Shown here in pieces: positions 1 to 64,000 of a DNA stretch of 64,000 nucleotides. Position numbers and translations under genes: made by a program. The notes under the pieces are model-generated. The model was not told where the DNA came from. It was given only the letters and a program-made list of their open reading frames with translations, and did not search any database. The number at the start of each line of letters is the position of its first letter. Within the stretch, counting starts at the first letter, position 1. Origin of the DNA: an uncultured Pseudomonadales bacterium (lineage in GTDB: Bacteria > Pseudomonadota > Gammaproteobacteria > Pseudomonadales > Azotimanducaceae); the NCBI GenBank assembly GCA_958296405.1, contig OY282519.1, forward strand, positions 1,782,132 through 1,846,131, read 5' to 3'.

Positions 1-377
1 GCGCCTGCCGCGTTGGGCGCCTCCGCTGCCGCTGCCGTCTCGCCATCCGGGGTGCGCTGCGCCATGTCCGCCAGCCGCGCGATGATGCCTTCGGAAGTCG
101 CCGCCGCGGGGAGCAGCGGGCAGACGCCGTGCGTACGCAATGCGGCGGCGGTGGCCGTGCCGATGGCCATTGCGGGGCCCGGTGCCCAGCCGTTCGCGAA
201 CGCGCCGGCGACGGCGTGCTCGGAGAGGAACACCGTGAGCGCGAACTCGCCCGGCGGCGGCGCAGCCAGACACTCGATGTCCAGCGTTGGGCGCACCCAC
301 ACGGTGTGCCCGGCCGCCCGCAACGCCGCCGCCAAGCGGCTGGCGCCTGGCTCGGTGCGCGTCACCCAAACCCGCAC
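1..377 (-). CDS. hemD: Uroporphyrinogen-III synthase, N-terminal part (runs off the left edge)
   Basis: HemD closes and inverts ring D of hydroxymethylbilane in the cytosol to give uroporphyrinogen III, the branch point to haem and sirohaem. Only the first 125 codons are present. The protein opens [19 protein letters not shown], the usual first strand and TRPxP-like motif of the family. The GTG start is chosen because AGGAGG lies 8 nt upstream (386-391) and the start sits 3 nt after the hemC stop, so hemC and hemD form one operon in the usual order. The C-terminal half cannot be judged. Confidence 0.85.
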
Positions 378-380
378 GGT

Positions 381-1286
381 TCAGCCCTCCTGAGCCAACA
401 AGTCCGCAGCGCCCAGCGCCAACAGGGCCGTTGCGGTGCGCTCGCCGAGCCCCTCGGGGTGCGTGCCGGTCAGCGTGACATGCAAGGCGCGTTCGGCGTC
501 CGGTGCCACGAGCGTCGCGGCCAGCGTGATGGACTGCCCCGAAACCGTGGCGTAGGCGCCCAACGGCGTTGTGCAATCGCCGCCCAAGGCGCGGGTCAAG
601 GCGCGTTCCGCGGCCACCGCGCGCTCGGTGGCCGGATGCGTGATGTCCGCCACGAGCGCCTTGAGGTCGGTGCGCTCGGCAGGGTATTCCACCGCCAATG
701 CCCCTTGCCCCGCGGCTGGCAAGCTCAGCGTCGGGCTCAAGCGCTCCGCCACGCGGTGCGCCAAGTGCAGCCGATCCAGCCCCGCGCCGGCGAGCACCAG
801 GGCGTCGAACTGGCCGGCGTCGAGTTTCCGCAAGCGGGTGCCGACGTTGCCGCGCACCGGGGCGAACTTGAGATCGGGCCGCGCGAGACGCAGGAACGCG
901 GTGCGGCGCAGGCTCGATGTGCCGATGCAGGCGCCTTCGGGCAGTGCGTCGAACATGGCCCCACCCGGCGTCACCAAGGCATCGCGGGCGTCGGCCCGGC
1001 GCCCTGCTGTGGTCGCCACGAGGCCGTCCGGCTGCTCTGCCGGCATGTCCTTCATGCTGTGCGCGGCCAACTGCGCCCGGCCATCCAGGAGCGCCGCTTC
1101 CAGCGCCTTCACGAACAGCCCCTTGCCGCCGATTGCCGGCAGCGGCGCGTCGAGCCGCGCGTCGCCCTCGGTGGACAGGCGCAGCAAGGTCGCGTGCGTG
1201 CCCCGATCTGCCAGCATGGCGCGGATGCGCTCGGCTTGCGCCAGCGCCAAGGGGCTCTCGCGAGTTGCGATGACGAGGTTCGGCAT
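381..1286 (-). CDS. hemC: Porphobilinogen deaminase (hydroxymethylbilane synthase)
   Basis: HemC joins four porphobilinogen units into hydroxymethylbilane, the substrate of HemD, in the cytosol. The 301-residue protein has normal family length. It starts [17 protein letters not shown], contains [11 protein letters not shown] and the [13 protein letters not shown] and [13 protein letters not shown] segments that line the active site, and ends with the cofactor loop [14 protein letters not shown], where Cys238 should carry the dipyrromethane cofactor. It is divergent from argH, an arrangement seen in other gammaproteobacteria, and hemD follows directly. Identification is secure. Confidence 0.97.
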
Positions 1287-1309
1287 AGAGCATCGGCGCG
1301 GAAAGTGCC

Positions 1310-1317
1310 AGTATATG
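1310..1317. promoter_or_regulatory. Probable -10 region between divergent hemC and argH
   Basis: The 54-bp gap between hemC and argH holds AGTATATG. On the minus strand this reads TATACT (1315 to 1310), well placed 24 nt before the hemC ATG. On the plus strand TATATG could serve argH. I see no good -35 for either direction, so overlapping divergent promoters are an inference. Confidence 0.35.
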
Positions 1318-1340
1318 CGGGTGCTTCCCGACCGTTCCCG

Positions 1341-2735
1341 ATGACCGAGCCGAACGACCTGCTGCGTGGCCGCTTCGAAGCGCCGACGGATGCGTTCGTG
1401 GAACGATTCACGGCGTCGGTCGGCTTCGATCAGCGGCTCTATCGCCACGACATCGCCGGCTCCATCGCCCATGCGCGCGCGCTCGCCGAGGCCGCGGCGA
1501 TCACGGCAGACGAACGCGATGCCATCATCGGCGGCTTGGAGACGGTGCGCGCAGAGATCGAGAGCGGCCGCTTTGCGTGGTCCGTCGCCTTGGAAGATGT
1601 CCACATGAACGTTGAGGCGCGGTTGACGGAGCTCGTCGGCGCCACCGGCAAGAAGCTGCACACGGGCCGTTCGCGCAACGATCAGGTGGCGACGGACTTG
1701 CGCCTTTATCTGCGCGATGAGATCGACGCCGTCGTCGCCCTGCTCGATGAGGTGATGGCGAGGCTGGTTGACCTCGCCGAGCGGCATGCGGCGGACCCGA
1801 TGCCAGGCTTCACCCACCTGCAGACCGCGCAGCCCGTCACCTTTGGGCACCATCTGTTGGCGTGGTTCGAGATGGCGCACCGCGACCGGGCGCGGTTTCT
1901 GGATTGCCGCAAGCGGGTGAACGTGTCGCCGCTCGGCGCCGCGGCCTTGGCCGGCACGACTTTCCCGATTGACCGCGAAGCCACCGCGGCGGCGCTCGGC
2001 TTCGCTGGCGTGGCGGTAAACTCGCTGGATGCCGTGAGCGACAGGGATTTCGCCATCGAGTTCTGCGCGAGCGCCGCCACCACCGCCATGCACCTCTCGC
2101 GCTGGTGCGAAGAACTGGTGCTGTGGGCTTCGGAACGGTTCCGCTTCATCGACTTGCCGGACGCCTTCTGCACCGGCTCCAGCATCATGCCGCAGAAGAA
2201 AAACCCAGACGTGCCGGAACTGGTGCGCGGCAAGGCCGCCCGCGTGTTTGGCCACCTGATGGCGTTGCTGACGCTGATGAAGGGCCAGCCGCTTGCGTAC
2301 AACAAGGACAATCAGGAAGACAAAGAGCCGGTCTTCGACACTGCGGACACGCTGCGGGGCTGTCTGCGCGCCATGCGCGACATCATCGGCGCCATGCGGC
2401 CCAACGTGGCCGCCATGCGCGCCGCCGCCGAGGCGGGGTACGCCACGGCCACAGACTTGGCAGACTATTTGGTGCGCAAAGGGCGCCCGTTCCGGGATGC
2501 CCATCGGGTGGTGGGAGAGGTGGTGCGCCACGCGCAAGCGGGCGGCATTCCCCTTGCCGACGTGCCGCTCGAGGCGCTCAAGCGCTTCGACCCGGCCATT
2601 GAAGAAGACGTTTACGCCACGCTCTCGTTGGCCGGCTCCCTCGCGGCGCGCGACCATTTGGGCGCCACCGCCCCGGCACAGGTACGGGCGGCGGCGGCGC
2701 AGGCGCGGCGGCGCATCCCGGATGACAGCCCGTGA
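1341..2735 (+). CDS. argH: Argininosuccinate lyase
   Basis: ArgH splits argininosuccinate into arginine and fumarate, the last step of arginine synthesis, as a cytosolic homotetramer. The 464-residue protein has the expected length. It has the N-terminal [20 protein letters not shown] segment, [31 protein letters not shown], and the superfamily signature [16 protein letters not shown] with the flexible catalytic loop serine near residue 281. The ATG at 1341 gives the standard N terminus; longer upstream reading frames are shadows of hemC. It stands alone between divergent hemC and the convergent gene at 2823-3296. Confidence 0.97.
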
Positions 2736-2773
2736 CGCGCCACGCCGCGCTCCCTTGCCTGTGGCCGGCTACT

Positions 2774-2790
2774 CGCCCTGCAGCAGGGCG
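2774..2790. terminator. Short palindrome between convergent genes, possible terminator
   Basis: CGCCCTGCAGCAGGGCG is a near-perfect palindrome between argH (plus) and the convergent gene ending at 2823. It could fold as a compact hairpin serving both directions, but there is no T-run on either side, so a terminator role is only suggested by position. Confidence 0.25.
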
Positions 2791-2822
2791 TTGTCGAACC
2801 CATCTGCCAAGGAGGCTTCGAC

Positions 2823-3296
2823 TCAGCGCGGCCCCACGCGAAACAGCCACACGTCCTGTGGGCCGCTCGCTTCTTGGGTGTCGCCCATTTGCGGATACTT
2901 GGCTTGCGCCGCTGCCCGGAACCTCTCCATGTCGATGTCATCGGCGCGATGCGCGAGCGCTGGGTACACCGCGTCGCCGATCTTCACGCGGATGCGCGGG
3001 TCGGCAAGCACATTGGCCGTCCATTGCTTGGTGCTGCCGTCGCGCGCCGGAATGATGAGGTCGCCGCTCAGCACCACGCATATGGTGGTGACGGAGTGGG
3101 GAGCGTCGGGTTGCGTCTCGACGGCGATGGTGGGATGTTGATCGCAACTCGCCCAGTTTGCCGGATAGGGATGCTCGGCGCCGCTCAAGCGCTTGCCGGC
3201 GAGCATCTGCACTGGGTCGGAGCGGAACAGGTAGAGGAGGCCGAGCACGATGACCACCGCGCCGAGCGCCCCGCCAATCCACTTCAGAGTCTTCAT
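2823..3296 (-). CDS. Small membrane-anchored protein with DDN/nitroreductase-like (DUF385-type) domain
   Basis: A 157-residue protein. Residues 1-28 form one hydrophobic helix (GALGAVVIVLGLLYLF), likely a signal anchor placing the rest outside the inner membrane. The core from about residue 75 (VVLSGDLIIPARDGSTKQW, then NVLADPRIRVKIGDAVYPA) follows the pattern of the split-barrel deazaflavin-dependent nitroreductase/DUF385 family, where a NxxxNP-like stretch precedes VxV(x)GG. That family binds flavin or F420, but no residues here prove cofactor binding. The start follows GGGAGG in the correct place. It is monocistronic and divergent from the DUF3604 remnant. Family assignment is tentative. 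Confidence 0.6.
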   Translation of the reverse strand: MKTLKWIGGALGAVVIVLGLLYLFRSDPVQMLAGKRLSGAEHPYPANWASCDQHPTIAVETQPDAPHSVTTICVVLSGDLIIPARDGSTKQWTANVLADPRIRVKIGDAVYPALAHRADDIDMERFRAAAQAKYPQMGDTQEASGPQDVWLFRVGPR

Positions 3297-3394
3297 CGCT
3301 GCCTCCCGGCCGCCCAAGCTGCCCGGTTGAACGCCGCAACCCTTGCACATCATAGCGTCACTGGCATCGAGTCGATGGGATGCGGCACGCGCTT

Positions 3395-3604
3395 GGGCTT
3401 GGACGCCGCCTACCGGTTCGCACGCGGCGAAGCCGCGGTGCGTCAACCCCTTCAAGTTCGGCATGATCGGCAGTTCCGACGCGCACACCGGGTGGAAGAG
3501 GACAAACTCTTCGGCAGCGCCACGGCATTGAGGACGTTCCAGAGCACATCCCGATGACCCTCCAGGAATGCGGCTGCGCGTCGCCCATCTGGTACGCGCC
3601 ATGA
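3395..3604 (+). pseudogene. Decayed 3' end of a DUF3604 domain gene
   Basis: Three reading frames must be joined to read a DUF3604 C terminus: GLDAAYRFARG (about 3395-3428), then NPFKFGMIGSSDAHTG (3443-3490), then VEEDKLFG (3492-3515), then SPIWYAP followed by TGA at 3602-3604. As I recall the family, NPFKFGxIGSSDxHTG, VEEDNFFG and a terminal SSPIWYxP occur in this order. The long linker between the last two blocks is missing. This is therefore a truncated, frameshifted remnant without its N-terminal two thirds. It fills the otherwise geneless stretch after 3296. Confidence 0.7.
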
Positions 3605-3804
3605 GCATGTGGCGCTCCGTTCCCACGGCGGAATTGGTCAGCAAGCTCGACGACGTGCGCGCCAAGTTGGGCGTAGCAACGGCGAATGCGGCGCGCATCG
3701 CCGGCGATGGGGACGTTTGGGCCTTGGCGGAACGCGCCGCCGCCGGGGAACTGCGACGCACGGCCAACGCCATCAAGGCGGAGCTCAAGCGCCGCGGGCA
3801 GTGA
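3601..3804 (+). CDS. Small hypothetical protein (67 aa)
   Basis: The ORF encodes a 67-residue, mostly helical, charged protein beginning MSMWRSVPTAELVSKLDDV and ending in a lysine/arginine-rich helix. Its ATG overlaps the TGA of the DUF3604 remnant (ATGA), the usual sign of translational coupling, so it may once have been the second gene of that operon. There is no strong ribosome binding site and I recognise no family. It could also be a chance ORF. No further gene is seen between it and smpB. Confidence 0.35.
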   Translation: MSMWRSVPTAELVSKLDDVRAKLGVATANAARIAGDGDVWALAERAAAGELRRTANAIKAELKRRGQ

Positions 3805-3968
3805 CTCGCTGCCCCCGGCGGCTCGCTCGACGCCGATGGACACAGCGCGCTCGTGGATGATCGGCGGCTTGGGGGCGCTCGCGTGGGCTGCCGCGGGCGT
3901 CGGGTTTAGGTGGCTTGGCGGCGGCGCGGGCGGGTGCCCGGAGTGCGGGCGCAGCCGCGCTCCCTATT

Positions 3969-4445
3969 TCAGGCGCTGCGCTTCAGCAGCCGCGCTTGGG
4001 TGCGCTTCCAGTCCCGATCCTTCGTGGCGTCGCGTTTGTCGTGGCGTTGCTTGCCGCGTCCCAAGGCCACTTCGCACTTCACGCGATTGCCCTTCCAGTA
4101 CAGCTTGGTGGCGACGCAGGTGTGCCCCTTGCGCTCCACGGCCACGGCGATGCGGGAGATTTCGCGTTGATGCAGCAGCAGTTTGCGCGAGCGGTCCGGC
4201 ACCGGATCCACATGGGTGGACGCGCTCGCGAGCGGCGTGATGCGTGCGCCGAGCAACCAAGCCTCGCCGCGGCGCACCAAGACATAGCTGTCGCTGAGCT
4301 GCCCGACGCCAGCGCGGAGGCTCTTCACTTCCCAGCCCATGAGCGCAAGGCCGGCCTCGAAGGTCTCCTCCAACTGATAATCGAACTTGGCGCGCCGGTT
4401 CCGGGCAATGAGGCCGGAGTGCGCGGGTTGCCTAGGCGCTGACAT
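3969..4445 (-). CDS. smpB: SsrA-binding protein SmpB
   Basis: SmpB binds tmRNA and delivers it to stalled ribosomes for trans-translation. The 158-residue protein has the family length, with NRRAKFDYQLEETFEAGLAL, GWEVKSLRAG, the RNA-binding YWKGNRVKCEVALGRGK and the basic tail ending KRDATKDRDWKRTQARLLKR, which enters the decoding centre. The ATG at 4445 gives the standard start. A TATACT box ends only 6 nt before it, so a very short or leaderless transcript is possible. It is divergent from the transporter gene; ratA, ratB, bamE and recN, its usual neighbours, follow beyond that gene. No tmRNA gene is seen in the window. Confidence 0.96.
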   Translation of the reverse strand: MSAPRQPAHSGLIARNRRAKFDYQLEETFEAGLALMGWEVKSLRAGVGQLSDSYVLVRRGEAWLLGARITPLASASTHVDPVPDRSRKLLLHQREISRIAVAVERKGHTCVATKLYWKGNRVKCEVALGRGKQRHDKRDATKDRDWKRTQARLLKRSA

Positions 4446-4451
4446 GGCGCA

Positions 4452-4459
4452 AGTATAAT
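4452..4459. promoter_or_regulatory. Overlapping divergent -10 boxes for smpB and the transporter gene
   Basis: The stretch AGTATAAT contains TATAAT on the plus strand (4454-4459), 32 nt before the transporter ATG, and TATACT on the minus strand (4457 to 4452), just before smpB. TTGCCT at 4428-4433 is a possible but too distant plus-strand -35. Shared or competing use of this site is an inference. Confidence 0.45.
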
Positions 4460-4491
4460 TGCCGCTGGCCCGTTGGCGGAGAGGGCAGGCG

Positions 4492-5862
4492 ATGAGCGAG
4501 GCGAGCGCACCCGACGTTTCCCGGCACGGCATGTGGTCGAGCCGCTGGCTGTTCGTGCTGGCCGCGGCCGGCTCTGCGGTGGGCCTCGGCAACATCTGGC
4601 GGTTTCCATACATCACTGGCGAGAACGGTGGCGGCGCCTTCGTGGTGGTGTATCTCCTGTGCATCGCGGCCATCGGCGCGCCGGTGATGATCGCGGAGGT
4701 GATGCTCGGCCGGCAGGGGCGGCAAAGCCCAATCAACACCATGCGGGCCCTCGCCAAGCGCAGCGGGGCGCCGCGCGCGTGGGGACTGGTGGGTTGGCTT
4801 GGCGCGCTGACAGGCTTTTTCATCCTGTCGTACTACACCGTCATCGCGGGGTGGGCGCTCTTCTACATCTTCCGCATGGGCAGCGGCATGTTCACGGGCG
4901 CCGACGGGGCGCTGGCAACCGGCGCCTTTGATGCGTTTCTCGCGAACCCGTGGCTGTTGGCGGCGTTTCACACAGCGTTCGTGGCGGGAACCGTTTTCAT
5001 CGTCGCGCGCGGCGTCACCGCCGGCATCGAACGCGCCGTGCGCTGGTTCATGCCCGGCCTCTTCGTGCTGCTCTTCGTGTTGCTCGGCTACGCCATGACA
5101 TCCGGTGGCTTCGGCGCTGGCCTGGAGTTCATGTTTGGCATGAACTGGAGCGCTCTGTCTGTGGACGGCGTGTTGGAGGCTCTAGGCCACGCATTTTTCA
5201 CGTTGAGCGTGGGCATGGGCTCGATCATGGCCTATGGCGCCTATGTGCCGCGCAGCGCCTCCATCTCCTCCACGGTGTTGACCATTGCCGCCCTCGACAC
5301 GCTGGTGGCGCTGGTCGCGGGCCTCGCGATTTTTCCGGTCGTGTTTGCCAACGGCTTGGAGCCGGGGCAGGGGCCGGGGCTCATGTTCGTGACGGTGCCG
5401 CTGGCATTTGGCCAAATGCCGTTGGGCGCGCTGTTTGGCGTGGTCTTCTTCGTGCTCGTCACCATCGCGGCCATCACTTCGTCCATTTCGCTCTTGGAGC
5501 CGGCCTTGGCGTATGCCGTGGAGACGCATGGCATCAAGCGCCCGCGCGCCGCGCTCGCCTTGGGCCTCGTCTGCTGGGTGCTGGGCATCGGCACGGTGCT
5601 CTCGTTCAACGTGTGGGCGGATGTCCACTTGGTGGGGCAGATGACGTTCTTCGACTTCATGGACTATGCGACGCAGAAGGTCATGCTGCCCTTGGGCGGT
5701 TTGCTCATTGCCATCTTTGCCGGATGGGTGCTGCCGAAGACCATCGTTGGCGAGCAGCTCGGCTTGCGCGACGGGGCGCCGGCGTTGGCGTGGGCGGTGC
5801 TCATCAAGGTGGTGGCGCCCCTGGGCGTGCTGACAGTGTTCGCGTACGCCCTGCTGGGTTGA
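4492..5862 (+). CDS. Sodium-dependent transporter of the NSS/SNF family
   Basis: An inner-membrane symporter of the neurotransmitter:sodium symporter family, which uses the sodium gradient to import amino acids or related solutes; the substrate cannot be read from sequence. The 456-residue protein has about 11-12 hydrophobic helices. TM1 carries the sodium-site motif GSAVGLGNIWRFPYITG, followed by GGGAFVVVYLL and the GAPVMIAEVMLGR segment. The ATG at 4492 is preferred over an in-frame ATG at 4459 because GGAGAGGGC precedes it and it gives a normal cytosolic N terminus. It sits between smpB and ratA, which are usually adjacent, so it looks like an insertion into that cluster. Confidence 0.93.
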   Translation: MSEASAPDVSRHGMWSSRWLFVLAAAGSAVGLGNIWRFPYITGENGGGAFVVVYLLCIAAIGAPVMIAEVMLGRQGRQSPINTMRALAKRSGAPRAWGLVGWLGALTGFFILSYYTVIAGWALFYIFRMGSGMFTGADGALATGAFDAFLANPWLLAAFHTAFVAGTVFIVARGVTAGIERAVRWFMPGLFVLLFVLLGYAMTSGGFGAGLEFMFGMNWSALSVDGVLEALGHAFFTLSVGMGSIMAYGAYVPRSASISSTVLTIAALDTLVALVAGLAIFPVVFANGLEPGQGPGLMFVTVPLAFGQMPLGALFGVVFFVLVTIAAITSSISLLEPALAYAVETHGIKRPRAALALGLVCWVLGIGTVLSFNVWADVHLVGQMTFFDFMDYATQKVMLPLGGLLIAIFAGWVLPKTIVGEQLGLRDGAPALAWAVLIKVVAPLGVLTVFAYALLG

Positions 5863-5924
5863 TCGCGCCGCGCCGGGTTGGCCCAAACGTGGCGGCAACA
5901 TTCGCTGCGCCAAGCGCCTGATCC

Positions 5925-6356
5925 GTGCCGCGTCTTGAGCGCAGCGCGCTGGTGCCGTTTGCGGCGGATGCGGTGTGTGCGCTCGTCAACGACGTGGAGC
6001 GTTACCCGGAGTTCTTGAAGTGGTGTACGGCCGCCAAGGCCGTCGCCGTGGAAGGCGGCGAGATGCTGGCCACCTTGACGTTGAAGGGCCTTGGGCGCAC
6101 CGAATCGCTGGTCACGCAGAACCGAGTGGAGCAAGGTCCACGCATTGTCCTCAAGCTGGTTGACGGCCCGTTTCGCCGCTTGGACGGCATTTGGACCTTC
6201 ACGCCGGTCGGGCACGGTTGCCGCATTCACCTCGCGCTGGATTTCGAGCTGCAGGGCGGGCTCATCAGGCTGCTTGGGGCGCCGTTGACGCGCCGCGCCG
6301 CGGACGCCTTGGTGGACGCATTCAGCGAACGCGCCCATGCTGTGTTGGGAGGCTGA
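5925..6356 (+). CDS. ratA: RatA, START-like/COQ10 family protein
   Basis: A 143-residue cyclase/START-domain protein. In E. coli the homologue is described as a toxin that blocks 70S subunit association, while related proteins help ubiquinone function. Family marks are FAADAVCALVNDVERYPEFLKW near the N terminus and the C-terminal helix RRAADALVDAFSERA. It starts with GTG at 5925 and is followed 2 nt after its stop by ratB. The order smpB-(transporter)-ratA-ratB-bamE-recN matches the conserved gammaproteobacterial cluster. Confidence 0.92.
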   Translation: MPRLERSALVPFAADAVCALVNDVERYPEFLKWCTAAKAVAVEGGEMLATLTLKGLGRTESLVTQNRVEQGPRIVLKLVDGPFRRLDGIWTFTPVGHGCRIHLALDFELQGGLIRLLGAPLTRRAADALVDAFSERAHAVLGG

Positions 6357-6358
6357 CC

Positions 6359-6664
6359 GTGCGTGTGGAAGTGGTGTACGCGCTGCCAGAGGTGTGCCAC
6401 GCGGCGCACTTTGAGTTGGCGGAGGCGGCCACCGTGGGGGATGCCGTGGCCGCGGCGCGGCGCTCCCCTGCGTTTGCCGGCTTGGATTTGGCGTCGTCGG
6501 CGGTGGGCGTCTTCGGCATCTTGGCGTCGCCGGCGACGCCTCTTGCCGATGGTGACCGGGTGGAGTTTTACCGGCCCCTCGCTCGCGACCCGAAGGCGCG
6601 TCGGCGCGCGTTGGCGGCGGATTCTTGCGGGCCGGGCGAGCTAGCCGGGCAAAAGCCCCCTTAG
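6359..6664 (+). CDS. ratB: RnfH/RatB family ubiquitin-like protein
   Basis: A 101-residue protein of the RnfH (UPF0125) family with a beta-grasp fold; its function is not settled. It reads VRVEVVYALPEVCHAAHFEL at the start and has the family-typical C-terminal block GDRVEFYRPLARDPKARRR. The GTG start at 6359 lies 2 nt after the ratA stop with GGGAGG upstream, so the two genes are co-transcribed. It converges on bamE with only a 10-nt gap. Confidence 0.92.
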   Translation: MRVEVVYALPEVCHAAHFELAEAATVGDAVAAARRSPAFAGLDLASSAVGVFGILASPATPLADGDRVEFYRPLARDPKARRRALAADSCGPGELAGQKPP

Positions 6665-6674
6665 CGTTGGTGCT

Positions 6675-7043
6675 CTAAGCCTCTTCGGCTGCGGCGGCTT
6701 CCGAGGGCTTGAGATCGCCAATGATGCGCACGAGTTGGTCGTCTTCAAAGAAGATGGACACGATCACCCGCGACTGAAACGCATTGGGCACTTCAAGAGT
6801 GTAGACGTAATCCCAACGGGAATTGTCAAAGGCGTTGCGGACCACCGGGCCGCCCATCACGAACGCCACTTGCTCCGGCGTCATGCCGGGCTTCAGGCGA
6901 TCCACCATCTCTTGGGTGATGACGTTGCCTTGCTGCACCGTGACGCGGTGGATCTTGGGCAGTTGGAAGGAACACCCGCTCGCCGCCAAACAGGCGATGA
7001 GCATGAGCGCCGGGGCGATGTGTTTGGCTGCGGCGTCCGGCAC
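6675..7043 (-). CDS. bamE: Outer membrane protein assembly factor BamE (lipoprotein)
   Basis: BamE (SmpA) is a small lipoprotein of the BAM complex, which folds beta-barrel proteins into the outer membrane. The signal peptide ends in the lipobox LAASGC, and the mature part carries the family motif MVDRLKPGMTPEQVAFVMG, then NSRWDYVYTL and VSIFFEDDQLVRI. I place the start at GTG 7043 because GGAGCGAGG precedes it and it gives a normal-length signal peptide; an upstream ATG at 7106 would add 21 residues. It is transcribed in the same direction as recN but starts downstream of it. Confidence 0.93.
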   Translation of the reverse strand: MPDAAAKHIAPALMLIACLAASGCSFQLPKIHRVTVQQGNVITQEMVDRLKPGMTPEQVAFVMGGPVVRNAFDNSRWDYVYTLEVPNAFQSRVIVSIFFEDDQLVRIIGDLKPSEAAAAEEA

Positions 7044-7130
7044 GATGCCTCGCTCCGTTGCGAAGCGCGGAATGGTAGCGGGAACTGGCGCGGTCAGGAA
7101 GGGCAATGGCGGAACGGCGCGGCGCAGCCG

Positions 7131-8795
7131 TCAGGCCGCAGCGTCGCCGGCGCGCTTGGCGCCGTCGAGCAGGCTCTGGGCAAAGCTGCGGGTCTCTCCG
7201 GTCACGCGCTGCCCGGCCAGCATGCGCGCCAGCTCCTCCGTGCGCTCGGCGTCATCCAAGCGATCGATCACCGTGTCGCTGGCGGCGGTCTTCACCACAC
7301 GCAGATGCGTGTCGCCCAGCGCCGCGACTTGGGGGGCGTGGGTGACGCACACCACCTGGGCGCGTTCGGCGAGGCGGCGCAGCATGCGCCCCAGCACATC
7401 GGCGGTGGTGCCGCCGAGGCCGATGTCCGCCTCGTCGAGCACCAAGCATGGCAGCGCCGAGCGCTGGGCGGCCACCACCTCGATGGCGAGCCCGATGCGC
7501 GCCAATTCGCCGCCGGAGGCAATCTCCTGCAATGGCCCGGCCGGATATTGCGGATTCGTGCGCACCAAGTAGCGAGCCGCCTCCAAGCCACGTTCATTGC
7601 GTGTCGCGGTGAACTCCACCTCCAAGGTGGCGTCGGTGAGCCGCAGCTCCGCCATCGCCGCCGCCACGTCCCGCGCGAACGCGGGCGCCGCCCGGTGCCG
7701 CACCGCGGACAGCTTCTCCGCCGCTTCGCAGTACGCCGCTTCGGCGGCTTGGGCCGCGGTTTGCAGTTCATCGAGACGGTGCGCCTTGGCGTCCAGGCTG
7801 GCGAGGGCCGCCTCCACCTCGCCGGCGTGGGCTGGCAAGCCGGATGGCGCCACGCGATGCTTGCGCGCGATGTCGTGAATGAGGTCCAGCCGCTCGTCCA
7901 CCTCGGCCAGCGCCGCGGCGTCTTCCGGCACGGCGTTGAAGTAATCGCGCAACTCGACCAAGGCTTCTTCCGCGTCCACCCGCGCCGCTTGCAGGTGTCG
8001 AACCGCCGCCGCCAGCGCGGGGTGCGGGTCGTCGATGGCTTCAAGCTCTCCGCCGGCGCGCGCCAAGGGCGGGATCAGGTCTTCCTCCAACGCTGTCTCG
8101 TGGCCGGCGACCACCGCGCGAATGTCGCTCGCCGCGGCCAGCCGCTTGCGGCGCGCCGTGAGCGCCTCGAACTCACCCTCCTCCACCGCCAGCGCTCGCA
8201 GTTCGTCTGCTTGATAGCGCAGCAGGTCGGCGCGCTCGCGCTCGCCTTGGGCGCGGCTCTGCGCGGCTTCGAGTTCGCGCTCACGCGCTTGCCAGCGTCG
8301 ATGGGCGTCGCGCACGGCCAGCGCTTCGGCGCCGGCGCCGGCATAGTCGTCCAGCAGCGAGAGTTGCACCGAACGTTCCAGCAACGAACGGTGTTCGTGC
8401 TGCCCGTAGATGTCCACCAGCGGTTCGCAGAGCGCCTGCAGCGCGCCGAGGTTGACGGGGGCATTGTTGACGAATGCGTGCGAGCGGCCGCCGCCCACCA
8501 CGCGCCGCACCAAGCAGCGGTTGGGCTCGAACGGGTCTAAGAGTTCCCGCTCCTCAAGGTAACGCCAAGCGGTGCCGTTCGGGTCTAGCTGGAAGTCTGC
8601 CGCCACTTCGCAGCTTGCCGCGCCGGGGCGAATGTGCGTGGCCGCGGCGCGCTCGCCGAGCACCAGCGCCAAGGCGCTCAGCAGGATGGACTTGCCGGCG
8701 CCAGATTCCCCGGTGATGACGGTGAGGCCGCCGGCGAACTCGATGTCCAGCGCCTCCACGAGCGCGAAGTTCCTGACGATGAGCTGCTTCAGCAT
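7131..8795 (-). CDS. recN: DNA repair protein RecN
   Basis: RecN is an SMC-like ATPase that helps hold and repair DNA ends at double-strand breaks. The 554-residue protein has normal length, with Walker A GESGAGKS near residue 30, the MLKQLIVRNFALVEALDIEF start, QHEHRSLL, a central alanine/glutamate-rich coiled coil, the EIASGGELARIGLAIE signature and Walker B LVLDEADIGLGG, and a late VTHAPQVAALGD motif. It diverges from hrcA across a 70-bp control region. No LexA box could be confirmed by eye. Confidence 0.96.
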   Translation of the reverse strand: MLKQLIVRNFALVEALDIEFAGGLTVITGESGAGKSILLSALALVLGERAAATHIRPGAASCEVAADFQLDPNGTAWRYLEERELLDPFEPNRCLVRRVVGGGRSHAFVNNAPVNLGALQALCEPLVDIYGQHEHRSLLERSVQLSLLDDYAGAGAEALAVRDAHRRWQARERELEAAQSRAQGERERADLLRYQADELRALAVEEGEFEALTARRKRLAAASDIRAVVAGHETALEEDLIPPLARAGGELEAIDDPHPALAAAVRHLQAARVDAEEALVELRDYFNAVPEDAAALAEVDERLDLIHDIARKHRVAPSGLPAHAGEVEAALASLDAKAHRLDELQTAAQAAEAAYCEAAEKLSAVRHRAAPAFARDVAAAMAELRLTDATLEVEFTATRNERGLEAARYLVRTNPQYPAGPLQEIASGGELARIGLAIEVVAAQRSALPCLVLDEADIGLGGTTADVLGRMLRRLAERAQVVCVTHAPQVAALGDTHLRVVKTAASDTVIDRLDDAERTEELARMLAGQRVTGETRSFAQSLLDGAKRAGDAAA

Positions 8796-8812
8796 GGGGC
8801 GGCGCGGGTGAT

Positions 8813-8861
8813 TTGTCGGTTTGCGCGGCAGCCTGCTAGAGTAGCCGAGTCACGAGACTCT
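8813..8861 (+). promoter_or_regulatory. Probable hrcA promoter with an inverted repeat
   Basis: TTGTCG (8813-8818) and TAGAGT (8837-8842) are 18 bp apart, and TGC directly before the second gives an extended -10. AGAGT (8838-8842) and ACTCT (8857-8861) form an inverted repeat with a 14-nt gap across the likely start of transcription. It is not a CIRCE element (TTAGCACTC-N9-GAGTGCTAA), so any role as an HrcA operator is speculative. Confidence 0.4.
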
Positions 8862-8865
8862 GTGC

Positions 8866-9942
8866 ATGGCCATGACAACCTCCGGCAAGCGCGAGGCGGG
8901 CCGCCGCGGCGGCGATGACCGCAGCGAGGAACGCGCCCACACGCTCTTCAAGATGCTGGTGGAGCAGTACCTCGAGGACGGTGCGCCGGTGCCGTCGAAG
9001 ACGCTCGCTTCGCATGTGGAGGTGAGTTCGGCGACGGTGCGCAACGTGATGGCGGAGCTTGAGGCGCGCGGCTTCGTGCGTTCGCCGCACACTTCCGCCG
9101 GCAAGGTGCCCACCAACCGCGGGCTGCGCTTCTTCGTGGACAGCCTCATCTCCGTGCGGCCGCTGGATGTGCAGAACATGCGGCGGCTGCAGGCGGAGCT
9201 GCATCCCGACCGTGCGCCGGAAGACCTCGTGGCCACGGCGTCGCGCTTGCTCTCGCACATCACGATGATGGCCGGCGTGGTCACTTTGCCGAAGCCGGAG
9301 CGGGTGGCGCTGCGCCAAGTGGAGTTCCTGCAGCTGTCGGGAGGCCGTGTGCTCGCCATCCTCGTGGTGAATGAACGCGAGGTGCAAAACCGCGTCATCC
9401 ACACCGACCGGGAGTACTCCGAGGCCGAACTGCAGCAGGCAGCGAACTTCCTGAATGAGCGCTATTCCGGCAGGGCGTTGGGGGAGATTCGCGCCAAGCT
9501 GGTGGAAGATATGGAGGCGGACAAGAAGCGGTTGGACCGGCTCATGCAGACTGCTCTCGACATTGCCCGCAAGGCGTTCGCTGACGACGACGGGGCGCCG
9601 GAGCGCTATGTGGTGAGCGGCGCGCCCAACTTGGCGGATGTGCTGCCAGACGCGGCGGCGATGCGCGAACTGTTCGATGAGTTCGCCCACAAAGGCGCGA
9701 TCGTCCACTTGCTCGACCGCTGCTTGGAGTCTGACGGCATCCAGCTATTCATCGGCGAAGAGTCTGGCTACCGACTGTTCGACGCCTGCACCGTGGTGAC
9801 GGCGCCATACGCGGTGAACAAGGAGGTCGCGGGGGCCTTGGGCGTCGTCGGCCCCACGCGCATGGCCTATCAGCGCGTCATTCCCATCGTCGATGTCACC
9901 GCGCGCCTGTTGGGTGCTGCCATGAGCATGGACCGGGCTTGA
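8866..9942 (+). CDS. hrcA: Heat-inducible transcription repressor HrcA
   Basis: HrcA is a dimeric repressor of chaperone genes that usually binds CIRCE operators and needs GroEL to stay active. The 358-residue protein has an N-terminal winged helix (KMLVEQYLEDGAPVPSKTLA, then VSSATVRNVMAELEARGFV and SPHTSAGKVPTNRG) followed by the GAF-like core with MMAGVVTLP and a late GPTRMAYQRVIPIVD. It lies directly before grpE-dnaK-dnaJ. No CIRCE sequence is visible anywhere in the window, so its targets, probably including groESL, would be elsewhere. Confidence 0.96.
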   Translation: MAMTTSGKREAGRRGGDDRSEERAHTLFKMLVEQYLEDGAPVPSKTLASHVEVSSATVRNVMAELEARGFVRSPHTSAGKVPTNRGLRFFVDSLISVRPLDVQNMRRLQAELHPDRAPEDLVATASRLLSHITMMAGVVTLPKPERVALRQVEFLQLSGGRVLAILVVNEREVQNRVIHTDREYSEAELQQAANFLNERYSGRALGEIRAKLVEDMEADKKRLDRLMQTALDIARKAFADDDGAPERYVVSGAPNLADVLPDAAAMRELFDEFAHKGAIVHLLDRCLESDGIQLFIGEESGYRLFDACTVVTAPYAVNKEVAGALGVVGPTRMAYQRVIPIVDVTARLLGAAMSMDRA

Positions 9943-9966
9943 ATTGGGCTTTCACCGCGCCCATAT
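9938..9966 (+). promoter_or_regulatory. Sigma-32-type heat-shock promoter for grpE
   Basis: CTTGAA (9938-9943) and GCCCATAT (9959-9966) are separated by 15 bp, close to the sigma-32 consensus CTTGAA-N13-17-CCCCATNT. The -35 overlaps the hrcA stop codon, so grpE can be driven alone under heat shock. Transcription would start about 35 nt before the grpE ATG. Confidence 0.7.
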
Positions 9967-10007
9967 AGTTCGCCAACTCCCAAGGCGACGGATGCGAGGC
10001 AGCGGTG

Positions 10008-10682
10008 ATGGTTGAAGAGGCTTCGGCGGAAGCGGGGGGGGCGCCGGCGTCTCAGCCGGGCGACGACAAGGCGCAGGGCGCCGGCGCGGAGACTCAAGCG
10101 CCGCCGCCCGCCGACCGCGATCCCGAGCCAGAGGTGGACACGTCGCCGGAACCGGCGCCAGCGGACGATCCAGAGGCTCTGCCGGAAGCCCTCGCGCAAG
10201 CGCAGGCGGAGTTGGAAACCGCGCGCGATCAAGCCTTGCGGGCGCAGGCCGAAGCGGACAACACCCGCCGCCGCGCCGCGCGCGAGATGGAAAACGCCCG
10301 TAAGTTCGCCGTCGAGCGCTTGGCGGCGGACCTGTTGCCCGCCATCGACAGCTTCGAGCGCGCCGTGGACGCTGCCCGCGCCGCGTCGGAAAACACGGCC
10401 GCCGAGGGCGTCGAGCTGTCGCTCAAAATCCTCTCCGGCGCCTTGGAAAAGGCCGGTGTGCGCGTTGTTGATCCAATCGGGGCGCCATTCGACCCCAACT
10501 TCCACGAAGCCATCAGCATGGTCGAAAACGCGGATGCCGAACCCGGCGCCGTCACCCAAGTGGTGCAGAAGGGCTATGTGCTGAACGAGCGCGTCGTGCG
10601 CGCGGCGATGGTGATTGTGGCCAAGGCGCCGCCCGCCCCGGCACCGGGCAAACCGGAGAACGCGGCCCCCGCTGAGGGTTGA
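10008..10682 (+). CDS. grpE: Nucleotide exchange factor GrpE
   Basis: GrpE dimers release ADP from DnaK and so drive its substrate cycle. The 224-residue protein has a long acidic, proline/alanine-rich N-terminal tail (residues 1-55), the coiled-coil segment with NTRRRAAREMENARKFA, and the C-terminal beta domain ending in VVQKGYVLNERVVRAAMVIV. I use ATG 10008 rather than the GTG one codon earlier. It has its own heat-shock-type promoter, and the dnaK promoter overlaps its stop codon. Confidence 0.96.
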   Translation: MVEEASAEAGGAPASQPGDDKAQGAGAETQAPPPADRDPEPEVDTSPEPAPADDPEALPEALAQAQAELETARDQALRAQAEADNTRRRAAREMENARKFAVERLAADLLPAIDSFERAVDAARAASENTAAEGVELSLKILSGALEKAGVRVVDPIGAPFDPNFHEAISMVENADAEPGAVTQVVQKGYVLNERVVRAAMVIVAKAPPAPAPGKPENAAPAEG

Positions 10683-10705
10683 AACCCGCCGTTTGGGGCG
10701 CATAT
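10678..10705 (+). promoter_or_regulatory. Sigma-32-type heat-shock promoter for dnaK
   Basis: GTTGAAA (10678-10684) overlaps the grpE stop, and GCGCATAT (10698-10705) follows after 13 bp. It matches the sigma-32 pattern less well than the grpE promoter but has the right spacing and lies 56 bp before the dnaK ATG. Confidence 0.6.
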
Positions 10706-10760
10706 ATGCCCTAGCGATCAATCAGGCGCGCCGCGCCCGTTCAGCAGGGGACGCTTCGAC

Positions 10761-12701
10761 ATGGCAAAGATCATCGGCATCGACCTTGGCACGACCAACT
10801 CGTGCGTGGCGGCTTTGGAAGGCAAGGACCCCAAGGTCATCGAGAACTCCGAGGGCGATCGCACGACGCCTTCCATCGTCGCCTACACCGATGAGGGCGA
10901 GACGTTAGTGGGGCAAAGCGCCAAGCGCCAAGCCGTCACCAACCCAGACGACACGCTGTTCGCAGTGAAGCGCCTCATCGGGCGCAACTTCACGGACGAC
11001 GTGGTGCAGCGCGACATGGGCATGGTGCCCTACAAGATCGTCAAGGCCGCCAATGGCGACGCGTGGATTCGCGCCAAGGGGGACGACTTGGCGCCGCCGC
11101 AGATCTCCGCGGAAGTGCTGAAGAAGATGAAGCGCACCGCCGAGGACTATCTCGGCGAAACGGTGACGGACGCCGTGATCACCGTGCCGGCCTACTTCAA
11201 CGATTCGCAGCGCCAAGCCACCAAGGACGCTGGCCGCATCGCCGGCCTCACCGTCAAGCGCATCATCAACGAGCCCACCGCGGCGGCCCTTGCCTACGGC
11301 ATGGACAAGCGCCGGGGCGATGCCAAGATCGCCGTTTACGACTTGGGCGGCGGCACCTTCGACATCTCCATCATCGAGATTGCGGAAGTGGATGGCGAGC
11401 ATCAGTTCGAGGTGTTGTCCACCAACGGCGACACCTTCCTTGGCGGGGAAGACTTTGACCTGCGCGTCATCGACCACTTGGCCGATGAGTTCAAGCGCCA
11501 GCAAGGCATCGACCTGCATAACGATCCCCTCGCCTTGCAGCGTTTGAAGGAGGCGGCGGAGAAGGCGAAGATCGAGCTGTCTTCCAGCCAACAAACTGAA
11601 GTGAACCTGCCGTACATCACGGCAGACCAAACCGGGCCGAAGCACCTCGTCGTCAAGCTGACGCGCGCCAAGCTCGAGGGCTTGGTGGAAGATCTCGTCG
11701 AACGCACCATCGGCCCGTGCCGCACGGCCATCCAAGATGCGCGGCTCAACGTCTCCGACATTGACGACGTCATCTTGGTGGGCGGGCAGACGCGCATGCC
11801 GCTCGTGCAGGAGAAGGCGCAGGCGTTCTTCGGCCGCGAGGCGCGGCGGGACGTGAACCCGGACGAAGCGGTGGCGATGGGCGCGGCCATTCAGGCGGCG
11901 GTGCTCTCTGGAGACGTGACGGACGTGCTGCTCCTGGATGTCACGCCGCTCTCGCTCGGCATCGAGACCTTGGGCGGCGTGATGAGCGCGCTCATCGAGA
12001 AGAACACGACGATTCCGACGAAAAAGCAGCAGGTGTTCTCCACCGCCGAGGACAATCAAACCGCGGTGACCATCCATGTGCTGCAGGGCGAACGCAAGCA
12101 GGCGGGGCAGAACAAATCCTTGGGTCGGTTCGACCTCACGGACATTCCGGCGGCGCCGCGCGGCATGCCGCAGGTGGAGGTGAGCTTCGACATCGACGCC
12201 AATGGCATCTTGAACGTTTCGGCCAAGGACAAGGCCACGGGCAAGGAGCAATCCATCGTCATCAAGGCTTCAAGCGGCTTGTCTGAGGACGAAGTGCAGA
12301 CCATGATCCGCGACGCCGAAGCCCACTCGGAGGAAGACGAGAAGTTCGCCGAGTTGGTGGGCCTGCGCAATCAGGCGGATGGCTTGGTTCACTCGGCCCG
12401 CAAAACCGTGGCCGAAGCCGGCGACAAGGCGACGGACGCGGAGAAGGAGCAGATCGAATCTGCCGCGAAGGCTCTTGAGGACGCCATCAAGGGCGACGAC
12501 AAGGCGGCCATCGAGGCTGGCATCGCGGCGCTCACGGAGGCCACCGCGGCCGTGGCGCAGAAGATGTACGCGGATGCTGCGGCCGCCGAAAGCGCCGGCG
12601 AAGCCGCAACCCAAGGCAACGCAGCCCAAGACGACGCCGTGGACGCCGAGTTCGAGGAAGTGAAGGACGACGCTGCGAACAAAGGCGGCAAGGGCGCATA
12701 A
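10761..12701 (+). CDS. dnaK: Chaperone protein DnaK (Hsp70)
   Basis: DnaK binds hydrophobic peptide stretches under ATP control and works with DnaJ and GrpE. The 646-residue protein has full family length: [15 protein letters not shown] at the start, [44 protein letters not shown] in the ATPase domain, and [17 protein letters not shown] opening the substrate domain. The C terminus is alanine/glutamate rich and ends in a short acidic tail ([10 protein letters not shown]). The ATG at 10761 follows CAGGGGACG. dnaJ begins 28 bp after its stop. Confidence 0.98.
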
Positions 12702-12729
12702 TCGCCGGCACTGACGCATGGTGGAGGCC

Positions 12730-13866
12730 ATGGCCAAACGAGACTACTACGAGGTGCTCGGCCTAGACCGCGGGGCCGCCGCGGACGACGTGAAAAAGGC
12801 GTATCGGCGCTTGGCCATGAAGCACCATCCGGACCGCAACGCCGGCGACAGCGATTCGGAGGAGAAGTTCAAGGAAGCGTCTGAGGCATACGAGGTGCTG
12901 AGCGACGCGGAGAAGCGCGAAGCCTATGACCGGTTCGGCCACGCCGGGGTAGACCCCAGTGCCGGCGCTGGCGCCGGCGGCTTCAATGGCGCCGCCTTCA
13001 GCGACATTTTTGGCGATGTGTTCGGCGACATCTTCGGCGGCGCCGCTGGCGGGCGTGGGCGGCGTTCCGTGCAGCGCGGCGCAGACCTGCGCTACAACCT
13101 GCAGTTGGATTTGGAGCAGGCCGTGGCCGGCGACACGGTGGAAGTCCGCATCCCGTCGCTTGCCGCCTGCGACGAGTGCGATGGCAGCGGCGCGAAGCCC
13201 GGCACCAGCCCGACGACCTGCCCGGAGTGCCGCGGCGCTGGCCAGCTTCGCGTCTCCCAAGGCTTCTTCTCCTTGCAGCAGACCTGCGGGCGCTGCCGCG
13301 GCGCCGGCAAGGTCATCAAAGACCCGTGTCGGCAGTGCGGCGGCGCCGGCCGGGTGGAACGACGCAAGACGCTGTCCGTGCGGGTGCCCGCCGGTGTGGA
13401 CGATGGCGACCGCATCCGCCTCTCCGGGGAAGGCGAAGCCGCCTTCAATGGCGGCCCGCCGGGCGACCTGTATGTGCAAATCGCGGTGCGCGAGCACCCG
13501 ATCTTCGAGCGCGACGGCATGAATCTCTTCTGCGAGGTGCCGATTTCCTTCGTTACGGCGGCGTTGGGCGGCGAACTCGAAGTGCCGACCTTGAATGGCC
13601 GCGTCAAGCTCTCCATCCCGCCCGAGACGCAGACGAACAAGCTGTTCCGCCTGCGCAACAAGGGTGCGCCGTCGGCGCGGCGCGGCGGCGTGGGAGACCT
13701 GTTGTGCCGCGTGGTGGTGGAGACGCCGGTGCGCCTCACGGATGACCAGCGGGCGAAGTTGCGGGATTTCGGCGACGCGCTGGAGGGCAGCGACCATCAG
13801 CACAGCCCGAAGGGGGCGTCGTGGTTCAAGTCCGTGAAGGAGTTTTTCGAGGGGTTGGCCGGCTAG
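12730..13866 (+). CDS. dnaJ: Chaperone protein DnaJ (Hsp40)
   Basis: DnaJ delivers unfolded proteins to DnaK and stimulates its ATPase. The 378-residue protein is a complete class I J-protein: J domain with HPD ([11 protein letters not shown]), a G/F-rich linker, four zinc-binding repeats ([32 protein letters not shown]) and the C-terminal beta domains. Homologues start [11 protein letters not shown], so ATG 12730 is preferred to the in-frame ATG at 12718, although neither has ideal ribosome-binding spacing. It is probably co-transcribed with dnaK. Confidence 0.97.
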
Positions 13867-13875
13867 ACGCGCCGC

Positions 13876-13898
13876 GCTTCCCCATTTTGGCGGGGAGC
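13876..13898 (+). terminator. Hairpin after dnaJ, probable terminator
   Basis: GCTTCCCC and GGGGAGC pair around an ATTTTGGC loop, with one bulged T, starting 10 nt after the dnaJ stop. Flanking GCGCC/GGCGC can extend the stem. There is no T-run, so termination is inferred from position only. Confidence 0.35.
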
Positions 13899-13975
13899 TT
13901 GGGCGCGCCGTCTGCGTTGCCGGCCTTGGCTGGCTGGCGTGTCATGCTTGGCGTGGCGGTGCCTGGAGGCAGGGG

Positions 13976-14755
13976 ATGACTCGAATCGCCATCACCGGCG
14001 CGGCCGGACGCATGGGCAAGGCCATCGCAGAGTTGGTCGGCGAGGCGGCGGACTTGGAGTTGGGCGCTGCCTTCGAGCATCCCGATTCGCCGGCCATCGG
14101 CGCGTCCGTGGGCGCGGTGCGCGTGCAGGCAGACATGGTTGCCGCCATTGCAGCCTTTGACGTGCTCATCGACTTCAGCGTCCCCGCCGCCACCTTGGCA
14201 GCGCTCGCCCACTGCGCGGCGCATGGCAAGGGCATGGTGATCGGCACCACGGGCATGGATGCGGACGGCGTGGCGCAAGTGGCGGCGGCGGCGCAGGAGG
14301 TGCCCATCCTCATGGCGCCGAACATGAGCGTCGGCGTGCATGTGGCGCTGCAGCTCATCGAGTTGGCGGCCAAAGCGTTGGGCGACGACGCGGATGTGGA
14401 AGTGTTCGAGGCGCATCACCGCCACAAGATCGACGCGCCATCCGGCACCGCGGTGCGCATTGGCGAGGTGCTTGCCGCGGCGCTGGGGCGAGACCTCGCC
14501 ACAGACGCGGTGTACGGGCGCTCCGGCATCACCGGCGAGCGGGACGCTCGCCAGATTGGTTTTCACGCGCTGCGCGGCGGCGACATCGTGGGCGAGCACA
14601 CGGTGATGTTCGCAAGCACCGGGGAACGCATCGAGATCACGCACCGAGCGCTCAGCCGCAAGAACTTCGCCATGGGCGCATTGCGGGCGGCGCGCTTCGT
14701 GGCGGGGCAGCGGAGCGGGCTGTTCGGCATTGCGGACGTGTTGGGGGCGCCTTAG
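13976..14755 (+). CDS. dapB: 4-hydroxy-tetrahydrodipicolinate reductase
   Basis: DapB reduces hydroxy-tetrahydrodipicolinate with NAD(P)H on the route to diaminopimelate and lysine. The 259-residue protein carries the nucleotide-binding start TRIAITGAAGRMGKAIAE, VLIDFSVPAATLA, GTTGMDADG, APNMSVGVH and the catalytic signature EAHHRHKIDAPSGTA. The downstream genes dapC, dapD and dapE of the same pathway are at 55090-58555. In many gammaproteobacteria carA follows dapB directly; here about 5 kb of accessory DNA intervenes. Confidence 0.97.
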   Translation: MTRIAITGAAGRMGKAIAELVGEAADLELGAAFEHPDSPAIGASVGAVRVQADMVAAIAAFDVLIDFSVPAATLAALAHCAAHGKGMVIGTTGMDADGVAQVAAAAQEVPILMAPNMSVGVHVALQLIELAAKALGDDADVEVFEAHHRHKIDAPSGTAVRIGEVLAAALGRDLATDAVYGRSGITGERDARQIGFHALRGGDIVGEHTVMFASTGERIEITHRALSRKNFAMGALRAARFVAGQRSGLFGIADVLGAP

Positions 14756-14890
14756 TCTCAGCGCTGCGTGGGTGAGCGCCGGCACCACGCGCTTCAGGGC
14801 GCGGCGTTGGCCACATCTCTCAATCGATGCTCTGTTGGCGATGCCGTCGCCAAGTGACCCTTCCAGCGCCGACGGCCTTGCCTTGGACAG

Positions 14891-15352
14891 TTAAGCGCCG
14901 CCTTGAAACCGCTCTCTCGCCCGCCATAGCGCGATGGCCGGCACGGCCACGATCGCGCCGGCGATGAACCCTCCCAACAGGCCCATGCTGCTGTTCTCAG
15001 GGTAGAGCACAGTCCAGATGACGGTGCCGATGGCCACCTGCCCGGCGTAGAGGGCTGCCCACGGCCACATCCACGAACTCATCTTCCAGAAGCCGTAGGC
15101 GCCGGCGGCGTAGATGGCCCAGTGCAAGGGCTCGGTGGCTTTGGCGGCCCAGCCATGCAGCATCACCCCGAACCACACCTCTTCAGCGCCGGCCACCGGC
15201 TTGAAGACCGGCTTGAAGAAGAGATCGTACGGCGTGTAGATGAAGGTTGAGTAGATGCAGAAGCCCCACAGCAGGTTCATCCACCACGGCCGGCGACGCA
15301 GTTCTGCGGCGACCCGCGCTCCGAGCGGCACGGGTTGCTCAACTTCGCTCAT
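14891..15352 (-). CDS. Hypothetical multi-pass membrane protein (153 aa)
   Basis: No family recognised. The 153-residue protein has a polar N-terminal tail, then about four hydrophobic segments (around NLLWGFCIYSTFIY, HWAIYAAGAYGFW, WPWAALYAGQVAIGTVIW and GLLGGFIAGAIVAVPAIALW), rich in tryptophan and aromatic residues, so an inner-membrane protein is likely. GAAGGAGAG lies in the right place before the ATG, which supports real translation. It faces away from the methyltransferase gene and converges on dapB. Link to either neighbour is unknown. Confidence 0.75.
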   Translation of the reverse strand: MSEVEQPVPLGARVAAELRRRPWWMNLLWGFCIYSTFIYTPYDLFFKPVFKPVAGAEEVWFGVMLHGWAAKATEPLHWAIYAAGAYGFWKMSSWMWPWAALYAGQVAIGTVIWTVLYPENSSMGLLGGFIAGAIVAVPAIALWRARERFQGGA

Positions 15353-15412
15353 GGCTTCTCTCCTTCGTCGCGTTTGCGGGCGTCGCCCAAGTTGACTGTC
15401 GAAGTTACGCGA

Positions 15413-15438
15413 GGCGCCAGCCAGTCTGCAATGGCGCC
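15413..15438. repeat. Inverted repeat in the control region before the methyltransferase gene
   Basis: GGCGCCA and TGGCGCC are perfect inverted arms with a 12-nt gap, 83 bp before the proposed methyltransferase start. It could be an operator or a leader hairpin. TTGACT at 15392-15397 resembles a -35, but I see no matching -10. Confidence 0.3.
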
Positions 15439-15520
15439 GTGAGGATGCGACCCGATGTTGCGAGGTGTGCGCACGCTCACCGCGGTTGCGTGGCTTGGGT
15501 TCGCAGCCTACTTTAGCGGC

Positions 15521-17221
15521 ATGAAACGAAGGCTTGCCGACCGGCGAGAATCACTCACGTCAGGTTGCCGGCGTGCGTCGGTCGAGCGGCCGACGCCGCG
15601 GCCGGGCGAACGTCCCGCGGTGTTCGCGGACCGCCTCGGCGAGTGGCACGTGAGTGGCGAGCCGGCGCGACGCCGCAAGGAACAGGGCCTCTACCTCACG
15701 CCCATCGCCGTGGCGGACTTCATGGCGCAGCGCTTGGATGCGCAAGGCAAGCATGTGCGCATCCTCGATCCAGCGGTTGGCGCGGGAGTGCTCTGCTGCG
15801 CCGCCGTCGAAGCGCTGGTGCGGCGCCGGCCGCGGCCGGCCAGCATCGAACTCGTGGCCTATGAAGTGGATCCCGCCTTGGCTGCGCTAGCGCGGCTCAT
15901 TCTTCGGCACCTCGCCGATTGGGCTCGCCCGCAAGGCGTGAGGGTGACCTTCAGCGTGGAGGCCAGCGACTTCGTTGCCGAGTTCGGCCGCACCCTGCAA
16001 TCGAATGGAGAACTCTCGTTGGGCGGCGATGGCGTCGCTCGCGCATATGATGCGGTGATTGCCAACCCGCCGTACTTCAAGCTGAGCCGGAGCGACCCCC
16101 GCGCCGTGGCGGTTTCGGCAGTGGTGCATGGGCAGCCCAACATCTACACGCTCTTCATGGCCGTGACCGGCGCCCTGCTGCGCCAAGGAGGCAGCTTCGT
16201 CTTCATTACCCCGCGCAGCTTCACGTCCGGTTTCTACTTTCGCAAGTTCCGCGCGGCCTTCTTCCGAATGATCCGCCCCAAGCAGGTGCATGTGTTCGGC
16301 TCGCGCAGAGAGGCATTTCGCCGCGATGCCGTGCTGCAGGAGAGTGTGATCTTCGTCGGCGAACGCAGCGATGGCTGGCTCTCGGCCAACCCGGCCGGCG
16401 CGCTGGTCGTCTCGCACAGCCGCGGCGCAGCCGACATCCAACACGCTCGCGCCCACGCTGTGCCGGTGCAGACCGCGCTCGACACGCAGTCCAGCGACGG
16501 CGTGCTGAAACTGCCAATCTGCGAGGAAGACGATGCCGCGCTCAAGACCGTGGAGTCTTGGCCGAGCAGCTTGGCGGCGCTTGGCTTGAAGATCTCCACA
16601 GGCCCGGTTGTGCCGTTCCGTGCCACTGAACGCATCAGCGCGTCCGGCGACGTGCCGGCGACCCACGCGCCGCTCTTGTGGATGAACCATGTGCGCCCGA
16701 TGCGGGCAACGTGGCCGCTGTTGGCCGCCAAGCCGGAGTTCATCCGCGCAGAGGATGCCGGCCCGCTCCTTGTGCCGAACAAGAACTATGTGCTGCTGCG
16801 CCGCTTCAGCGCCAAGGAAGAAGCTCGCCGCCTCACCGCCGCACCCTACCTCGCCAGCGGCTTTCCGGGGCCGGCGGTGGGCTTCGAGAACCACCTGAAT
16901 TACATTCACCGACCGGGCGGCGGCCTGACGGAAGACGAGGCGTGGGGCTTGGCCGCGCTCTACAGCACACGGTTGCTGGACACCTACTTCCGCATCATCA
17001 GCGGCAACACCCAGGTGAGCGCCACCGAGCTGCGCGCCATGCCTTTGCCCACACATGCGGCGATTGTCGCCCTCAGCCGACACGTCAGGGCTGCGCCCGA
17101 TCCGCTGCGCGCGGTGGATGAGCAGGCCATGGCCTTGATCGCTGCCGAACCGCTCCTGCGCGGCCGCAGCGTCGACGCCGTCCCGCACGGTGGTCACACC
17201 ACACCAATATCTGTACTTTAA
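15521..17221 (+). CDS. Adenine-specific DNA methyltransferase (Eco57I/PaeR7I-like), orphan
   Basis: A 566-residue class I DNA methyltransferase likely to make N6-methyladenine from S-adenosylmethionine. The opening RRRKEQGLYLTPIAVADFMA matches the N-terminal block of this group, motif I is ILDPAVGAGVL (from residue 81), and motif IV is NPPY (from residue 182), followed by GGSFVFITPRSFTSGFYFRKF. The C-terminal 300 residues should be the target-recognition region. ATG 15521 (MKRRLADRRE) is the likely start; an in-frame ATG at 15455 would add 22 hydrophobic residues. No restriction partner is adjacent: the next gene, 59 bp on, is a three-Cys-motif protein. Specificity is unknown. Confidence 0.85.
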   Translation: MKRRLADRRESLTSGCRRASVERPTPRPGERPAVFADRLGEWHVSGEPARRRKEQGLYLTPIAVADFMAQRLDAQGKHVRILDPAVGAGVLCCAAVEALVRRRPRPASIELVAYEVDPALAALARLILRHLADWARPQGVRVTFSVEASDFVAEFGRTLQSNGELSLGGDGVARAYDAVIANPPYFKLSRSDPRAVAVSAVVHGQPNIYTLFMAVTGALLRQGGSFVFITPRSFTSGFYFRKFRAAFFRMIRPKQVHVFGSRREAFRRDAVLQESVIFVGERSDGWLSANPAGALVVSHSRGAADIQHARAHAVPVQTALDTQSSDGVLKLPICEEDDAALKTVESWPSSLAALGLKISTGPVVPFRATERISASGDVPATHAPLLWMNHVRPMRATWPLLAAKPEFIRAEDAGPLLVPNKNYVLLRRFSAKEEARRLTAAPYLASGFPGPAVGFENHLNYIHRPGGGLTEDEAWGLAALYSTRLLDTYFRIISGNTQVSATELRAMPLPTHAAIVALSRHVRAAPDPLRAVDEQAMALIAAEPLLRGRSVDAVPHGGHTTPISVL

Positions 17222-17280
17222 TACAGTCGCGGCTGCGGATCCGCCAGTCCGACACTCACGGAAGGTACAAGGAAGCGCCA

Positions 17281-18042
17281 ATGGCCGACAACTCGTTGAT
17301 CGAGTGGACCGATGCCACATGGAACCCCGTCACTGGCTGCACCAAGATCACCCGAGGTTGCGACAACTGCTATGCGCAACGCATCGCCGAGCGGTTCCGC
17401 GGGGTAGCCGGACATCCATTCGAGCGAGGCTTCGATCTCACGCTTCGGCCGAACCGGCTGGCCCAGCCCCTGTCGTGGAAGCGACCGCGGATGATCTTCG
17501 TGAACTCCATGAGCGATCTGTTCCATAAGCAGGTGCCTACCGAGTTCATTGACCAAGTGTTCGATACCATGGAGCAAGCCGATCGGCACATCTTCCAAGT
17601 GCTCACGAAACGTAGCTCGCTGATGCGAAGCTACTTGCGGCGCAGATACGGCGACGGAACAGCACCCCAACACATTTGGTGCGGCGTTTCGGTAGAGGAC
17701 GACTTGGCGACCGCTAGGATTCGGCATCTGCGCAAGGCACGGGCCGCCATTCGCTTCCTCTCTATCGAGCCGCTGTTGGGGCCGATCGCTAGCTTGCGCC
17801 TCGAAGGGATATCCTGGGTCATCGTAGGGGGCGAGAGCGGGCCACGGGCGCGTCCAATGGACCGGCAGTGGGTCGTTGCCATACGGGATCAGTGCCAGCG
17901 CGAGCATGTGCCTTTCTTCTTCAAGCAGTGGGGCGGACGAACGCCGAAAGCCGGCGGCCGGCTGCTCGAAGGCGAGGAACACAACGCCTTGCCGGCGTAC
18001 ATGGAAAAGGAGATGAACGATGCCGTTCAACTGGCATCCTAA
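17281..18042 (+). CDS. DUF5131 / phage Gp37-Gp68 family protein with three-Cys motif
   Basis: A 253-residue protein starting MADNSLIEWTDATWNPVTGC. Cys20, Cys27 and Cys30 form a CX6CX2C motif (GCTKITRGCDNCYAQR), the three-Cys motif that gives its partner family TcmP its name. It resembles an iron-sulfur cluster site of radical SAM type but with different spacing, so a cluster is an inference. FVNSMSDLFH, LTKRS, WCGVSVE, FLSIEPLLGPI and WVIVGGESGPRARPM follow in the family order. AAGGAAG precedes the ATG. Its 3' end overlaps tcmP by 23 nt. Its role is not established; such pairs occur in phages and mobile DNA. Confidence 0.9.
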   Translation: MADNSLIEWTDATWNPVTGCTKITRGCDNCYAQRIAERFRGVAGHPFERGFDLTLRPNRLAQPLSWKRPRMIFVNSMSDLFHKQVPTEFIDQVFDTMEQADRHIFQVLTKRSSLMRSYLRRRYGDGTAPQHIWCGVSVEDDLATARIRHLRKARAAIRFLSIEPLLGPIASLRLEGISWVIVGGESGPRARPMDRQWVVAIRDQCQREHVPFFFKQWGGRTPKAGGRLLEGEEHNALPAYMEKEMNDAVQLAS

Positions 18043-19273
18043 CGGACCACCTCCACCGATAGAACCGCACAGCAAAGCGAAGCTGCGAGTTCTGCGCAAC
18101 TACCTTCGTGCATACTTCGACCGGCTTGGCACCGTCTACGCCCGCGACGAGTTCAAACTCGATCTCGTTGATGGCTTCGCTGGCGGCGGGACATTCCTAG
18201 ACGGTTCGGAGACTATCTCCGGTACGCCACTCATCATGCTGGAGGAGGCGCGGGGGGCCAAGACACGGCTGGCTCACGGACGCAGGAAGCGGATTCACTT
18301 CGATTTCAAGTTCTACTTCGTGGATGCCAACGCCGCGCACACCGACCACCTTCGTCGAGCGATGGCGGAACGCGGCTACAACGCCAACGACGAGGCCGTC
18401 GTCATCCGTACTGGCAAGTTCGAGGACAATGTGCGGGCCATCTTGCAGGAGATCAAGAAACGCCAGCCGAGAGCTGGACGGTCTTTGTTTCTGCTCGACC
18501 AATTCGGCTATTCGCAAGTCGCTCTTCGACACGTCGCTGACATCCTCAGCGAACTACCGAGAGCGGAGGTGATACTTACGTTTGCCGCCGATGCGCTCAT
18601 CAACTTCCTGCGCGACAAACCGGAGTTCGTCAAGGCGGTCGCGCCGCTAGAGATGTCCGACACGGATGTGAGAGAACTACTCGATCTGAAGAAATCCGAG
18701 GGCGGCAAGGCATTGGTTCAGCGAGCCTTGCGAACACGGCTCCGACAGGTGACGGCCGCTCGGTTCGACACGCCCTTCTTCATTCGGCCCACCTCATCGG
18801 CGCGAGCACTGTGGTTCGTCCACCTGTCGCGACATCCAACGGCGCGCGACGTGATGGTGCAACGCCATTGGGACTTGGCAAACACGTTCGAACATTTTGG
18901 GCCGGGTGGCTTGAACATGCTCGGTTGGGACGAGCGAGGCGACTATCCGTTGTTTCGGTTTGGGGACGTGGAGCACAAACTGGTTCACGAACAGCTACTG
19001 GCATCGGTGCCTGCGGAGATTCATGCTTTGGCCGCGGAGTCGCCCGTCACGGTGGACGCCATCCGACACATGCTCGCCAATAGGACTGCTGCGCGCTTCT
19101 CCGACCTAGATCGGGTTCTCTTGGATCTGTACAAGGGGCGGGAGGTGGAGATTCATCTCGCCAACGGGAATCTCCGAGGGTCTTCAACGATGCGCCTCAA
19201 CTCGACCGATCTAATCGCTCAGCCTCGGCAACGATCGATCTTCGTGCGTGGCGGCGGCGTTCATGAGCAATAG
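18020..19273 (+). CDS. tcmP: Three-Cys-motif partner protein TcmP
   Basis: A 417-residue protein of the TcmP family, named for its constant pairing with three-Cys-motif (DUF5131) proteins; no activity is established. It has the family blocks SKAKLRVLRNYLRAYFD, DLVDGFAGGGTF, FYFVDANAAHTDHLR, FLLDQFGYSQV and ILTFAADALINFL. The DGFAGGG and LLDQFGYS motifs look like the nucleotide and catalytic loops of a Rossmann methyltransferase-like fold, which is my inference. The ATG lies inside the end of the DUF5131 gene after AAGGAGA, so the two are translationally coupled. Its 3' end overlaps the restriction-enzyme remnant on the other strand. Confidence 0.92.
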   Translation: MPFNWHPNGPPPPIEPHSKAKLRVLRNYLRAYFDRLGTVYARDEFKLDLVDGFAGGGTFLDGSETISGTPLIMLEEARGAKTRLAHGRRKRIHFDFKFYFVDANAAHTDHLRRAMAERGYNANDEAVVIRTGKFEDNVRAILQEIKKRQPRAGRSLFLLDQFGYSQVALRHVADILSELPRAEVILTFAADALINFLRDKPEFVKAVAPLEMSDTDVRELLDLKKSEGGKALVQRALRTRLRQVTAARFDTPFFIRPTSSARALWFVHLSRHPTARDVMVQRHWDLANTFEHFGPGGLNMLGWDERGDYPLFRFGDVEHKLVHEQLLASVPAEIHALAAESPVTVDAIRHMLANRTAARFSDLDRVLLDLYKGREVEIHLANGNLRGSSTMRLNSTDLIAQPRQRSIFVRGGGVHEQ

Positions 19274-19655
19274 AAATCGCGGCGATTCTTCTGGCGGTAT
19301 CGGCGAAGTGCTGCACTTCCTCGAGTTTGAGGGGCGTCCCAGAATGTTTCGCTCTCGGTAGGAGAGCCATTTCTTGAGCACTTGGTAGCCGCCGAGCTTG
19401 TGGTTCCACACCTTCGCGGGCACGTTGCGCCAGTAGGCGCGGGCATTGAGGTGGATGTCGAAGGTGGTGTCTCCCAGAGTCGCCTTGGGACGTGTACTGG
19501 CGGTGTAGCTACGTTCGATTTGGAGGCCGGTGCCTGGCATCACCGCTTCACTGGCATCCTTTCGCCCCCAGCTTGCGGTCAGCGCGAAGTCGTCGCCGGC
19601 CATGTTTCCGCCTTCCACCGTGGCGGGCATGGTGATGTGCGCCCAAAGAGGCGCC
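19197..19655 (-). pseudogene. C-terminal remnant of a type ISP restriction-modification enzyme
   Basis: On the minus strand, from about 19655, one frame reads AGDDFALTASWGRKDASE, then LGDTTFDIHLNARAYWRNVP and NHKLGGYQVLKKWLSYRE. After a single-base frameshift near 19335 the other frame continues LKLEEVQHFADTARRIAA. These blocks match the extreme C terminus of large single-chain type ISP and related enzymes, where a GGYQVxKKWLSYRE motif is typical. The N-terminal nuclease, helicase and methylase parts (over 1000 residues) are absent, so this is a dead fragment. Its 3' end lies under tcmP. Confidence 0.75.
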
Positions 19656-19719
19656 GCGCTCTGGCCGTTCCCCTCCCGCCCATCCTGCCCTCGCCGCTCG
19701 CTGCCGTGCCGCATACCCC

Positions 19720-19749
19720 TTGCCGCTTGGCCGCTCGCTTCCATAGAAT
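19720..19749 (+). promoter_or_regulatory. Probable carAB promoter
   Basis: TTGCCG (19720-19725) and TAGAAT (19744-19749) are 18 bp apart, giving a predicted start of transcription near 19756. The resulting leader is only about 50 nt and begins almost at the first base of the terminator-like hairpin that precedes carA. Confidence 0.55.
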
Positions 19750-19758
19750 CACCATCTA

Positions 19759-19792
19759 GCCGTCGTGCCTTGGGGGCCGACGGCTTTTCTTT
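19759..19792 (+). terminator. Terminator-like hairpin in the carA leader, possible attenuator
   Basis: GCCGTCG (19759-19765) pairs perfectly with CGACGGC (19778-19784) and is followed by TTTTCTTT (19785-19792). This is a textbook intrinsic terminator, placed 12 nt before the carA start and just after the likely promoter. Because carA lies downstream in the same direction, it may act as an attenuator; I cannot see an alternative antiterminator fold. Confidence 0.7.
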
Positions 19793-19804
19793 GCGTGTTG
19801 CGGG

Positions 19805-20995
19805 GTGGACGGCTTGGCCGCGATTCTGGCGCTTGAGGACGGCAGCGTGTTCCGCGGCGAGTCCATTGGCGCGGAGGGCGTGGCCGTTGGCGAGGTCGTG
19901 TTCAACACCGCCATGACGGGCTACCAAGAAATCCTCACAGACCCTTCTTATGCCCGCCAAATCGTCACCCTCACCTATCCGCACATCGGCAACACCGGCG
20001 CCAACCCGGAGGATGTGGAGTCCAACGCGGTGTGGGCGGAGGCGTTGGTGATTCGCGACCTGCCGCTGCGCGTCAGCAGTTGGCGCGCCACGGCCTCTTT
20101 GCCGGAGTTTCTGCGCGAGCGCGAAGTCGTGGCCATCGCGGATGTGGACACGCGCGCGCTCACCCGCCGCATCCGCGAAAAGGGTGCCCTCGGCGGTTGC
20201 GTCGCGGCGGGCGCGGCGGCTGCGAATGCAGAGGAGGCGGTGCGGCGCGCGCGGGAGTTCCCAGGGCTTGCCGGCATGGATCTAGCGCGGGTGGTCAGCT
20301 GCAAGGAGCGCCAGGCGTGGGGTGAAGGGTCTTGGCGGGAAGGCGGTGGCTACCGGGCGCCGCCCCCGGCGCGGCATCACGTCGTTGCGTACGACTATGG
20401 GGTGAAGCGCAACATCCTGCGCTTGCTGGCAGACCGCGGCTGCGCCGTCACGGTGCTGCCGGCGGATACCCCGGCCGCGCAGGCGCTGGCGCTCAAGCCG
20501 GATGGCGTTTTCCTCTCCAACGGCCCCGGCGATCCAGAACCTTGCGATTACGCCATTGCCGCCATACGCGAAATCGTCGCCGCCGGCGTGCCCACGTTTG
20601 GCATCTGCCTGGGCCATCAACTGTTGGCCTTGGCGAGCGGCGCCGGCACCGTGAAGATGCCCCACGGCCATCACGGCGCGAACCATCCAGTGCGCGATTT
20701 GGCGACCGGGCAAGTCATCATCACCAGCCAGAACCACGGCTTCGCGGTGGATGCACAGAGCTTGCCGAGCAACTTGGCCGCAACGCATGTGTCGTTGTTC
20801 GACGGCTCGCTGCAAGGCGTCCGCCGGACGGACCGACCCGCCTTCGGCTTCCAAGGCCATCCGGAAGCGAGCCCGGGGCCGCAGGACTGCGCCTACCTCT
20901 TTGATCGGTTCTTGGCGTCCATGGCGCAGCGGCGTGAGCCGCTCGATGCGCTTGGCGCGCCGGCGCGGGAGCTGGCCGATCAAGCGCCCAGCTAA
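19805..20995 (+). CDS. carA: Carbamoyl phosphate synthetase small (glutaminase) subunit
   Basis: CarA hydrolyses glutamine and channels ammonia to CarB for carbamoyl phosphate, needed by pyrimidine and arginine synthesis. The 396-residue protein has family length. It starts at GTG 19805 to give [16 protein letters not shown], as in homologues. It contains [33 protein letters not shown], the nucleophile loop FGICLGHQ and the catalytic His/Glu in [11 protein letters not shown]. There is no clear ribosome binding site before it. The hairpin at 19759-19792 suggests control in the leader. carB starts 29 bp after its stop. Confidence 0.97.
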
Positions 20996-21024
20996 GCAGC
21001 CCCGAAGAACGCCTGAGAACGCCG

Positions 21025-24260
<3,236 letters not shown>

Positions 24261-24264
<4 letters not shown>

Positions 24265-24734
24265 GCGCACCGATGACCGTGGCCGGCGAACAGGCTTTGC
24301 GGGCAGAGCTCGGGGAGCTCAAGAGCGTGGCGCGGCCGGCCATCGTGAAGGAGATTGCCGAGGCGCGCGCGCATGGAGACCTGCGCGAGAACGCGGAGTA
24401 CCACGCCGCCAAGGAGCGCCAAGGCTTCATTGAGGCGCGCATCCGCCACATCGAGGGGCAACTCGCCGACGCCCAGGTGATCGACGTGACGCGGCTCAAG
24501 CCCACCGGCAGGGTGATTTTTGGCGCCACCGTCACCTTGTCAGACTGTGATTCGGAAGACACCCTGCGCTATCAGATCGTCGGCGAGGATGAATCTGACA
24601 TTGCGAGCAAAAAGCTCTCCATCATGTCGCCCTTCGCCCGCGCCCTGATCAGCAAGGCGGAGGGGGACGAAGTGTCGGTGGCGACGCCCAATGGCGAGCG
24701 GAGCTACATCATCGACCGGGTGGAACACCTGTAG
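24261..24734 (+). CDS. greA: Transcription elongation factor GreA
   Basis: GreA rescues backtracked RNA polymerase by stimulating cleavage of the transcript 3' end. The 157-residue protein has normal length, with the N-terminal coiled coil ([20 protein letters not shown], whose tip acidic residues act in the polymerase channel) and the C-terminal domain ending [17 protein letters not shown]. The ATG at 24261 overlaps the carB stop (ATGA). It heads the greA-rlmE-ftsH cluster. Confidence 0.97.
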
Positions 24735-24802
24735 CGGCCGCGGCGCGGCGATGACGCCGCATCACCGAGGCGGTGCCACACGGGGCAAGGGCGAGGGGCG
24801 CG

Positions 24803-25402
24803 ATGGCCAAACGCTCGAAATCGAGCGCCGCTTGGCTGGCCCGCCAACGCCGGGATCCTTTCGTCGGGCGCGCCGCCTCCCGCGCCCACTTCAAGCTCGA
24901 ACAGCTCGATGCGCGCTTTCGCCTCACCGCGCCGTCGCGTTGCGCTGTGGAACTCGGCGCCGCTCCCGGCGGGTGGACGGCGTACTTGGCGCGGCGCTGT
25001 CGGCGCGTGGTGGCGTGCGACCTGGTGGCGCTGGCGGCGCTGCCGCGCGGCACCTGCTTCGTGCAAGGCGACGTGCAGGAAGCCGCCGTGCAACTTCGCA
25101 TCGAGGCGGCCATTGATGGCGGGGCAGACCTTGTATTGTCGGACATGGCCCCCAACATGAGTGGTAACCGGACGCTCGATCAGGTGCGCAGCGAAGCGCT
25201 CGCGGAATGCGCCGCGGAGTTGGCGCTGCGCTGGTTGCGGCCGGGCGGGCAGTTGGTGGTGAAGCTGTTTCACGGCGCTGGCTTCGACGCGGTGCTCGCC
25301 CGCCTGCGGAACGACTTCGCGCGGGTCGCCATCGCCAAGCCGCCGGCCTCGCGAGCAGCGTCTCGGGAGGTCTACGCCGTTGCCGCGCTTGGAGTAAAAT
25401 GA
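24803..25402 (+). CDS. rlmE: 23S rRNA (uridine-2'-O-)-methyltransferase RlmE (FtsJ/RrmJ)
   Basis: RlmE methylates the 2'-OH of U2552 in the 23S rRNA A loop during late 50S assembly. The 199-residue protein keeps the K-D-K-E catalytic set in HFKLEQLDARF, LSDMAPNMSG, LVVKLFHGAGF and REVYAVA, and has the SAM motif ELGAAPGGWTAYLA. ATG 24803 (MAKRSKSSAAWLARQ) follows GCGAGGGG and fits homologues better than the ATG at 24773. It lies directly before ftsH, as in most gammaproteobacteria. Confidence 0.96.
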   Translation: MAKRSKSSAAWLARQRRDPFVGRAASRAHFKLEQLDARFRLTAPSRCAVELGAAPGGWTAYLARRCRRVVACDLVALAALPRGTCFVQGDVQEAAVQLRIEAAIDGGADLVLSDMAPNMSGNRTLDQVRSEALAECAAELALRWLRPGGQLVVKLFHGAGFDAVLARLRNDFARVAIAKPPASRAASREVYAVAALGVK

Positions 25403-25468
25403 AGGCGACGCAATGCCGGCGGCGGGGCAGGGTGCGTCAGGCGTGCCGCCAAGTGAAATGGTGATCTC

Positions 25469-27397
25469 TTGAACGACATGGGAAAGAACCTTCTGCTCTG
25501 GCTGATCGTCGCGGCCGTGCTACTCACCGTCTTCCAAAACTTCAACGTCAAGAGAGACCCGCAGGAGATCAGCTACTCCGAGTTTCTGGAGGACGTGCGG
25601 GCAGACCGCGTGGACGCCGTGGTCATGGAGAACACCCGCATTTTCGGCTCGCGCAAGAACGGCGACGAGTTCATGGTGGTGCGCCCGCCGATGGCGGATC
25701 CGAAACTCGCGGACGATCTGTACAACCATCGCGTCCAAATCACCGGCAAGGAAGAAGAGGAGCCGAGCATCTGGTGGCAACTGCTCGTCGCCAGCTTCCC
25801 CATCCTCATCATCATCGCCGTCTTCATGTTGTTCATGCGGCAGATGCAGGGTGGCGCCGGCCGTGGCGGCCCGATGGCGTTCGCCAAGAGCAAGGCGCGG
25901 CTGCTCTCTGAAGACCAGATCAAAACCACCTTCGCGGACGTGGCTGGCGTGGACGAGGCGAAGGAGGACATGTGGGAACTGGTGGAGTTCCTGCGCGACC
26001 CGGCCAAGTTCCAGCGCTTGGGCGGGCGCATTCCGCGGGGCGTGTTGATGGTCGGCTCGCCGGGCACGGGCAAGACGCTGCTGGCCCGCGCCATTGCCGG
26101 CGAAGCGAAGACGCCGTTCTTCTCCATCTCTGGCTCAGACTTCGTGGAGATGTTCGTCGGCGTCGGCGCGTCTCGCGTGCGCGACATGTTCGAGCAGGCG
26201 AAGAAGCAAGCGCCCTGCATCATCTTCATCGACGAGATCGACGCGGTGGGCCGGCATCGGGGCGCCGGCTTGGGCGGCGGCCACGACGAGCGCGAGCAGA
26301 CGCTGAATCAGCTCTTGGTCGAGATGGACGGCTTCGAGGCGAACGACGGCATCATCGTCATCGCATCCACCAACCGCCCAGACGTGTTGGACAAGGCGCT
26401 GCTGCGCCCCGGCCGGTTTGACCGGCAAGTGGTGGTGCCGCTGCCAGACATTCGCGGACGCGAACAGATTCTCAAGGTACACATGCGTCGCGTGCCGTTG
26501 TCGGACGATGTGCAGCCGGACATCATCGCGCGTGGCACCCCCGGCTTTTCCGGGGCAGATTTGGAGAACATCGTCAACGAAGCCGCGCTGTTCGCGGCGC
26601 GGGGCGGCAAGGGCAAGGTCACCATGGCCGAGTTCGAGCAGGCCAAAGACAAGGTGATGATGGGCGCCGAGCGCAAGACCATGGTCATGTCCGACAAGGA
26701 GAGGCGCAACACTGCCTTCCACGAGGCTGGCCACGCCATCGTCGGCCGCTCCCTGCCGGAGCATGACACGCTCTACAAGGTCACCATCGTGCCGCGTGGT
26801 CGCGCCTTGGGCGTCACCATGTTCCTGCCGGAGGAAGATCGCTACAGCGTCAGCCGTCGCGGCGTGCTCAGCCAGATCACCAGCCTGTTCGGCGGGCGCG
26901 TCGCCGAGGAGATGATCAACGGCGTGGATGGCGTCACCACCGGCGCCGCCAACGACATCGAACGCGCCACGCAGCTAGCCCGCAACATGGTGACGAAATG
27001 GGGCTTTTCCGGGAAGCTGGGGCCCATCATGTACGACGAGGACGACGGCGAGGTGTTTCTCGGCATGTCTGCCGGCATGAAGCCAAAACCCATCTCCAGC
27101 GCCACCGCCAAGGCCATCGACGCGGAAGTGCGCCGCATCATCGATGAATGTTTCGGCACGGCGCGGCGCATCCTCGTTGAGCATCAGGACAAGCTGCACA
27201 CCATGGCCGATGCGCTGATGGAATACGAGACGCTGACGCCGGATCAAATCGACGACATCATGGCCGGCGCGAAGCCACGCGCCCCCAAGGTCGACGCCGG
27301 CGTGGCGCGCCCGCCGGCCCGGGACGCCGCAGCCCCCGCCGGCGGCGAGGATGAAGCGTCGCCGGGGCCGCTTGGGGACCCGGCGCAAGAGACATAG
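25469..27397 (+). CDS. ftsH: ATP-dependent zinc metalloprotease FtsH
   Basis: FtsH is a hexameric inner-membrane AAA+ protease that degrades membrane and regulatory proteins, including sigma-32 and LpxC in E. coli. The 642-residue protein has two transmembrane helices (near residues 5-22 and 108-127), Walker A GSPGTGKT (most homologues have GPPGTGKT), Walker [12 protein letters not shown], the SRH arginine region and the zinc motif HEAGH. TTG 25469 gives [11 protein letters not shown], matching the UUG-type start known in E. coli; ATG 25478 is the alternative. folP follows after 5 nt. Confidence 0.96.
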
Positions 27398-27402
27398 AAG
27401 GT

Positions 27403-28278
27403 TTGCGCGTCAACTCGCCTGCCCCGGTGCTGCGCTGCGGCGCTCATGCGCTGGACTTGTCGCGCCCGGCGGTCATGGGCATCGTCAACGTCACACCGGA
27501 TTCCTTCTCGGATGGCGGCCGCTTCGCGAACCCTGCGATGGCGGTGGATGCAGCGGTGGAGATGGTGTCCGCCGGCGCTGCCATCGTGGACATTGGCGGC
27601 GAGAGCACGCGCCCCGGCGCCGAGCCGGTGTGCGTCGCGCAGGAAATTGACCGCGTGGTTCCCGTCTTGGAGGGGCTGCGCGGCCTCGACGCCCCCTTGA
27701 GCATCGACACCAGCAAGCCCCAAGTGGCGCGCGCCGCCATCGCCGCCGGCGCCTCGCTGGTGAATGATGTCCGCGCCGCCCAAGCGCCCGGCATGCTGGC
27801 GGCATTGGCAGACACCGACGCGGGCGTGTGCCTGATGCACATGCGCGGCGAACCACGCACCATGCAACGGGCGCCGCGCTACCAGAACGTGGTGTGCGAA
27901 GTGCGCGCCTTTCTTAGCGCGCGGGCGGCCGCGTGTCGCGCTGCCGGCATCGCCGCCGAGCGGATGTTGCTGGATCCTGGCATCGGCTTCGGCAAGACGG
28001 CGGCGCACAACGTCGCGTTGCTGAAGGCGCTTGGGGAACTCTCGCCGGCCGGCTTGCCGATTCTGGTGGGCGTGTCTCGAAAGCGCTTCATCGGCCAACT
28101 GACGGGCCGGGCGGTGGTCGGGCGCTTGGCCGGCAGCGTCGCGGCCGCAGTGTTGGCGGCGTTGTCCGGCGCCGCGGTGCTGCGCGTGCATGACGTGCCG
28201 GAGACGGTTGATGCGCTGCGGCTAGTGGCCGCGACGGGCGAGACCTGGGCGAACTTGGAGGAACCGAATGGGCAATGA
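27403..28278 (+). CDS. folP: Dihydropteroate synthase
   Basis: FolP condenses p-aminobenzoate with dihydropterin pyrophosphate in folate synthesis and is the sulfonamide target. The 291-residue protein is a TIM barrel with PAVMGIVNVTPDSFSDGG, DIGGESTRPGA, LMHMRGEPRTMQ, LDPGIGFGKT and VGVSRKRFIG, all standard. The TTG start at 27403 follows GAAGG and is the only start fitting homologue length. It overlaps glmM by 11 nt, as in the conserved ftsH-folP-glmM order. Confidence 0.96.
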   Translation: MRVNSPAPVLRCGAHALDLSRPAVMGIVNVTPDSFSDGGRFANPAMAVDAAVEMVSAGAAIVDIGGESTRPGAEPVCVAQEIDRVVPVLEGLRGLDAPLSIDTSKPQVARAAIAAGASLVNDVRAAQAPGMLAALADTDAGVCLMHMRGEPRTMQRAPRYQNVVCEVRAFLSARAAACRAAGIAAERMLLDPGIGFGKTAAHNVALLKALGELSPAGLPILVGVSRKRFIGQLTGRAVVGRLAGSVAAAVLAALSGAAVLRVHDVPETVDALRLVAATGETWANLEEPNGQ

Positions 28279-29613
28279 TGCGCGCAAGCACTTCGGCACC
28301 GACGGCATTCGCGGCCGGGTGGGCGAAGAGCCGATCACCGCGGAGTTTTGCCTGCGCTTGGGTTGGGCCGTCGGCAAAACCTTGGCCAATGGGCGCTCGC
28401 CTTTGGCGCTCATCGGCAAGGACACGCGGCTCTCCGGCTACATGCTGGAATCCGTCTTGGAGGCCGGCTTGGTGTCCGCCGGCGTCAACGTGGGCCTGCT
28501 GACGCCCATCCCGACGCCGGCGGTGGCGTACCTCACGCGCACGTTTCGGGCGGATGTCGGCATCGTCATCAGCGCCTCGCACAACGCCTACGAATACAAC
28601 GGCGTCAAGTTCTTCAGCGCCGAGGGCGTGAAGCTCAGGGACGAGCAGGAGCGCGCCATCGAGCGGCAACTCGAGCAGGACATGAAGACGGTGCCCTCGA
28701 ACAAGCTCGGCAAGGTGCAGCGCTTGGACGATGCGCACGGGCGCTACATCGAGTTCTGCAAGGGCACCGTCAATCGCCGCTTTCGTTTGCGCGGCTTGAA
28801 AATTGTTGTGGACTGCGCCCATGGGGCAGCGTGTCGGGTGGCGCCGGGCGTGTTCTCCGAACTCGGCGCTGACGTGAACGTCATCGGCGCATCGCCCAAT
28901 GGCATGAACATCAACGCTGGCTGCGGCTCGACCTGCCCAGATCAGCTGGTCGCCGAAGTGGTGGCGCAGGGTGCGGACCTCGGCATCGCCTTGGATGGCG
29001 ATGGCGACCGCGTCGTCATGGCGGACCAAAACGGCCAAATTGTCGACGGCGACGACTTGCTGTACATCATCGCCAACCACGGCGCCAAAACTGGCCGCTT
29101 GGACGGTGGCGTGGTCGGCACGAGCATGAGCAACTTAGGCCTAGAGCGCGCGCTTGAGGCCATCGACGTGCCATTTGCTCGCGCCGACATGGGCGACCGC
29201 CATGTCTTGGAAGCCATGCGTTCGCGCAACTGGTCGTTGGGCGGCGAACCGTCTGGCCACATCGTGTGCGCCCGGCTCACCACCACCGGCGACGGCATCG
29301 TGGCTGCGCTGCAGGCGTTGGTGGCGATGGTCGAAACCGGCAAGACCTTGGCCGACCTGCGGGTTGGCATGGAGCGCTCGCCGCAGTCCGTCGTCAATGT
29401 GGCGGCCACCAATCCGCAGCAGGCGATTGCATGCGGCGAGGTCTCGAAGGCCAAGCGCGACGTCGAAGCGAAGCTGAATGGGCGCGGGCGGGTGCTGTTG
29501 CGGCCGTCCGGCACGGAGCCTGTGGTGCGCGTGATGGTGGAAGGGGAAGACGCAGAGCGAATCGCTGGCCACGCCAAGGCGCTGGCCGACGTGGTGCGGA
29601 CATCGGCGCAGGG

Positions 29614-29617
<4 letters not shown>
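28268..29617 (+). CDS. glmM: Phosphoglucosamine mutase
   Basis: GlmM converts glucosamine-6-phosphate to glucosamine-1-phosphate for UDP-GlcNAc, feeding peptidoglycan and lipopolysaccharide. The 449-residue protein starts RKHFGTDGIRGRVGEEP, has the phosphoserine loop VISASHNAYEYNGVKFF, the metal loop DGDGDR, the sugar loop GGEPSGHIV and the phosphate loop RPSGTEPVVRVM. Its ATG lies within the end of folP and its TGA overlaps the tpiA ATG. Confidence 0.97.
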
Positions 29618-30349
<732 letters not shown>

Positions 30350-30363
<14 letters not shown>

Positions 30364-30715
30364 GACGATTCTCTTGATCCTGTTGGTGGCGGACGCCATC
30401 GCGCTGGCCACGCTCATCCTGCTGCAGCAGGGCAAGGGCGCGGACATCGGCGCGGCATTCGGCTCGGGCGGGTCGAACACCGTGTTCGGCGCCACGGGCG
30501 GGTCGTTCCTGATGAAGCTGACGACGTGGCTTGCCATTGGCTTCTTCGTCATCACGTTCGGCTTGGCTTACGCGGCGAACGAGCGCGCCGCCGACATGCG
30601 CGGCGCTGGTCTGCCTTTCGTGCCGCCGCCCATCGAGGCGCCAGCGCCGGCGCCGGAGTTGACAGCGGACGAGGAACCGGTAGATTCCGATGTTCCGGCG
30701 ACGCCCGGCGGCTGA
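30350..30715 (+). CDS. secG: Protein-export membrane protein SecG
   Basis: SecG is the small accessory subunit of the SecYEG translocon. The 121-residue protein has two transmembrane helices (TILLILLVADAIALATLILL and KLTTWLAIGFFVITFGLAY) around the conserved loop QQGKGADIGAAFGSGGSNTV and GATGG. The C-terminal tail from about residue 88 is proline/alanine/acid rich. The ATG lies 14 nt inside tpiA. tRNA-Leu follows 28 bp later, as in E. coli secG-leuU. Confidence 0.95.
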
Positions 30716-30743
30716 ATCCGCCATGCGCCGCCGCACCGACCAC

Positions 30744-30830
30744 GCCGAAGTGGTGAAATTGGTAGACACGCTACCTTGAGGGGGTAGTGGGCGTAAGCCC
30801 GTGGAGGTTCGAGTCCTCTCTTCGGCACCA
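30744..30830 (+). tRNA. tRNA-Leu (anticodon GAG)
   Basis: An 87-nt class II tRNA with acceptor stem GCCGAAG/CTTCGGC, anticodon stem CTACC/GGTAG enclosing TTGAGGG (anticodon GAG), a long variable arm (TGGGCGTAAGCCCGT), the TTCGAGT T-loop and encoded CCA. It lies just after secG. Accessory DNA begins immediately downstream, so it may have served as an integration point, but no integrase or repeated tRNA end was found. Confidence 0.97.
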
Positions 30831-30959
30831 AATCTGTGTTTCCGCACTGGCACATACGGTGGCCCGGGTGCGAACGGCCAAGCACAGCGGCAGGAACAAG
30901 ACGCACGAACGCCTTCCGATGGCGGCCCGTTCGGAGAAATGCCCTCGACATGAACCACA

Positions 30960-31200
30960 TATGCGGCATCCGCTCCCACGGCGACGCCCACGGGTTGGCC
31001 GCCGTGCTGGCGGAACTTGCGGGATGATGCTGCATCAGGACGGCTCGACCCATGAATGGGTGCTTGGGACGGCATTGGAACCTCATCATCACCCTCGACG
31101 ATGCGACCTCGGAGCACTATTCGATGTTCTTCGTCGAGGAGGAAGGCACGGCGTCGAGCTTTCGGGGGATGGCGCTCGTTGAGCGCGTCCCCCTGTATGG
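30960..31200 (+). pseudogene. Fragment of an ISNCY-type transposase, frameshifted
   Basis: Frame one reads CGMMLHQDGSTHEWVLG up to about 31065, then the neighbouring frame continues RHWNLIITLDDATSEHYSMF and FVEEEGTASSFRG to about 31170. Together these form the start of the DDE catalytic domain of ISNCY-like integrase-fold transposases, whose pattern is HxDGSxHxW...TxDDATSExYSxFF. The N-terminal part and everything after the FRG block are missing. One frameshift plus truncation at both ends make it inactive. The rest of the 30831-31440 stretch holds nothing else I recognise. Confidence 0.7.
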
Positions 31201-31447
31201 AGCCCTCGACATGGGGACTTGCCCACATCAACGTCTCGGGGGCAGGGGCATGGGCCTGGACAACTCGCGCGGCCCCGACGTGCGTTCGCGCTGCCGTCCT
31301 GCGCCGCGGTGAGCTCGCTCTCCCCGCGGCTGCGGTTGGCTGGGACCGGCAACCCCGATGGATGACAGTGTGTGTGACCCGAGTCGGGAATCGGTATCGG
31401 CCCATGTCCGCGGCCAACCTGCCACCGGCAGGTGGGGCACGGTCAGG

Positions 31448-31515
31448 CCTCTGACCCCCACCAAAGCGGACAACTCATGTGCTACAAACCGGACAGTTCT
31501 GTTTGTTGCTAACGC
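31448..31515 (+). repeat. Putative terminal region of the ISNCY-like element
   Basis: After CTGACCCCCACC there are two AACCGGACA/AAGCGGACA-type repeats, CGGACA at 31467-31472 and 31490-31495, with a 23-nt period and a TGCT after each. Repeats of this form occur at the ends of ISNCY-type elements as I remember them. A matching opposite end was not found. Confidence 0.4.
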
Positions 31516-31619
31516 TTCCCACTGGCTTCCTCGCGATCGCATGAAGTCCCCGGACCCGTCGGCTCGACTTCGTTCGTCCGCGTCGCCTGCACCGTATGAC
31601 GACGCGCTACACTCGCCCC

Positions 31620-32963
31620 ATGACCGAAGCCACATCCCCTGCCGTCGCTCCTGCTGCCGTCAGCTTGTTCTCCAACTGCGGGGCGGGTGACGTTGGATTC
31701 GGAGCGGCGGGATTCCGCTTCCGCGTCATGGCCGAGCTCGTAGAGGATCGGCTTGATGTCGCGTTATGCAACCATTTGAATGCACAGGGAGTTCCAGGCG
31801 ATCTGAGGGAGACGTGGCGAGAGGTTGTGGACCGCTGGCGTCTGCTGCGCGGGGCCGCCGCGCCAGCACTCGTCGCCGCCTGCCCCCCTTGCCAGGGCAT
31901 GAGCACGGCCCGAAGCGACCGCGGCCCCGAGAACGATCCGGACGCCGGCTCGCGGGACGACAGGAACCTCCTGGTGCTGCCCATATCCCATATCACGAAG
32001 ACGCTTGCGCCGACGTTCGTGGTGGTCGAGAACGTGGCTGCGTTTCTTCGTCGAAAGGTGAGGGATCCGGAATCGGGTGAAGGAATCTCGGCGGCCCTCC
32101 TGCTCGTGCGCCTCCTCGCCGACGAGTACGATGTCCATCCGTTTCTGACCGATCTGGCCGACTACGGAGTTCCTCAGAGGCGGAAACGGGCATTCCTCAC
32201 CTTCGTTCGGCGAGCTTCACCCGTGGCCGAGGTTCTCCGCCGGGAAGGACGAGCGCCATACCCTCTTCCTTCCCATGCGCCGGACTACGGTGGCGAGCAC
32301 ATTCGGCTCGATGCGGCTCTCGCCAAGTTCGAACTTCCTCCCCTCGACGGCGAAGATCCGATGTTGGCCAAGAATTCGGAACGTCCGCATCACTTCGTGC
32401 CGGTATGGCCGATGCGCCAACACCGGATGGTGGCCGCGATCCCGCCCGGCTCGGGGACCGGTGCGTGGGAGAACAACGAGTGCCCCGGGTGTGGCACCGT
32501 CGAGACGGATGCCGAAACAGCCGAGTGTTCGGCCTGCGGTGAGTTGCTTCTCAGGCCTGTCGTGCTGGGAGAGGGTCGGCCGAGGCTGGTGCGCGGATTT
32601 CGTCGGGCCAGCTATCGCCGGATGGAGCCAGCACGCCCCGCCGCCACCATCACCACCGCCTCGGGCCGGGTCGGAGGCAGCAGGACCATTCACCCCTTCG
32701 AAAACCGCGTCCTGAGTCCGTTGGAGTGTGCTCTTCTCCAAACGATTCCGACAGACTTTGATTGGGGTGACATCTTGAAGAGAAGAGGGGTGTCGGAGCT
32801 TCGCGCCATGATCGGCGAGGCCGTTCCGCCCCGCTTCACGAGGATGCACGGGGAAGTTCTGGTGTCGTTGCTCACACATGCAGAAGGTGATCTTCCTCTG
32901 ATCGAACAAACCGACAGACGTTGCGAGAATGCCCGTCGGCGACTTGGGCTCGGACCGACATGA
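31620..32963 (+). CDS. DNA (cytosine-5-)-methyltransferase with an inserted zinc ribbon
   Basis: A 447-residue C5-cytosine methyltransferase, likely the modification arm of the following nuclease genes. Motif I is SLFSNCGAGDVGFGAAGF, motif IV ACPPCQGMS with catalytic Cys91, motif VI VVVENVAAF, motif VIII YGVPQRRKRAFL, and motifs IX-X LSPLECALLQTIPTDF and IGEAVPPRF (GNAVPP is more usual). Between VIII and IX lies a four-cysteine zinc ribbon, Cys288-X2-Cys291-X11-Cys303-X2-Cys306, probably part of target recognition. ATG 31620 is preferred over ATG 31596. Its TGA overlaps the vsr ATG. Specificity is unknown. Confidence 0.93.
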   Translation: MTEATSPAVAPAAVSLFSNCGAGDVGFGAAGFRFRVMAELVEDRLDVALCNHLNAQGVPGDLRETWREVVDRWRLLRGAAAPALVAACPPCQGMSTARSDRGPENDPDAGSRDDRNLLVLPISHITKTLAPTFVVVENVAAFLRRKVRDPESGEGISAALLLVRLLADEYDVHPFLTDLADYGVPQRRKRAFLTFVRRASPVAEVLRREGRAPYPLPSHAPDYGGEHIRLDAALAKFELPPLDGEDPMLAKNSERPHHFVPVWPMRQHRMVAAIPPGSGTGAWENNECPGCGTVETDAETAECSACGELLLRPVVLGEGRPRLVRGFRRASYRRMEPARPAATITTASGRVGGSRTIHPFENRVLSPLECALLQTIPTDFDWGDILKRRGVSELRAMIGEAVPPRFTRMHGEVLVSLLTHAEGDLPLIEQTDRRCENARRRLGLGPT

Positions 32964-33379
32964 CGAAGGACTGCTTCGACGTTGAAATGCGGAGCCAAAT
33001 CATGAAGGCGGTTGGCAAGCGGGAAACCGCACCGGAACGCCGGTTCAGGCTCGATCTGTGGAGAATCGGACTCCGGAACCGGAAACATCCACGAATCGCC
33101 GACACCAGACCCAACCTTGCCTTCGTGGGGCTGTGCATCGCCGTCTTCGTCGATGGTCGTTTCTGGCACGGCTGCCCGCGCGACTACGTCGCGCCCGTCG
33201 GCAATGCGCCCCTCTGGCAAGAGAAGCTGCGCCGTAACCGGGCCAGAGACCGTCTCGTCAACGAACGCCTGGAGAACGACGGTTGGACGGTGTTTCGTGT
33301 GTGGGAGTGCGAGGTCAACCAGCGGTTGGAACGGGTGACCGCCCGCATCCGTCAACTGGTCGAGCAGTGCAGAGACTGA
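32960..33379 (+). CDS. vsr: Vsr-like very-short-patch-repair family endonuclease with altered key residues
   Basis: A 139-residue protein of the Vsr family, which normally nicks T:G mismatches left by deamination of 5-methylcytosine and often follows a C5 methylase. It begins MTKDCFDVEMRSQIMKAVG and has AVFVDGRFWHGCP, WQEKLRRNRARDRLVNERL and GWTVFRVWECEV. By alignment to E. coli Vsr, the catalytic Asp51 (RPD) is Asn here (RPNLAF), and zinc ligand Cys66 (GCFWH) is Arg (GRFWH). Each change is one transition from the usual codon. Activity is therefore doubtful. ATG 32960 overlaps the methyltransferase stop; an upstream ATG at 32921 is less likely. Confidence 0.88.
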   Translation: MTKDCFDVEMRSQIMKAVGKRETAPERRFRLDLWRIGLRNRKHPRIADTRPNLAFVGLCIAVFVDGRFWHGCPRDYVAPVGNAPLWQEKLRRNRARDRLVNERLENDGWTVFRVWECEVNQRLERVTARIRQLVEQCRD

Positions 33380-33400
33380 ACGAATCACGAGAGGTGTCAC

Positions 33401-35902
33401 ATGTCCGACACGATCAAGGAGCGCGTTGCCGAGCTGATCCATACCTCCCGGCGGCCGGGCGAGCCGGACCCCGTGGTCGGGGAGGTGGTCCTGCAGGTCG
33501 ATTATCAAATCATCGAACATTTCTCGGAACATCTCTACGACTCGCCCAACAAGGCCGTCGAAGAGTTGGTGGCAAACAGCTTCGATGCATTCGCAACGGA
33601 AGTGCGCGTGTTCACGCCAGGGCCATACACCGCAAACCGGGTCATCGTGTGGGACAACGGGGAATCGATGGATGTCGAAGGGCTGCAACAGCTATGGTGG
33701 ATCGCCAAGAGCCCGAAGTTGAACGGTGACAGGGTGGAGGAACGAGAGGGTAGAACACGAAAGATCATCGGGAAGTTCGGCATCGGCAAGCTCGCATCCT
33801 ACTCGGTTGGCGAAGTCATCAGTCATGTCTGCCGGCACCGAGGAGAATTTTACTTGGTTTCCGTCGACTATGGCCAAATCGAAGGGACCGGGGATGCTTC
33901 CCCGGTATCTTCTCTGAATCCAATCCATGCACCGGTCATCCGTCTGTCGCGAGAACAGACCTTCGAACTCTTGAAGGATCTGTTTGATAGGCCGCCACCA
34001 TCGATCGACATGATGTTGAACGGCGACTCCTGGACCTTCGCGATCATCGAAGAGCTCAAGGTGGACGACCTTTCATCGCGCAGGTTGATGTGGGTGCTGG
34101 GCAATGGAATGCCTCTACGGCCTGATTTCACGATTGATGTAAATGAAGATGAAGTTCAGTCCAAATTGAACAAACAAGCCGTCGTCGATTGGGACTTCGG
34201 ATCGAAGGAAGTCGTAGACGCGGTCAGAAGTCGATGGGATGACGCCGTGGCGAAAGAGGTGTCTCCTATTATAGCATTTGGCAACAGGGTTGGACTCGAC
34301 CCGACTGCGCACACCAAGGAGATACCCTTTGTTCAATTTGCCCGTCTGGGGTTGGTATGGGGACACGTCCGATTGTTCGATGAGACGTTGTTGAAGTACC
34401 GCTCCGCCGACCAAGGGCGAAGCCACGGTTTCTTTCTCGTCGTCCGTGGCCGCCTCTTGAACCCGGACGACGAGCAGCTCTTCCTACCCGATCCATCGTT
34501 TCAGACCTTCTACAGATCTCAATTCGTGATTTATGCGGACGATCTGGACGGCAAATTGCTTGCGGATCGACAGAGGCTGCGCAAGGACGAGCCCGTTGTA
34601 CAGGAACTCGAACTTCTTCAGAAGGCCCTTGCAGGGATTGCCCGCACCACCGTCGAAGCTCGAGACGAAGAACGGGAGACCAGTCAAAGCACACGTTCAA
34701 TTCTGCCTGTGGGCTCACGTACATTTTACCGTGATCCTCTCAACGCACTTCTTCTCAAAGCTCCCATCGAGGACGTCTCTGATTTCGATCCGGCAACGGT
34801 AGGCGTGGAGCGAAAACGTCTCGGAGAGAGTGCGAGAATTTCAGAAGTGGCGCTGAAGGAAGGCGAATTCCACGTCAACACTGCCCATCCTTACTACAGC
34901 GTGTTGGCGAAACGTGCCGGACAGTCGAGAGCAGCACGGGAATTCCTCCGCACTTTCGACCTGTTCGCGATATCTGAACGGTTACTTGAAGGGCATCTTC
35001 TGGACATCGGCATTCCCGAAAAAGACGTCGCGGAAGTCGTGGCATGGCGAGAGGGTCTGTTTAGGCAGTTGGCGGGTTCATACGACAGGACTCCGGAAAT
35101 AGTCGCCGAGATAGACCGGACCTCGTATGTCGGGAACCGTGAATTCGAGAAGGCACTGCGCGACATCTTCGCGGACATGGGATTTTCTGCGGAACACGAT
35201 GGCCGCAGTGGCCAAAAGGACGTTCTCGTGGTGGCGACGGTGGGTCCCGAAAGCTACAAGTTCATCGTGGAGGCGAAAGGATCCAAGAACGACATCGGCA
35301 ACGAAGCCGCCAAGGTGGCGGCCGCCGCGAACCACCGTGATCAAGTCGATGCCGGCCATGCGGTCGTCGTCGCTCGCAGATTCGCCGGTTTCGGACCCGG
35401 GCGAGACGGTGAGACCGCCGCATTGTACCAAGAGTGCAAATCCACAAGGGGCATGTCGATCATGGAGATCGACGCATTGGAGGAAGTATATCTGGCGATC
35501 ACCAAATTTTCTTATCCTTTACCCTTGCTGCGGGACGTCTTCACCACACTCGAAACCCCGGCGCAGAAGCTCGTCAGGATCAGGGGACTCACGAAGCCGG
35601 CGGAAGGATTCGACTACTCGGACCTCCTGAACAAGATATGGCAAAGACAAGGGGGAGTGGCGAGCGACGACGTGGTTCCCTACCGCTCGATCTTCCAAGA
35701 CGGCCGTTGGAAAGAGGAAGGCATGGACTTTCAGGATTTTCAACTCCGTCTTGTCGCCCTCGACACGCTGGCGGCGGGACGGATTTCGATGAATACGAAC
35801 CGGGAACATGTCTATCTGAGGCAGTCACCCGACTTGATTCTCGCACAGATCGAGAAATCGTTGCGAGGAGAGGGACATGATGTTCAGGAGTCTGACGGAT
35901 GA
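33401..35902 (+). CDS. MORC-like GHL (HATPase) protein fused to a PD-(D/E)XK nuclease
   Basis: An 833-residue protein. Residues about 30-140 are a GHL/Hsp90-type ATPase: N-box VEELVANSFDAF (Glu54/55, Asn59, Asp62), Mg/ATP motif WDNGESMD (Asp85) and lid motif GKFGIGKLASYS (124-134). The middle resembles the transducer region. Residues about 578-660 look like a restriction nuclease: GQKDVLVV with Asp607, then KFIVEAKGSKNDIG with Glu624 and Lys626. Iyer, Abhiman and Aravind (2008) linked such MutL/MORC-like ATPases to restriction-modification operons with C5 methylases and Vsr, exactly this context. GAGAGG precedes the ATG. Base composition is visibly more AT-rich than the core genes. Confidence 0.85.
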   Translation: MSDTIKERVAELIHTSRRPGEPDPVVGEVVLQVDYQIIEHFSEHLYDSPNKAVEELVANSFDAFATEVRVFTPGPYTANRVIVWDNGESMDVEGLQQLWWIAKSPKLNGDRVEEREGRTRKIIGKFGIGKLASYSVGEVISHVCRHRGEFYLVSVDYGQIEGTGDASPVSSLNPIHAPVIRLSREQTFELLKDLFDRPPPSIDMMLNGDSWTFAIIEELKVDDLSSRRLMWVLGNGMPLRPDFTIDVNEDEVQSKLNKQAVVDWDFGSKEVVDAVRSRWDDAVAKEVSPIIAFGNRVGLDPTAHTKEIPFVQFARLGLVWGHVRLFDETLLKYRSADQGRSHGFFLVVRGRLLNPDDEQLFLPDPSFQTFYRSQFVIYADDLDGKLLADRQRLRKDEPVVQELELLQKALAGIARTTVEARDEERETSQSTRSILPVGSRTFYRDPLNALLLKAPIEDVSDFDPATVGVERKRLGESARISEVALKEGEFHVNTAHPYYSVLAKRAGQSRAAREFLRTFDLFAISERLLEGHLLDIGIPEKDVAEVVAWREGLFRQLAGSYDRTPEIVAEIDRTSYVGNREFEKALRDIFADMGFSAEHDGRSGQKDVLVVATVGPESYKFIVEAKGSKNDIGNEAAKVAAAANHRDQVDAGHAVVVARRFAGFGPGRDGETAALYQECKSTRGMSIMEIDALEEVYLAITKFSYPLPLLRDVFTTLETPAQKLVRIRGLTKPAEGFDYSDLLNKIWQRQGGVASDDVVPYRSIFQDGRWKEEGMDFQDFQLRLVALDTLAAGRISMNTNREHVYLRQSPDLILAQIEKSLRGEGHDVQESDG

Positions 35903-35957
35903 ATGGCGGCTCTGGTTGCGGCAGCAGGCGATGGTGGTCTCACAAAACCCGGTTTGA
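35877..35957 (+). pseudogene. Cut-off start of a fourth gene of the MORC-like operon
   Basis: Within the last 26 nt of the ATPase gene, AGGAGAGGG is followed by ATGATG opening the frame MMFRSLTDEWRLWLRQQAM, which ends at TGA 35955-35957 after 26 residues. A strong ribosome binding site and the overlapping layout suggest the true start of a downstream gene whose body was lost. The sequence is too short to name a family. From here to 36385 I see no other gene. Confidence 0.5.
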
Positions 35958-36385
35958 CATTTCTGTGTTGAATATGGAGGAGCCATAACATCGGGCCAAT
36001 GTTGGCCAATGGTATGAATTCAGCGCGGGATGCGACTTGAATGCGATGATGCAGATCTTGGGTGTGGGTGTTGACGACACCGGACGGCTCGATGTCCCGT
36101 CACGCCGGAGGCACGTGCAGGATCTTGGGCTGAAGTTCGTGGGCTTCGCTGAAGAGAAGGGTGAGGCATGACATCTGAGCTTGCTCTCTGCTCCCGAATG
36201 ACAGGCCCTTCGCCGACTGGTCTCACCACGATCGTTATGTGAATTGTGGCCACTTCTGTGATCTAGGCACAAAGCCGCATTGAAGGGCCGCTCGGAAGAT
36301 TCTGGCGGTGGTCGAGCTCGTGGTCGTGGACAATTCGACGTAAACGACAAGTTCTTTTTCATTCGATGTCGCGCGATCACGAATC

Positions 36386-36935
36386 GTGGACGTGCTCAGG
36401 ATTTCGGGAACGACGCCGCCGGGTTTTGATGGTCTCTATCTGACACGAGACTTGTTCGGCAAGGTGCGTATCATTGTATCGGATGATCTTCGAGCGGACC
36501 GATCCTGTCGGACCGCCGTGCAACATCTCGCGGGCTGTCTGCACGAACCACTGAGTGCGCATGGCTACTCTACGGAAACGGGATTCTCTTTTGTCAGCGC
36601 CGAGTGCCTGGAGACGATCCAAGAACAGGCGTTGAAAGCTCGAATCCGATGTGTACCGGATCGATCGCCTGATAACGGGTGGCGATTGGTGGACGGTCAG
36701 TTCGCCGGACCCGTCACGTCCAGACGGAAGTCCCCATCGCTACACTCTCTTCTCGGTCAAAGGGCGGGGTTGGACGCAGCACCGTCGCCGCGGTTCTCGC
36801 TTGGCACTTGGCGCGCAGCGGCGAAAGGGTCTTGGTCGAACGCCTCTGCCGACTCTGGCGAAGCGTTCTCGTTCGATCTGGACGATGAACGTGCCCCCCA
36901 CGATCCTATCGCCGTCCACTGGACGTGCGGCCTTG
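36386..36935 (+). pseudogene. Decayed KGGVGR-type P-loop ATPase (MinD/ParA-like)
   Basis: Pieces of one protein lie in three frames in the right order. Frame one (36386-36660) reads CLHEPLSAHGYSTETGFSFV. Frame two (about 36655-36765) reads IDRLITGGDWWTVSSPDPS and RYTLFSVKG. Frame three (about 36760-36845) reads KGGVGRSTVAAVLAWHLA and RSGERVLV, the deviant Walker A. Then, back in frame one, GEAFSFDLDDERAPHDPIAV (about 36855-36920) matches what I recall as the C terminus of the same family. Roughly 250-300 codons between Walker A and that tail are deleted. Such ATPases accompany restriction-type operons, so it probably belonged to the MORC-like system. Confidence 0.65.
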
Positions 36936-37166
36936 CCGCGGGTGCCCGAAGGGACGAGCCGCCGGCGAGACCTTCTTCGCGGGCGCCGAAGCCGGGGCTC
37001 CGCCTACGCGGTCTTCGTTATCGTGCGTCGAACGCTGTTCCGCGTTGTCGCAAGGTAAGGCACCAAGGGCAAACTGATGTTCGGGCTCAGCGCCCTCTAC
37101 CGGCCAACGTGTCCGAACTCGTCGAGGTAGGCCAAACACGTCATCACGGACCACAGATACGCGAAA

Positions 37167-37186
37167 GCCCACGCCGGAGCGTGGGC
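37167..37186. terminator. Perfect GC hairpin at the end of island B
   Basis: GCCCACGC and GCGTGGGC flank a CGGA tetraloop. There is no T-run. Two weaker hairpins follow (GCCG-AAAAA-CGGC at 37206-37218 and CCCCACA/TGTGGGG at 37249-37273). They could end transcripts from the island before tRNA-fMet. Otherwise 36936-37320 shows nothing recognisable. Confidence 0.35.
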
Positions 37187-37324
37187 CTCGGGAGGAGGGC
37201 AAACCGCCGAAAAACGGCTTGCGTCTCAAAATCGAGCTTAGATAGCTTCCCCACATGATGTCAAAGTGTGGGGGCTCAGCCCCTCAACTGGCCCAAGGTA
37301 GGAGCGTTTCAACCCGCGCAAGCA

Positions 37325-37352
37325 TTGCGTAACGGAATTGGCGGGCTATAAT
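37325..37352 (+). promoter_or_regulatory. Promoter of tRNA-fMet and probably the nusA-infB operon
   Basis: TTGCGT (37325-37330) and a perfect TATAAT (37347-37352) are 16 bp apart, and the tRNA begins 15 nt after the -10. The GC-rich bases right after the -10 (CGCCC) resemble a discriminator of stringently controlled stable-RNA promoters. Confidence 0.75.
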
Positions 37353-37367
37353 CGCCCACTTGACCGG

Positions 37368-37444
<77 letters not shown>

Positions 37445-37640
37445 ACGGCAGCCCCTTGTGTGGCGCATGATGCGCTCCACGCGGGGAAACGGGTTGTTCC
37501 GCGGCGGAAGGCGCTAAGCGCATCCCGCGGAGCCTGCTCGGTCACGGTGGACGCGCCGGTGGCGAAGTCCGGCGGACATTTGCGCGGCGGCCCGCGCTGT
37601 CCTAGCGGCAGCGATGAGCGAGCCGGCGCGCGCCGATGGG

Positions 37641-37663
37641 AATGGGCGGTTCGCCCATTTTTT
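37641..37663 (+). terminator. Rho-independent terminator between tRNA-fMet and rimP
   Basis: AATGGGCG (37641-37648) and CGCCCATT (37652-37659) flank a GTT loop and run into a stretch of six T (37658-37663). It should end much of the tRNA transcript before rimP, so expression of rimP-nusA-infB would depend on readthrough or a separate promoter. Confidence 0.8.
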
Positions 37664-37708
37664 GTATGCGCCGGATGTGGCCGGCAGCGGCGGTTGGCGG
37701 AACGGCCG

Positions 37709-38167
37709 ATGACAAGGAGAGAGCAAGACCTGGAACAGTTGCTCGCCCCCACGGTGCGGGGCCTCGGTTGCGAAATCTGGGGAGTGGAGTACTTCCCGGC
37801 TGGCCAGCGCTCGACGTTGCGCGTCTACATTGACGCGCCGGAGGGCGTGGCCATTGAAGACTGCGAGCGGGTGAGCCAGCAATTGAGCGGGGTGCTGGAA
37901 GTGGAAGAGCCGATTCGCTCGGATTACACCTTGGAGGTGTCTTCGCCCGGCTTGGACCGGGTGCTCTTCAAGGCGGAGCAATATGCCTCCTTCATCGGCG
38001 CCGAGTTGGACGTGCGGCTGAAGTTTCCGCTGGAGGGCCGTCGCCGGCTCGTTGGCCGCCTTGCCGAGGCGAGCGAAAACGAGGTCATCCTCGATGTCGA
38101 GGGCGATCGGTCGGTGGTGCCGATGGAGCAGATCCATCGCGCCCGCATCGTGCCCCAATACGAGTAG
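37709..38167 (+). CDS. rimP: Ribosome maturation factor RimP
   Basis: RimP assists late assembly of the 30S subunit. The 152-residue protein has the two-domain family structure, with GCEIWGVEYFPAGQRSTLRV, then DCERVSQQLSGVLE, the signature LEVSSPGLDRVL, and an Sm-like C-terminal domain ending near VPMEQIHRARIVPQ. ATG 37709 gives standard length; longer upstream frames run through the terminator. nusA starts 5 nt after its stop. Confidence 0.95.
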   Translation: MTRREQDLEQLLAPTVRGLGCEIWGVEYFPAGQRSTLRVYIDAPEGVAIEDCERVSQQLSGVLEVEEPIRSDYTLEVSSPGLDRVLFKAEQYASFIGAELDVRLKFPLEGRRRLVGRLAEASENEVILDVEGDRSVVPMEQIHRARIVPQYE

Positions 38168-38172
38168 CTGCC

Positions 38173-39726
38173 ATGAGCAAAGAAATCCTCATGTTCGTCG
38201 AATCGCTCTCCCACGAGAAGGGCGTGGCCAAGGACGTGATCTTTGACGCGCTCGAGTCGGCGTTGGCGATGGCGACTAAGAAGAAATACCGCGAGGACGC
38301 CGAGTTCCGCGTCGTCATCGACCAAGACAGCGGGGACTACAAGACGTTCCGCCGCTGGCAAGTGCTGGATCCACACCGCGAGCTCGAAGAGGAAGAGACC
38401 TACAACCCAGACGCCGAATTGAGCCCAGAGGAAGCCGCTGAGAAGGCCCCGGCGCTCGGCCTTGGCGAATTTTACGAAGAGCCGGTGGAATCCGTGGAGT
38501 TCGGCCGCATCGGCGCCCAGGCGGCGCGGCAAGTGCTGAATCAGCGGGTGCGGGAGGCGGAGCGGGCGCAGGTGCTGGAGAAGTATCTGCCGCGGGTCAA
38601 TGAACTCGTCGGCGGCACCGTGAAGCGCGTCACCCGCGAAGATGTGATCGTGGATCTCGGCAACAACGCCGAGGCACGGCTGCCGCGCGGCAACCTCATC
38701 GGCCGCGAGACCTTCCGCGTTGGCGACCGGCTGCGCGCGTTGCTCATGGAGGTGACGCCAGAGGTGCGCGGGCCGCAGCTCATCCTCACCCGCAAGAGCT
38801 CGCAGATGCTGGTGGAACTGTTCAAGGTGGAGGTGCCGGAGATCGCCGAGCAGGTGATCGAGATTCGCGCCGCCGCCCGCGAGCCGGGCTCTAGGGCCAA
38901 GATCGCTGTGTACACCAACGATGGCCGCATCGACCCGGTGGGCGCCTGCGTTGGCATGCGCGGCTCTCGGGTGCAGGCCGTGTCCGGCGAACTCGCCGGC
39001 GAGCGGGTGGACATCGTGCCGTGGCATGAGAACCCCGCCCAACTCGCCATCAACGCCATGCAACCTGCCGAAGTGCAGTCCGTCGTGCTCGACGAGGACA
39101 CCCACAGCATGGAACTCGGCGTGGCCGAGGAGAGCTTGGCGCAGGCCATCGGGCAGAAGGGCGAGAACGTGCGCTTGGCGTCGAACCTCACTGGCTGGAC
39201 GCTGCAAGTGATGAGTTCGGAAGAAGCGGAACAGCGCCAAGAGGAGGAAGCGCAATCCTATGTGCGCGAGTTCATGGAGTCGCTCTCCGTGGACGGCAAC
39301 ATCGCCGCCGTGTTGGCCGAGGAAGGCTTCACCAGCGTGGAGGAAGTGGCGTACATCCCCATTGAGGAACTGCGCGCCATCGACGGCTTCGACGACGAGA
39401 TCGTGGACGAGCTGCGCAAGCGGGCGCGCGATGTGTTGCTGAACCAAGCGATCGCGTCTGAGGAATTGTTGAGCGACGGGGAGCCGGCGGCAGATCTGCT
39501 GAACATGGAAGGCATGGATCGGCAACTCGCTTACCGGCTCGCCGCAAACTCCGTCGTCACCATGGAAGACTTGGCCGAGCTTGCCATCGCGGATTTGGTG
39601 GAGATCGACGGCGCGCTCGGCGAAGAACGTGCCGGGGAACTCATCATGACGGCGCGGGCACCGTGGTTCGCCGAGGATTCGGCGACGGCCGGCGAAGCCG
39701 TGGAGGACTTGGAGTCCAATGGCTGA
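38173..39726 (+). CDS. nusA: Transcription termination/antitermination protein NusA
   Basis: NusA binds RNA polymerase and nascent RNA, controlling pausing, termination and antitermination. The 517-residue protein has the N-terminal polymerase-binding domain ([19 protein letters not shown]), an S1 domain ([20 protein letters not shown]), two KH domains ([20 protein letters not shown] and [17 protein letters not shown]) and two C-terminal acidic helix-hairpin repeats, the arrangement found in gammaproteobacteria. It overlaps infB by 8 nt. Confidence 0.97.
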
Positions 39727-42256
39727 AGTGACCGTCAAACAGTTCGCCGAGGAAGTCGGCGCGACAACCGACCGCGTGCTGAAGCAAATCAGGGAAGCCG
39801 GGCTGCCTCAGCGCGGCGAGAACGAAGCCGTCAGCGACGAGCAGCGCGAGGCCATCCTCGTTTTTCTGCGGCAACGCCACGGCACTGGCTCGGCCGCGAG
39901 CCGCATCACGTTGAAGCGCACGTCCCACTCCACGCTGAAGATGGGGCAGGGCCGCATGGGCCGCACGGTGACGGTGCAGCGCAAACGACGCCGCACCTAT
40001 GTGCGGCCCGCCGAGGGCCAACCGGTGGCGCCGGCGGAACCCACGCCGGTGGCGCCCATGGAAGCCGAGGTGGAAGCGCGCCGCCGCGAGCAAGGCGCGG
40101 CGCGGGAAGCGGCGGAGGCGGAGCTCAAGCGACGCGCCGAGCAAGAGGCGGAAGCGGAAGCCGAAGCGGAACGCGAGGCGCAGCGCGAGAAAGCAGCGCG
40201 CGAGCAGGAGGAAGCGGCGCGGCTCGCCGCCGAGCAGGCGGTGCAGCGCGAAGTGACGGATGCCGCCGCCAAAGCCCAAGCCGAGGCGCAGCAGGCCGCC
40301 AAAACGACGCAAGCGCGCCCCGGCAAACGCGGCAAGGATCGCTCCAAGGAGCGCGAACGCGGCAAGGGAGATTTCGCCCCCCGCAGCCGGCGCCGCGACG
40401 AACTCTCCCTTAAGCGGGGCCCGCATCGCCCGCGCCGGCGGGCGCCAGTGCGCATCTCCGTGGAGACGCGCGGCGGCGGCTTCGAGCGCCCGCAGGAATC
40501 CATTCAGCGCGAAGTGGAGCTCAGCGACGCCATCGCCGTGGGCGACCTCGCGGCGCACATGAGCGTCAAGGCTGGGGAAGTCATCAAGACGCTCATGGGC
40601 TTGGGCGTGATGGCCACCATCAACCAAGTGCTCGATCAAGACACGGCTACCCTCGTCGTCGAGGAGATGGGCCACAAGGTGCGGCTCGTCGTTGCAGACG
40701 AGTTGGAGCACGAGCACAAGGAGTCGCTCAAGATCGAAGGCGACGGCGAGCCCCGTTCGCCAGTGGTGACGGTGATGGGCCATGTCGATCACGGCAAAAC
40801 CTCACTGCTGGACTTCATCCGCAATACCCGCGTGGTCGCCGGCGAGGCCGGCGGCATCACCCAGCACATCGGTGCCTACCGCGTGGAGACGGAGCACGGC
40901 GACATCAGCTTCCTCGACACGCCCGGGCACGCGGCGTTCACGGCGATGCGCGCCCGGGGCGCCGCATCGACGGACATCGTGGTGCTGGTGGTGGCCGCGG
41001 ACGACGGCGTGATGCCGCAGACGATCGAGGCGGTGCAACATGCCAAGGCGGCGTCCGTGCCCATCATCGTCGCCATCAACAAGATGGATTTGGAAGGCGC
41101 CGACCCAGAGCGCATCAAGCAGGAACTCGTCGCCATCGAGGTGATCCCAGAGGAACTCGGCGGCGACACGCAATTCGTGCAGGTGTCCGCGGAGACGGGA
41201 GACGGCATCAGCGGCCTGCTCGAAGCCGTGAAGCTGCAAGCCGAGATTCTGGAATTGAAGGCGGTGCGCGACGCGGCCGGCCGCGGCATCGTGGTGGAGT
41301 CGCGCTTGGAGCGTGGCCGCGGCCCGGTGGCGACGATGCTCGTCCAGAACGGCACGCTGCGCCGCGGCGATGTGGTGATTGCCGGCGAGCGTTACGGGCG
41401 CGTGCGGCTCTTGGTGAACGAGCGGGGCGATCCGGTGCATGAAGCCGGGCCGTCCGTGCCAGTGGAAATGCTCGGCCTCAATGCCACGCCCGAAGCCGGC
41501 GACGACTTTTCCGTGGTGGCGGACGAAAGGCGCGCCCGCGAGCTGGCCGAGTTCCGCGCCGGCCGCAGCCAGCAGCAGCGCCATGCGAGACAGCAAGCGG
41601 CGCGCCTCGAGAACGTGTTCGCCGGCTTCAAGGAAGGCGAGCGGCGGGTGCTGAAAGTGGTGGCAAAGGCGGATGTGCGCGGGTCGCTGGAGGCCATCAT
41701 GCAAGCCTGCGCGGAACTGGGCAACGACGAAGTGGCCGTGAACATCCTCGGCTCCGGCGTCGGCGGCATCACCGAATCGGATGCCACCTTGGCGATGACG
41801 TACGGCGCCGCGATCTTCGGCTTCAATGTGCGCGCGGACGGCAACGCCAAGGCGATCATCGAGCGCGAGCGGATCGACTTGCGCTACTACAGCGTCATCT
41901 ACGAGTTGCTGGACGACATCAAGCGCGTGCTGCAGGACATGCTCGCACCCGAAATCCGCGAAGAGATCTTGGGTGCCGCGGAAGTGCGGGACGTGTTCCG
42001 CTCGCCGCGCTACGGCCAAGTTGCCGGCTGCATGGTGTTGGACGGCGCGGTGTTCCGCAACCGGAAGATCCGCGTGCTGCGCGACAACGTCGTCATCTTC
42101 GAAGGCGAGCTTGAATCCCTGCGGCGTTTTAAGGAAGACGTGAACGAAGTGCGCAATGGCCTTGAATGTGGCATCGGCGTGCGCAACTACAACGACGTGA
42201 AGGTGGGCGACAAGATCGAAGTGTTCGAGGCGCGGGAAGTGGCGCGGGTGCTGTAG
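39719..42256 (+). CDS. infB: Translation initiation factor IF-2
   Basis: IF-2 is the GTPase that places initiator tRNA on the 30S subunit and promotes joining of the 50S. The 845-residue protein has the N-terminal IF2N domain ([19 protein letters not shown]), a highly charged Ala/Glu/Arg-rich linker (about residues 100-225), a second IF2N-like domain, the G domain ([24 protein letters not shown]) and C-terminal domains II-IV. The initiator tRNA it uses is encoded upstream in the same cluster. Confidence 0.97.
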
Positions 42257-42258
42257 CC

Positions 42259-42642
42259 ATGGCCGTGAGGACACGCAACAGCGAACGCGACTTGAAGCTT
42301 GGCGACCTCATTCGCGACGAGATCGCGCAGGTGCTTTTGGCCGACACGCGCGATCCGCGCATCGGCATGACGAACGTCACCGAGGTGCGCGTCAGCCGGG
42401 ACATGCGCTTCGCCGACGTCTATGTGCGGTCGCTGCCGGTGGCGCATGGCGCGCGCCGGCGCGAGTTGCTGGAGGCCCTCGATCACGCCGCCGGCTTCAT
42501 GCGCTCTGCCATCGCCCGCCGCAACACGTTGCGCGCCACGCCGCGGCTGCGGTTTCGCTACGACGATTTGGTGGAATCTGGCCCGCGCATGGAAGCGCTC
42601 ATCGATCGCGCAGTGGCTGCGGATCAAGGCGCAGAGGCTTGA
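42259..42642 (+). CDS. rbfA: 30S ribosome-binding factor RbfA
   Basis: RbfA is a cold-shock-related factor for maturation of the 16S rRNA 5' end. The 127-residue protein shows ERDLKLGDLIRDEIAQVLL, DPRIGMTNVTEVRVSRDM and the KH-like core ending LRFRYDDLVESGPRMEALI. The ATG lies 2 nt after the infB stop; truB starts 3 nt after the rbfA stop. Confidence 0.96.
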   Translation: MAVRTRNSERDLKLGDLIRDEIAQVLLADTRDPRIGMTNVTEVRVSRDMRFADVYVRSLPVAHGARRRELLEALDHAAGFMRSAIARRNTLRATPRLRFRYDDLVESGPRMEALIDRAVAADQGAEA

Positions 42643-42645
42643 ACG

Positions 42646-43578
42646 ATGGCGCGGCGCTCGCGTGGCCGAGACGTGTCTGGCGTGCTGGCGCTGGACAAGC
42701 CGGCCGGCATGACATCCAACCAGGCCGTGCAGGCGGCCAAGCGGCTGTTCCGTGCCCGCAAGGTGGGCCACACGGGCAGCTTGGATCCGCTTGCGACCGG
42801 CGTGCTGCCGCTTTGCTTCGGCGCCGCCACGAAACTGTCGCAGTTCCTTCTCAATTCGGACAAGCGCTACCTCACCGAGGCGCGGCTCGGCGTCAGCACG
42901 GACAGCGGCGACGCGGAAGGGAAAATCCTTGCCGAGCGCCCGGTGGGCGACCTGTCGCGATGCCAAGTGGAGGCGGCGCTCGATGCATTCCGGGGCGACG
43001 TGGATCAGGTGCCGTCGATGTTCTCGGCCATCAAGCATCAGGGCCAGCCGCTCTACAAGCTGGCGCGGCGCGGCCTGGAAGTGGAGCGGGAAGCGCGCCG
43101 GGTGACCATCCATGCCAACGAACTCGTGGCCTTCGGCGCCGATGCGCTGACGCTGGACATCCATTGCAGCAAGGGCACTTACGTGCGCTCCATCGTCGCC
43201 GAACTCGGCGAAGCGTTGGGCTGCGGAGCGCATGTGACGGCGTTGCGGCGCACCATGGCCGGGCCCTTTGCCGAATCCGATCTCGTCACCTTCGAGGCAT
43301 TGGAGGCCGCGAACGCCGAAGGGCGTTTGGATGCGCTCCTGCAGCCAGCGTGGAACGCCGTGCGGCAGTGGCCGATGGTCACATTGACGGCGGACACCGC
43401 GTACTATCTGCGTCAGGGGCAGCCCGTGCTGGTGCCCCATGCGCCCCCTGCCGGCTGGGTGCGGCTCTTCGAGCGCACCGGTGGGCAGGATGCTGGCGCC
43501 TGCGGCCAATTCCTCGGCGTGGGCGAGATTCTAGAGTGTGGCCGCGTGGCGCCGAGGCGCCTGCTCGCGGAGCGATGA
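42646..43578 (+). CDS. truB: tRNA pseudouridine(55) synthase TruB
   Basis: TruB makes pseudouridine 55 in the T-loop of tRNAs. The 310-residue protein has GVLALDKPAGMTSNQAVQ, the catalytic aspartate motif GHTGSLDPLATGVLPL, SMFSAIKHQGQPLYKLAR and CSKGTYVRSIVAELGEALG, with a C-terminal PUA-like region. It lies in the normal rbfA-truB-rpsO order. Confidence 0.97.
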   Translation: MARRSRGRDVSGVLALDKPAGMTSNQAVQAAKRLFRARKVGHTGSLDPLATGVLPLCFGAATKLSQFLLNSDKRYLTEARLGVSTDSGDAEGKILAERPVGDLSRCQVEAALDAFRGDVDQVPSMFSAIKHQGQPLYKLARRGLEVEREARRVTIHANELVAFGADALTLDIHCSKGTYVRSIVAELGEALGCGAHVTALRRTMAGPFAESDLVTFEALEAANAEGRLDALLQPAWNAVRQWPMVTLTADTAYYLRQGQPVLVPHAPPAGWVRLFERTGGQDAGACGQFLGVGEILECGRVAPRRLLAER

Positions 43579-43637
43579 GCGCCAGCCGACCGGCGCCGGC
43601 GCGCGGCCACGAACGAGACATGGCAGGAGATTGATAG

Positions 43638-43907
43638 ATGGCGCTCACCGCCGACGCGAAGAAACTGATCGTCCAGGAGCACCAACTCAGCGACAACGAC
43701 ACCGGCTCGCCGGAGGTTCAAGTGGCGCTGTTGACGCACAACATCAATTCCTTGCAGCAGCACTTCCGTGCGCACGGCAAGGATCATCACTCGCGCCGCG
43801 GGCTCATCCGCATGGTCAGCCAGCGGCGCAAACTGCTCGACTACCTGAAGGGCAAGGACAGCGGCCGCTACGCGGCGTTGATTGAACGGCTTGGCCTGCG
43901 GCGCTAG
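43638..43907 (+). CDS. rpsO: 30S ribosomal protein S15
   Basis: S15 binds the 16S rRNA central domain early in 30S assembly. The 89-residue protein is standard length, with [41 protein letters not shown] and a final [16 protein letters not shown] possible ribosome binding site (GGAGA) lies about 12 nt before the ATG. In E. coli S15 represses its own translation; no pseudoknot could be checked here. pnp follows after an 88-bp gap containing a hairpin. Confidence 0.97.
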
Positions 43908-43924
43908 GCGCCATCCAAGCGAAG

Positions 43925-43951
43925 GCGCCACGCCGCATGGGCGGGTGGCGC
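43925..43951 (+). promoter_or_regulatory. Hairpin between rpsO and pnp
   Basis: GCGCCAC (43925-43931) and GTGGCGC (43945-43951) pair around a 13-nt loop, with no T-run after. In E. coli the rpsO-pnp gap holds a terminator and an RNase III-processed stem used in pnp autoregulation; a similar role here is an inference. A direct repeat of CCTCTGAACA follows (about 43956 and 43971). Confidence 0.45.
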
Positions 43952-43995
43952 GATGCCTCTGAACAGCTACCTCTGAACAACTAAAGGAGAGAGGT

Positions 43996-46086
43996 TTGAA
44001 TCCAGTTAGAACAGAGTTTCGCTACGGCGAACACACGGTGACGTTGGAGACCAATCGCGTCGCAAAACAGGCGACGGCGAGCGTCTTCGCCCGCATGGGC
44101 GATTCGGTGGTGCTGTGTACCGCGGTGGTCGTTCCGGAGCCGCGGCCAAACCAAGGCTTCTTCCCGCTCACCGTGAACTACGAGGAAAAGATGTATGCGG
44201 TCGGGAAGATCCCCGGCGGCTTCCCGCGCCGCGAGGGGCGCCCCACCGAGAAGGAGACGCTCACCTGCCGGTTGATTGACCGTCCCATCCGGCCCTTGTT
44301 CCCGAAGGGCTTCATGAACGAGGTGCAGGTCATCTGCACGGTGATGTCCGTGGAGCGCGACATGGACCCGGACATCTTGGCGATGTTGGGCGCGTCGGCG
44401 GCGCTCTCGCTGTCTGGCGCCCCATTCGGCGGCCCCATCGGCGCCGCCCGCGTTGGCTTGGTGGATGGCGCCTATGTGCTGAATCCCAGCGTGGAGACGC
44501 TGAAGGAATCCGCGCTCAACATGGTGGTGGCCGGCACCCGCTCCGCGGTGCTGATGGTGGAGTCCGAGGCCAGCGAACTCTCCGAGGACCGGATGCTCGG
44601 CGGCGTGCTCTACGCGCATCAAGAGATGCAGACGGCCCTCGACGCCATTGACGACTTGGTGGCCGCGGCCGGCAAGCCGAAGTGGGATTGGCAGCCGGCA
44701 GCGGTGGACGCAGACCTTGCCGAGCGCATTGAGGCTTCCGTGGGCGCAGCGTTGGGCGATGCCTACCGCATCACCGACAAGGTGGAACGGGTCGGCCAAG
44801 TACACGCGTTGCGTGACCAGGCCGTCACCGAACTGGCCACCGAGGACACCCCCGAAGACGCCGTGGCGAGCGCCTTCGCCGCGCTGGAAAAGCGCATTGT
44901 GCGCGAGCGGGTGCTGAACGGCGAGCCACGCATCGATGGCCGCTCGCAAGACGCGGTGCGTCCCATCGCGGTCGAAGTGGGCCTGTTGCCGAGGGCGCAT
45001 GGCTCAGCCCTCTTCACGCGCGGCGAGACGCAAGCCATCGTCACCGCCACCATGGGCACGGTGCGCGATGCGGCGTTGGTCGAGACGCTGCACGGCACCT
45101 ACAAAGACCCATTCCTCCTGCACTACAACTTCCCGCCTTACAGCGTCGGCGAAGCCGCGTTCCTAGGCGGCCCGAAGCGCCGCGAGATTGGCCACGGGCG
45201 CTTGGCGCGGCGCGGCATCTCGGCGGTGCTGCCAGATCCGGAAGACTTCCCCTTCACGGTGCGCGTGGTGTCCGAGATCACCGAGAGCAACGGCTCGAGC
45301 TCGATGGCGAGCGTCTGCGGCGCCTCGCTTGCGCTGATGGATGCCGGGGTGCCGGTGCGGGCGCCGGTGGCCGGCGTGGCCATGGGCTTGGTGAAGGATG
45401 GCGACCGCCACACGGTGCTGACGGACATCCTGGGTGACGAGGATCACTTGGGCGACATGGACTTCAAGGTGGCCGGCACCGCGCAGGGCGTCACCGCCTT
45501 GCAGATGGACATCAAGATCGACGGCATCACCGAGGAAATCATGGAGGCGGCGCTGGCTCAGGCGCACGGCGCGCGGCTGCACATCTTGGGCGAAATGAAC
45601 AAGGTGATTGCCGAGGCGCGGCCAAACCTCTCAGAGAACGCGCCGTCCATCGCGCTCCTCAAGGTGAACCCAGACAAAATCCGCGACATCATCGGCAAAG
45701 GCGGCGTCACCATTCGTTCCATCGTGGAGGAGACGGGGGCAGAGGTGGATGTGGAAGACGACGGCACCGTGCGCATCTACGGCGAGGATCAAGCCTCGAA
45801 GGATGCGGCCGTGGCGCGGGTGGAGGAAATCACCGCGGAAGCGGAGGTGGGCAAGATCTACAGCGGCAAGGTGGTGCGCATCGAGGACTATGGCGCGTTC
45901 GTTAACATCCTGCCCGGCAAGGATGGCCTGCTGCACATCTCGCAGATCGCCAAGCACCGCGTGGAGAAGGTGACGGATCATCTTCAGGAAGGCCAGGAAG
46001 TGGAAGTGGTCGTTCTCGACCTCGACCAGCGCGGCCGCATCAAACTCTCCATCAAGGAACTGCCGAACTACGCCGAAACAGCTTGA
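43996..46086 (+). CDS. pnp: Polyribonucleotide nucleotidyltransferase (PNPase)
   Basis: PNPase degrades RNA 3' to 5' with phosphate and is part of the degradosome. The 696-residue protein has two RNase PH-like domains (first [19 protein letters not shown] and [14 protein letters not shown]; second [19 protein letters not shown], with MDFKVAGT), a KH domain ([20 protein letters not shown]) and an S1 domain ([20 protein letters not shown]). The TTG start follows AAAGGAGAGAGG; a UUG start for pnp is also known in E. coli. It ends soon after the S1 domain, with a short tail. Confidence 0.97.
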
Positions 46087-46097
46087 GCCGGCGCTGG

Positions 46098-46182
46098 CCG
46101 CGGGGTGGCTCATTTGGGCCGTCCCCGCGGTGCCTCCGCTAGCTGGCTAGGTTCATGCTCCGGGCGCCCCGCTTGCGGGGCG
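46098..46182 (+). terminator. Two GC-rich hairpins after pnp
   Basis: CCGCGGGG (46098-46105) pairs with CCCCGCGG (46123-46130), and CGCCCCGC (46165-46172) pairs with GCGGGGCG (46175-46182). Neither has a T-run. They probably end or protect the pnp transcript. The rest of the 379-bp gap before the RloA gene shows only a 38-codon open frame at 46240-46356 that I cannot identify. Confidence 0.4.
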
Positions 46183-46400
46183 TCGCATTCGGCAAGAGGC
46201 GTGTCCGAGAGAACTCCTTTTGGCTTCTCGCCAGACACCATGAGCACCGACGCAATGCCCTCAACTCGCGCATTTGTGCCGCGGCCGGATGCGTTGGCGG
46301 GCTGGTCGAAGGTGGACGCAACGTCGGCGCTGTGGAGGGCGGACAAAGACCGCTGACAATCCACGGCGAAGTGCAAGCAAATGCGCGTTAGAAGCGATTT

Positions 46401-46430
46401 TTGCGTGACTTTCGCTCTTTTGTCTATTAG
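46401..46430 (+). promoter_or_regulatory. Possible promoter of the rloA-rloB pair
   Basis: TTGCGT (46401-46406) and TATTAG (46425-46430) are 18 bp apart in a locally AT-rich stretch, 36 nt before the rloA ATG. It is a moderate match to a sigma-70 promoter. Confidence 0.4.
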
Positions 46431-46465
46431 AGTGCATGTCGAACGCGTAGAGGGGGACAGAGACC

Positions 46466-47716
46466 ATGCTGTTGCGTTTTGTCGTCGCCAATCACCTCTC
46501 CATCCGAGACCGGCAGGAGCTGTCGCTGGTCGCATCGGCGCTCTCCGATGCTAAAGACGGCCTGATCCGCTGCCCCGCGTCGCCAAGCGGGTTCGTTCTC
46601 CCGGCAATAGTGATCTACGGTGCCAATGCCTCCGGCAAGAGCAACATTGTGGACGCCATGGGCACCATGCGGCTAATGGTCCTGGAGTCCCACGAGGCTG
46701 GCAAGCCAGCCGCTGGCGTCGCGGACCGGCAGCACTTCCGTCTCGATGCCGCAAGCGCCGCGTCGCCGTCTCACTTCGAGATGGATTTCATGCTTGGCGA
46801 TGTGCGCCACCACTACGGATTTGAGGCCACCGACAAGGAGTTTGTCAGCGAGTGGCTGCTCGACTATCCGTCTGGGCGTCGGCGGGTGCTGTTTGAACGC
46901 GACGGCGGCAAGTTTCGCTTCGGGCGGGCGCTCAAGGGCCGCAACCGCATCCTTGCCGACCTCACCCGGGAGAACAGCTTGTTCCTATCGGCAGCGGCCC
47001 AGCACGGCCACGAAAAGCTGACATCGGTGTTCTCCTACTTCCTGAAGATGAACGGTGTGTTGGGGCGTACGATTTCCGGGTCGCTCGCGTCGGCCGCGCT
47101 TGCCGACGACGAACTGGATCAGCGCGTGTTGGACTTTCTGGGCGAGGCGGACACGGGCGTTGTGGACTATCGCCGAGTGGTGGAAGAACTGACGGAGAGT
47201 GACCGGGAGCTGATGCGCAAGTTGTCGGCCCTTGGCGTCCGCACTCCCCCTGAGCCTCTGTCGCGCATCGAACTGGCGCACCGTGGGTCAGAGAAAGACG
47301 TGTACTTCGAGCTGGAACGCGAAAGCGCGGGGACGCGCCGCCTGCTGTTGATTCTCACCCAGCTGTTCGATTCGTTGGACTCAGGTTCTCCGCTGGTGGT
47401 TGACGAGCTTGACCTTAGCCTGCATACGGCAGCGTCCCGGGCGCTGTTGAGTTTCTTCTGTTCGTCAAGCACCAACCCCTACGGCGCCCAACTCATTGCC
47501 ACGATCCACGACACCAATCTGCTTGACGCCCCGATGCTGCGTCGAGACCAAGTGTGGTTTGCCGAGAAGGAAGACGGTGCAACACGAACCTATCCCCTTA
47601 CGGACATCCGTACTCGCAAGGGCGACAACTTGGAACGAGGCTACCTTCAGCACCGCTACGGCGCAACCCCTCGACGATTGCGCACGACATCGTCCGCTTC
47701 GCCTCAACTTGCCTGA
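46466..47716 (+). CDS. rloA: RloA-like AAA15/ABC-type ATPase
   Basis: A 416-residue ATPase of the AAA15/OLD-like group. Walker A is YGANASGKSN (51-60), the ABC-like signature lies in ESAGTRRLLLIL, Walker B is LVVDELDLSLH and the switch histidine is in IATIHDTNLL. It opens MLLRFVVANHLSIRDRQELS, the usual first strand of this group. GAGGGGGACAGAG precedes the ATG. It is followed within 2 nt by an RloB-like gene; RloA/RloB were first noted beside type I restriction genes in Campylobacter, and related two-gene ATPase/RloB systems such as AbiL act in phage abortive infection. Defence is thus likely but unproven. Confidence 0.85.
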   Translation: MLLRFVVANHLSIRDRQELSLVASALSDAKDGLIRCPASPSGFVLPAIVIYGANASGKSNIVDAMGTMRLMVLESHEAGKPAAGVADRQHFRLDAASAASPSHFEMDFMLGDVRHHYGFEATDKEFVSEWLLDYPSGRRRVLFERDGGKFRFGRALKGRNRILADLTRENSLFLSAAAQHGHEKLTSVFSYFLKMNGVLGRTISGSLASAALADDELDQRVLDFLGEADTGVVDYRRVVEELTESDRELMRKLSALGVRTPPEPLSRIELAHRGSEKDVYFELERESAGTRRLLLILTQLFDSLDSGSPLVVDELDLSLHTAASRALLSFFCSSSTNPYGAQLIATIHDTNLLDAPMLRRDQVWFAEKEDGATRTYPLTDIRTRKGDNLERGYLQHRYGATPRRLRTTSSASPQLA

Positions 47717-47718
47717 AC

Positions 47719-48420
47719 TTGGCCAAGAAAAGAACACCCGCTCCGCTCAAACGTCGGAAGCATGTCGCCGAGCCCGAGCGGCGCTTCTACGTTTACTGTG
47801 AAGGAGCTAAAACTGAGCCTGAGTACCTGAGGGCGGTGCGACGCCGGTTCAAGCGTGCGTGGATCAAGATTGTAGGGGTCGGTGGCGTTGCACTCACAGT
47901 TGCGGACCGGGCGACCCAGTGTGCCAAGGAGCTCCGGTCGAACAGAAGGCGGCGCAGACAGGACACATCGTCGTATGAAGAACAGGACCAAGTGTGGGCG
48001 GTGTTCGACCGGGATAATCACCCACAGTTCGCCAATGCCGTCGATATGTGTCGCTCAAATCGGGTGGAGGTCGCCCAGTCCAATCCGTGCTTCGAGGTTT
48101 GGCTGGTTCTCCATCTGGAGGACTATGACAAGCCAGCCAGTAGCGGCGACATCCAAGCCCGACTGCATAAGTTGTTTCCTGAGTACGACCACGAGCAGTC
48201 GTCGAGCCCGAACTTCGAGACGCTTCTTGTAGAAGTGCAGGCGGCAGAGCTCCGTGCAGCAAGGCAGTTGCGGGCGCGAGAAGCCGAAAATCGGCCCTTC
48301 GGCAATCCTTCCACCACGGTCGGCTGCTTGACCCGCATCATCCGTGAGGCTCACGAGCTAACGCAACAGCGGTACACCCAAAGCGAGAGTCGAACGGGCT
48401 ACGCCGGTTCCGCCGCCTAG
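47719..48420 (+). CDS. rloB: RloB-like protein (TOPRIM-type nuclease candidate)
   Basis: A 233-residue RloB-family protein, probable effector of the preceding ATPase. It has a basic start, FYVYCEGAKTEPEYL (acidic residue typical of TOPRIM-like folds), WAVFDRDNHPQFANAVDM and SNPCFEVWLVLHLEDYDKP, in family order. The likely start is TTG 47719, 2 nt after the rloA stop, which gives LAKKRTPAPLKRRKH as in homologues; no in-frame ATG exists near it and no good ribosome binding site is seen, so coupling to rloA is expected. Its stop overlaps that of a convergent small ORF. Confidence 0.83.
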   Translation: MAKKRTPAPLKRRKHVAEPERRFYVYCEGAKTEPEYLRAVRRRFKRAWIKIVGVGGVALTVADRATQCAKELRSNRRRRRQDTSSYEEQDQVWAVFDRDNHPQFANAVDMCRSNRVEVAQSNPCFEVWLVLHLEDYDKPASSGDIQARLHKLFPEYDHEQSSSPNFETLLVEVQAAELRAARQLRAREAENRPFGNPSTTVGCLTRIIREAHELTQQRYTQSESRTGYAGSAA

Positions 48421-48743
48421 CGCTCGCGCAACGCGCCAGCTTCGGCGGCCGTCGCGCACTTCGGGATGCGCACTTGGCCTTCGACGGCTTCGAGTTGAAG
48501 ACGCGCCTCGTCAATGCCGCCGACCACCAGGTCCGCGAAACGACGCTCATTCGGAAGAACGCCCTCGTCGAACACGCCGATGGATTCGTTGTGCGCCTTC
48601 ACCGCGGATTCGAGCGCCTTGCCGAGGCGTCGGTTCGTGAGGACTAAGCGCAGCACGCTTTCCTGCAGTTCCCTGCCGACGGCCTGGATTTTCTTGGCGT
48701 TCCGCGCCACATCCACCTCAGCCAGCCGTGGGCCATCGCCCAC
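48417..48743 (-). CDS. Hypothetical protein (108 aa) downstream of frr
   Basis: A 108-residue ORF starting GTG (GDGPRLAEVDVARNAKKIQ) with AAGGGATAG upstream. It is predicted helical and contains LRLVLTNRRLGKALESAVK and FDEGVLPNERRFADLVVGG. I recognise no family. It runs in the frr direction, 52 bp after frr, and converges on rloB with their stops overlapping by 2 nt. It could belong to the RloAB insertion or be a small core gene. The amino-acid pattern looks like a real protein rather than a shadow. Confidence 0.5.
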   Translation of the reverse strand: MGDGPRLAEVDVARNAKKIQAVGRELQESVLRLVLTNRRLGKALESAVKAHNESIGVFDEGVLPNERRFADLVVGGIDEARLQLEAVEGQVRIPKCATAAEAGALRER

Positions 48744-48795
48744 AGCTATCCCTTTGTGGGAGCGTCGCCTGCCGGTGAGGGGCTACGCCTTCGCC

Positions 48796-49359
48796 TCAAA
48801 TCTCCAGCAAGTCCGCTTCCTTGCGCTCCAAGGCGGCGTCCACCTCCTGTACGCGTCGCGCGATGATCTTCTGCAGATCCTCTTCCGCCTTGTGCGCGTC
48901 ATCTTGGGTGATCTCCTTTTCCTTCAGGAAGTCGCGCACGTCGTGGATGGCGTCGCGGCGGACGTTGCGCATGGCGACGCGGGAGTGCTCGGCCTCTTGG
49001 CGGGCTTGGCGCGTGAGGTCGCGCCGATTCTCTTCGGTGAGCGGCGGCAGGGGCAGCCGCACCACCTCGCCGGTGGACGCTGGGGTGAGGCCCAAGTCGC
49101 TTGCGAGGATGGCCTTTTCGATGGCCGGCAGCATCTTCTTTTCCCAAGGCGAGACTAAGAGTGTGCGCCCCTCCTCCACGGTGACGGTGGCCACTTGGTT
49201 CACCGGCGTTTGGGTGCCGTAGTAATCCACCATCACGGTGTTCAACAACGATGGATGCGCGCGTCCCGTGCGGATGCGGGCGAAGGCGTCGTGCAGCGCC
49301 GCCAAGGACTTGCCCATCCGCTCGTCCGCGTCGCTCTTGATCTCGTCGATGAGTTCCAT
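48796..49359 (-). CDS. frr: Ribosome recycling factor
   Basis: RRF splits post-termination ribosomes together with EF-G. The 187-residue protein has MELIDEIKSDADERMGKSLA, FARIRTGRAHPSLLNTVMV, the YGTQTPVNQVA loop and the long C-terminal coiled-coil helices with RDAIHDVRDFLKEKEITQDD. GGGGGA precedes the ATG. It lies 245 bp after tsf with a terminator and no pyrH between, unlike the usual rpsB-tsf-pyrH-frr order. Confidence 0.97.
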   Translation of the reverse strand: MELIDEIKSDADERMGKSLAALHDAFARIRTGRAHPSLLNTVMVDYYGTQTPVNQVATVTVEEGRTLLVSPWEKKMLPAIEKAILASDLGLTPASTGEVVRLPLPPLTEENRRDLTRQARQEAEHSRVAMRNVRRDAIHDVRDFLKEKEITQDDAHKAEEDLQKIIARRVQEVDAALERKEADLLEI

Positions 49360-49537
49360 GAATCGAATCCCCCAACGCCAACCTTGGCACCGTGGACGGG
49401 CTGCGTCAAATGCGCCTCGACCCGCGGTGGCGCCGCGCGGCAGTCTGTCCCGGGCGGGCAGTTAGAGGGAAGGGAGTAGGCCGTTGCGTCGCCGCGTGCA
49501 ACCCGCGCGCCGCGTGCATCGCGCCCTGCGGGCAAAG

Positions 49538-49560
49538 GCCGCCGTCAAGTGGACGGCGGC
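49538..49560 (-). terminator. Strong hairpin terminator after tsf
   Basis: On the minus strand GCCGCCGTC and GACGGCGGC form a perfect 9-bp stem with a 5-nt loop, followed by CTTTG, 44 nt after the tsf stop. It should separate tsf-rpsB from frr. The remaining gap to frr shows no gene. Confidence 0.65.
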
Positions 49561-49604
49561 GGTTTGATGGCGCTTGGCGCCTAGCGCAAGGCTCGCGGGC
49601 GTCG

Positions 49605-50480
49605 CTAGACGGCACTCGCCGTAGCGGCCACTTCCGCGGCGAAGTCCTCCGCCGGCTTGTCGATGCCTTCGCCCACCTCGTAGCGGGCGATGCGCCGGCA
49701 AACGGCGCCGGCGTCGCTCAGGAGCGCGCCGACTTTCGTCTTCGGCTCCTTCACGAACGGCTGCTCGGTAAGGCTGAGCTCGGCCAACGTCTTGCGCAGG
49801 CGGCCGGCCACCATCTTCTCGGCGATTTCGGGCGGCTTGCCGCTCTCGATGGCTTGCGCCGTGAGGATGTCGCGCTCCTTGGCGACGAAAGCTTGGTCGA
49901 GATCTTCGGGATTCACCACCCGCGGCGCGGAGGCCGTCACATGCATGGCGATGTCGCGGCCGAGGTCCGCGAGGTCTCCGCCGCCGGTGAGTTCAACCAA
50001 TGCGCCCTTGCGCCGGTCCGTGTGCAGGTAGCTGGCGATCGCGCCATCGGTGGTTTCAAACGTCGTCACGCGGCGCACAGCGATGTTCTCGCCGATCTCC
50101 TGCACGAGGGCTTGGCGGCGCGCGCCCAAGTCTCCGGCGAGCAGGGCGTCTGCATCGTTCGCGGCCGCGTCGAGGGCTGCCGTCGCCACCGCGTCCACGA
50201 AGGCGATGAACTTTTCGTTGCGGGCGGCGAAATCCGTTTCGATGTTCACTTCCGCGATGGTCGCCCGCTTGCCGTCTGGCGTCGCGACGATGGCGAGGAG
50301 CCCTTCCGCGGCGGTGCGGCTGGCCTTGGCGGCGGCTTTGAGCGCGCTCTTCTTGCGCAACTCGTCGATGGCGCGCTCCAAGTCGCCCTCCGCTGCCGTC
50401 AACGCCTTCTTGCAGTCCATCATGCCGAGACCGGTGCGGTCTCGCAGTGCCTTGACGAGCGCTGCCGTCACCTTGGCCAC
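49605..50480 (-). CDS. tsf: Elongation factor Ts
   Basis: EF-Ts exchanges GDP on EF-Tu. The 291-residue protein begins VAKVTAALVKALRDRTGLGM and MDCKKAL, has the core IETDFAARNEKFI motif that contacts EF-Tu, and the DLDQAFVAKERDIL and AGRLRKTLAELSLTEQPFV blocks. GTG 50480 is preferred to TTG 50486 because it leaves 6 nt after GGAGGG and matches homologues. The rpsB stop is only 2 nt upstream, so rpsB-tsf is one operon. Confidence 0.96.
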   Translation of the reverse strand: MAKVTAALVKALRDRTGLGMMDCKKALTAAEGDLERAIDELRKKSALKAAAKASRTAAEGLLAIVATPDGKRATIAEVNIETDFAARNEKFIAFVDAVATAALDAAANDADALLAGDLGARRQALVQEIGENIAVRRVTTFETTDGAIASYLHTDRRKGALVELTGGGDLADLGRDIAMHVTASAPRVVNPEDLDQAFVAKERDILTAQAIESGKPPEIAEKMVAGRLRKTLAELSLTEQPFVKEPKTKVGALLSDAGAVCRRIARYEVGEGIDKPAEDFAAEVAATASAV

Positions 50481-50482
50481 GA

Positions 50483-51358
50483 TCAACCCTCCTCTGGCGC
50501 CGCTGTGGTTGGCGGCGGTGTTGCTGCTGGCGCCGCTGCGGCTGCCGGTGGCGCGGGGGCCGGAGCGGCTGTGGCCGCCGGCGTCGCCGGCGCTGCGACG
50601 CTCGCAGCCGGCGCCGGCTCGACTTCCGGTTCCACCGCACCGTCGGTGAACTCGTCCAGCGCGACATTGCCGGAGGCTTGGTTTGTGCCCGCTTCAATGG
50701 CGTCCGCCACTGCGGTGACGTACAGCCGGATGGCGCGAATGGCGTCATCGTTGCCGGGAATGACGTAGTCGATGCCCGCTGGGTCGCTGTTGGTGTCCAC
50801 CACCGCGATCACCGGGATGCCGAGCTTGTTGGCTTCGGTGACGGCGATGCGCTCATGCTGCACGTCGATGACGAACAGGGCGTCGGGCAGCCCGGCCATG
50901 TCTTTGATGCCGCCCAAGCTCCGCTGCAGCTTCTCCATCACCCGCCGTTTGCTCAACGCTTCCTTCTTGGTCAGCGCCTCGAACGTGCCGTCGACGGATT
51001 GGGTCTCCAAATCCTGCAGGCGGCGGATGGACTGGCGGATCGTCTTATAGTTCGTGAGCATCCCGCCGAGCCAGCGTTGGTCGACATAGGGCATGCCGAC
51101 GCGCTCGGCCTGCTCCCGCACCACCTTCGCCGCGGCGCGCTTGGTGCCAACGAACAGGATTTTGTTCTTGCGGGCGGCCAACGAACGGATGTGCGTGAGC
51201 GCCACATTCAGCGACGGCAGCGACCGTTCCAAGTTGATGATGTGAATCTTGTTGCGGGCGCCGAAGATGTACGGGGCCATCTTCGGGTTCCAAAATCGCG
51301 TCTGGTGGCCGAAGTGTGCGCCGGCCGCCAGCATCTCGCGCATGCCGATGGGTGTCAT
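50483..51358 (-). CDS. rpsB: 30S ribosomal protein S2 with a long Ala/Pro-rich C-terminal tail
   Basis: S2 is a late-assembling protein of the 30S subunit. The 291-residue protein begins [20 protein letters not shown] and has [48 protein letters not shown] and [11 protein letters not shown], all standard. Most S2 proteins end near residue 240; here about 55 extra residues follow, almost wholly alanine, proline and threonine with an acidic start and end. The gene is divergent from map and has an about 210-nt leader, which in other bacteria holds an S2-binding control element. Confidence 0.96.
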
Positions 51359-51576
51359 GATTGTCTCCGGGTTGTTGCTTACGCGCGGCGCGTTGCCGGA
51401 TCCGACGCGCCGCCTTAAGCGGTGCGCCCACCCGCGGCAACCTCAAGGCGCCACGCGCGATGTTGTGCCGGACGTTCAGCCAACGGAGCGAGCCAACGCC
51501 ATCCGGCGGGGCGCGAGCTCGCATCCCACGCCGACGCCATGTGCCGCCGGCGGCGAGTTCCATAGGAAGCGGCACT

Positions 51577-51582
51577 CTTATA
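51577..51582 (-). promoter_or_regulatory. Probable -10 of the rpsB-tsf promoter
   Basis: On the minus strand GGTATAAGA contains TATAAG (51582 to 51577), giving a predicted leader of about 210 nt before rpsB. The same AT-rich patch reads TATACC on the plus strand and may also serve map. No clear -35 is seen. Confidence 0.4.
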
Positions 51583-51624
51583 CCATAACCGCCCCGCATT
51601 CGAGAAGGTGGCAGCAGCCCTTCC

Positions 51625-52470
51625 ATGCCCCGCACCCATCAGGCTGCCAGCACGCGCATCGTGGCCCCGGCCCGCAAGAGCGCGGCGGAAATCGAGAAGA
51701 TGCGCGTTGCCGGCCAACTCGCCGCCAGCGTCTTGGAGATGATTGGCGAGTTCGTGGTGTCTGGCGTTTCCACGGCCGAGCTGGACCGGCGCTGCCATGA
51801 TTTCATCGTCAACGACTTGGCGTGTCGCCCGGCGCCGCTCAACTACCGCGCCTCCGCACATCAGCCGCCCTTTCCCAAGTCCATCTGCACATCCGTGAAC
51901 CATGTGGTGTGCCACGGCATCCCTTCCGAGAGCAAAGTTCTGCGTCGCGGCGACATCGTGAACATCGACGTGACCGTGGTGAAGGATGGCTGGCACGGCG
52001 ACACGAGCAAGATGTTCTTCGTCGGCGAGCCGAGCGTGTTGGCGAAGCGTCTGGTGCGCGTGTGCCAAGAGTGCCTGTACATCGGCATCGAGCAGGTGCG
52101 GCCGGGCGCGGCGCTCGGCGACATTGGCGCGGCGATACAGCAGCATGCGGAGCGGCATCGTTTCTCCGTGGTGCGCGAGTATGGCGGCCACGGCATTGGG
52201 CGCGTTTTCCACGAGGAACCGCAAGTGCTGCACTACGGCCGGCGCGGCGTCGGCGCGCGGCTCGAACCCGGCATGACATTCACCATCGAGCCGATGATCA
52301 ATGCCGGCGCCCACCCGGTGAAGACGCTCAAGGATCGCTGGACCGTCGTCACCAAGGATCATCGGCCGTCAGCGCAGTGGGAGCACACCTTGGTTGTGAC
52401 GGACGCTGGCGCCGAGGTGCTGACGCGCCGCCGCGAGGAAACGGCCTTCGGGGCAAGCGGTTCCCTTTGA
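51625..52470 (+). CDS. map: Type I methionine aminopeptidase
   Basis: MAP removes the initiator methionine from nascent proteins using two metal ions. The 281-residue protein has the metal ligands and catalytic histidines in VVCHGIPS, GDIVNIDVTVVKDGWHGDTS, GGHGIGRVFHEEP, FTIEPMI and WEHTLVV. It has about 20 more N-terminal residues than E. coli MAP; a later start is possible. It is divergent from rpsB, as in E. coli, and its TGA overlaps the glnD TTG start. Confidence 0.95.
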   Translation: MPRTHQAASTRIVAPARKSAAEIEKMRVAGQLAASVLEMIGEFVVSGVSTAELDRRCHDFIVNDLACRPAPLNYRASAHQPPFPKSICTSVNHVVCHGIPSESKVLRRGDIVNIDVTVVKDGWHGDTSKMFFVGEPSVLAKRLVRVCQECLYIGIEQVRPGAALGDIGAAIQQHAERHRFSVVREYGGHGIGRVFHEEPQVLHYGRRGVGARLEPGMTFTIEPMINAGAHPVKTLKDRWTVVTKDHRPSAQWEHTLVVTDAGAEVLTRRREETAFGASGSL

Positions 52471-55106
52471 GCCGTTCGCCAGACCCGGCCGCGTTGCGCC
52501 GCCGCATCGACCTTGCGGATGCGAAACTCGCCGAGCGCATCTGGCAAGGTGTGGACGCGCAAGCGCTGGTGGCGAAGCGGGCGCGTTTTTTTGATGCATT
52601 CTTGGCGGAAATCTGGCAACACGCATTCGAGGGCAGGGAAGACTTAGCGCTCCTCGCCGTCGGCGGCTACGGCCGCGGCGAACTGCATCCGCAGTCAGAC
52701 ATCGACCTCCTGATTCTCGTGCGCCGCCGCGGGCAAGGCGCGGAGGACATCGCCTCGTTCGTGCGCTTGTTGTGGGATTTGCGGCTCGACATCGGCCACA
52801 GCGTGCGCACCGTGGCCGAATGCAAGGGCGAGGCGGCGCGGGACATCACCGTCGCCACGGCGCTGTTGGAACGGCGGCGCCTGAGCGGTTCCGAAGCGCT
52901 GTGCGCCAAGCTGGACCGGGCGCTGGCTTCGCCCCGGGTGTGGCCGAGCCGCGCCTTCTTTGCCGCCAAGCGCGAAGAGCAGGAGCGCCGCCACGCCCAG
53001 TTCGACGACGTGGATTACAACTTGGAGCCGAACATCAAGGGTGCCCCAGGCGGCTTGCGGGACATTCAGACCATCGGCTGGATCACGCAGCGCCACATCG
53101 GCGCTTCAGACTTGGCGGAACTGACGCGGCGCGGTTTCCTCACGCCCCAGGAGCGGGACTGGCTCGCCGCCGGGCGCAGCTTCCTCTGCAAGGTGCGCTT
53201 TGGCCTGCATGTCGTCGCTGGACGCCGGGAAGATCGCTTGCTGCTCGATCATCAGCGCGAATTGGCGGAGCGCTTTGGCTATTGCGACACGCCGGCGCAG
53301 CTCGCCGTCGAACAGTTCATGCACGATTACTATCGCCATGTGCTGGCGCTGCGCGAAGTCAACGACATCCTCTTGCAGCACTTCGACGAGGCGCTGCCGC
53401 GCGCCAAGTGGCGGCGGGCCAAGATCGAGCCGGTGAACGCGCGCTTCCAAGTACATAACAACTACATGGAAACGACGTCGCCGGACGTGTTCGAGAACGA
53501 ACCGGCGGCGCTCATTGAGCTGTTCGTCATCATGGCGAACCGCCAAGACATCGCTGGCGTGCGCGCCGCGACCATTCGCCTCATCCGCGACAACTTGGAG
53601 CTCATCGACGACGAGTTTCGCCGCAACGCCAAAGTCACCGGCTATTTCATCGACCTGCTGCGCGCGCCATACACTTTGGTCAGCCAACTCACGCGGATGC
53701 GGCGCTACGGCATCTTGGGGCGCTACATCCCGGAGTTCGGGCGCATCGTCGGGCAGATGCAGCACGATCTGTTCCACATCTACACGGTGGATGCGCACAC
53801 CATGATGGTGATTCGCAACATGCGGCGCTTTCGCTACGCCGAGAGCCAAGCGCAGTATCCGTTGGCGTGGCAGTGCGTGCGCGACATTCCGAAGATCGAA
53901 CTGCTCTACATCGCTGGGTTCTTCCATGATTTGGGCAAGGGGCGCGGCGGCAACCACTCTGAGCTTGGCGCGCGGGACGTGGCGGCGTTCTGCGAACGCC
54001 ACGGCTTGGGTGGCGAGGACACGCAGTTGGTGGAGTGGCTGGTGCGTTCGCACCTCATCATGTCCACCACGGCGCAGCGCAAGGACATCAACGATCCAGA
54101 CGTGATTCACCAATTCGCCGAGGAGGTGCAAACGCCAAATCGCCTCAACTATCTGTATGTGCTCACCATCGCGGACATCATGGCGACCAATCCCACCCTG
54201 TGGAACAGTTGGCGGGCAACGCTGTTGGGCCAGCTCTACACGGAGACGGCGAAGGCGCTCCATCGCGGGCTTGAGGAGCGGCGCGACCGGGCGCACGAAG
54301 TGGCTGGGCGCAAGGCGGCGGCGCTTGCGGCGCTTGCCCAGCGCGGGATGCCGCGCGAGCGCGCGTTGGCGCTGTGGGACGACCCAGATGACGAACTGTT
54401 CCTGCGCCATTCAGAGGAACAGTTGGCGGCCATCACCTGTGCCATTGACGAGCACGATCTGGACAAAGGGCCGCTGGCGCTCATCTTCGATGTCGCCGGC
54501 CAAGGCAGCGGGGAAGGCGTGACGGAGATCTTCATCTACGCGCACGACCGTCCGCATCTGTTCGCGGCAAGCGCAATCACGCTCGATGCGCTCAACCTGC
54601 AGATTCACGACGCGAGCATCAGCACCACGGCGAGCGGCCTCTGCTTCAACTCTTATGTCACGCTCGATGAGGCGGGCCGCCCGATTGGCCGCGACGCCAC
54701 GCGCTGCAATCGCGTTCGCGCTGCCTTGGTGAAGCGGCTCGCGGCGCCCAACCCCCGGCGCGGCGCGCCGCGGCGGCGCGTTGCGCGGCGGCTGCGGCAG
54801 TTTGTCATCCCCACGGAGGCGACGTTGACCACCGCGCCCGGCGCCGCGTCCAGCACGCTGCGCGTCGTCTGTTCAGACCGGCCGGGGTTGCTCGCCCGCC
54901 TCGGGCTGTTGTTCGTGAAACTCGGCATCGTCGTGTTGCGCGCCCGCATCACGACGCTGGGCGAGCGCGTGGAGGATGTGTTCGAGATTGGCGCAATTGC
55001 AGACGCCGCGGAGCGGGAGCGCATCGCGGAGACGATACGGACGCGGCTAGATGCCGCCATTGCGGAGTACGGAAGCGCGGACGAGGCGCATGAATCCGCA
55101 GCTTGA
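52467..55106 (+). CDS. glnD: Bifunctional uridylyltransferase/uridylyl-removing enzyme GlnD
   Basis: GlnD senses glutamine and adds or removes UMP on PII proteins, controlling nitrogen assimilation. The 879-residue protein has the nucleotidyltransferase motif GGYGRGELHPQSDIDLLIL, a helical adaptor with NIKGAPGGLRDIQTIGW, the HD phosphohydrolase motif FHDLGKGRGGNHS, and two C-terminal ACT domains (one near IFIYAHDRPHLFAASA, one near VCSDRPGLLARLGLLF). TTG 52467 is the likely start, overlapping the map stop; longer upstream frames are shadows of map. It overlaps dapC by 17 nt. Confidence 0.96.
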   Translation: MSRSPDPAALRRRIDLADAKLAERIWQGVDAQALVAKRARFFDAFLAEIWQHAFEGREDLALLAVGGYGRGELHPQSDIDLLILVRRRGQGAEDIASFVRLLWDLRLDIGHSVRTVAECKGEAARDITVATALLERRRLSGSEALCAKLDRALASPRVWPSRAFFAAKREEQERRHAQFDDVDYNLEPNIKGAPGGLRDIQTIGWITQRHIGASDLAELTRRGFLTPQERDWLAAGRSFLCKVRFGLHVVAGRREDRLLLDHQRELAERFGYCDTPAQLAVEQFMHDYYRHVLALREVNDILLQHFDEALPRAKWRRAKIEPVNARFQVHNNYMETTSPDVFENEPAALIELFVIMANRQDIAGVRAATIRLIRDNLELIDDEFRRNAKVTGYFIDLLRAPYTLVSQLTRMRRYGILGRYIPEFGRIVGQMQHDLFHIYTVDAHTMMVIRNMRRFRYAESQAQYPLAWQCVRDIPKIELLYIAGFFHDLGKGRGGNHSELGARDVAAFCERHGLGGEDTQLVEWLVRSHLIMSTTAQRKDINDPDVIHQFAEEVQTPNRLNYLYVLTIADIMATNPTLWNSWRATLLGQLYTETAKALHRGLEERRDRAHEVAGRKAAALAALAQRGMPRERALALWDDPDDELFLRHSEEQLAAITCAIDEHDLDKGPLALIFDVAGQGSGEGVTEIFIYAHDRPHLFAASAITLDALNLQIHDASISTTASGLCFNSYVTLDEAGRPIGRDATRCNRVRAALVKRLAAPNPRRGAPRRRVARRLRQFVIPTEATLTTAPGAASSTLRVVCSDRPGLLARLGLLFVKLGIVVLRARITTLGERVEDVFEIGAIADAAERERIAETIRTRLDAAIAEYGSADEAHESAA

Positions 55107-56298
55107 GCGCCTCGCGCCGTATCCGTTCGAGCGGCTTGCGGCGTTGCTCGCAGAGGTGTGCCCGCCGCCCGGTCTAGCCCACATCCCGCTGCAGATCGGC
55201 GAGCCGCGCCATGCGCCGCCGCCGTTCGCCGTCGCAGCGCTTCAGGATCAAGCGGCCTTGGTCGCGGGCTTGCGAGGTTATCCGCCGACGCGGGGCGGCG
55301 TGGCGCTGCGCGAGGCCATCGCGGGATGGCTCGCAAGGCGGTTCGGCGCGCGGGTGGATGCCGAGACGCAGGTGCTGCCGGTGAACGGCACCCGCGAGGC
55401 GCTGTTTTCGTTTGGCCAAGCGGTGCTGTCTGGCGCGCCGGGCAGCCGCGCGATGATGCCGAATCCGTTCTATCAGATCTACGAGGGGGCGGCGTTGCTG
55501 CGCGGCGCCACGCCGTGCCATGTGGCGTGCCGCGCCGAGTCTGCCTGGCTGCCAGACTTCGACGCCATCGACGCGGCAACGTGGCGCGCCACCGAGCTTT
55601 GCTATCTGTGCTCGCCCGGCAACCCGACCGGCGCCGTGCTGCCGCAAACCGAGCTCGAGCGGCTCATCGAGCGCGCGCACCGCTACGATTTCGTCATCGC
55701 CGCGGACGAGTGTTATTCCGAGATCCACCACGGCGAGGCGCCGCCAGCAGGGCTCCTGCAGGCAGCGGCAGCGCTCGGCGCGCCAGACTTCAAGCGCTGC
55801 GTCGTCTTCCACAGCCTGTCGAAGCGTTCCAATCTGCCGGGCCTGCGCTCCGGCTTCGTGGCCGGAGACGCCGAACTGTTGGAGCGCTACTTCCTCTATC
55901 GCACCTACCACGGCTGCGCGATGCCGGCGCATGCGCAGGCGGCGAGCGCGCTCGCGTGGGGCGACGAAGCCCATGTGGTTGAGAACCGGGCGCGGTATCG
56001 GGCGAAGTTCGATGCCGTCATGCCGATCTTGGGCGATGCGTTGCAGGTGGCGCAGCCGAGCGCCGCCTTCTACCTGTGGCCGCGGGTGTGGGATGACGAC
56101 GAGGCGTTCGCGCGGGCGCTGTACGCGCAGCAGCACGTCACGGTGATGCCGGGGCGCTACTTGGGCCGCGGCCAGGGCAGCGCCAACCCAGGAGCAGGCC
56201 GGGTGCGCATCGCCTTGGTGGGTGAAGTGGATGAATGTGTGGCCGCGGCGCGGCGCATCTGCGAGTTCGTCGCCGCCAACGGCGCCGGCAAGGGCTAG
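55090..56298 (+). CDS. dapC: Succinyldiaminopimelate aminotransferase DapC
   Basis: A PLP-dependent class I/II aminotransferase making N-succinyl-diaminopimelate. The 402-residue protein begins MNPQLERLAPYPFERLAAL, has the family-typical IPLQIGEPRHAPP, SPGNPTGAV, ADECYSEIHH and the PLP lysine in FHSLSKRSNLPGLRSGF. Fold type is certain; DapC is assigned from the N-terminal pattern and its place before dapD and dapE of the same pathway. ATG 55090 lies inside the glnD end. Confidence 0.92.
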   Translation: MNPQLERLAPYPFERLAALLAEVCPPPGLAHIPLQIGEPRHAPPPFAVAALQDQAALVAGLRGYPPTRGGVALREAIAGWLARRFGARVDAETQVLPVNGTREALFSFGQAVLSGAPGSRAMMPNPFYQIYEGAALLRGATPCHVACRAESAWLPDFDAIDAATWRATELCYLCSPGNPTGAVLPQTELERLIERAHRYDFVIAADECYSEIHHGEAPPAGLLQAAAALGAPDFKRCVVFHSLSKRSNLPGLRSGFVAGDAELLERYFLYRTYHGCAMPAHAQAASALAWGDEAHVVENRARYRAKFDAVMPILGDALQVAQPSAAFYLWPRVWDDDEAFARALYAQQHVTVMPGRYLGRGQGSANPGAGRVRIALVGEVDECVAAARRICEFVAANGAGKG

Positions 56299-56373
56299 CC
56301 GAGCACTCGGCGCAGCGCTCCGGCGGGAACTGCGATTGGTGTAGGTTACGCGCCCATTGGCGAGGAGATGAGG

Positions 56374-57405
56374 ATGAGCGATCTGTTTGCATTCGGCATG
56401 GGCGTGGCCACGGCGAACGCCGCCGGCGAGCCGCTCGATGTCTGGTTTCCGGCGCCGCTGAAGCCTGTTGACGCAGCCGCAGGCGCGGCCATTGCCGGTG
56501 CGGTGGGGGAGTTCGGCGCCGGGCGGCGCGTGGCAGCTGTGCGCGGCGATGCCGCCGCAGCCTTGGCCGCAGAGCTTGAAGCCGCCGGCGGCGCCCAGGG
56601 GGCGCACCAGATGCTGGCCGAGCTGGATTGCCCTCTCGTCGCGGTCGCCCTCGAGGCGGATGCCCCAATCCGCTCCGCCGCGGAGGCGTATCTCAAGCTG
56701 CATCTGCTTTCGCATCGGCTGGCGCTGCCCAACACGTTGAACTTGGATGGCCTCTTCGAGCACATGCCGACGGTGGCGTGGACGAGCGCCGGGCCCATCG
56801 ATCCGCAGGAGTTGCCGCGCCGCATCGCCGCGGCGCGGGCGACCGGCGCCCCGCTCACCGTGCATGGCGTGGACAAGTTCCCGCGCATGACGGATTACGT
56901 TGTGCCGAGCGGCGTGCGCATCGCGGATGCGAGCCGCGTGCGCTTAGGCGCCTACCTTGGCGAGGGCACCACGGTGATGCACGAGGGCTTCCTCAACTTC
57001 AACGCCGGCGCGTTGGGCCCGAACATGGTGGAAGGGCGCGTGTCGCAAGGCGTCGTGCTGGGCGCGAATACCGATCTCGGCGGCAGCGCAAGCACCATGG
57101 GCACGCTCGCTGGCGGTGGGCAGATCGTCATCTCCATCGGTGAGCGCTGCTTGATCGGCGCCAACGCCGGCTGCGGCATTCCGCTGGGCGATCGTTGCAC
57201 GATCGAAGCCGGGCTGTACATCACCGCCGGCGCCGTCGTTCAAGTGCTGGACGAGGCCGGCGCGGTGGTGCGCACGGTCAAGGCGCGCGAGCTCGCCGGG
57301 CAAAGCGACATGCTGTTCATTCGCCACAGCGGAAGCGGCGCCGTGCAATGCCGCACCAATCGCGCCGCCATTGCCCTGAATCCCAAGCTGCATGTCCACA
57401 ACTGA
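56374..57405 (+). CDS. dapD: 2,3,4,5-tetrahydropyridine-2,6-dicarboxylate N-succinyltransferase
   Basis: DapD transfers succinyl from succinyl-CoA to tetrahydrodipicolinate, the step between DapB and DapC. The 343-residue protein is the longer DapD form, starting [18 protein letters not shown]. It has a left-handed beta-helix core rich in hexapeptide repeats ([17 protein letters not shown], then [19 protein letters not shown] and [14 protein letters not shown]). ATG 56374 is preferred to 56368 because GAGGAG then sits 6 nt upstream. dapE overlaps its end by 14 nt. Confidence 0.95.
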
Positions 57406-58555
57406 CGCGCGGCTCACTGCGGAGGTGTTGCGCCTCACCGAAGAGTTGGTGCGCCGCCCATCGGTGACGCCCGAAGACGCCGGCTGTCAAGCGCTCCTCA
57501 TGGACGCCTTGGCGCCCCTCGGCTTCGTCGTTGAATCGATGCCGTTCGGGGATGTGTCCAATTTCTGGGCGCGGCGCGGCACGGCGGCGCCGCTGTTGAC
57601 ATTCGCTGGACACACGGATGTCGTGCCCACCGGCCCCGCGTCGGCGTGGTCGTCGCCGCCGTTCGAGCCGACGCTGCGTGGCGGCGCACTTTGGGGGCGG
57701 GGTGCCGCGGACATGAAGGCGAGTCTTGCCGCGATGCTGGTCGCCACCCGGCGGTTCGTGGCGAGCCACCCGCACCACGTTGGGTCGCTGGCCTTCCTGG
57801 TGACGAGCGACGAGGAAGGCGTGGCGGTGGACGGCACCGCGCAGGTGGTGAAAGCGCTTGGGCGCCGCGGCGAGCGCATCGACTGGTGCGTGGTGGGCGA
57901 ACCGTCTTCGAGCGAGCGTTTGGGCGACGTGATGCGCGTGGGGCGGCGCGGCTCCTTGAATGGCGCGCTCCGCGTGCAGGGCACCCAAGGCCATGTCGCT
58001 TACCCGGACAAGGCGCTGAACCCCATCCATGCCGCGATGGGCGCCCTCGATGCCTTGGCGCGACGGCAGTGGGATGCCGGCAATGCGTTCTTTCCGCCCA
58101 CTGGCTTTCAGATTTCCAACATCGCCGCGGGCACCGGCGCGGCCAACGTCATTCCGAACGCGCTCGACGCGCAATTCAACTTTCGCTTCAACACCGAACA
58201 GACCGTGGCCAGCCTCAAGGCCCAAGTGGAAGGCATCCTGGCGGAGCGGTTGGCTGCGCCCCATGAACTCGAGTGGAGCGTTTCGGGGTTGCCGTTTCTC
58301 ACCGAACCGGGGGTGCTCACCGACGCCGTGATCGCGGCAGTGGAGGAGGTCGCCGGCATCACGCCGGAGCAATCCACTGGCGGCGGCACGTCCGATGGCC
58401 GCTTCATCGCGCCGACGGGTGCGCAGGTGGTGGAACTGGGGCCCATCAACGCCTCGATTCACAAGATCGACGAGTGCGTCGCCGCGGCGGACTTGGCGCC
58501 GCTGGCGCGCATCTACGAGAGCATCCTGCGCCGCTTGCTGCCACCGGCGGCGTGA
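57392..58555 (+). CDS. dapE: Succinyl-diaminopimelate desuccinylase
   Basis: DapE removes succinate to give LL-diaminopimelate, using two zinc ions. The 387-residue protein has ligand and catalytic motifs [42 protein letters not shown] and a final [11 protein letters not shown] with the last zinc histidine. The order glnD-dapC-dapD-dapE packs three consecutive pathway steps with overlapping genes. gspN follows within 4 nt. Confidence 0.96.
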
Positions 58556-58558
58556 GCC

Positions 58559-59284
58559 GTGCGCGCAGCCTTGGTCGCTTTGGCGGGCGTGACGGCGTTT
58601 GCCGCGGCTGCACTCTACTTCGCCCCGGCGGCGCTCGTGGTGGACGCCGTGCCGGCGGCGGCGCGGCTCACGCAGCTGGAAGGCCGCGTTTGGCATGGCG
58701 CCGGGCGGCTCGCGTACAACGAGCGCGACATGGGGCGGCTGACATGGCGCTTCGACCCGGGCGCACTCCGGGACGGCGCCTTGGGGCTCTCTTGGCGCCT
58801 CGCCGATGCCTCCGTCACGCTTGCCGGCACGGTGCGCGCGACTGTGGCGGACGTGGCTGTGCGCGCGGAGGGGGCGGTGCAGGAAGCGGCCATCGATCGC
58901 ATGCTGCTGCCGTACCACATCGATTTGGGCGGCGCCATTGCCATCGCGGATGTGGATTTGCGCTTGAGCCACGACCTGCGGCCCTTGGGCGGCGCCGGAA
59001 CCCTGCGCTGGGAGGGGGGTGCGGTGCGCTATCGGCTGGCGGGCGAGCGCCACTTCGCCACGCTGCCGCCCATGGTTGCGGAGGTGGCAGTTGCGGCTGG
59101 CGAGGGGCGCCTAGTGGTGAACGCCGAAGATGCGCCGACGCCGCTTATCGTCGCGCGCGTTGACGCCGCGGGTTGGGCGCACATCGGCATCACCCAACGA
59201 TTCACTGAGCTGGCCGGGCTGCCGTGGCCGGGCCGCAGGGCGCCGGCCGATGTGGTGTTGGAGGTGAGCGAATTGTTGCTGTAG
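58559..59284 (+). CDS. gspN: Type II secretion system protein N
   Basis: GspN is an accessory inner-membrane protein of type II secretion with one N-terminal anchor and a periplasmic beta-rich part. The 241-residue protein starts VRAALVALAGVTAFAAAALY, then carries VVDAVPAAARLTQLEGRVWH, a pattern typical of GspN, and LTWRFDPGALRDGALGLSW. It starts GTG 3 nt after the dapE stop. gspC and gspD follow; the remaining gsp genes are not in the window. Confidence 0.85.
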   Translation: MRAALVALAGVTAFAAAALYFAPAALVVDAVPAAARLTQLEGRVWHGAGRLAYNERDMGRLTWRFDPGALRDGALGLSWRLADASVTLAGTVRATVADVAVRAEGAVQEAAIDRMLLPYHIDLGGAIAIADVDLRLSHDLRPLGGAGTLRWEGGAVRYRLAGERHFATLPPMVAEVAVAAGEGRLVVNAEDAPTPLIVARVDAAGWAHIGITQRFTELAGLPWPGRRAPADVVLEVSELLL

Positions 59285-59339
59285 GCATCACGCCGCACGG
59301 GCGGGCCGTGCGCGGCCCCGGCGGAGGGGGGAGAGGCGC

Positions 59340-60317
59340 ATGCTACAACAACTGCAACAAACCGGCGCCCCGTATCGGCTAGAATCGGCGCCAAGCGCAC
59401 TCTGGCCAACGGCTTTGCTCGCACTCTACCCGAGATTCGTCGCAATGTTGCGCCTGCTTGCGATGGTGGGCATCGTAGTGGGCATTGGCGCGATCTTGGC
59501 GCGTTCCGCGTGGTTCTTCATCGTGGGCCCCGAGGCTGTTGCCATCGCGGCGCTGCCGCGCGCCGCCGCGCCGCCGCAAGCCGCTTTCAACGTCGACCAA
59601 GTGGCCACCGCCAATCTCTTTGGGGATCCGGCGGCCGCCAACCAGCGCGCGTCCGAGAACGCACTGCGTGACACGCCGGACACGCGGTTGAACTTGGAAC
59701 TCGCCGCCGTGTACCAAGCCGACAACCCAGAGGATTCGCTTGCGATCATTGGGGCGCAAGGGCGCGCGCACGAGGCATACCGGATTGGCGACGCCATTCC
59801 CGGCAATGCCCGGCTGGTGCAGATACACCGCGGGCAGGTGGTCATCAGCCGCGATGGCGTCCGCGAACGGCTGCGCTTCGACGAAGACCCGCCAACCTTC
59901 GTTGCGCAATTCGAGCAGGATGACGAAGCATCGGCCGCGGCGCCGCGCATGCCGGCCGCGGCGCCGTTGCCGGTGCGCTCGGATGCCGAGCCGCTGCCGC
60001 CGGCGGGGCGCCAAGTGGCCCGCGCAGACTGGGACCGACTGCTCGAAGCGCCTCAAGATGCCTTGGAAGCCACTGGCTTGGCTGCCGTCTCCGACGCCGA
60101 TGTGCGCGGCTATCGCGTGGGGCCGCTGGCCAGCTCGCCGCACCTCGCCCGCACTGGCTTGCAGTCTGGCGATGTCATCCTGTCGATGAACGGCCGCCCG
60201 GTGGGCGACCTGAGCCAAGATCGGGCACGGCTTGACGAAGCGATCGCCGGTGGTTCCGTGCGCCTCGAGATTCAACGCGGCGAGCGGCGCTTCTTCGTCA
60301 CCGCGGCGGTGCCTTGA
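59340..60317 (+). CDS. gspC: Type II secretion system protein C
   Basis: GspC links the inner-membrane platform to the secretin. The 325-residue protein has a cytosolic start, one transmembrane helix (near residues 36-60), a homology region with TANLFGDPAAA and LNLELAAVYQADNPEDSLAI, then GDAIPGNARLVQIHRGQVVI, a low-complexity linker, and a PDZ domain (YRVGPLASSPHLARTGLQSG, then GDVILSMNGRPVGDL). GGAGAGG precedes the ATG. gspD follows 28 nt after its stop. Confidence 0.93.
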   Translation: MLQQLQQTGAPYRLESAPSALWPTALLALYPRFVAMLRLLAMVGIVVGIGAILARSAWFFIVGPEAVAIAALPRAAAPPQAAFNVDQVATANLFGDPAAANQRASENALRDTPDTRLNLELAAVYQADNPEDSLAIIGAQGRAHEAYRIGDAIPGNARLVQIHRGQVVISRDGVRERLRFDEDPPTFVAQFEQDDEASAAAPRMPAAAPLPVRSDAEPLPPAGRQVARADWDRLLEAPQDALEATGLAAVSDADVRGYRVGPLASSPHLARTGLQSGDVILSMNGRPVGDLSQDRARLDEAIAGGSVRLEIQRGERRFFVTAAVP

Positions 60318-60345
60318 TGGCGTCTGGCTGGACGGGTTCCATGCA

Positions 60346-62295
60346 ATGAGCAAGCGCTCTGCCACCACCCTGTGCTTGGCTGCCGTGTGCGCATTGGCCT
60401 TCGGCTTGCCGGGGCTTGCCCAGCAAGATGGCCTCACGCCGGTGAATGGCCAGACATGGGAGGTGAACACCCGCGATCAGGACATCCGCCAGTTCATCGC
60501 CCAAGTCTCTGAGATTACCGGCAAGACGTTCATCGTGGATCCGCGCGTCAAGGGCCCGGTCACCATCGTCTCGAGCGCGCGGCTGGATGCGGAGGGCGTC
60601 TACCAGCTGCTGCTCTCCGTGCTGCGCGTACACGGCTTCGGCGTGTTCCACGCCGGCGACGTCATCCATGTGGTGCAGAACCCAACCGTGGTCAAGCAGA
60701 CTGGCGGCGCCGATGAGTCGGCGCCCACTGGGTCGCCGCTGGAAGTCGTCACGCAAGTCATCACCGCGCAGAATGTGGACGCCGCGGAGCTGGTGAAGAT
60801 TCTGCGGCCGATGATCCCGCAGTACGGCCACATCGCCGCGGTGGCGAACCCGAACGTCGTCATCTTGAGCGACCACGCGGACAACATCGCGCGCCTCATG
60901 CGCATCATCGCGCAAATCGACGTCGCCAACGACGCCGAGTTCGTGATGCGCCCGTTGCGCCACGCTTGGGTCGGCAACGTGGTGGAAATTCTCACTAAGG
61001 TGGCGCCGGATCAGATCGGCCAAGCCGCCGCGGCCGGTCCGCAGGCGATCCAACTCATCGCCAACGAACGCAACAACAGCCTCATCATGCGTGGCCAACC
61101 GCGCCCGGTCGCCGTGATCTTGAACTTGGTGGACAAGCTCGACGTCGAGGCCACCGCCGCGGAAGCCGCGCAGGTGATTCGCTTGGCCCACGCGCAGGCT
61201 GCCGAAGTGGTGGACATCCTCACTGGCCTCTTCGTCGATGAGCAGTTGCAGGGCGATGTCGGGAGCCCCGGCGTCACCATTCGCGCGGACGAATCGTTGA
61301 ATGCCATCGTCGCGCGCGCCGACCCCGGCACCATGAGCGAGATTTTGGAAGTTGTGGCGATGCTGGACGTGCGGCGCACCCAAGTGCTCATCGAGGCCGC
61401 CATCGCCGAAGTCTCCGTCGGCGACCTGTTCTCCCTTGGCGTCGAGTTGGCTGGTGTGGATGCCCGCGGCACGGCGCTGCCAACCTTCAACACCACGCTG
61501 AACGGCATCATCACAGAATTGCTGTCCGACGGCGCGCTGGAAGGCGGCACGGTGGATTCCATCGAGCTGGCCAACGCCGCGGAGGTGCCCACCGTCGCCG
61601 TGGCCAAGCTGGATCCGGACGGCATCTCCTTCGGCGCCGTGCTGAACGCGCTGGCCACCAACGTCGCGGCAGACTTGCTCTCCGCGCCAAGCGTGCTCAC
61701 CCTCGACAACCATGAAGCGAAGAACCTCGTTGGCCAGAACGTGCCGTTCCGGTCTGGCTCCTTCACCACTACCACCGATGGCGCCAGCAATCCGTTCAAC
61801 ACGGTGGAGCGCCAAGACATCGGCATCACGTTCACTGTCACGCCGCACATCTACGAAGGCTCGGCCGTGCGGTTGGAGGTGCATCTCACCGTGGAAAACT
61901 TGACGGAATCCGGCATTGGCGGCGGCGCCACCGTCAACGCGGCAGACCTCATCACGCAGAAGCGGGAAATCCAGACCACGGTGCTTGCGGACGACCAGCA
62001 GACCATCGCGCTTGGCGGCTTGATCCAGGATGACATCCGCGCCACCAACAAGAAGGTGCCGTTGCTCGGCGACATCCCCGGCCTTGGCCGCTTGTTCCGC
62101 AGCCGGCGCGACACGCGGGACAAGCGCAACCTCATCATCTTTCTGCGTCCGACGGTGTTGAGCTCCAAGGATGATGTGCGCGTGACCACGGACCGCCTCT
62201 ACAAACGCATTTACGAAGTGCAGATTGAGGCGCGCCCCGAGAGCGCGCCGCCGCCAGCGCCGGATGGCCTATACGGCGGCCGCCAGAACGACTGA
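60346..62295 (+). CDS. gspD: Type II secretion system secretin GspD
   Basis: GspD forms the outer-membrane channel of the type II secretion system. The 649-residue protein has a signal peptide (SATTLCLAAVCALAFGLPGL), the N0 domain (WEVNTRDQDIRQFIAQVSEI), three N1-N3 repeats (TQVITAQNVDAAELVKILRP, MRPLRHAWVGNVVEILTKV and IRLAHAQAAEVVDILTGLF), and the secretin core (VLIEAAIAEV, LSAPSVLTLDN, VPLLGDIPGLGRLFRS). ATG 60346 gives the signal peptide at the N terminus; a longer frame from 60232 overlaps gspC. Confidence 0.96.
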   Translation: MSKRSATTLCLAAVCALAFGLPGLAQQDGLTPVNGQTWEVNTRDQDIRQFIAQVSEITGKTFIVDPRVKGPVTIVSSARLDAEGVYQLLLSVLRVHGFGVFHAGDVIHVVQNPTVVKQTGGADESAPTGSPLEVVTQVITAQNVDAAELVKILRPMIPQYGHIAAVANPNVVILSDHADNIARLMRIIAQIDVANDAEFVMRPLRHAWVGNVVEILTKVAPDQIGQAAAAGPQAIQLIANERNNSLIMRGQPRPVAVILNLVDKLDVEATAAEAAQVIRLAHAQAAEVVDILTGLFVDEQLQGDVGSPGVTIRADESLNAIVARADPGTMSEILEVVAMLDVRRTQVLIEAAIAEVSVGDLFSLGVELAGVDARGTALPTFNTTLNGIITELLSDGALEGGTVDSIELANAAEVPTVAVAKLDPDGISFGAVLNALATNVAADLLSAPSVLTLDNHEAKNLVGQNVPFRSGSFTTTTDGASNPFNTVERQDIGITFTVTPHIYEGSAVRLEVHLTVENLTESGIGGGATVNAADLITQKREIQTTVLADDQQTIALGGLIQDDIRATNKKVPLLGDIPGLGRLFRSRRDTRDKRNLIIFLRPTVLSSKDDVRVTTDRLYKRIYEVQIEARPESAPPPAPDGLYGGRQND

Positions 62296-62310
62296 GCCCA
62301 GCCGAGCGGT

Positions 62311-64000
62311 GTGAAGGCCCGCCTCAAGCGCTTCAACTTCGCCGTGGCCAGCGCGGTGACGCGATGGCTCACGCGGCCGACGGCAGTCGGTGCCGAGGAA
62401 GTTCGGGGCGAGAACTTGGTCTATGTGTTGGGCCACCGCTCGCTGACGGACGTCATCGTGTTGGACCTCATGGCGGCGCGCTGCGGCTTGGCGCGGCCCA
62501 CGGCGCCGCTCGCCGCCGACGGGCTCGACGAGGCGCGGCGCTTCTTCTTTCTCAACCGCGGCGCCGGGGCATTGCGCCGCCATGTGATGCGCGAGTATTC
62601 GGCGCGCTGGCTGCGCCTTGAAGACTGGCTGCTTGCAGGGCCGGAGCGGGCGGCGACGTTGGTTCCGGTGTCCGTGTTCTGGGGTCGCGCCGCGAACAAG
62701 GAGCGCTCGTTCACGCGGGCGCTGTTGTCGGAGGATTGGGCGGCCACGTCGCGTTTCCGGCGCTTCTTGAGCCTGTTTCTCAACCGCACGGACATCTTGG
62801 TGCAGTTCGGCGCGCCGGTGCCGTGGCGCAGCGTCCTCGATCCGAACATGGACAAGGGCCGCATGACGCGGCGCACGGCGCGGCTGTTGCGCGTGAAGTT
62901 CCGCAATCAGCGCACGGCCGCCTTGGGGCCAGACCTCTCGCATCGGCGCACCTTGGTGGAGGACATCTTGGCGAGCCGCGCCGTGCGCGACGCCATCGAC
63001 CGCGAGCCGGACGCGGATCGCCCAGAGGCGCTCAAGCTGGCGCGGCGTTATGCCAACGGCATCGCGTCGGACATGTCCTACCCCACCATCCGCTTATTGA
63101 ATCGCGTGCTCACCTGGTTCTGGAATCGCATCTACGATGGCGTGGAGGTGGCGGGGTTCGAGCGCGTGGCGGCGGTTGCGGACACCCACACGGTTGTTTA
63201 CGCGCCGAGCCACCGCTCGCACATCGACTATCTGCTGCTCTCCTACGTCCTGTTCCACCGCGGCTTGATGATTCCGCACATCGCGTCTGGCGAGAACATG
63301 AACATGGCGTTGGCGGGGCCGCTGCTGCGCCGCGGCGGCGCCTTCTTCATGCGCCGGCGATTCTTGGACGATCGGCTCTACACGGCGGTGTTCAGCGAGT
63401 ATTTCTATCGTGTGCTGCGCCGCGGCCACTCGGTGGAGTACTTCATCGAGGGCGGCCGTTCGCGCACCGGCCGGCTGCTGCGCCCGCGCACGGGGCTGCT
63501 CACCATGACGGTGGGCTGCGCGCGGCGCGGCGTGCCGCGGCCGTTGGCGCTGGTGCCCGTGTACATCGGCTACGAGAAGCTCATCGAGGCGGGCGCCTAC
63601 TTGGAGGAGCTGCGCGGCGCGGCGAAGACACCGGAATCTGCCGGCGGGGTGTTGCGCAACTGGCGGTTGCTGCGGCAATCCTTTGGCAAGGTGGCGCTCA
63701 ACTTCGGCGAACCGATTGAGCTCGATGCGTTCATTGCGGCGCGCCGGGAAGATCGCCCAGCCATCGCATTGGGCATGGAGACGCTGGTGCGGATCAACGC
63801 CGCCGCTTCCGTCAACGCCGTCAACTTGGTGACGCTTTGCACGCTCTCCATGCCGCGCCAAGCCATTGACGAACGCCTGTTGCACGAGCAAATCGACTGT
63901 CTGCGCGCGCTCTTGACACACGCGGCGAACCCGCACCGGCGCCGCGTGACGCCGCTGCCGGCGGCGGAGGTGGTGGCGGCGGTGGAACAGCTCGGGCTGC
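62311..64000 (+). CDS. plsB: Glycerol-3-phosphate 1-O-acyltransferase, partial (runs off the right edge)
   Basis: PlsB acylates the sn-1 position of glycerol-3-phosphate at the inner membrane, the first step of phospholipid synthesis. The first 563 codons are present of about 800 in the family. It has VYVLGHRSLTDVIVLDL near the N terminus, the acyltransferase HX4D motif in APSHRSHIDYLLLSYVLFHR, the substrate motif EYFIEGGRSRTGRLL and PLALVPVYIGYEKLIE. A GTG at 62311 is the first plausible start, 15 nt after gspD; no strong ribosome binding site is seen. Confidence 0.93.
   Translation, partial: MKARLKRFNFAVASAVTRWLTRPTAVGAEEVRGENLVYVLGHRSLTDVIVLDLMAARCGLARPTAPLAADGLDEARRFFFLNRGAGALRRHVMREYSARWLRLEDWLLAGPERAATLVPVSVFWGRAANKERSFTRALLSEDWAATSRFRRFLSLFLNRTDILVQFGAPVPWRSVLDPNMDKGRMTRRTARLLRVKFRNQRTAALGPDLSHRRTLVEDILASRAVRDAIDREPDADRPEALKLARRYANGIASDMSYPTIRLLNRVLTWFWNRIYDGVEVAGFERVAAVADTHTVVYAPSHRSHIDYLLLSYVLFHRGLMIPHIASGENMNMALAGPLLRRGGAFFMRRRFLDDRLYTAVFSEYFYRVLRRGHSVEYFIEGGRSRTGRLLRPRTGLLTMTVGCARRGVPRPLALVPVYIGYEKLIEAGAYLEELRGAAKTPESAGGVLRNWRLLRQSFGKVALNFGEPIELDAFIAARREDRPAIALGMETLVRINAAASVNAVNLVTLCTLSMPRQAIDERLLHEQIDCLRALLTHAANPHRRRVTPLPAAEVVAAVEQLGL

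Follow-up and report, generated by a model that had tools for sequence, protein, structure and literature searches.

The methylase, Vsr-like and GHKL protein genes described here form one operon in the window (the whole 64,000-nucleotide stretch of DNA that was analysed) and probably make up a two-gene ATP-dependent restriction-modification system accompanied by a degenerate third gene, the Vsr. Computation yielded defined domains with conserved catalytic residues, linkage to a DNA methylase, two classes of methylase partner, a clade of its own and an empty site. An earlier note on this DNA had already suggested that a GHKL ATPase-nuclease works here in a system of the restriction type, and we support this reading because of the domain tests, the methylase found at eight of nine family loci and the absence of the insert from a close relative. 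In the proposed mechanism, the C5 methylase would mark the recognition sites of the host, as the family it belongs to suggests, and the 833-aa protein would be the restriction endonuclease. Its GHKL domain probably dimerises on ATP and closes as a clamp on DNA, by analogy with MutL, gyrase B and Hsp90, the S5-like region would act as transducer, and the Mrr-like PD-(D/E)XK nuclease would cut unmarked DNA. ATP-gated cleavage, protection by methylation and a role in defence are what we infer for this cassette.

Genomic context of the operon

All three frames are open where the earlier note had placed them, and they overlap or nearly touch as it had described: the Vsr start (ATG 32960-32962) and the methylase stop (32961-32963) share an ATGA, and 21 nt separate the Vsr gene from the GHKL gene.

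30918..37153, no strand: insert of 6,236 bp, ends good to ~1 nt, with the cassette and the KGGVGR remnant inside
31620..32963, + strand: C5-cytosine DNA methyltransferase (PF00145 3.2e-26; PADLOC MTase_II 1.3e-42; alternative start 31596)
32960..33379, + strand: Vsr-like PD-(D/E)XK protein, 139 aa (TIGR00632 108.3 bits, cut-off 97.85; PDB 1cw0 1.1e-13)
33401..35902, + strand: 833-aa protein with GHKL ATPase, S5-like region, Mrr-like PD-(D/E)XK nuclease and C-terminal extension; proposed ATP-dependent restriction endonuclease
33542..33898, + strand: GHKL ATP-binding domain, residues 48-166 (PF13589 2.6e-15)
35135..35359, + strand: Mrr-like nuclease domain, residues 579-653, with E583, D607 and E624-x-K626
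36386..36885, + strand: KGGVGR-motif ATPase remnant, split across two frames (pieces 36386-36760 and 36676-36885)

The insert is flanked by tRNA-Leu(GAG) and tRNA-fMet. In a blastn comparison of the tRNA-to-tRNA interval of the same-genus genome G008 with the window, the match stops at 30917 and restarts at 37154, i.e. G008 has an empty site from which the 6.2-kb insert is missing. This, together with the low GC content of the GHKL gene (0.558 vs 0.659 in the whole window), is expected of an acquired cassette.

The ATG of the methylase at 31620 lines up with the start of its homologue at L009, the locus of the nearest relative, and the two proteins share 75.8% identity. The earlier description as a C5 methylase with an inserted zinc ribbon is confirmed by the PF00145 match, the motifs PPCQ, ENV, QRRKR and GEAVPP, and a zinc-ribbon-like CxxC-x11-CxxC pair inserted in the target-recognition region. 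The same insert occurs in three of six other aligned methylases (L009, P. aeruginosa, E. coli); in this alignment the Peribacillus methylase has a looser CxxC pair, and the insert is missing from the Pantoea and G508 methylases.

In the window operon the Vsr gene follows the methylase and precedes the GHKL gene. It had been described as a Vsr-like nuclease, of which the family assignment stands (TIGR00632, 1cw0) and an active nuclease is improbable: aligned to 1cw0, Asn52 occupies the position of the catalytic Asp (D51 of E. coli Vsr). The Asp is kept in all 28 other Vsr proteins read, these coming from the best-scoring 30 of 44 matches, taken as loci, two of which were unreadable. Because of this replacement the window Vsr is probably catalytically dead, and with no Vsr at L009 either (best tblastn E 0.44) we rejected it as the nuclease of the system. 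It was probably an accessory for deamination repair that is inactive now.

Downstream, the decayed KGGVGR ATPase proved to be a real remnant, but its interpretation as a sign of an originally larger system did not hold. Intact homologues at L056 (G008) and L057 (window host) each lie beside another P-loop gene, with no GHKL relative or methylase at either locus by tblastn. Since the intact homologues have another gene context, the ATPase was rejected as a part of the system and is, by that context, a separate module. No KGGVGR homologue was matched at L009 or at the host paralogue locus L010 at E 1e-3, and a plasmid search with the N-terminal piece came back empty.

A frameshifted KGGVGR gene and a Vsr with Asn in place of Asp might also be what is left of a decaying island without present function, and a frameshift also affects the GHKL gene at L043, to which the host paralogue is most closely related. 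We consider this highly improbable, however, as the methylase and GHKL frames run unbroken for 1.3 and 2.5 kb and retain every catalytic residue checked, and the pair is under constraint. Compared with L009, the methylase has codon-position identities of 0.819/0.875/0.506 over 447 codons and the GHKL gene 0.764/0.828/0.415 over 832 codons, a pattern that indicates constraint at the protein level.

Domains of the GHKL ATPase-nuclease protein

Profile searches, a check suggested in the earlier note, matched the GHKL domain claimed there (PF13589) and, at the claimed PD-(D/E)XK-like domain, Mrr_cat. The GHKL domain carries the Bergerat-fold motifs of the superfamily (N-box, DxG, GxxGxG/K) as N-box E55/N59/D62, DNG at 85-87 and GKFGIGK at 124-130, and its profile also matched Hsp90-family structures (best E 6.4e-8). 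The eleven ATP-site residues examined show no variation among the eight full-length members of the family, the window protein included. The S5-like region is named by its position and after Iyer 2008, there being no domain match.

For the nuclease, the window protein scores 25.1 bits against PF04471 (Mrr_cat; cut-off 21) at residues 579-653 and displays the E..D..(E/D)xK pattern of Mrr-type PD-(D/E)XK enzymes. None of the five other family members scanned exceeds the Pfam cut-off, and hhalign of the family alignment against 11 Mrr proteins gave a probability of 92% (E 5.9e-7, 59 columns). These two comparisons uphold the claimed PD-(D/E)XK-like domain with Asp607, Glu624 and Lys626, to which Glu583 has to be added. 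Among the eight proteins, E583 and K626 are always present, position 607 is D in seven and E in one, and position 624 is E in five and D in three. The domains are thus no chance matches, since the ATP-site residues are invariant and the nuclease residues are kept or exchanged between D and E throughout. A model of the full 833-aa chain, predicted with an alignment of three sequences, had a mean pLDDT of 33.3 and a pTM of 0.23; the order of helices and strands at 577-658 resembles a PD-(D/E)XK core in this low-confidence model and carries no weight.

By profile comparison the nuclease domain is Mrr-like: of the three families it was compared with (Mrr, Shedu and the BbrUII C-terminus), Mrr is the nearest. 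E. coli Mrr cuts methylated DNA, and the 833-aa protein might accordingly be a type IV enzyme that cuts foreign-methylated DNA while the neighbouring methylase lays a pattern ignored by it. This is improbable in our view: 31 of 60 genomes have a catalytic domain of the Mrr type, so that its presence is hardly informative on the target, and the usual type IV arrangement is the reverse of a stable pairing with a methylase.

Family members and methylase partners

Nine distinct loci of the GHKL-Mrr family were found, in the window host and a same-class genome, in Gemmatimonadota, on a haloarchaeal plasmid and on a viral contig, with no more than two candidates scored per genome, so that genomes with additional copies may be under-counted. 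L040 was left out of this count as near-identical to L039; the viral-contig locus L028 was found with alignment A1, and L044 is the same contig again. Eight members are full-length, the other seven being 24-68% identical to the window protein, and in a tree they form a clade separate from the BbrUII/HgiDII restriction enzymes.

The survey of homologue neighbourhoods proposed in the earlier note placed a DNA methylase within 5 kb at eight of the nine loci (the window, L009, L012, L028, L038, L039, L041 and L043, but not L010) and in the same presumed operon at seven; at L012 the methylase is ~3 kb off with four genes between. As a control, seven of the family's methylases had no match (tblastn, E<=1e-4) in nine loci totalling 77,588 bases, which were drawn from other parts of the study and are not random. 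The partner is of the C5 class at two loci, the window and its nearest relative L009, and of the amino type (PF01555) at six, five of these calls being made by Pfam and L038, where the methylase frame is broken at a run of N, by homology. Because the partner class differs in this way, the methylase was probably exchanged within the family, and we infer a direction from amino-type to C5 in the window lineage. The host paralogue at L010 has intact catalytic residues and no adjacent methylase within 18 kb (tblastn, seven methylase queries). Elsewhere in the host, unlinked to L010, an amino-methylase belonging to this subfamily lies at G000:C1:2689009-2690043 and is 37% identical to that of G123. 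The L010 locus counts against the restriction-modification reading, as do the distance at L012, the broken methylase frame at L038, the frameshifted GHKL gene at L043, the Mrr_cat match above cut-off in the window protein alone and the small number of nine known loci.

Phages or plasmids as the common vehicle were rejected on the following record counts. The window protein had one phage record (none covering 80%) and eight plasmid records (one covering 80%), the L028 protein had two and 16 (none covering 80% in either), and query P0003 had 28 plasmid records, likewise none covering 80%. Viral contigs gave no match to the window protein, the window methylase or query P0010.

Whether the GHKL-Mrr family as a whole consists of ATP-gated restriction endonucleases with an exchangeable modification partner, amino-methylases mostly and a zinc-ribbon C5 methylase with an added and later inactivated Vsr in the window lineage, is evenly balanced in our judgement. 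If the methylase swap is true, nuclease and modification specificity would be recombinable in this family. On the wider reading of the family, the ATPase-nuclease would be a transferable cutting module, also present on the viral contig and the haloarchaeal plasmid. It would further offer a testable model of a MutL/MORC-type clamp controlling DNA cleavage by methylation state. In the available excerpts, Iyer et al. 2008 offer a proposal and no more of how a MORC/MutL-like ATP cycle would contribute to restriction (PMC2292703); with ATPase and nuclease in one chain and a defined methylase partner, a pair of genes and a pair of point mutants would suffice to test it. The GHKL part was the only portion of the family matched by PADLOC-DB 2023 (E<=1e-5), and a profile for the GHKL-Mrr family would be of practical use.

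Comparison with known systems

MORC/MutL-like ATPases were proposed to act inside restriction systems by Iyer et al. 2008, in whose operons, as excerpted, genes for GHKL + S5 proteins lie beside those for DNA methylases, Vsr proteins and nucleases of the restriction fold (PMC2292703). In contrast to these MORC/paraMORC operons, no superfamily II helicase is among the three window cassette genes. The label "MORC-like" in the earlier note applies loosely. The MORC-specific S5 motif given in section 4 of that paper, GhXhhpXXRhl (PMC2292703), is narrowly missed in the alignment as read by eye, with G in 8/8 proteins, R in 7/8 (K once) and Val at the polar position in 8/8. For paraMORC3, the excerpts describe a C-terminal E-D-ExK restriction-fold domain that is RecB-like by profile (PMC2292703). 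Residues E583, D607 and E624-x-K626 are present in the window protein, whose nuclease is nearest to Mrr of the three families compared, paraMORC3 being compared by description only.

BbrUII/HgiDII (NF050001), a curated NCBIfam family whose proteins NCBI names restriction enzymes, has a GHKL N-terminus and a C5 methylase partner in common with the window cassette. The BbrUII/HgiDII locus L042 in G508 comprises a C5 methylase, a Vsr on the opposite strand and a GHKL protein scoring 719.5 bits, a set of genes like that of the window and a point in favour of the restriction-modification reading; the M.HgiDII target is listed as GTCGAC in the excerpt consulted (PMC5867850). However, the window protein (833 aa vs a 659-position model) reaches only 60 bits against the cut-off of 550, with the match confined to residues 31-149, and five other members of the GHKL-Mrr family reach 33-79 bits. 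Membership was rejected on this score, on the separate clade and on hhalign, which gave the BbrUII C-terminus a probability of 0.1% (seven BbrUII-like proteins; a weak negative).

Shedu type I-D, represented by VcSduA (paraMORC3), likewise joins a GHKL ATPase and a C-terminal PD-(D/E)XK nuclease in a single chain; its nuclease is of the DUF4263 type, it is anti-phage, and both active sites are required, according to the excerpted description (PMC12137116). The window nuclease, by contrast, is Mrr-like and methylase-paired, VcSduA being compared by description and not by sequence. The Shedu profile PF14082 (SduA_C) had no match in the window protein at E<=1 or in five others at E<=0.01, and hhalign gave the Shedu nuclease 0.2% (thin four-sequence alignment; a weak negative), on which grounds Shedu membership was rejected. 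A stand-alone mode of action might still be shared, in which the ATPase senses an infection-specific DNA structure and cutting needs no methyl mark, the methylase being a passenger or only incidentally protective. VcSduA protects against phage with no methylase mentioned in the excerpts (PMC12137116), and the host paralogue at L010 has none adjacent. We nevertheless regard this as unlikely, given methylases of two classes within 5 kb at 8/9 loci and the Shedu comparisons above.

The earlier remark that such an arrangement is little described is too broad in view of BbrUII/HgiDII and VcSduA, related proteins with published descriptions. It does fit the GHKL-Mrr branch, of which we found no description in the literature searched (some term sets being narrow) and nothing in the excerpts of PMC4618763, PMC10855626 and PMC12458937. 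GHKL-ATPase restriction systems are already known (Iyer 2008), and the GHKL-Mrr family is rare and apparently unnamed. With Mrr restriction endonucleases (PF04471) the window domain shares the helix Glu, the conserved Asp and the (E/D/Q)xK, and the 11 Mrr proteins compared have frames of 242-362 aa, too short for a GHKL fusion.

Organization of the cassette

The cassette most likely encodes an ATP-dependent restriction-modification system. Its three genes lie on one strand with a 4-nt overlap between methylase and Vsr-like gene and a 21-nt gap before the GHKL gene, just as the earlier note had described:

31620-32963, + strand, C5 methylase (Pfam C5 methylase above the curated cut-off)
32960-33379, + strand, Vsr-like gene (Pfam Vsr above the curated cut-off)
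33401-35902, + strand, GHKL protein (Pfam HATPase_c_3 and Mrr_cat, each above the curated cut-off)

Both domains previously proposed for the GHKL protein were recovered. The GHL ATPase fold is supported by HATPase_c_3 and by PDB profile matches of the eight-member family alignment to Hsp90-family ATPase domains (best E 6.4e-8), and the PD-(D/E)XK-like domain by Mrr_cat and a profile-profile match to 11 Mrr proteins (92%, E 5.9e-7, 59 columns; drawn from 20 loci after dropping three without a frame and six over 400 aa). In the same comparison the probability fell to 0.2% for Shedu (four proteins) and to 0.1% for the C-terminal part of BbrUII-like proteins (seven), in both cases with thin alignments. 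All eight full-length proteins carry the catalytic set E583, D607 (E in L039), E624 (D in L028, L039 and L041) and K626. A Pfam scan of six members detected HATPase_c_3 in 6/6 and Mrr_cat in the window protein only, thus the family-wide nuclease assignment depends on the alignment. A 347-aa frame in another genome (L003, G003:C189:6826-7176) matches the nuclease part alone (residues 562-677, 35% identity) and appears to be a separate, closely related Mrr-like protein.

The Vsr-like nuclease of the earlier note holds as a family assignment, less so as an enzyme. Its frame is intact and the Glu and His69 equivalents are retained, while Asn52 occupies the catalytic Asp position. Screening 150 genomes yielded 44 Vsr matches, and among the 28 alignable of the best 30, Asp stands there in 28/28; at the His64 equivalent, Asp in the window, these have His (23), Asn (4) or Gln (1). 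Since the catalytic Asp is replaced and the nearest relative's locus (L009, genome G837) has no Vsr, the gene is an accessory and probably inactive; it may be a relic that binds DNA, or may just have decayed. Two more Vsr matches occur in the host (G000:C1:1680920 and 2965607).

Insertion site and neighbouring remnant

Flanking the cassette are tRNA-Leu(GAG) and tRNA-fMet, 6,537 bp apart (window 30831-37367). In the same-genus relative G008, with RimP 97% identical to the host's, these tRNAs are only 301 bp apart, and homology defines a single clean 6,236-bp insert (30918-37153). RimP was present in eight of ten relatives searched, and seven stretches, that of G008 included, were compared. G007 has an interval of 76 bp and G013 one of 199 bp; in G005, G004 and G002 it measures 3.7, 3.8 and 4.5 kb, respectively, with other genes inside (metabolic ones by eye), and tRNA-Leu was not found in the stretch from G044. 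With a range of 76 bp to 6.5 kb among relatives, the interval may be an insertion hotspot. GC content is 55.8% in the GHKL gene vs 65.9% in the window. Gene order points to a gammaproteobacterial host. No integrase was recognised in the insert by eye (the family-library scan covered the three genes and 36386-37255), and blastn revealed no second copy of the tRNA parts.

A KGGVGR ATPase remnant, split across frames (36386-36885), had been considered part of a larger original system. Its intact relatives in G008 and the host do not support this: they sit elsewhere, adjoining a second P-loop ATPase gene, with neither GHKL relative nor methylase found in the surrounding 12-kb stretches. The remnant is a neighbour of the cassette and no part of it. 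These relatives form a conserved two-gene module (host L057 5703-8467, G008 L056 6008-8742) of a KGGVGR-motif ATPase followed by a P-loop protein (GMRGAGKTFWW), preceded 5' in G008 by a small gene, HEPN-like by eye.

A rare family with probably exchanged methylases

Full-length relatives of the GHKL protein are rare. Searching 97 relatives with the window protein matched 16 genomes (E<=0.001), full length only for the host's own two copies. The family alignment A1 matched five of 369 same-class genomes (E<=1e-15; beyond the GHKL part only the host copies and G123), seven of 398 same-phylum genomes (only the host full length) and five of 395 from the phylum of G837 (E<=1e-30, G837 included). 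Genome-contig, plasmid and viral-contig searches contributed L009, a Salarchaeum plasmid (L012) and L028, respectively. Leaving out L040, a near-copy of L039, nine distinct loci remained, eight with full-length proteins, seven of which share 24-68% identity with that of the window, and L043 (G123) with a frameshift inside the nuclease part.

A tree was built from the first 460 residues, with 17 further GHKL rows of which one is a duplicate. In it, the eight proteins formed a single clade (100/100) apart from a clade of nine rows (98/98) including a BbrUII/HgiDII family member; several rows have long branches, and within-clade order is resolved only for window+L009 and for L038 with the host paralogue L010.

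The methylase linkage expected of homologues was found within 5 kb at 8/9 loci, in the same presumed operon at 7/9. The C5 methylase is upstream in the window and L009; an amino-type methylase is directly downstream in L028, L038 (frame split at a run of N), L039, L041 and L043, and ~3 kb upstream, across four genes, in L012. Seven methylase queries detected none near L010, nor any in nine control loci (77.6 kb) from other parts of the study. This second host protein (G000:C1:1198509-1201013; L010 7510-10068) is intact; its nearest relative is the frameshifted G123 copy (66% in the best segment), with an amino-methylase alongside. An unlinked host amino-methylase of the same subfamily, 37% identical to that of G123, could serve the paralogue.

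In L028 (5887-9305; IMGVR_UViG_3300021365_000073), where the amino-methylase directly follows the GHKL-Mrr gene among small phage-like genes, the system appears to be virus-borne. In L041 (3032-10512; G990), both overlap with a helicase-methylase-like gene of 1,680 aa that seems to resemble single-chain type ISP restriction enzymes, so that the locus may be a three-gene hybrid.

The simplest history would be that an ancestral amino-methylase gave way, on the branch shared by the window and L009, to a C5 methylase with a zinc ribbon; this is inferred, as the tree resolves little of the order within the clade. Such pairings recur: a Pseudomonas aeruginosa plasmid carries a C5 methylase of this zinc-ribbon type (37.7% identity) beside a BbrUII-like GHKL protein (175.6 bits, under that family's cut-off).

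Proposed mechanism and comparison with known systems

By analogy with its families, the methylase would protect host sites, while the GHKL protein would bind ATP, dimerise and clamp unprotected DNA, to be cut by its Mrr-like domain. Iyer et al. put forward systems of this general type in 2008 (PMC2292703), and related families are already named. The GHKL-Mrr branch seems to stand apart from these, membership tests for BbrUII/HgiDII (NCBIfam NF050001), Shedu and MORC all being negative, and searches of an open-access library found no description of it. The nearest experimentally tested architecture found is VcSduA, a GHKL-nuclease chain described as giving phage protection that needs both active sites; its nuclease domain, however, belongs to another family, and the parts of that account consulted mention no methylase (PMC12137116).
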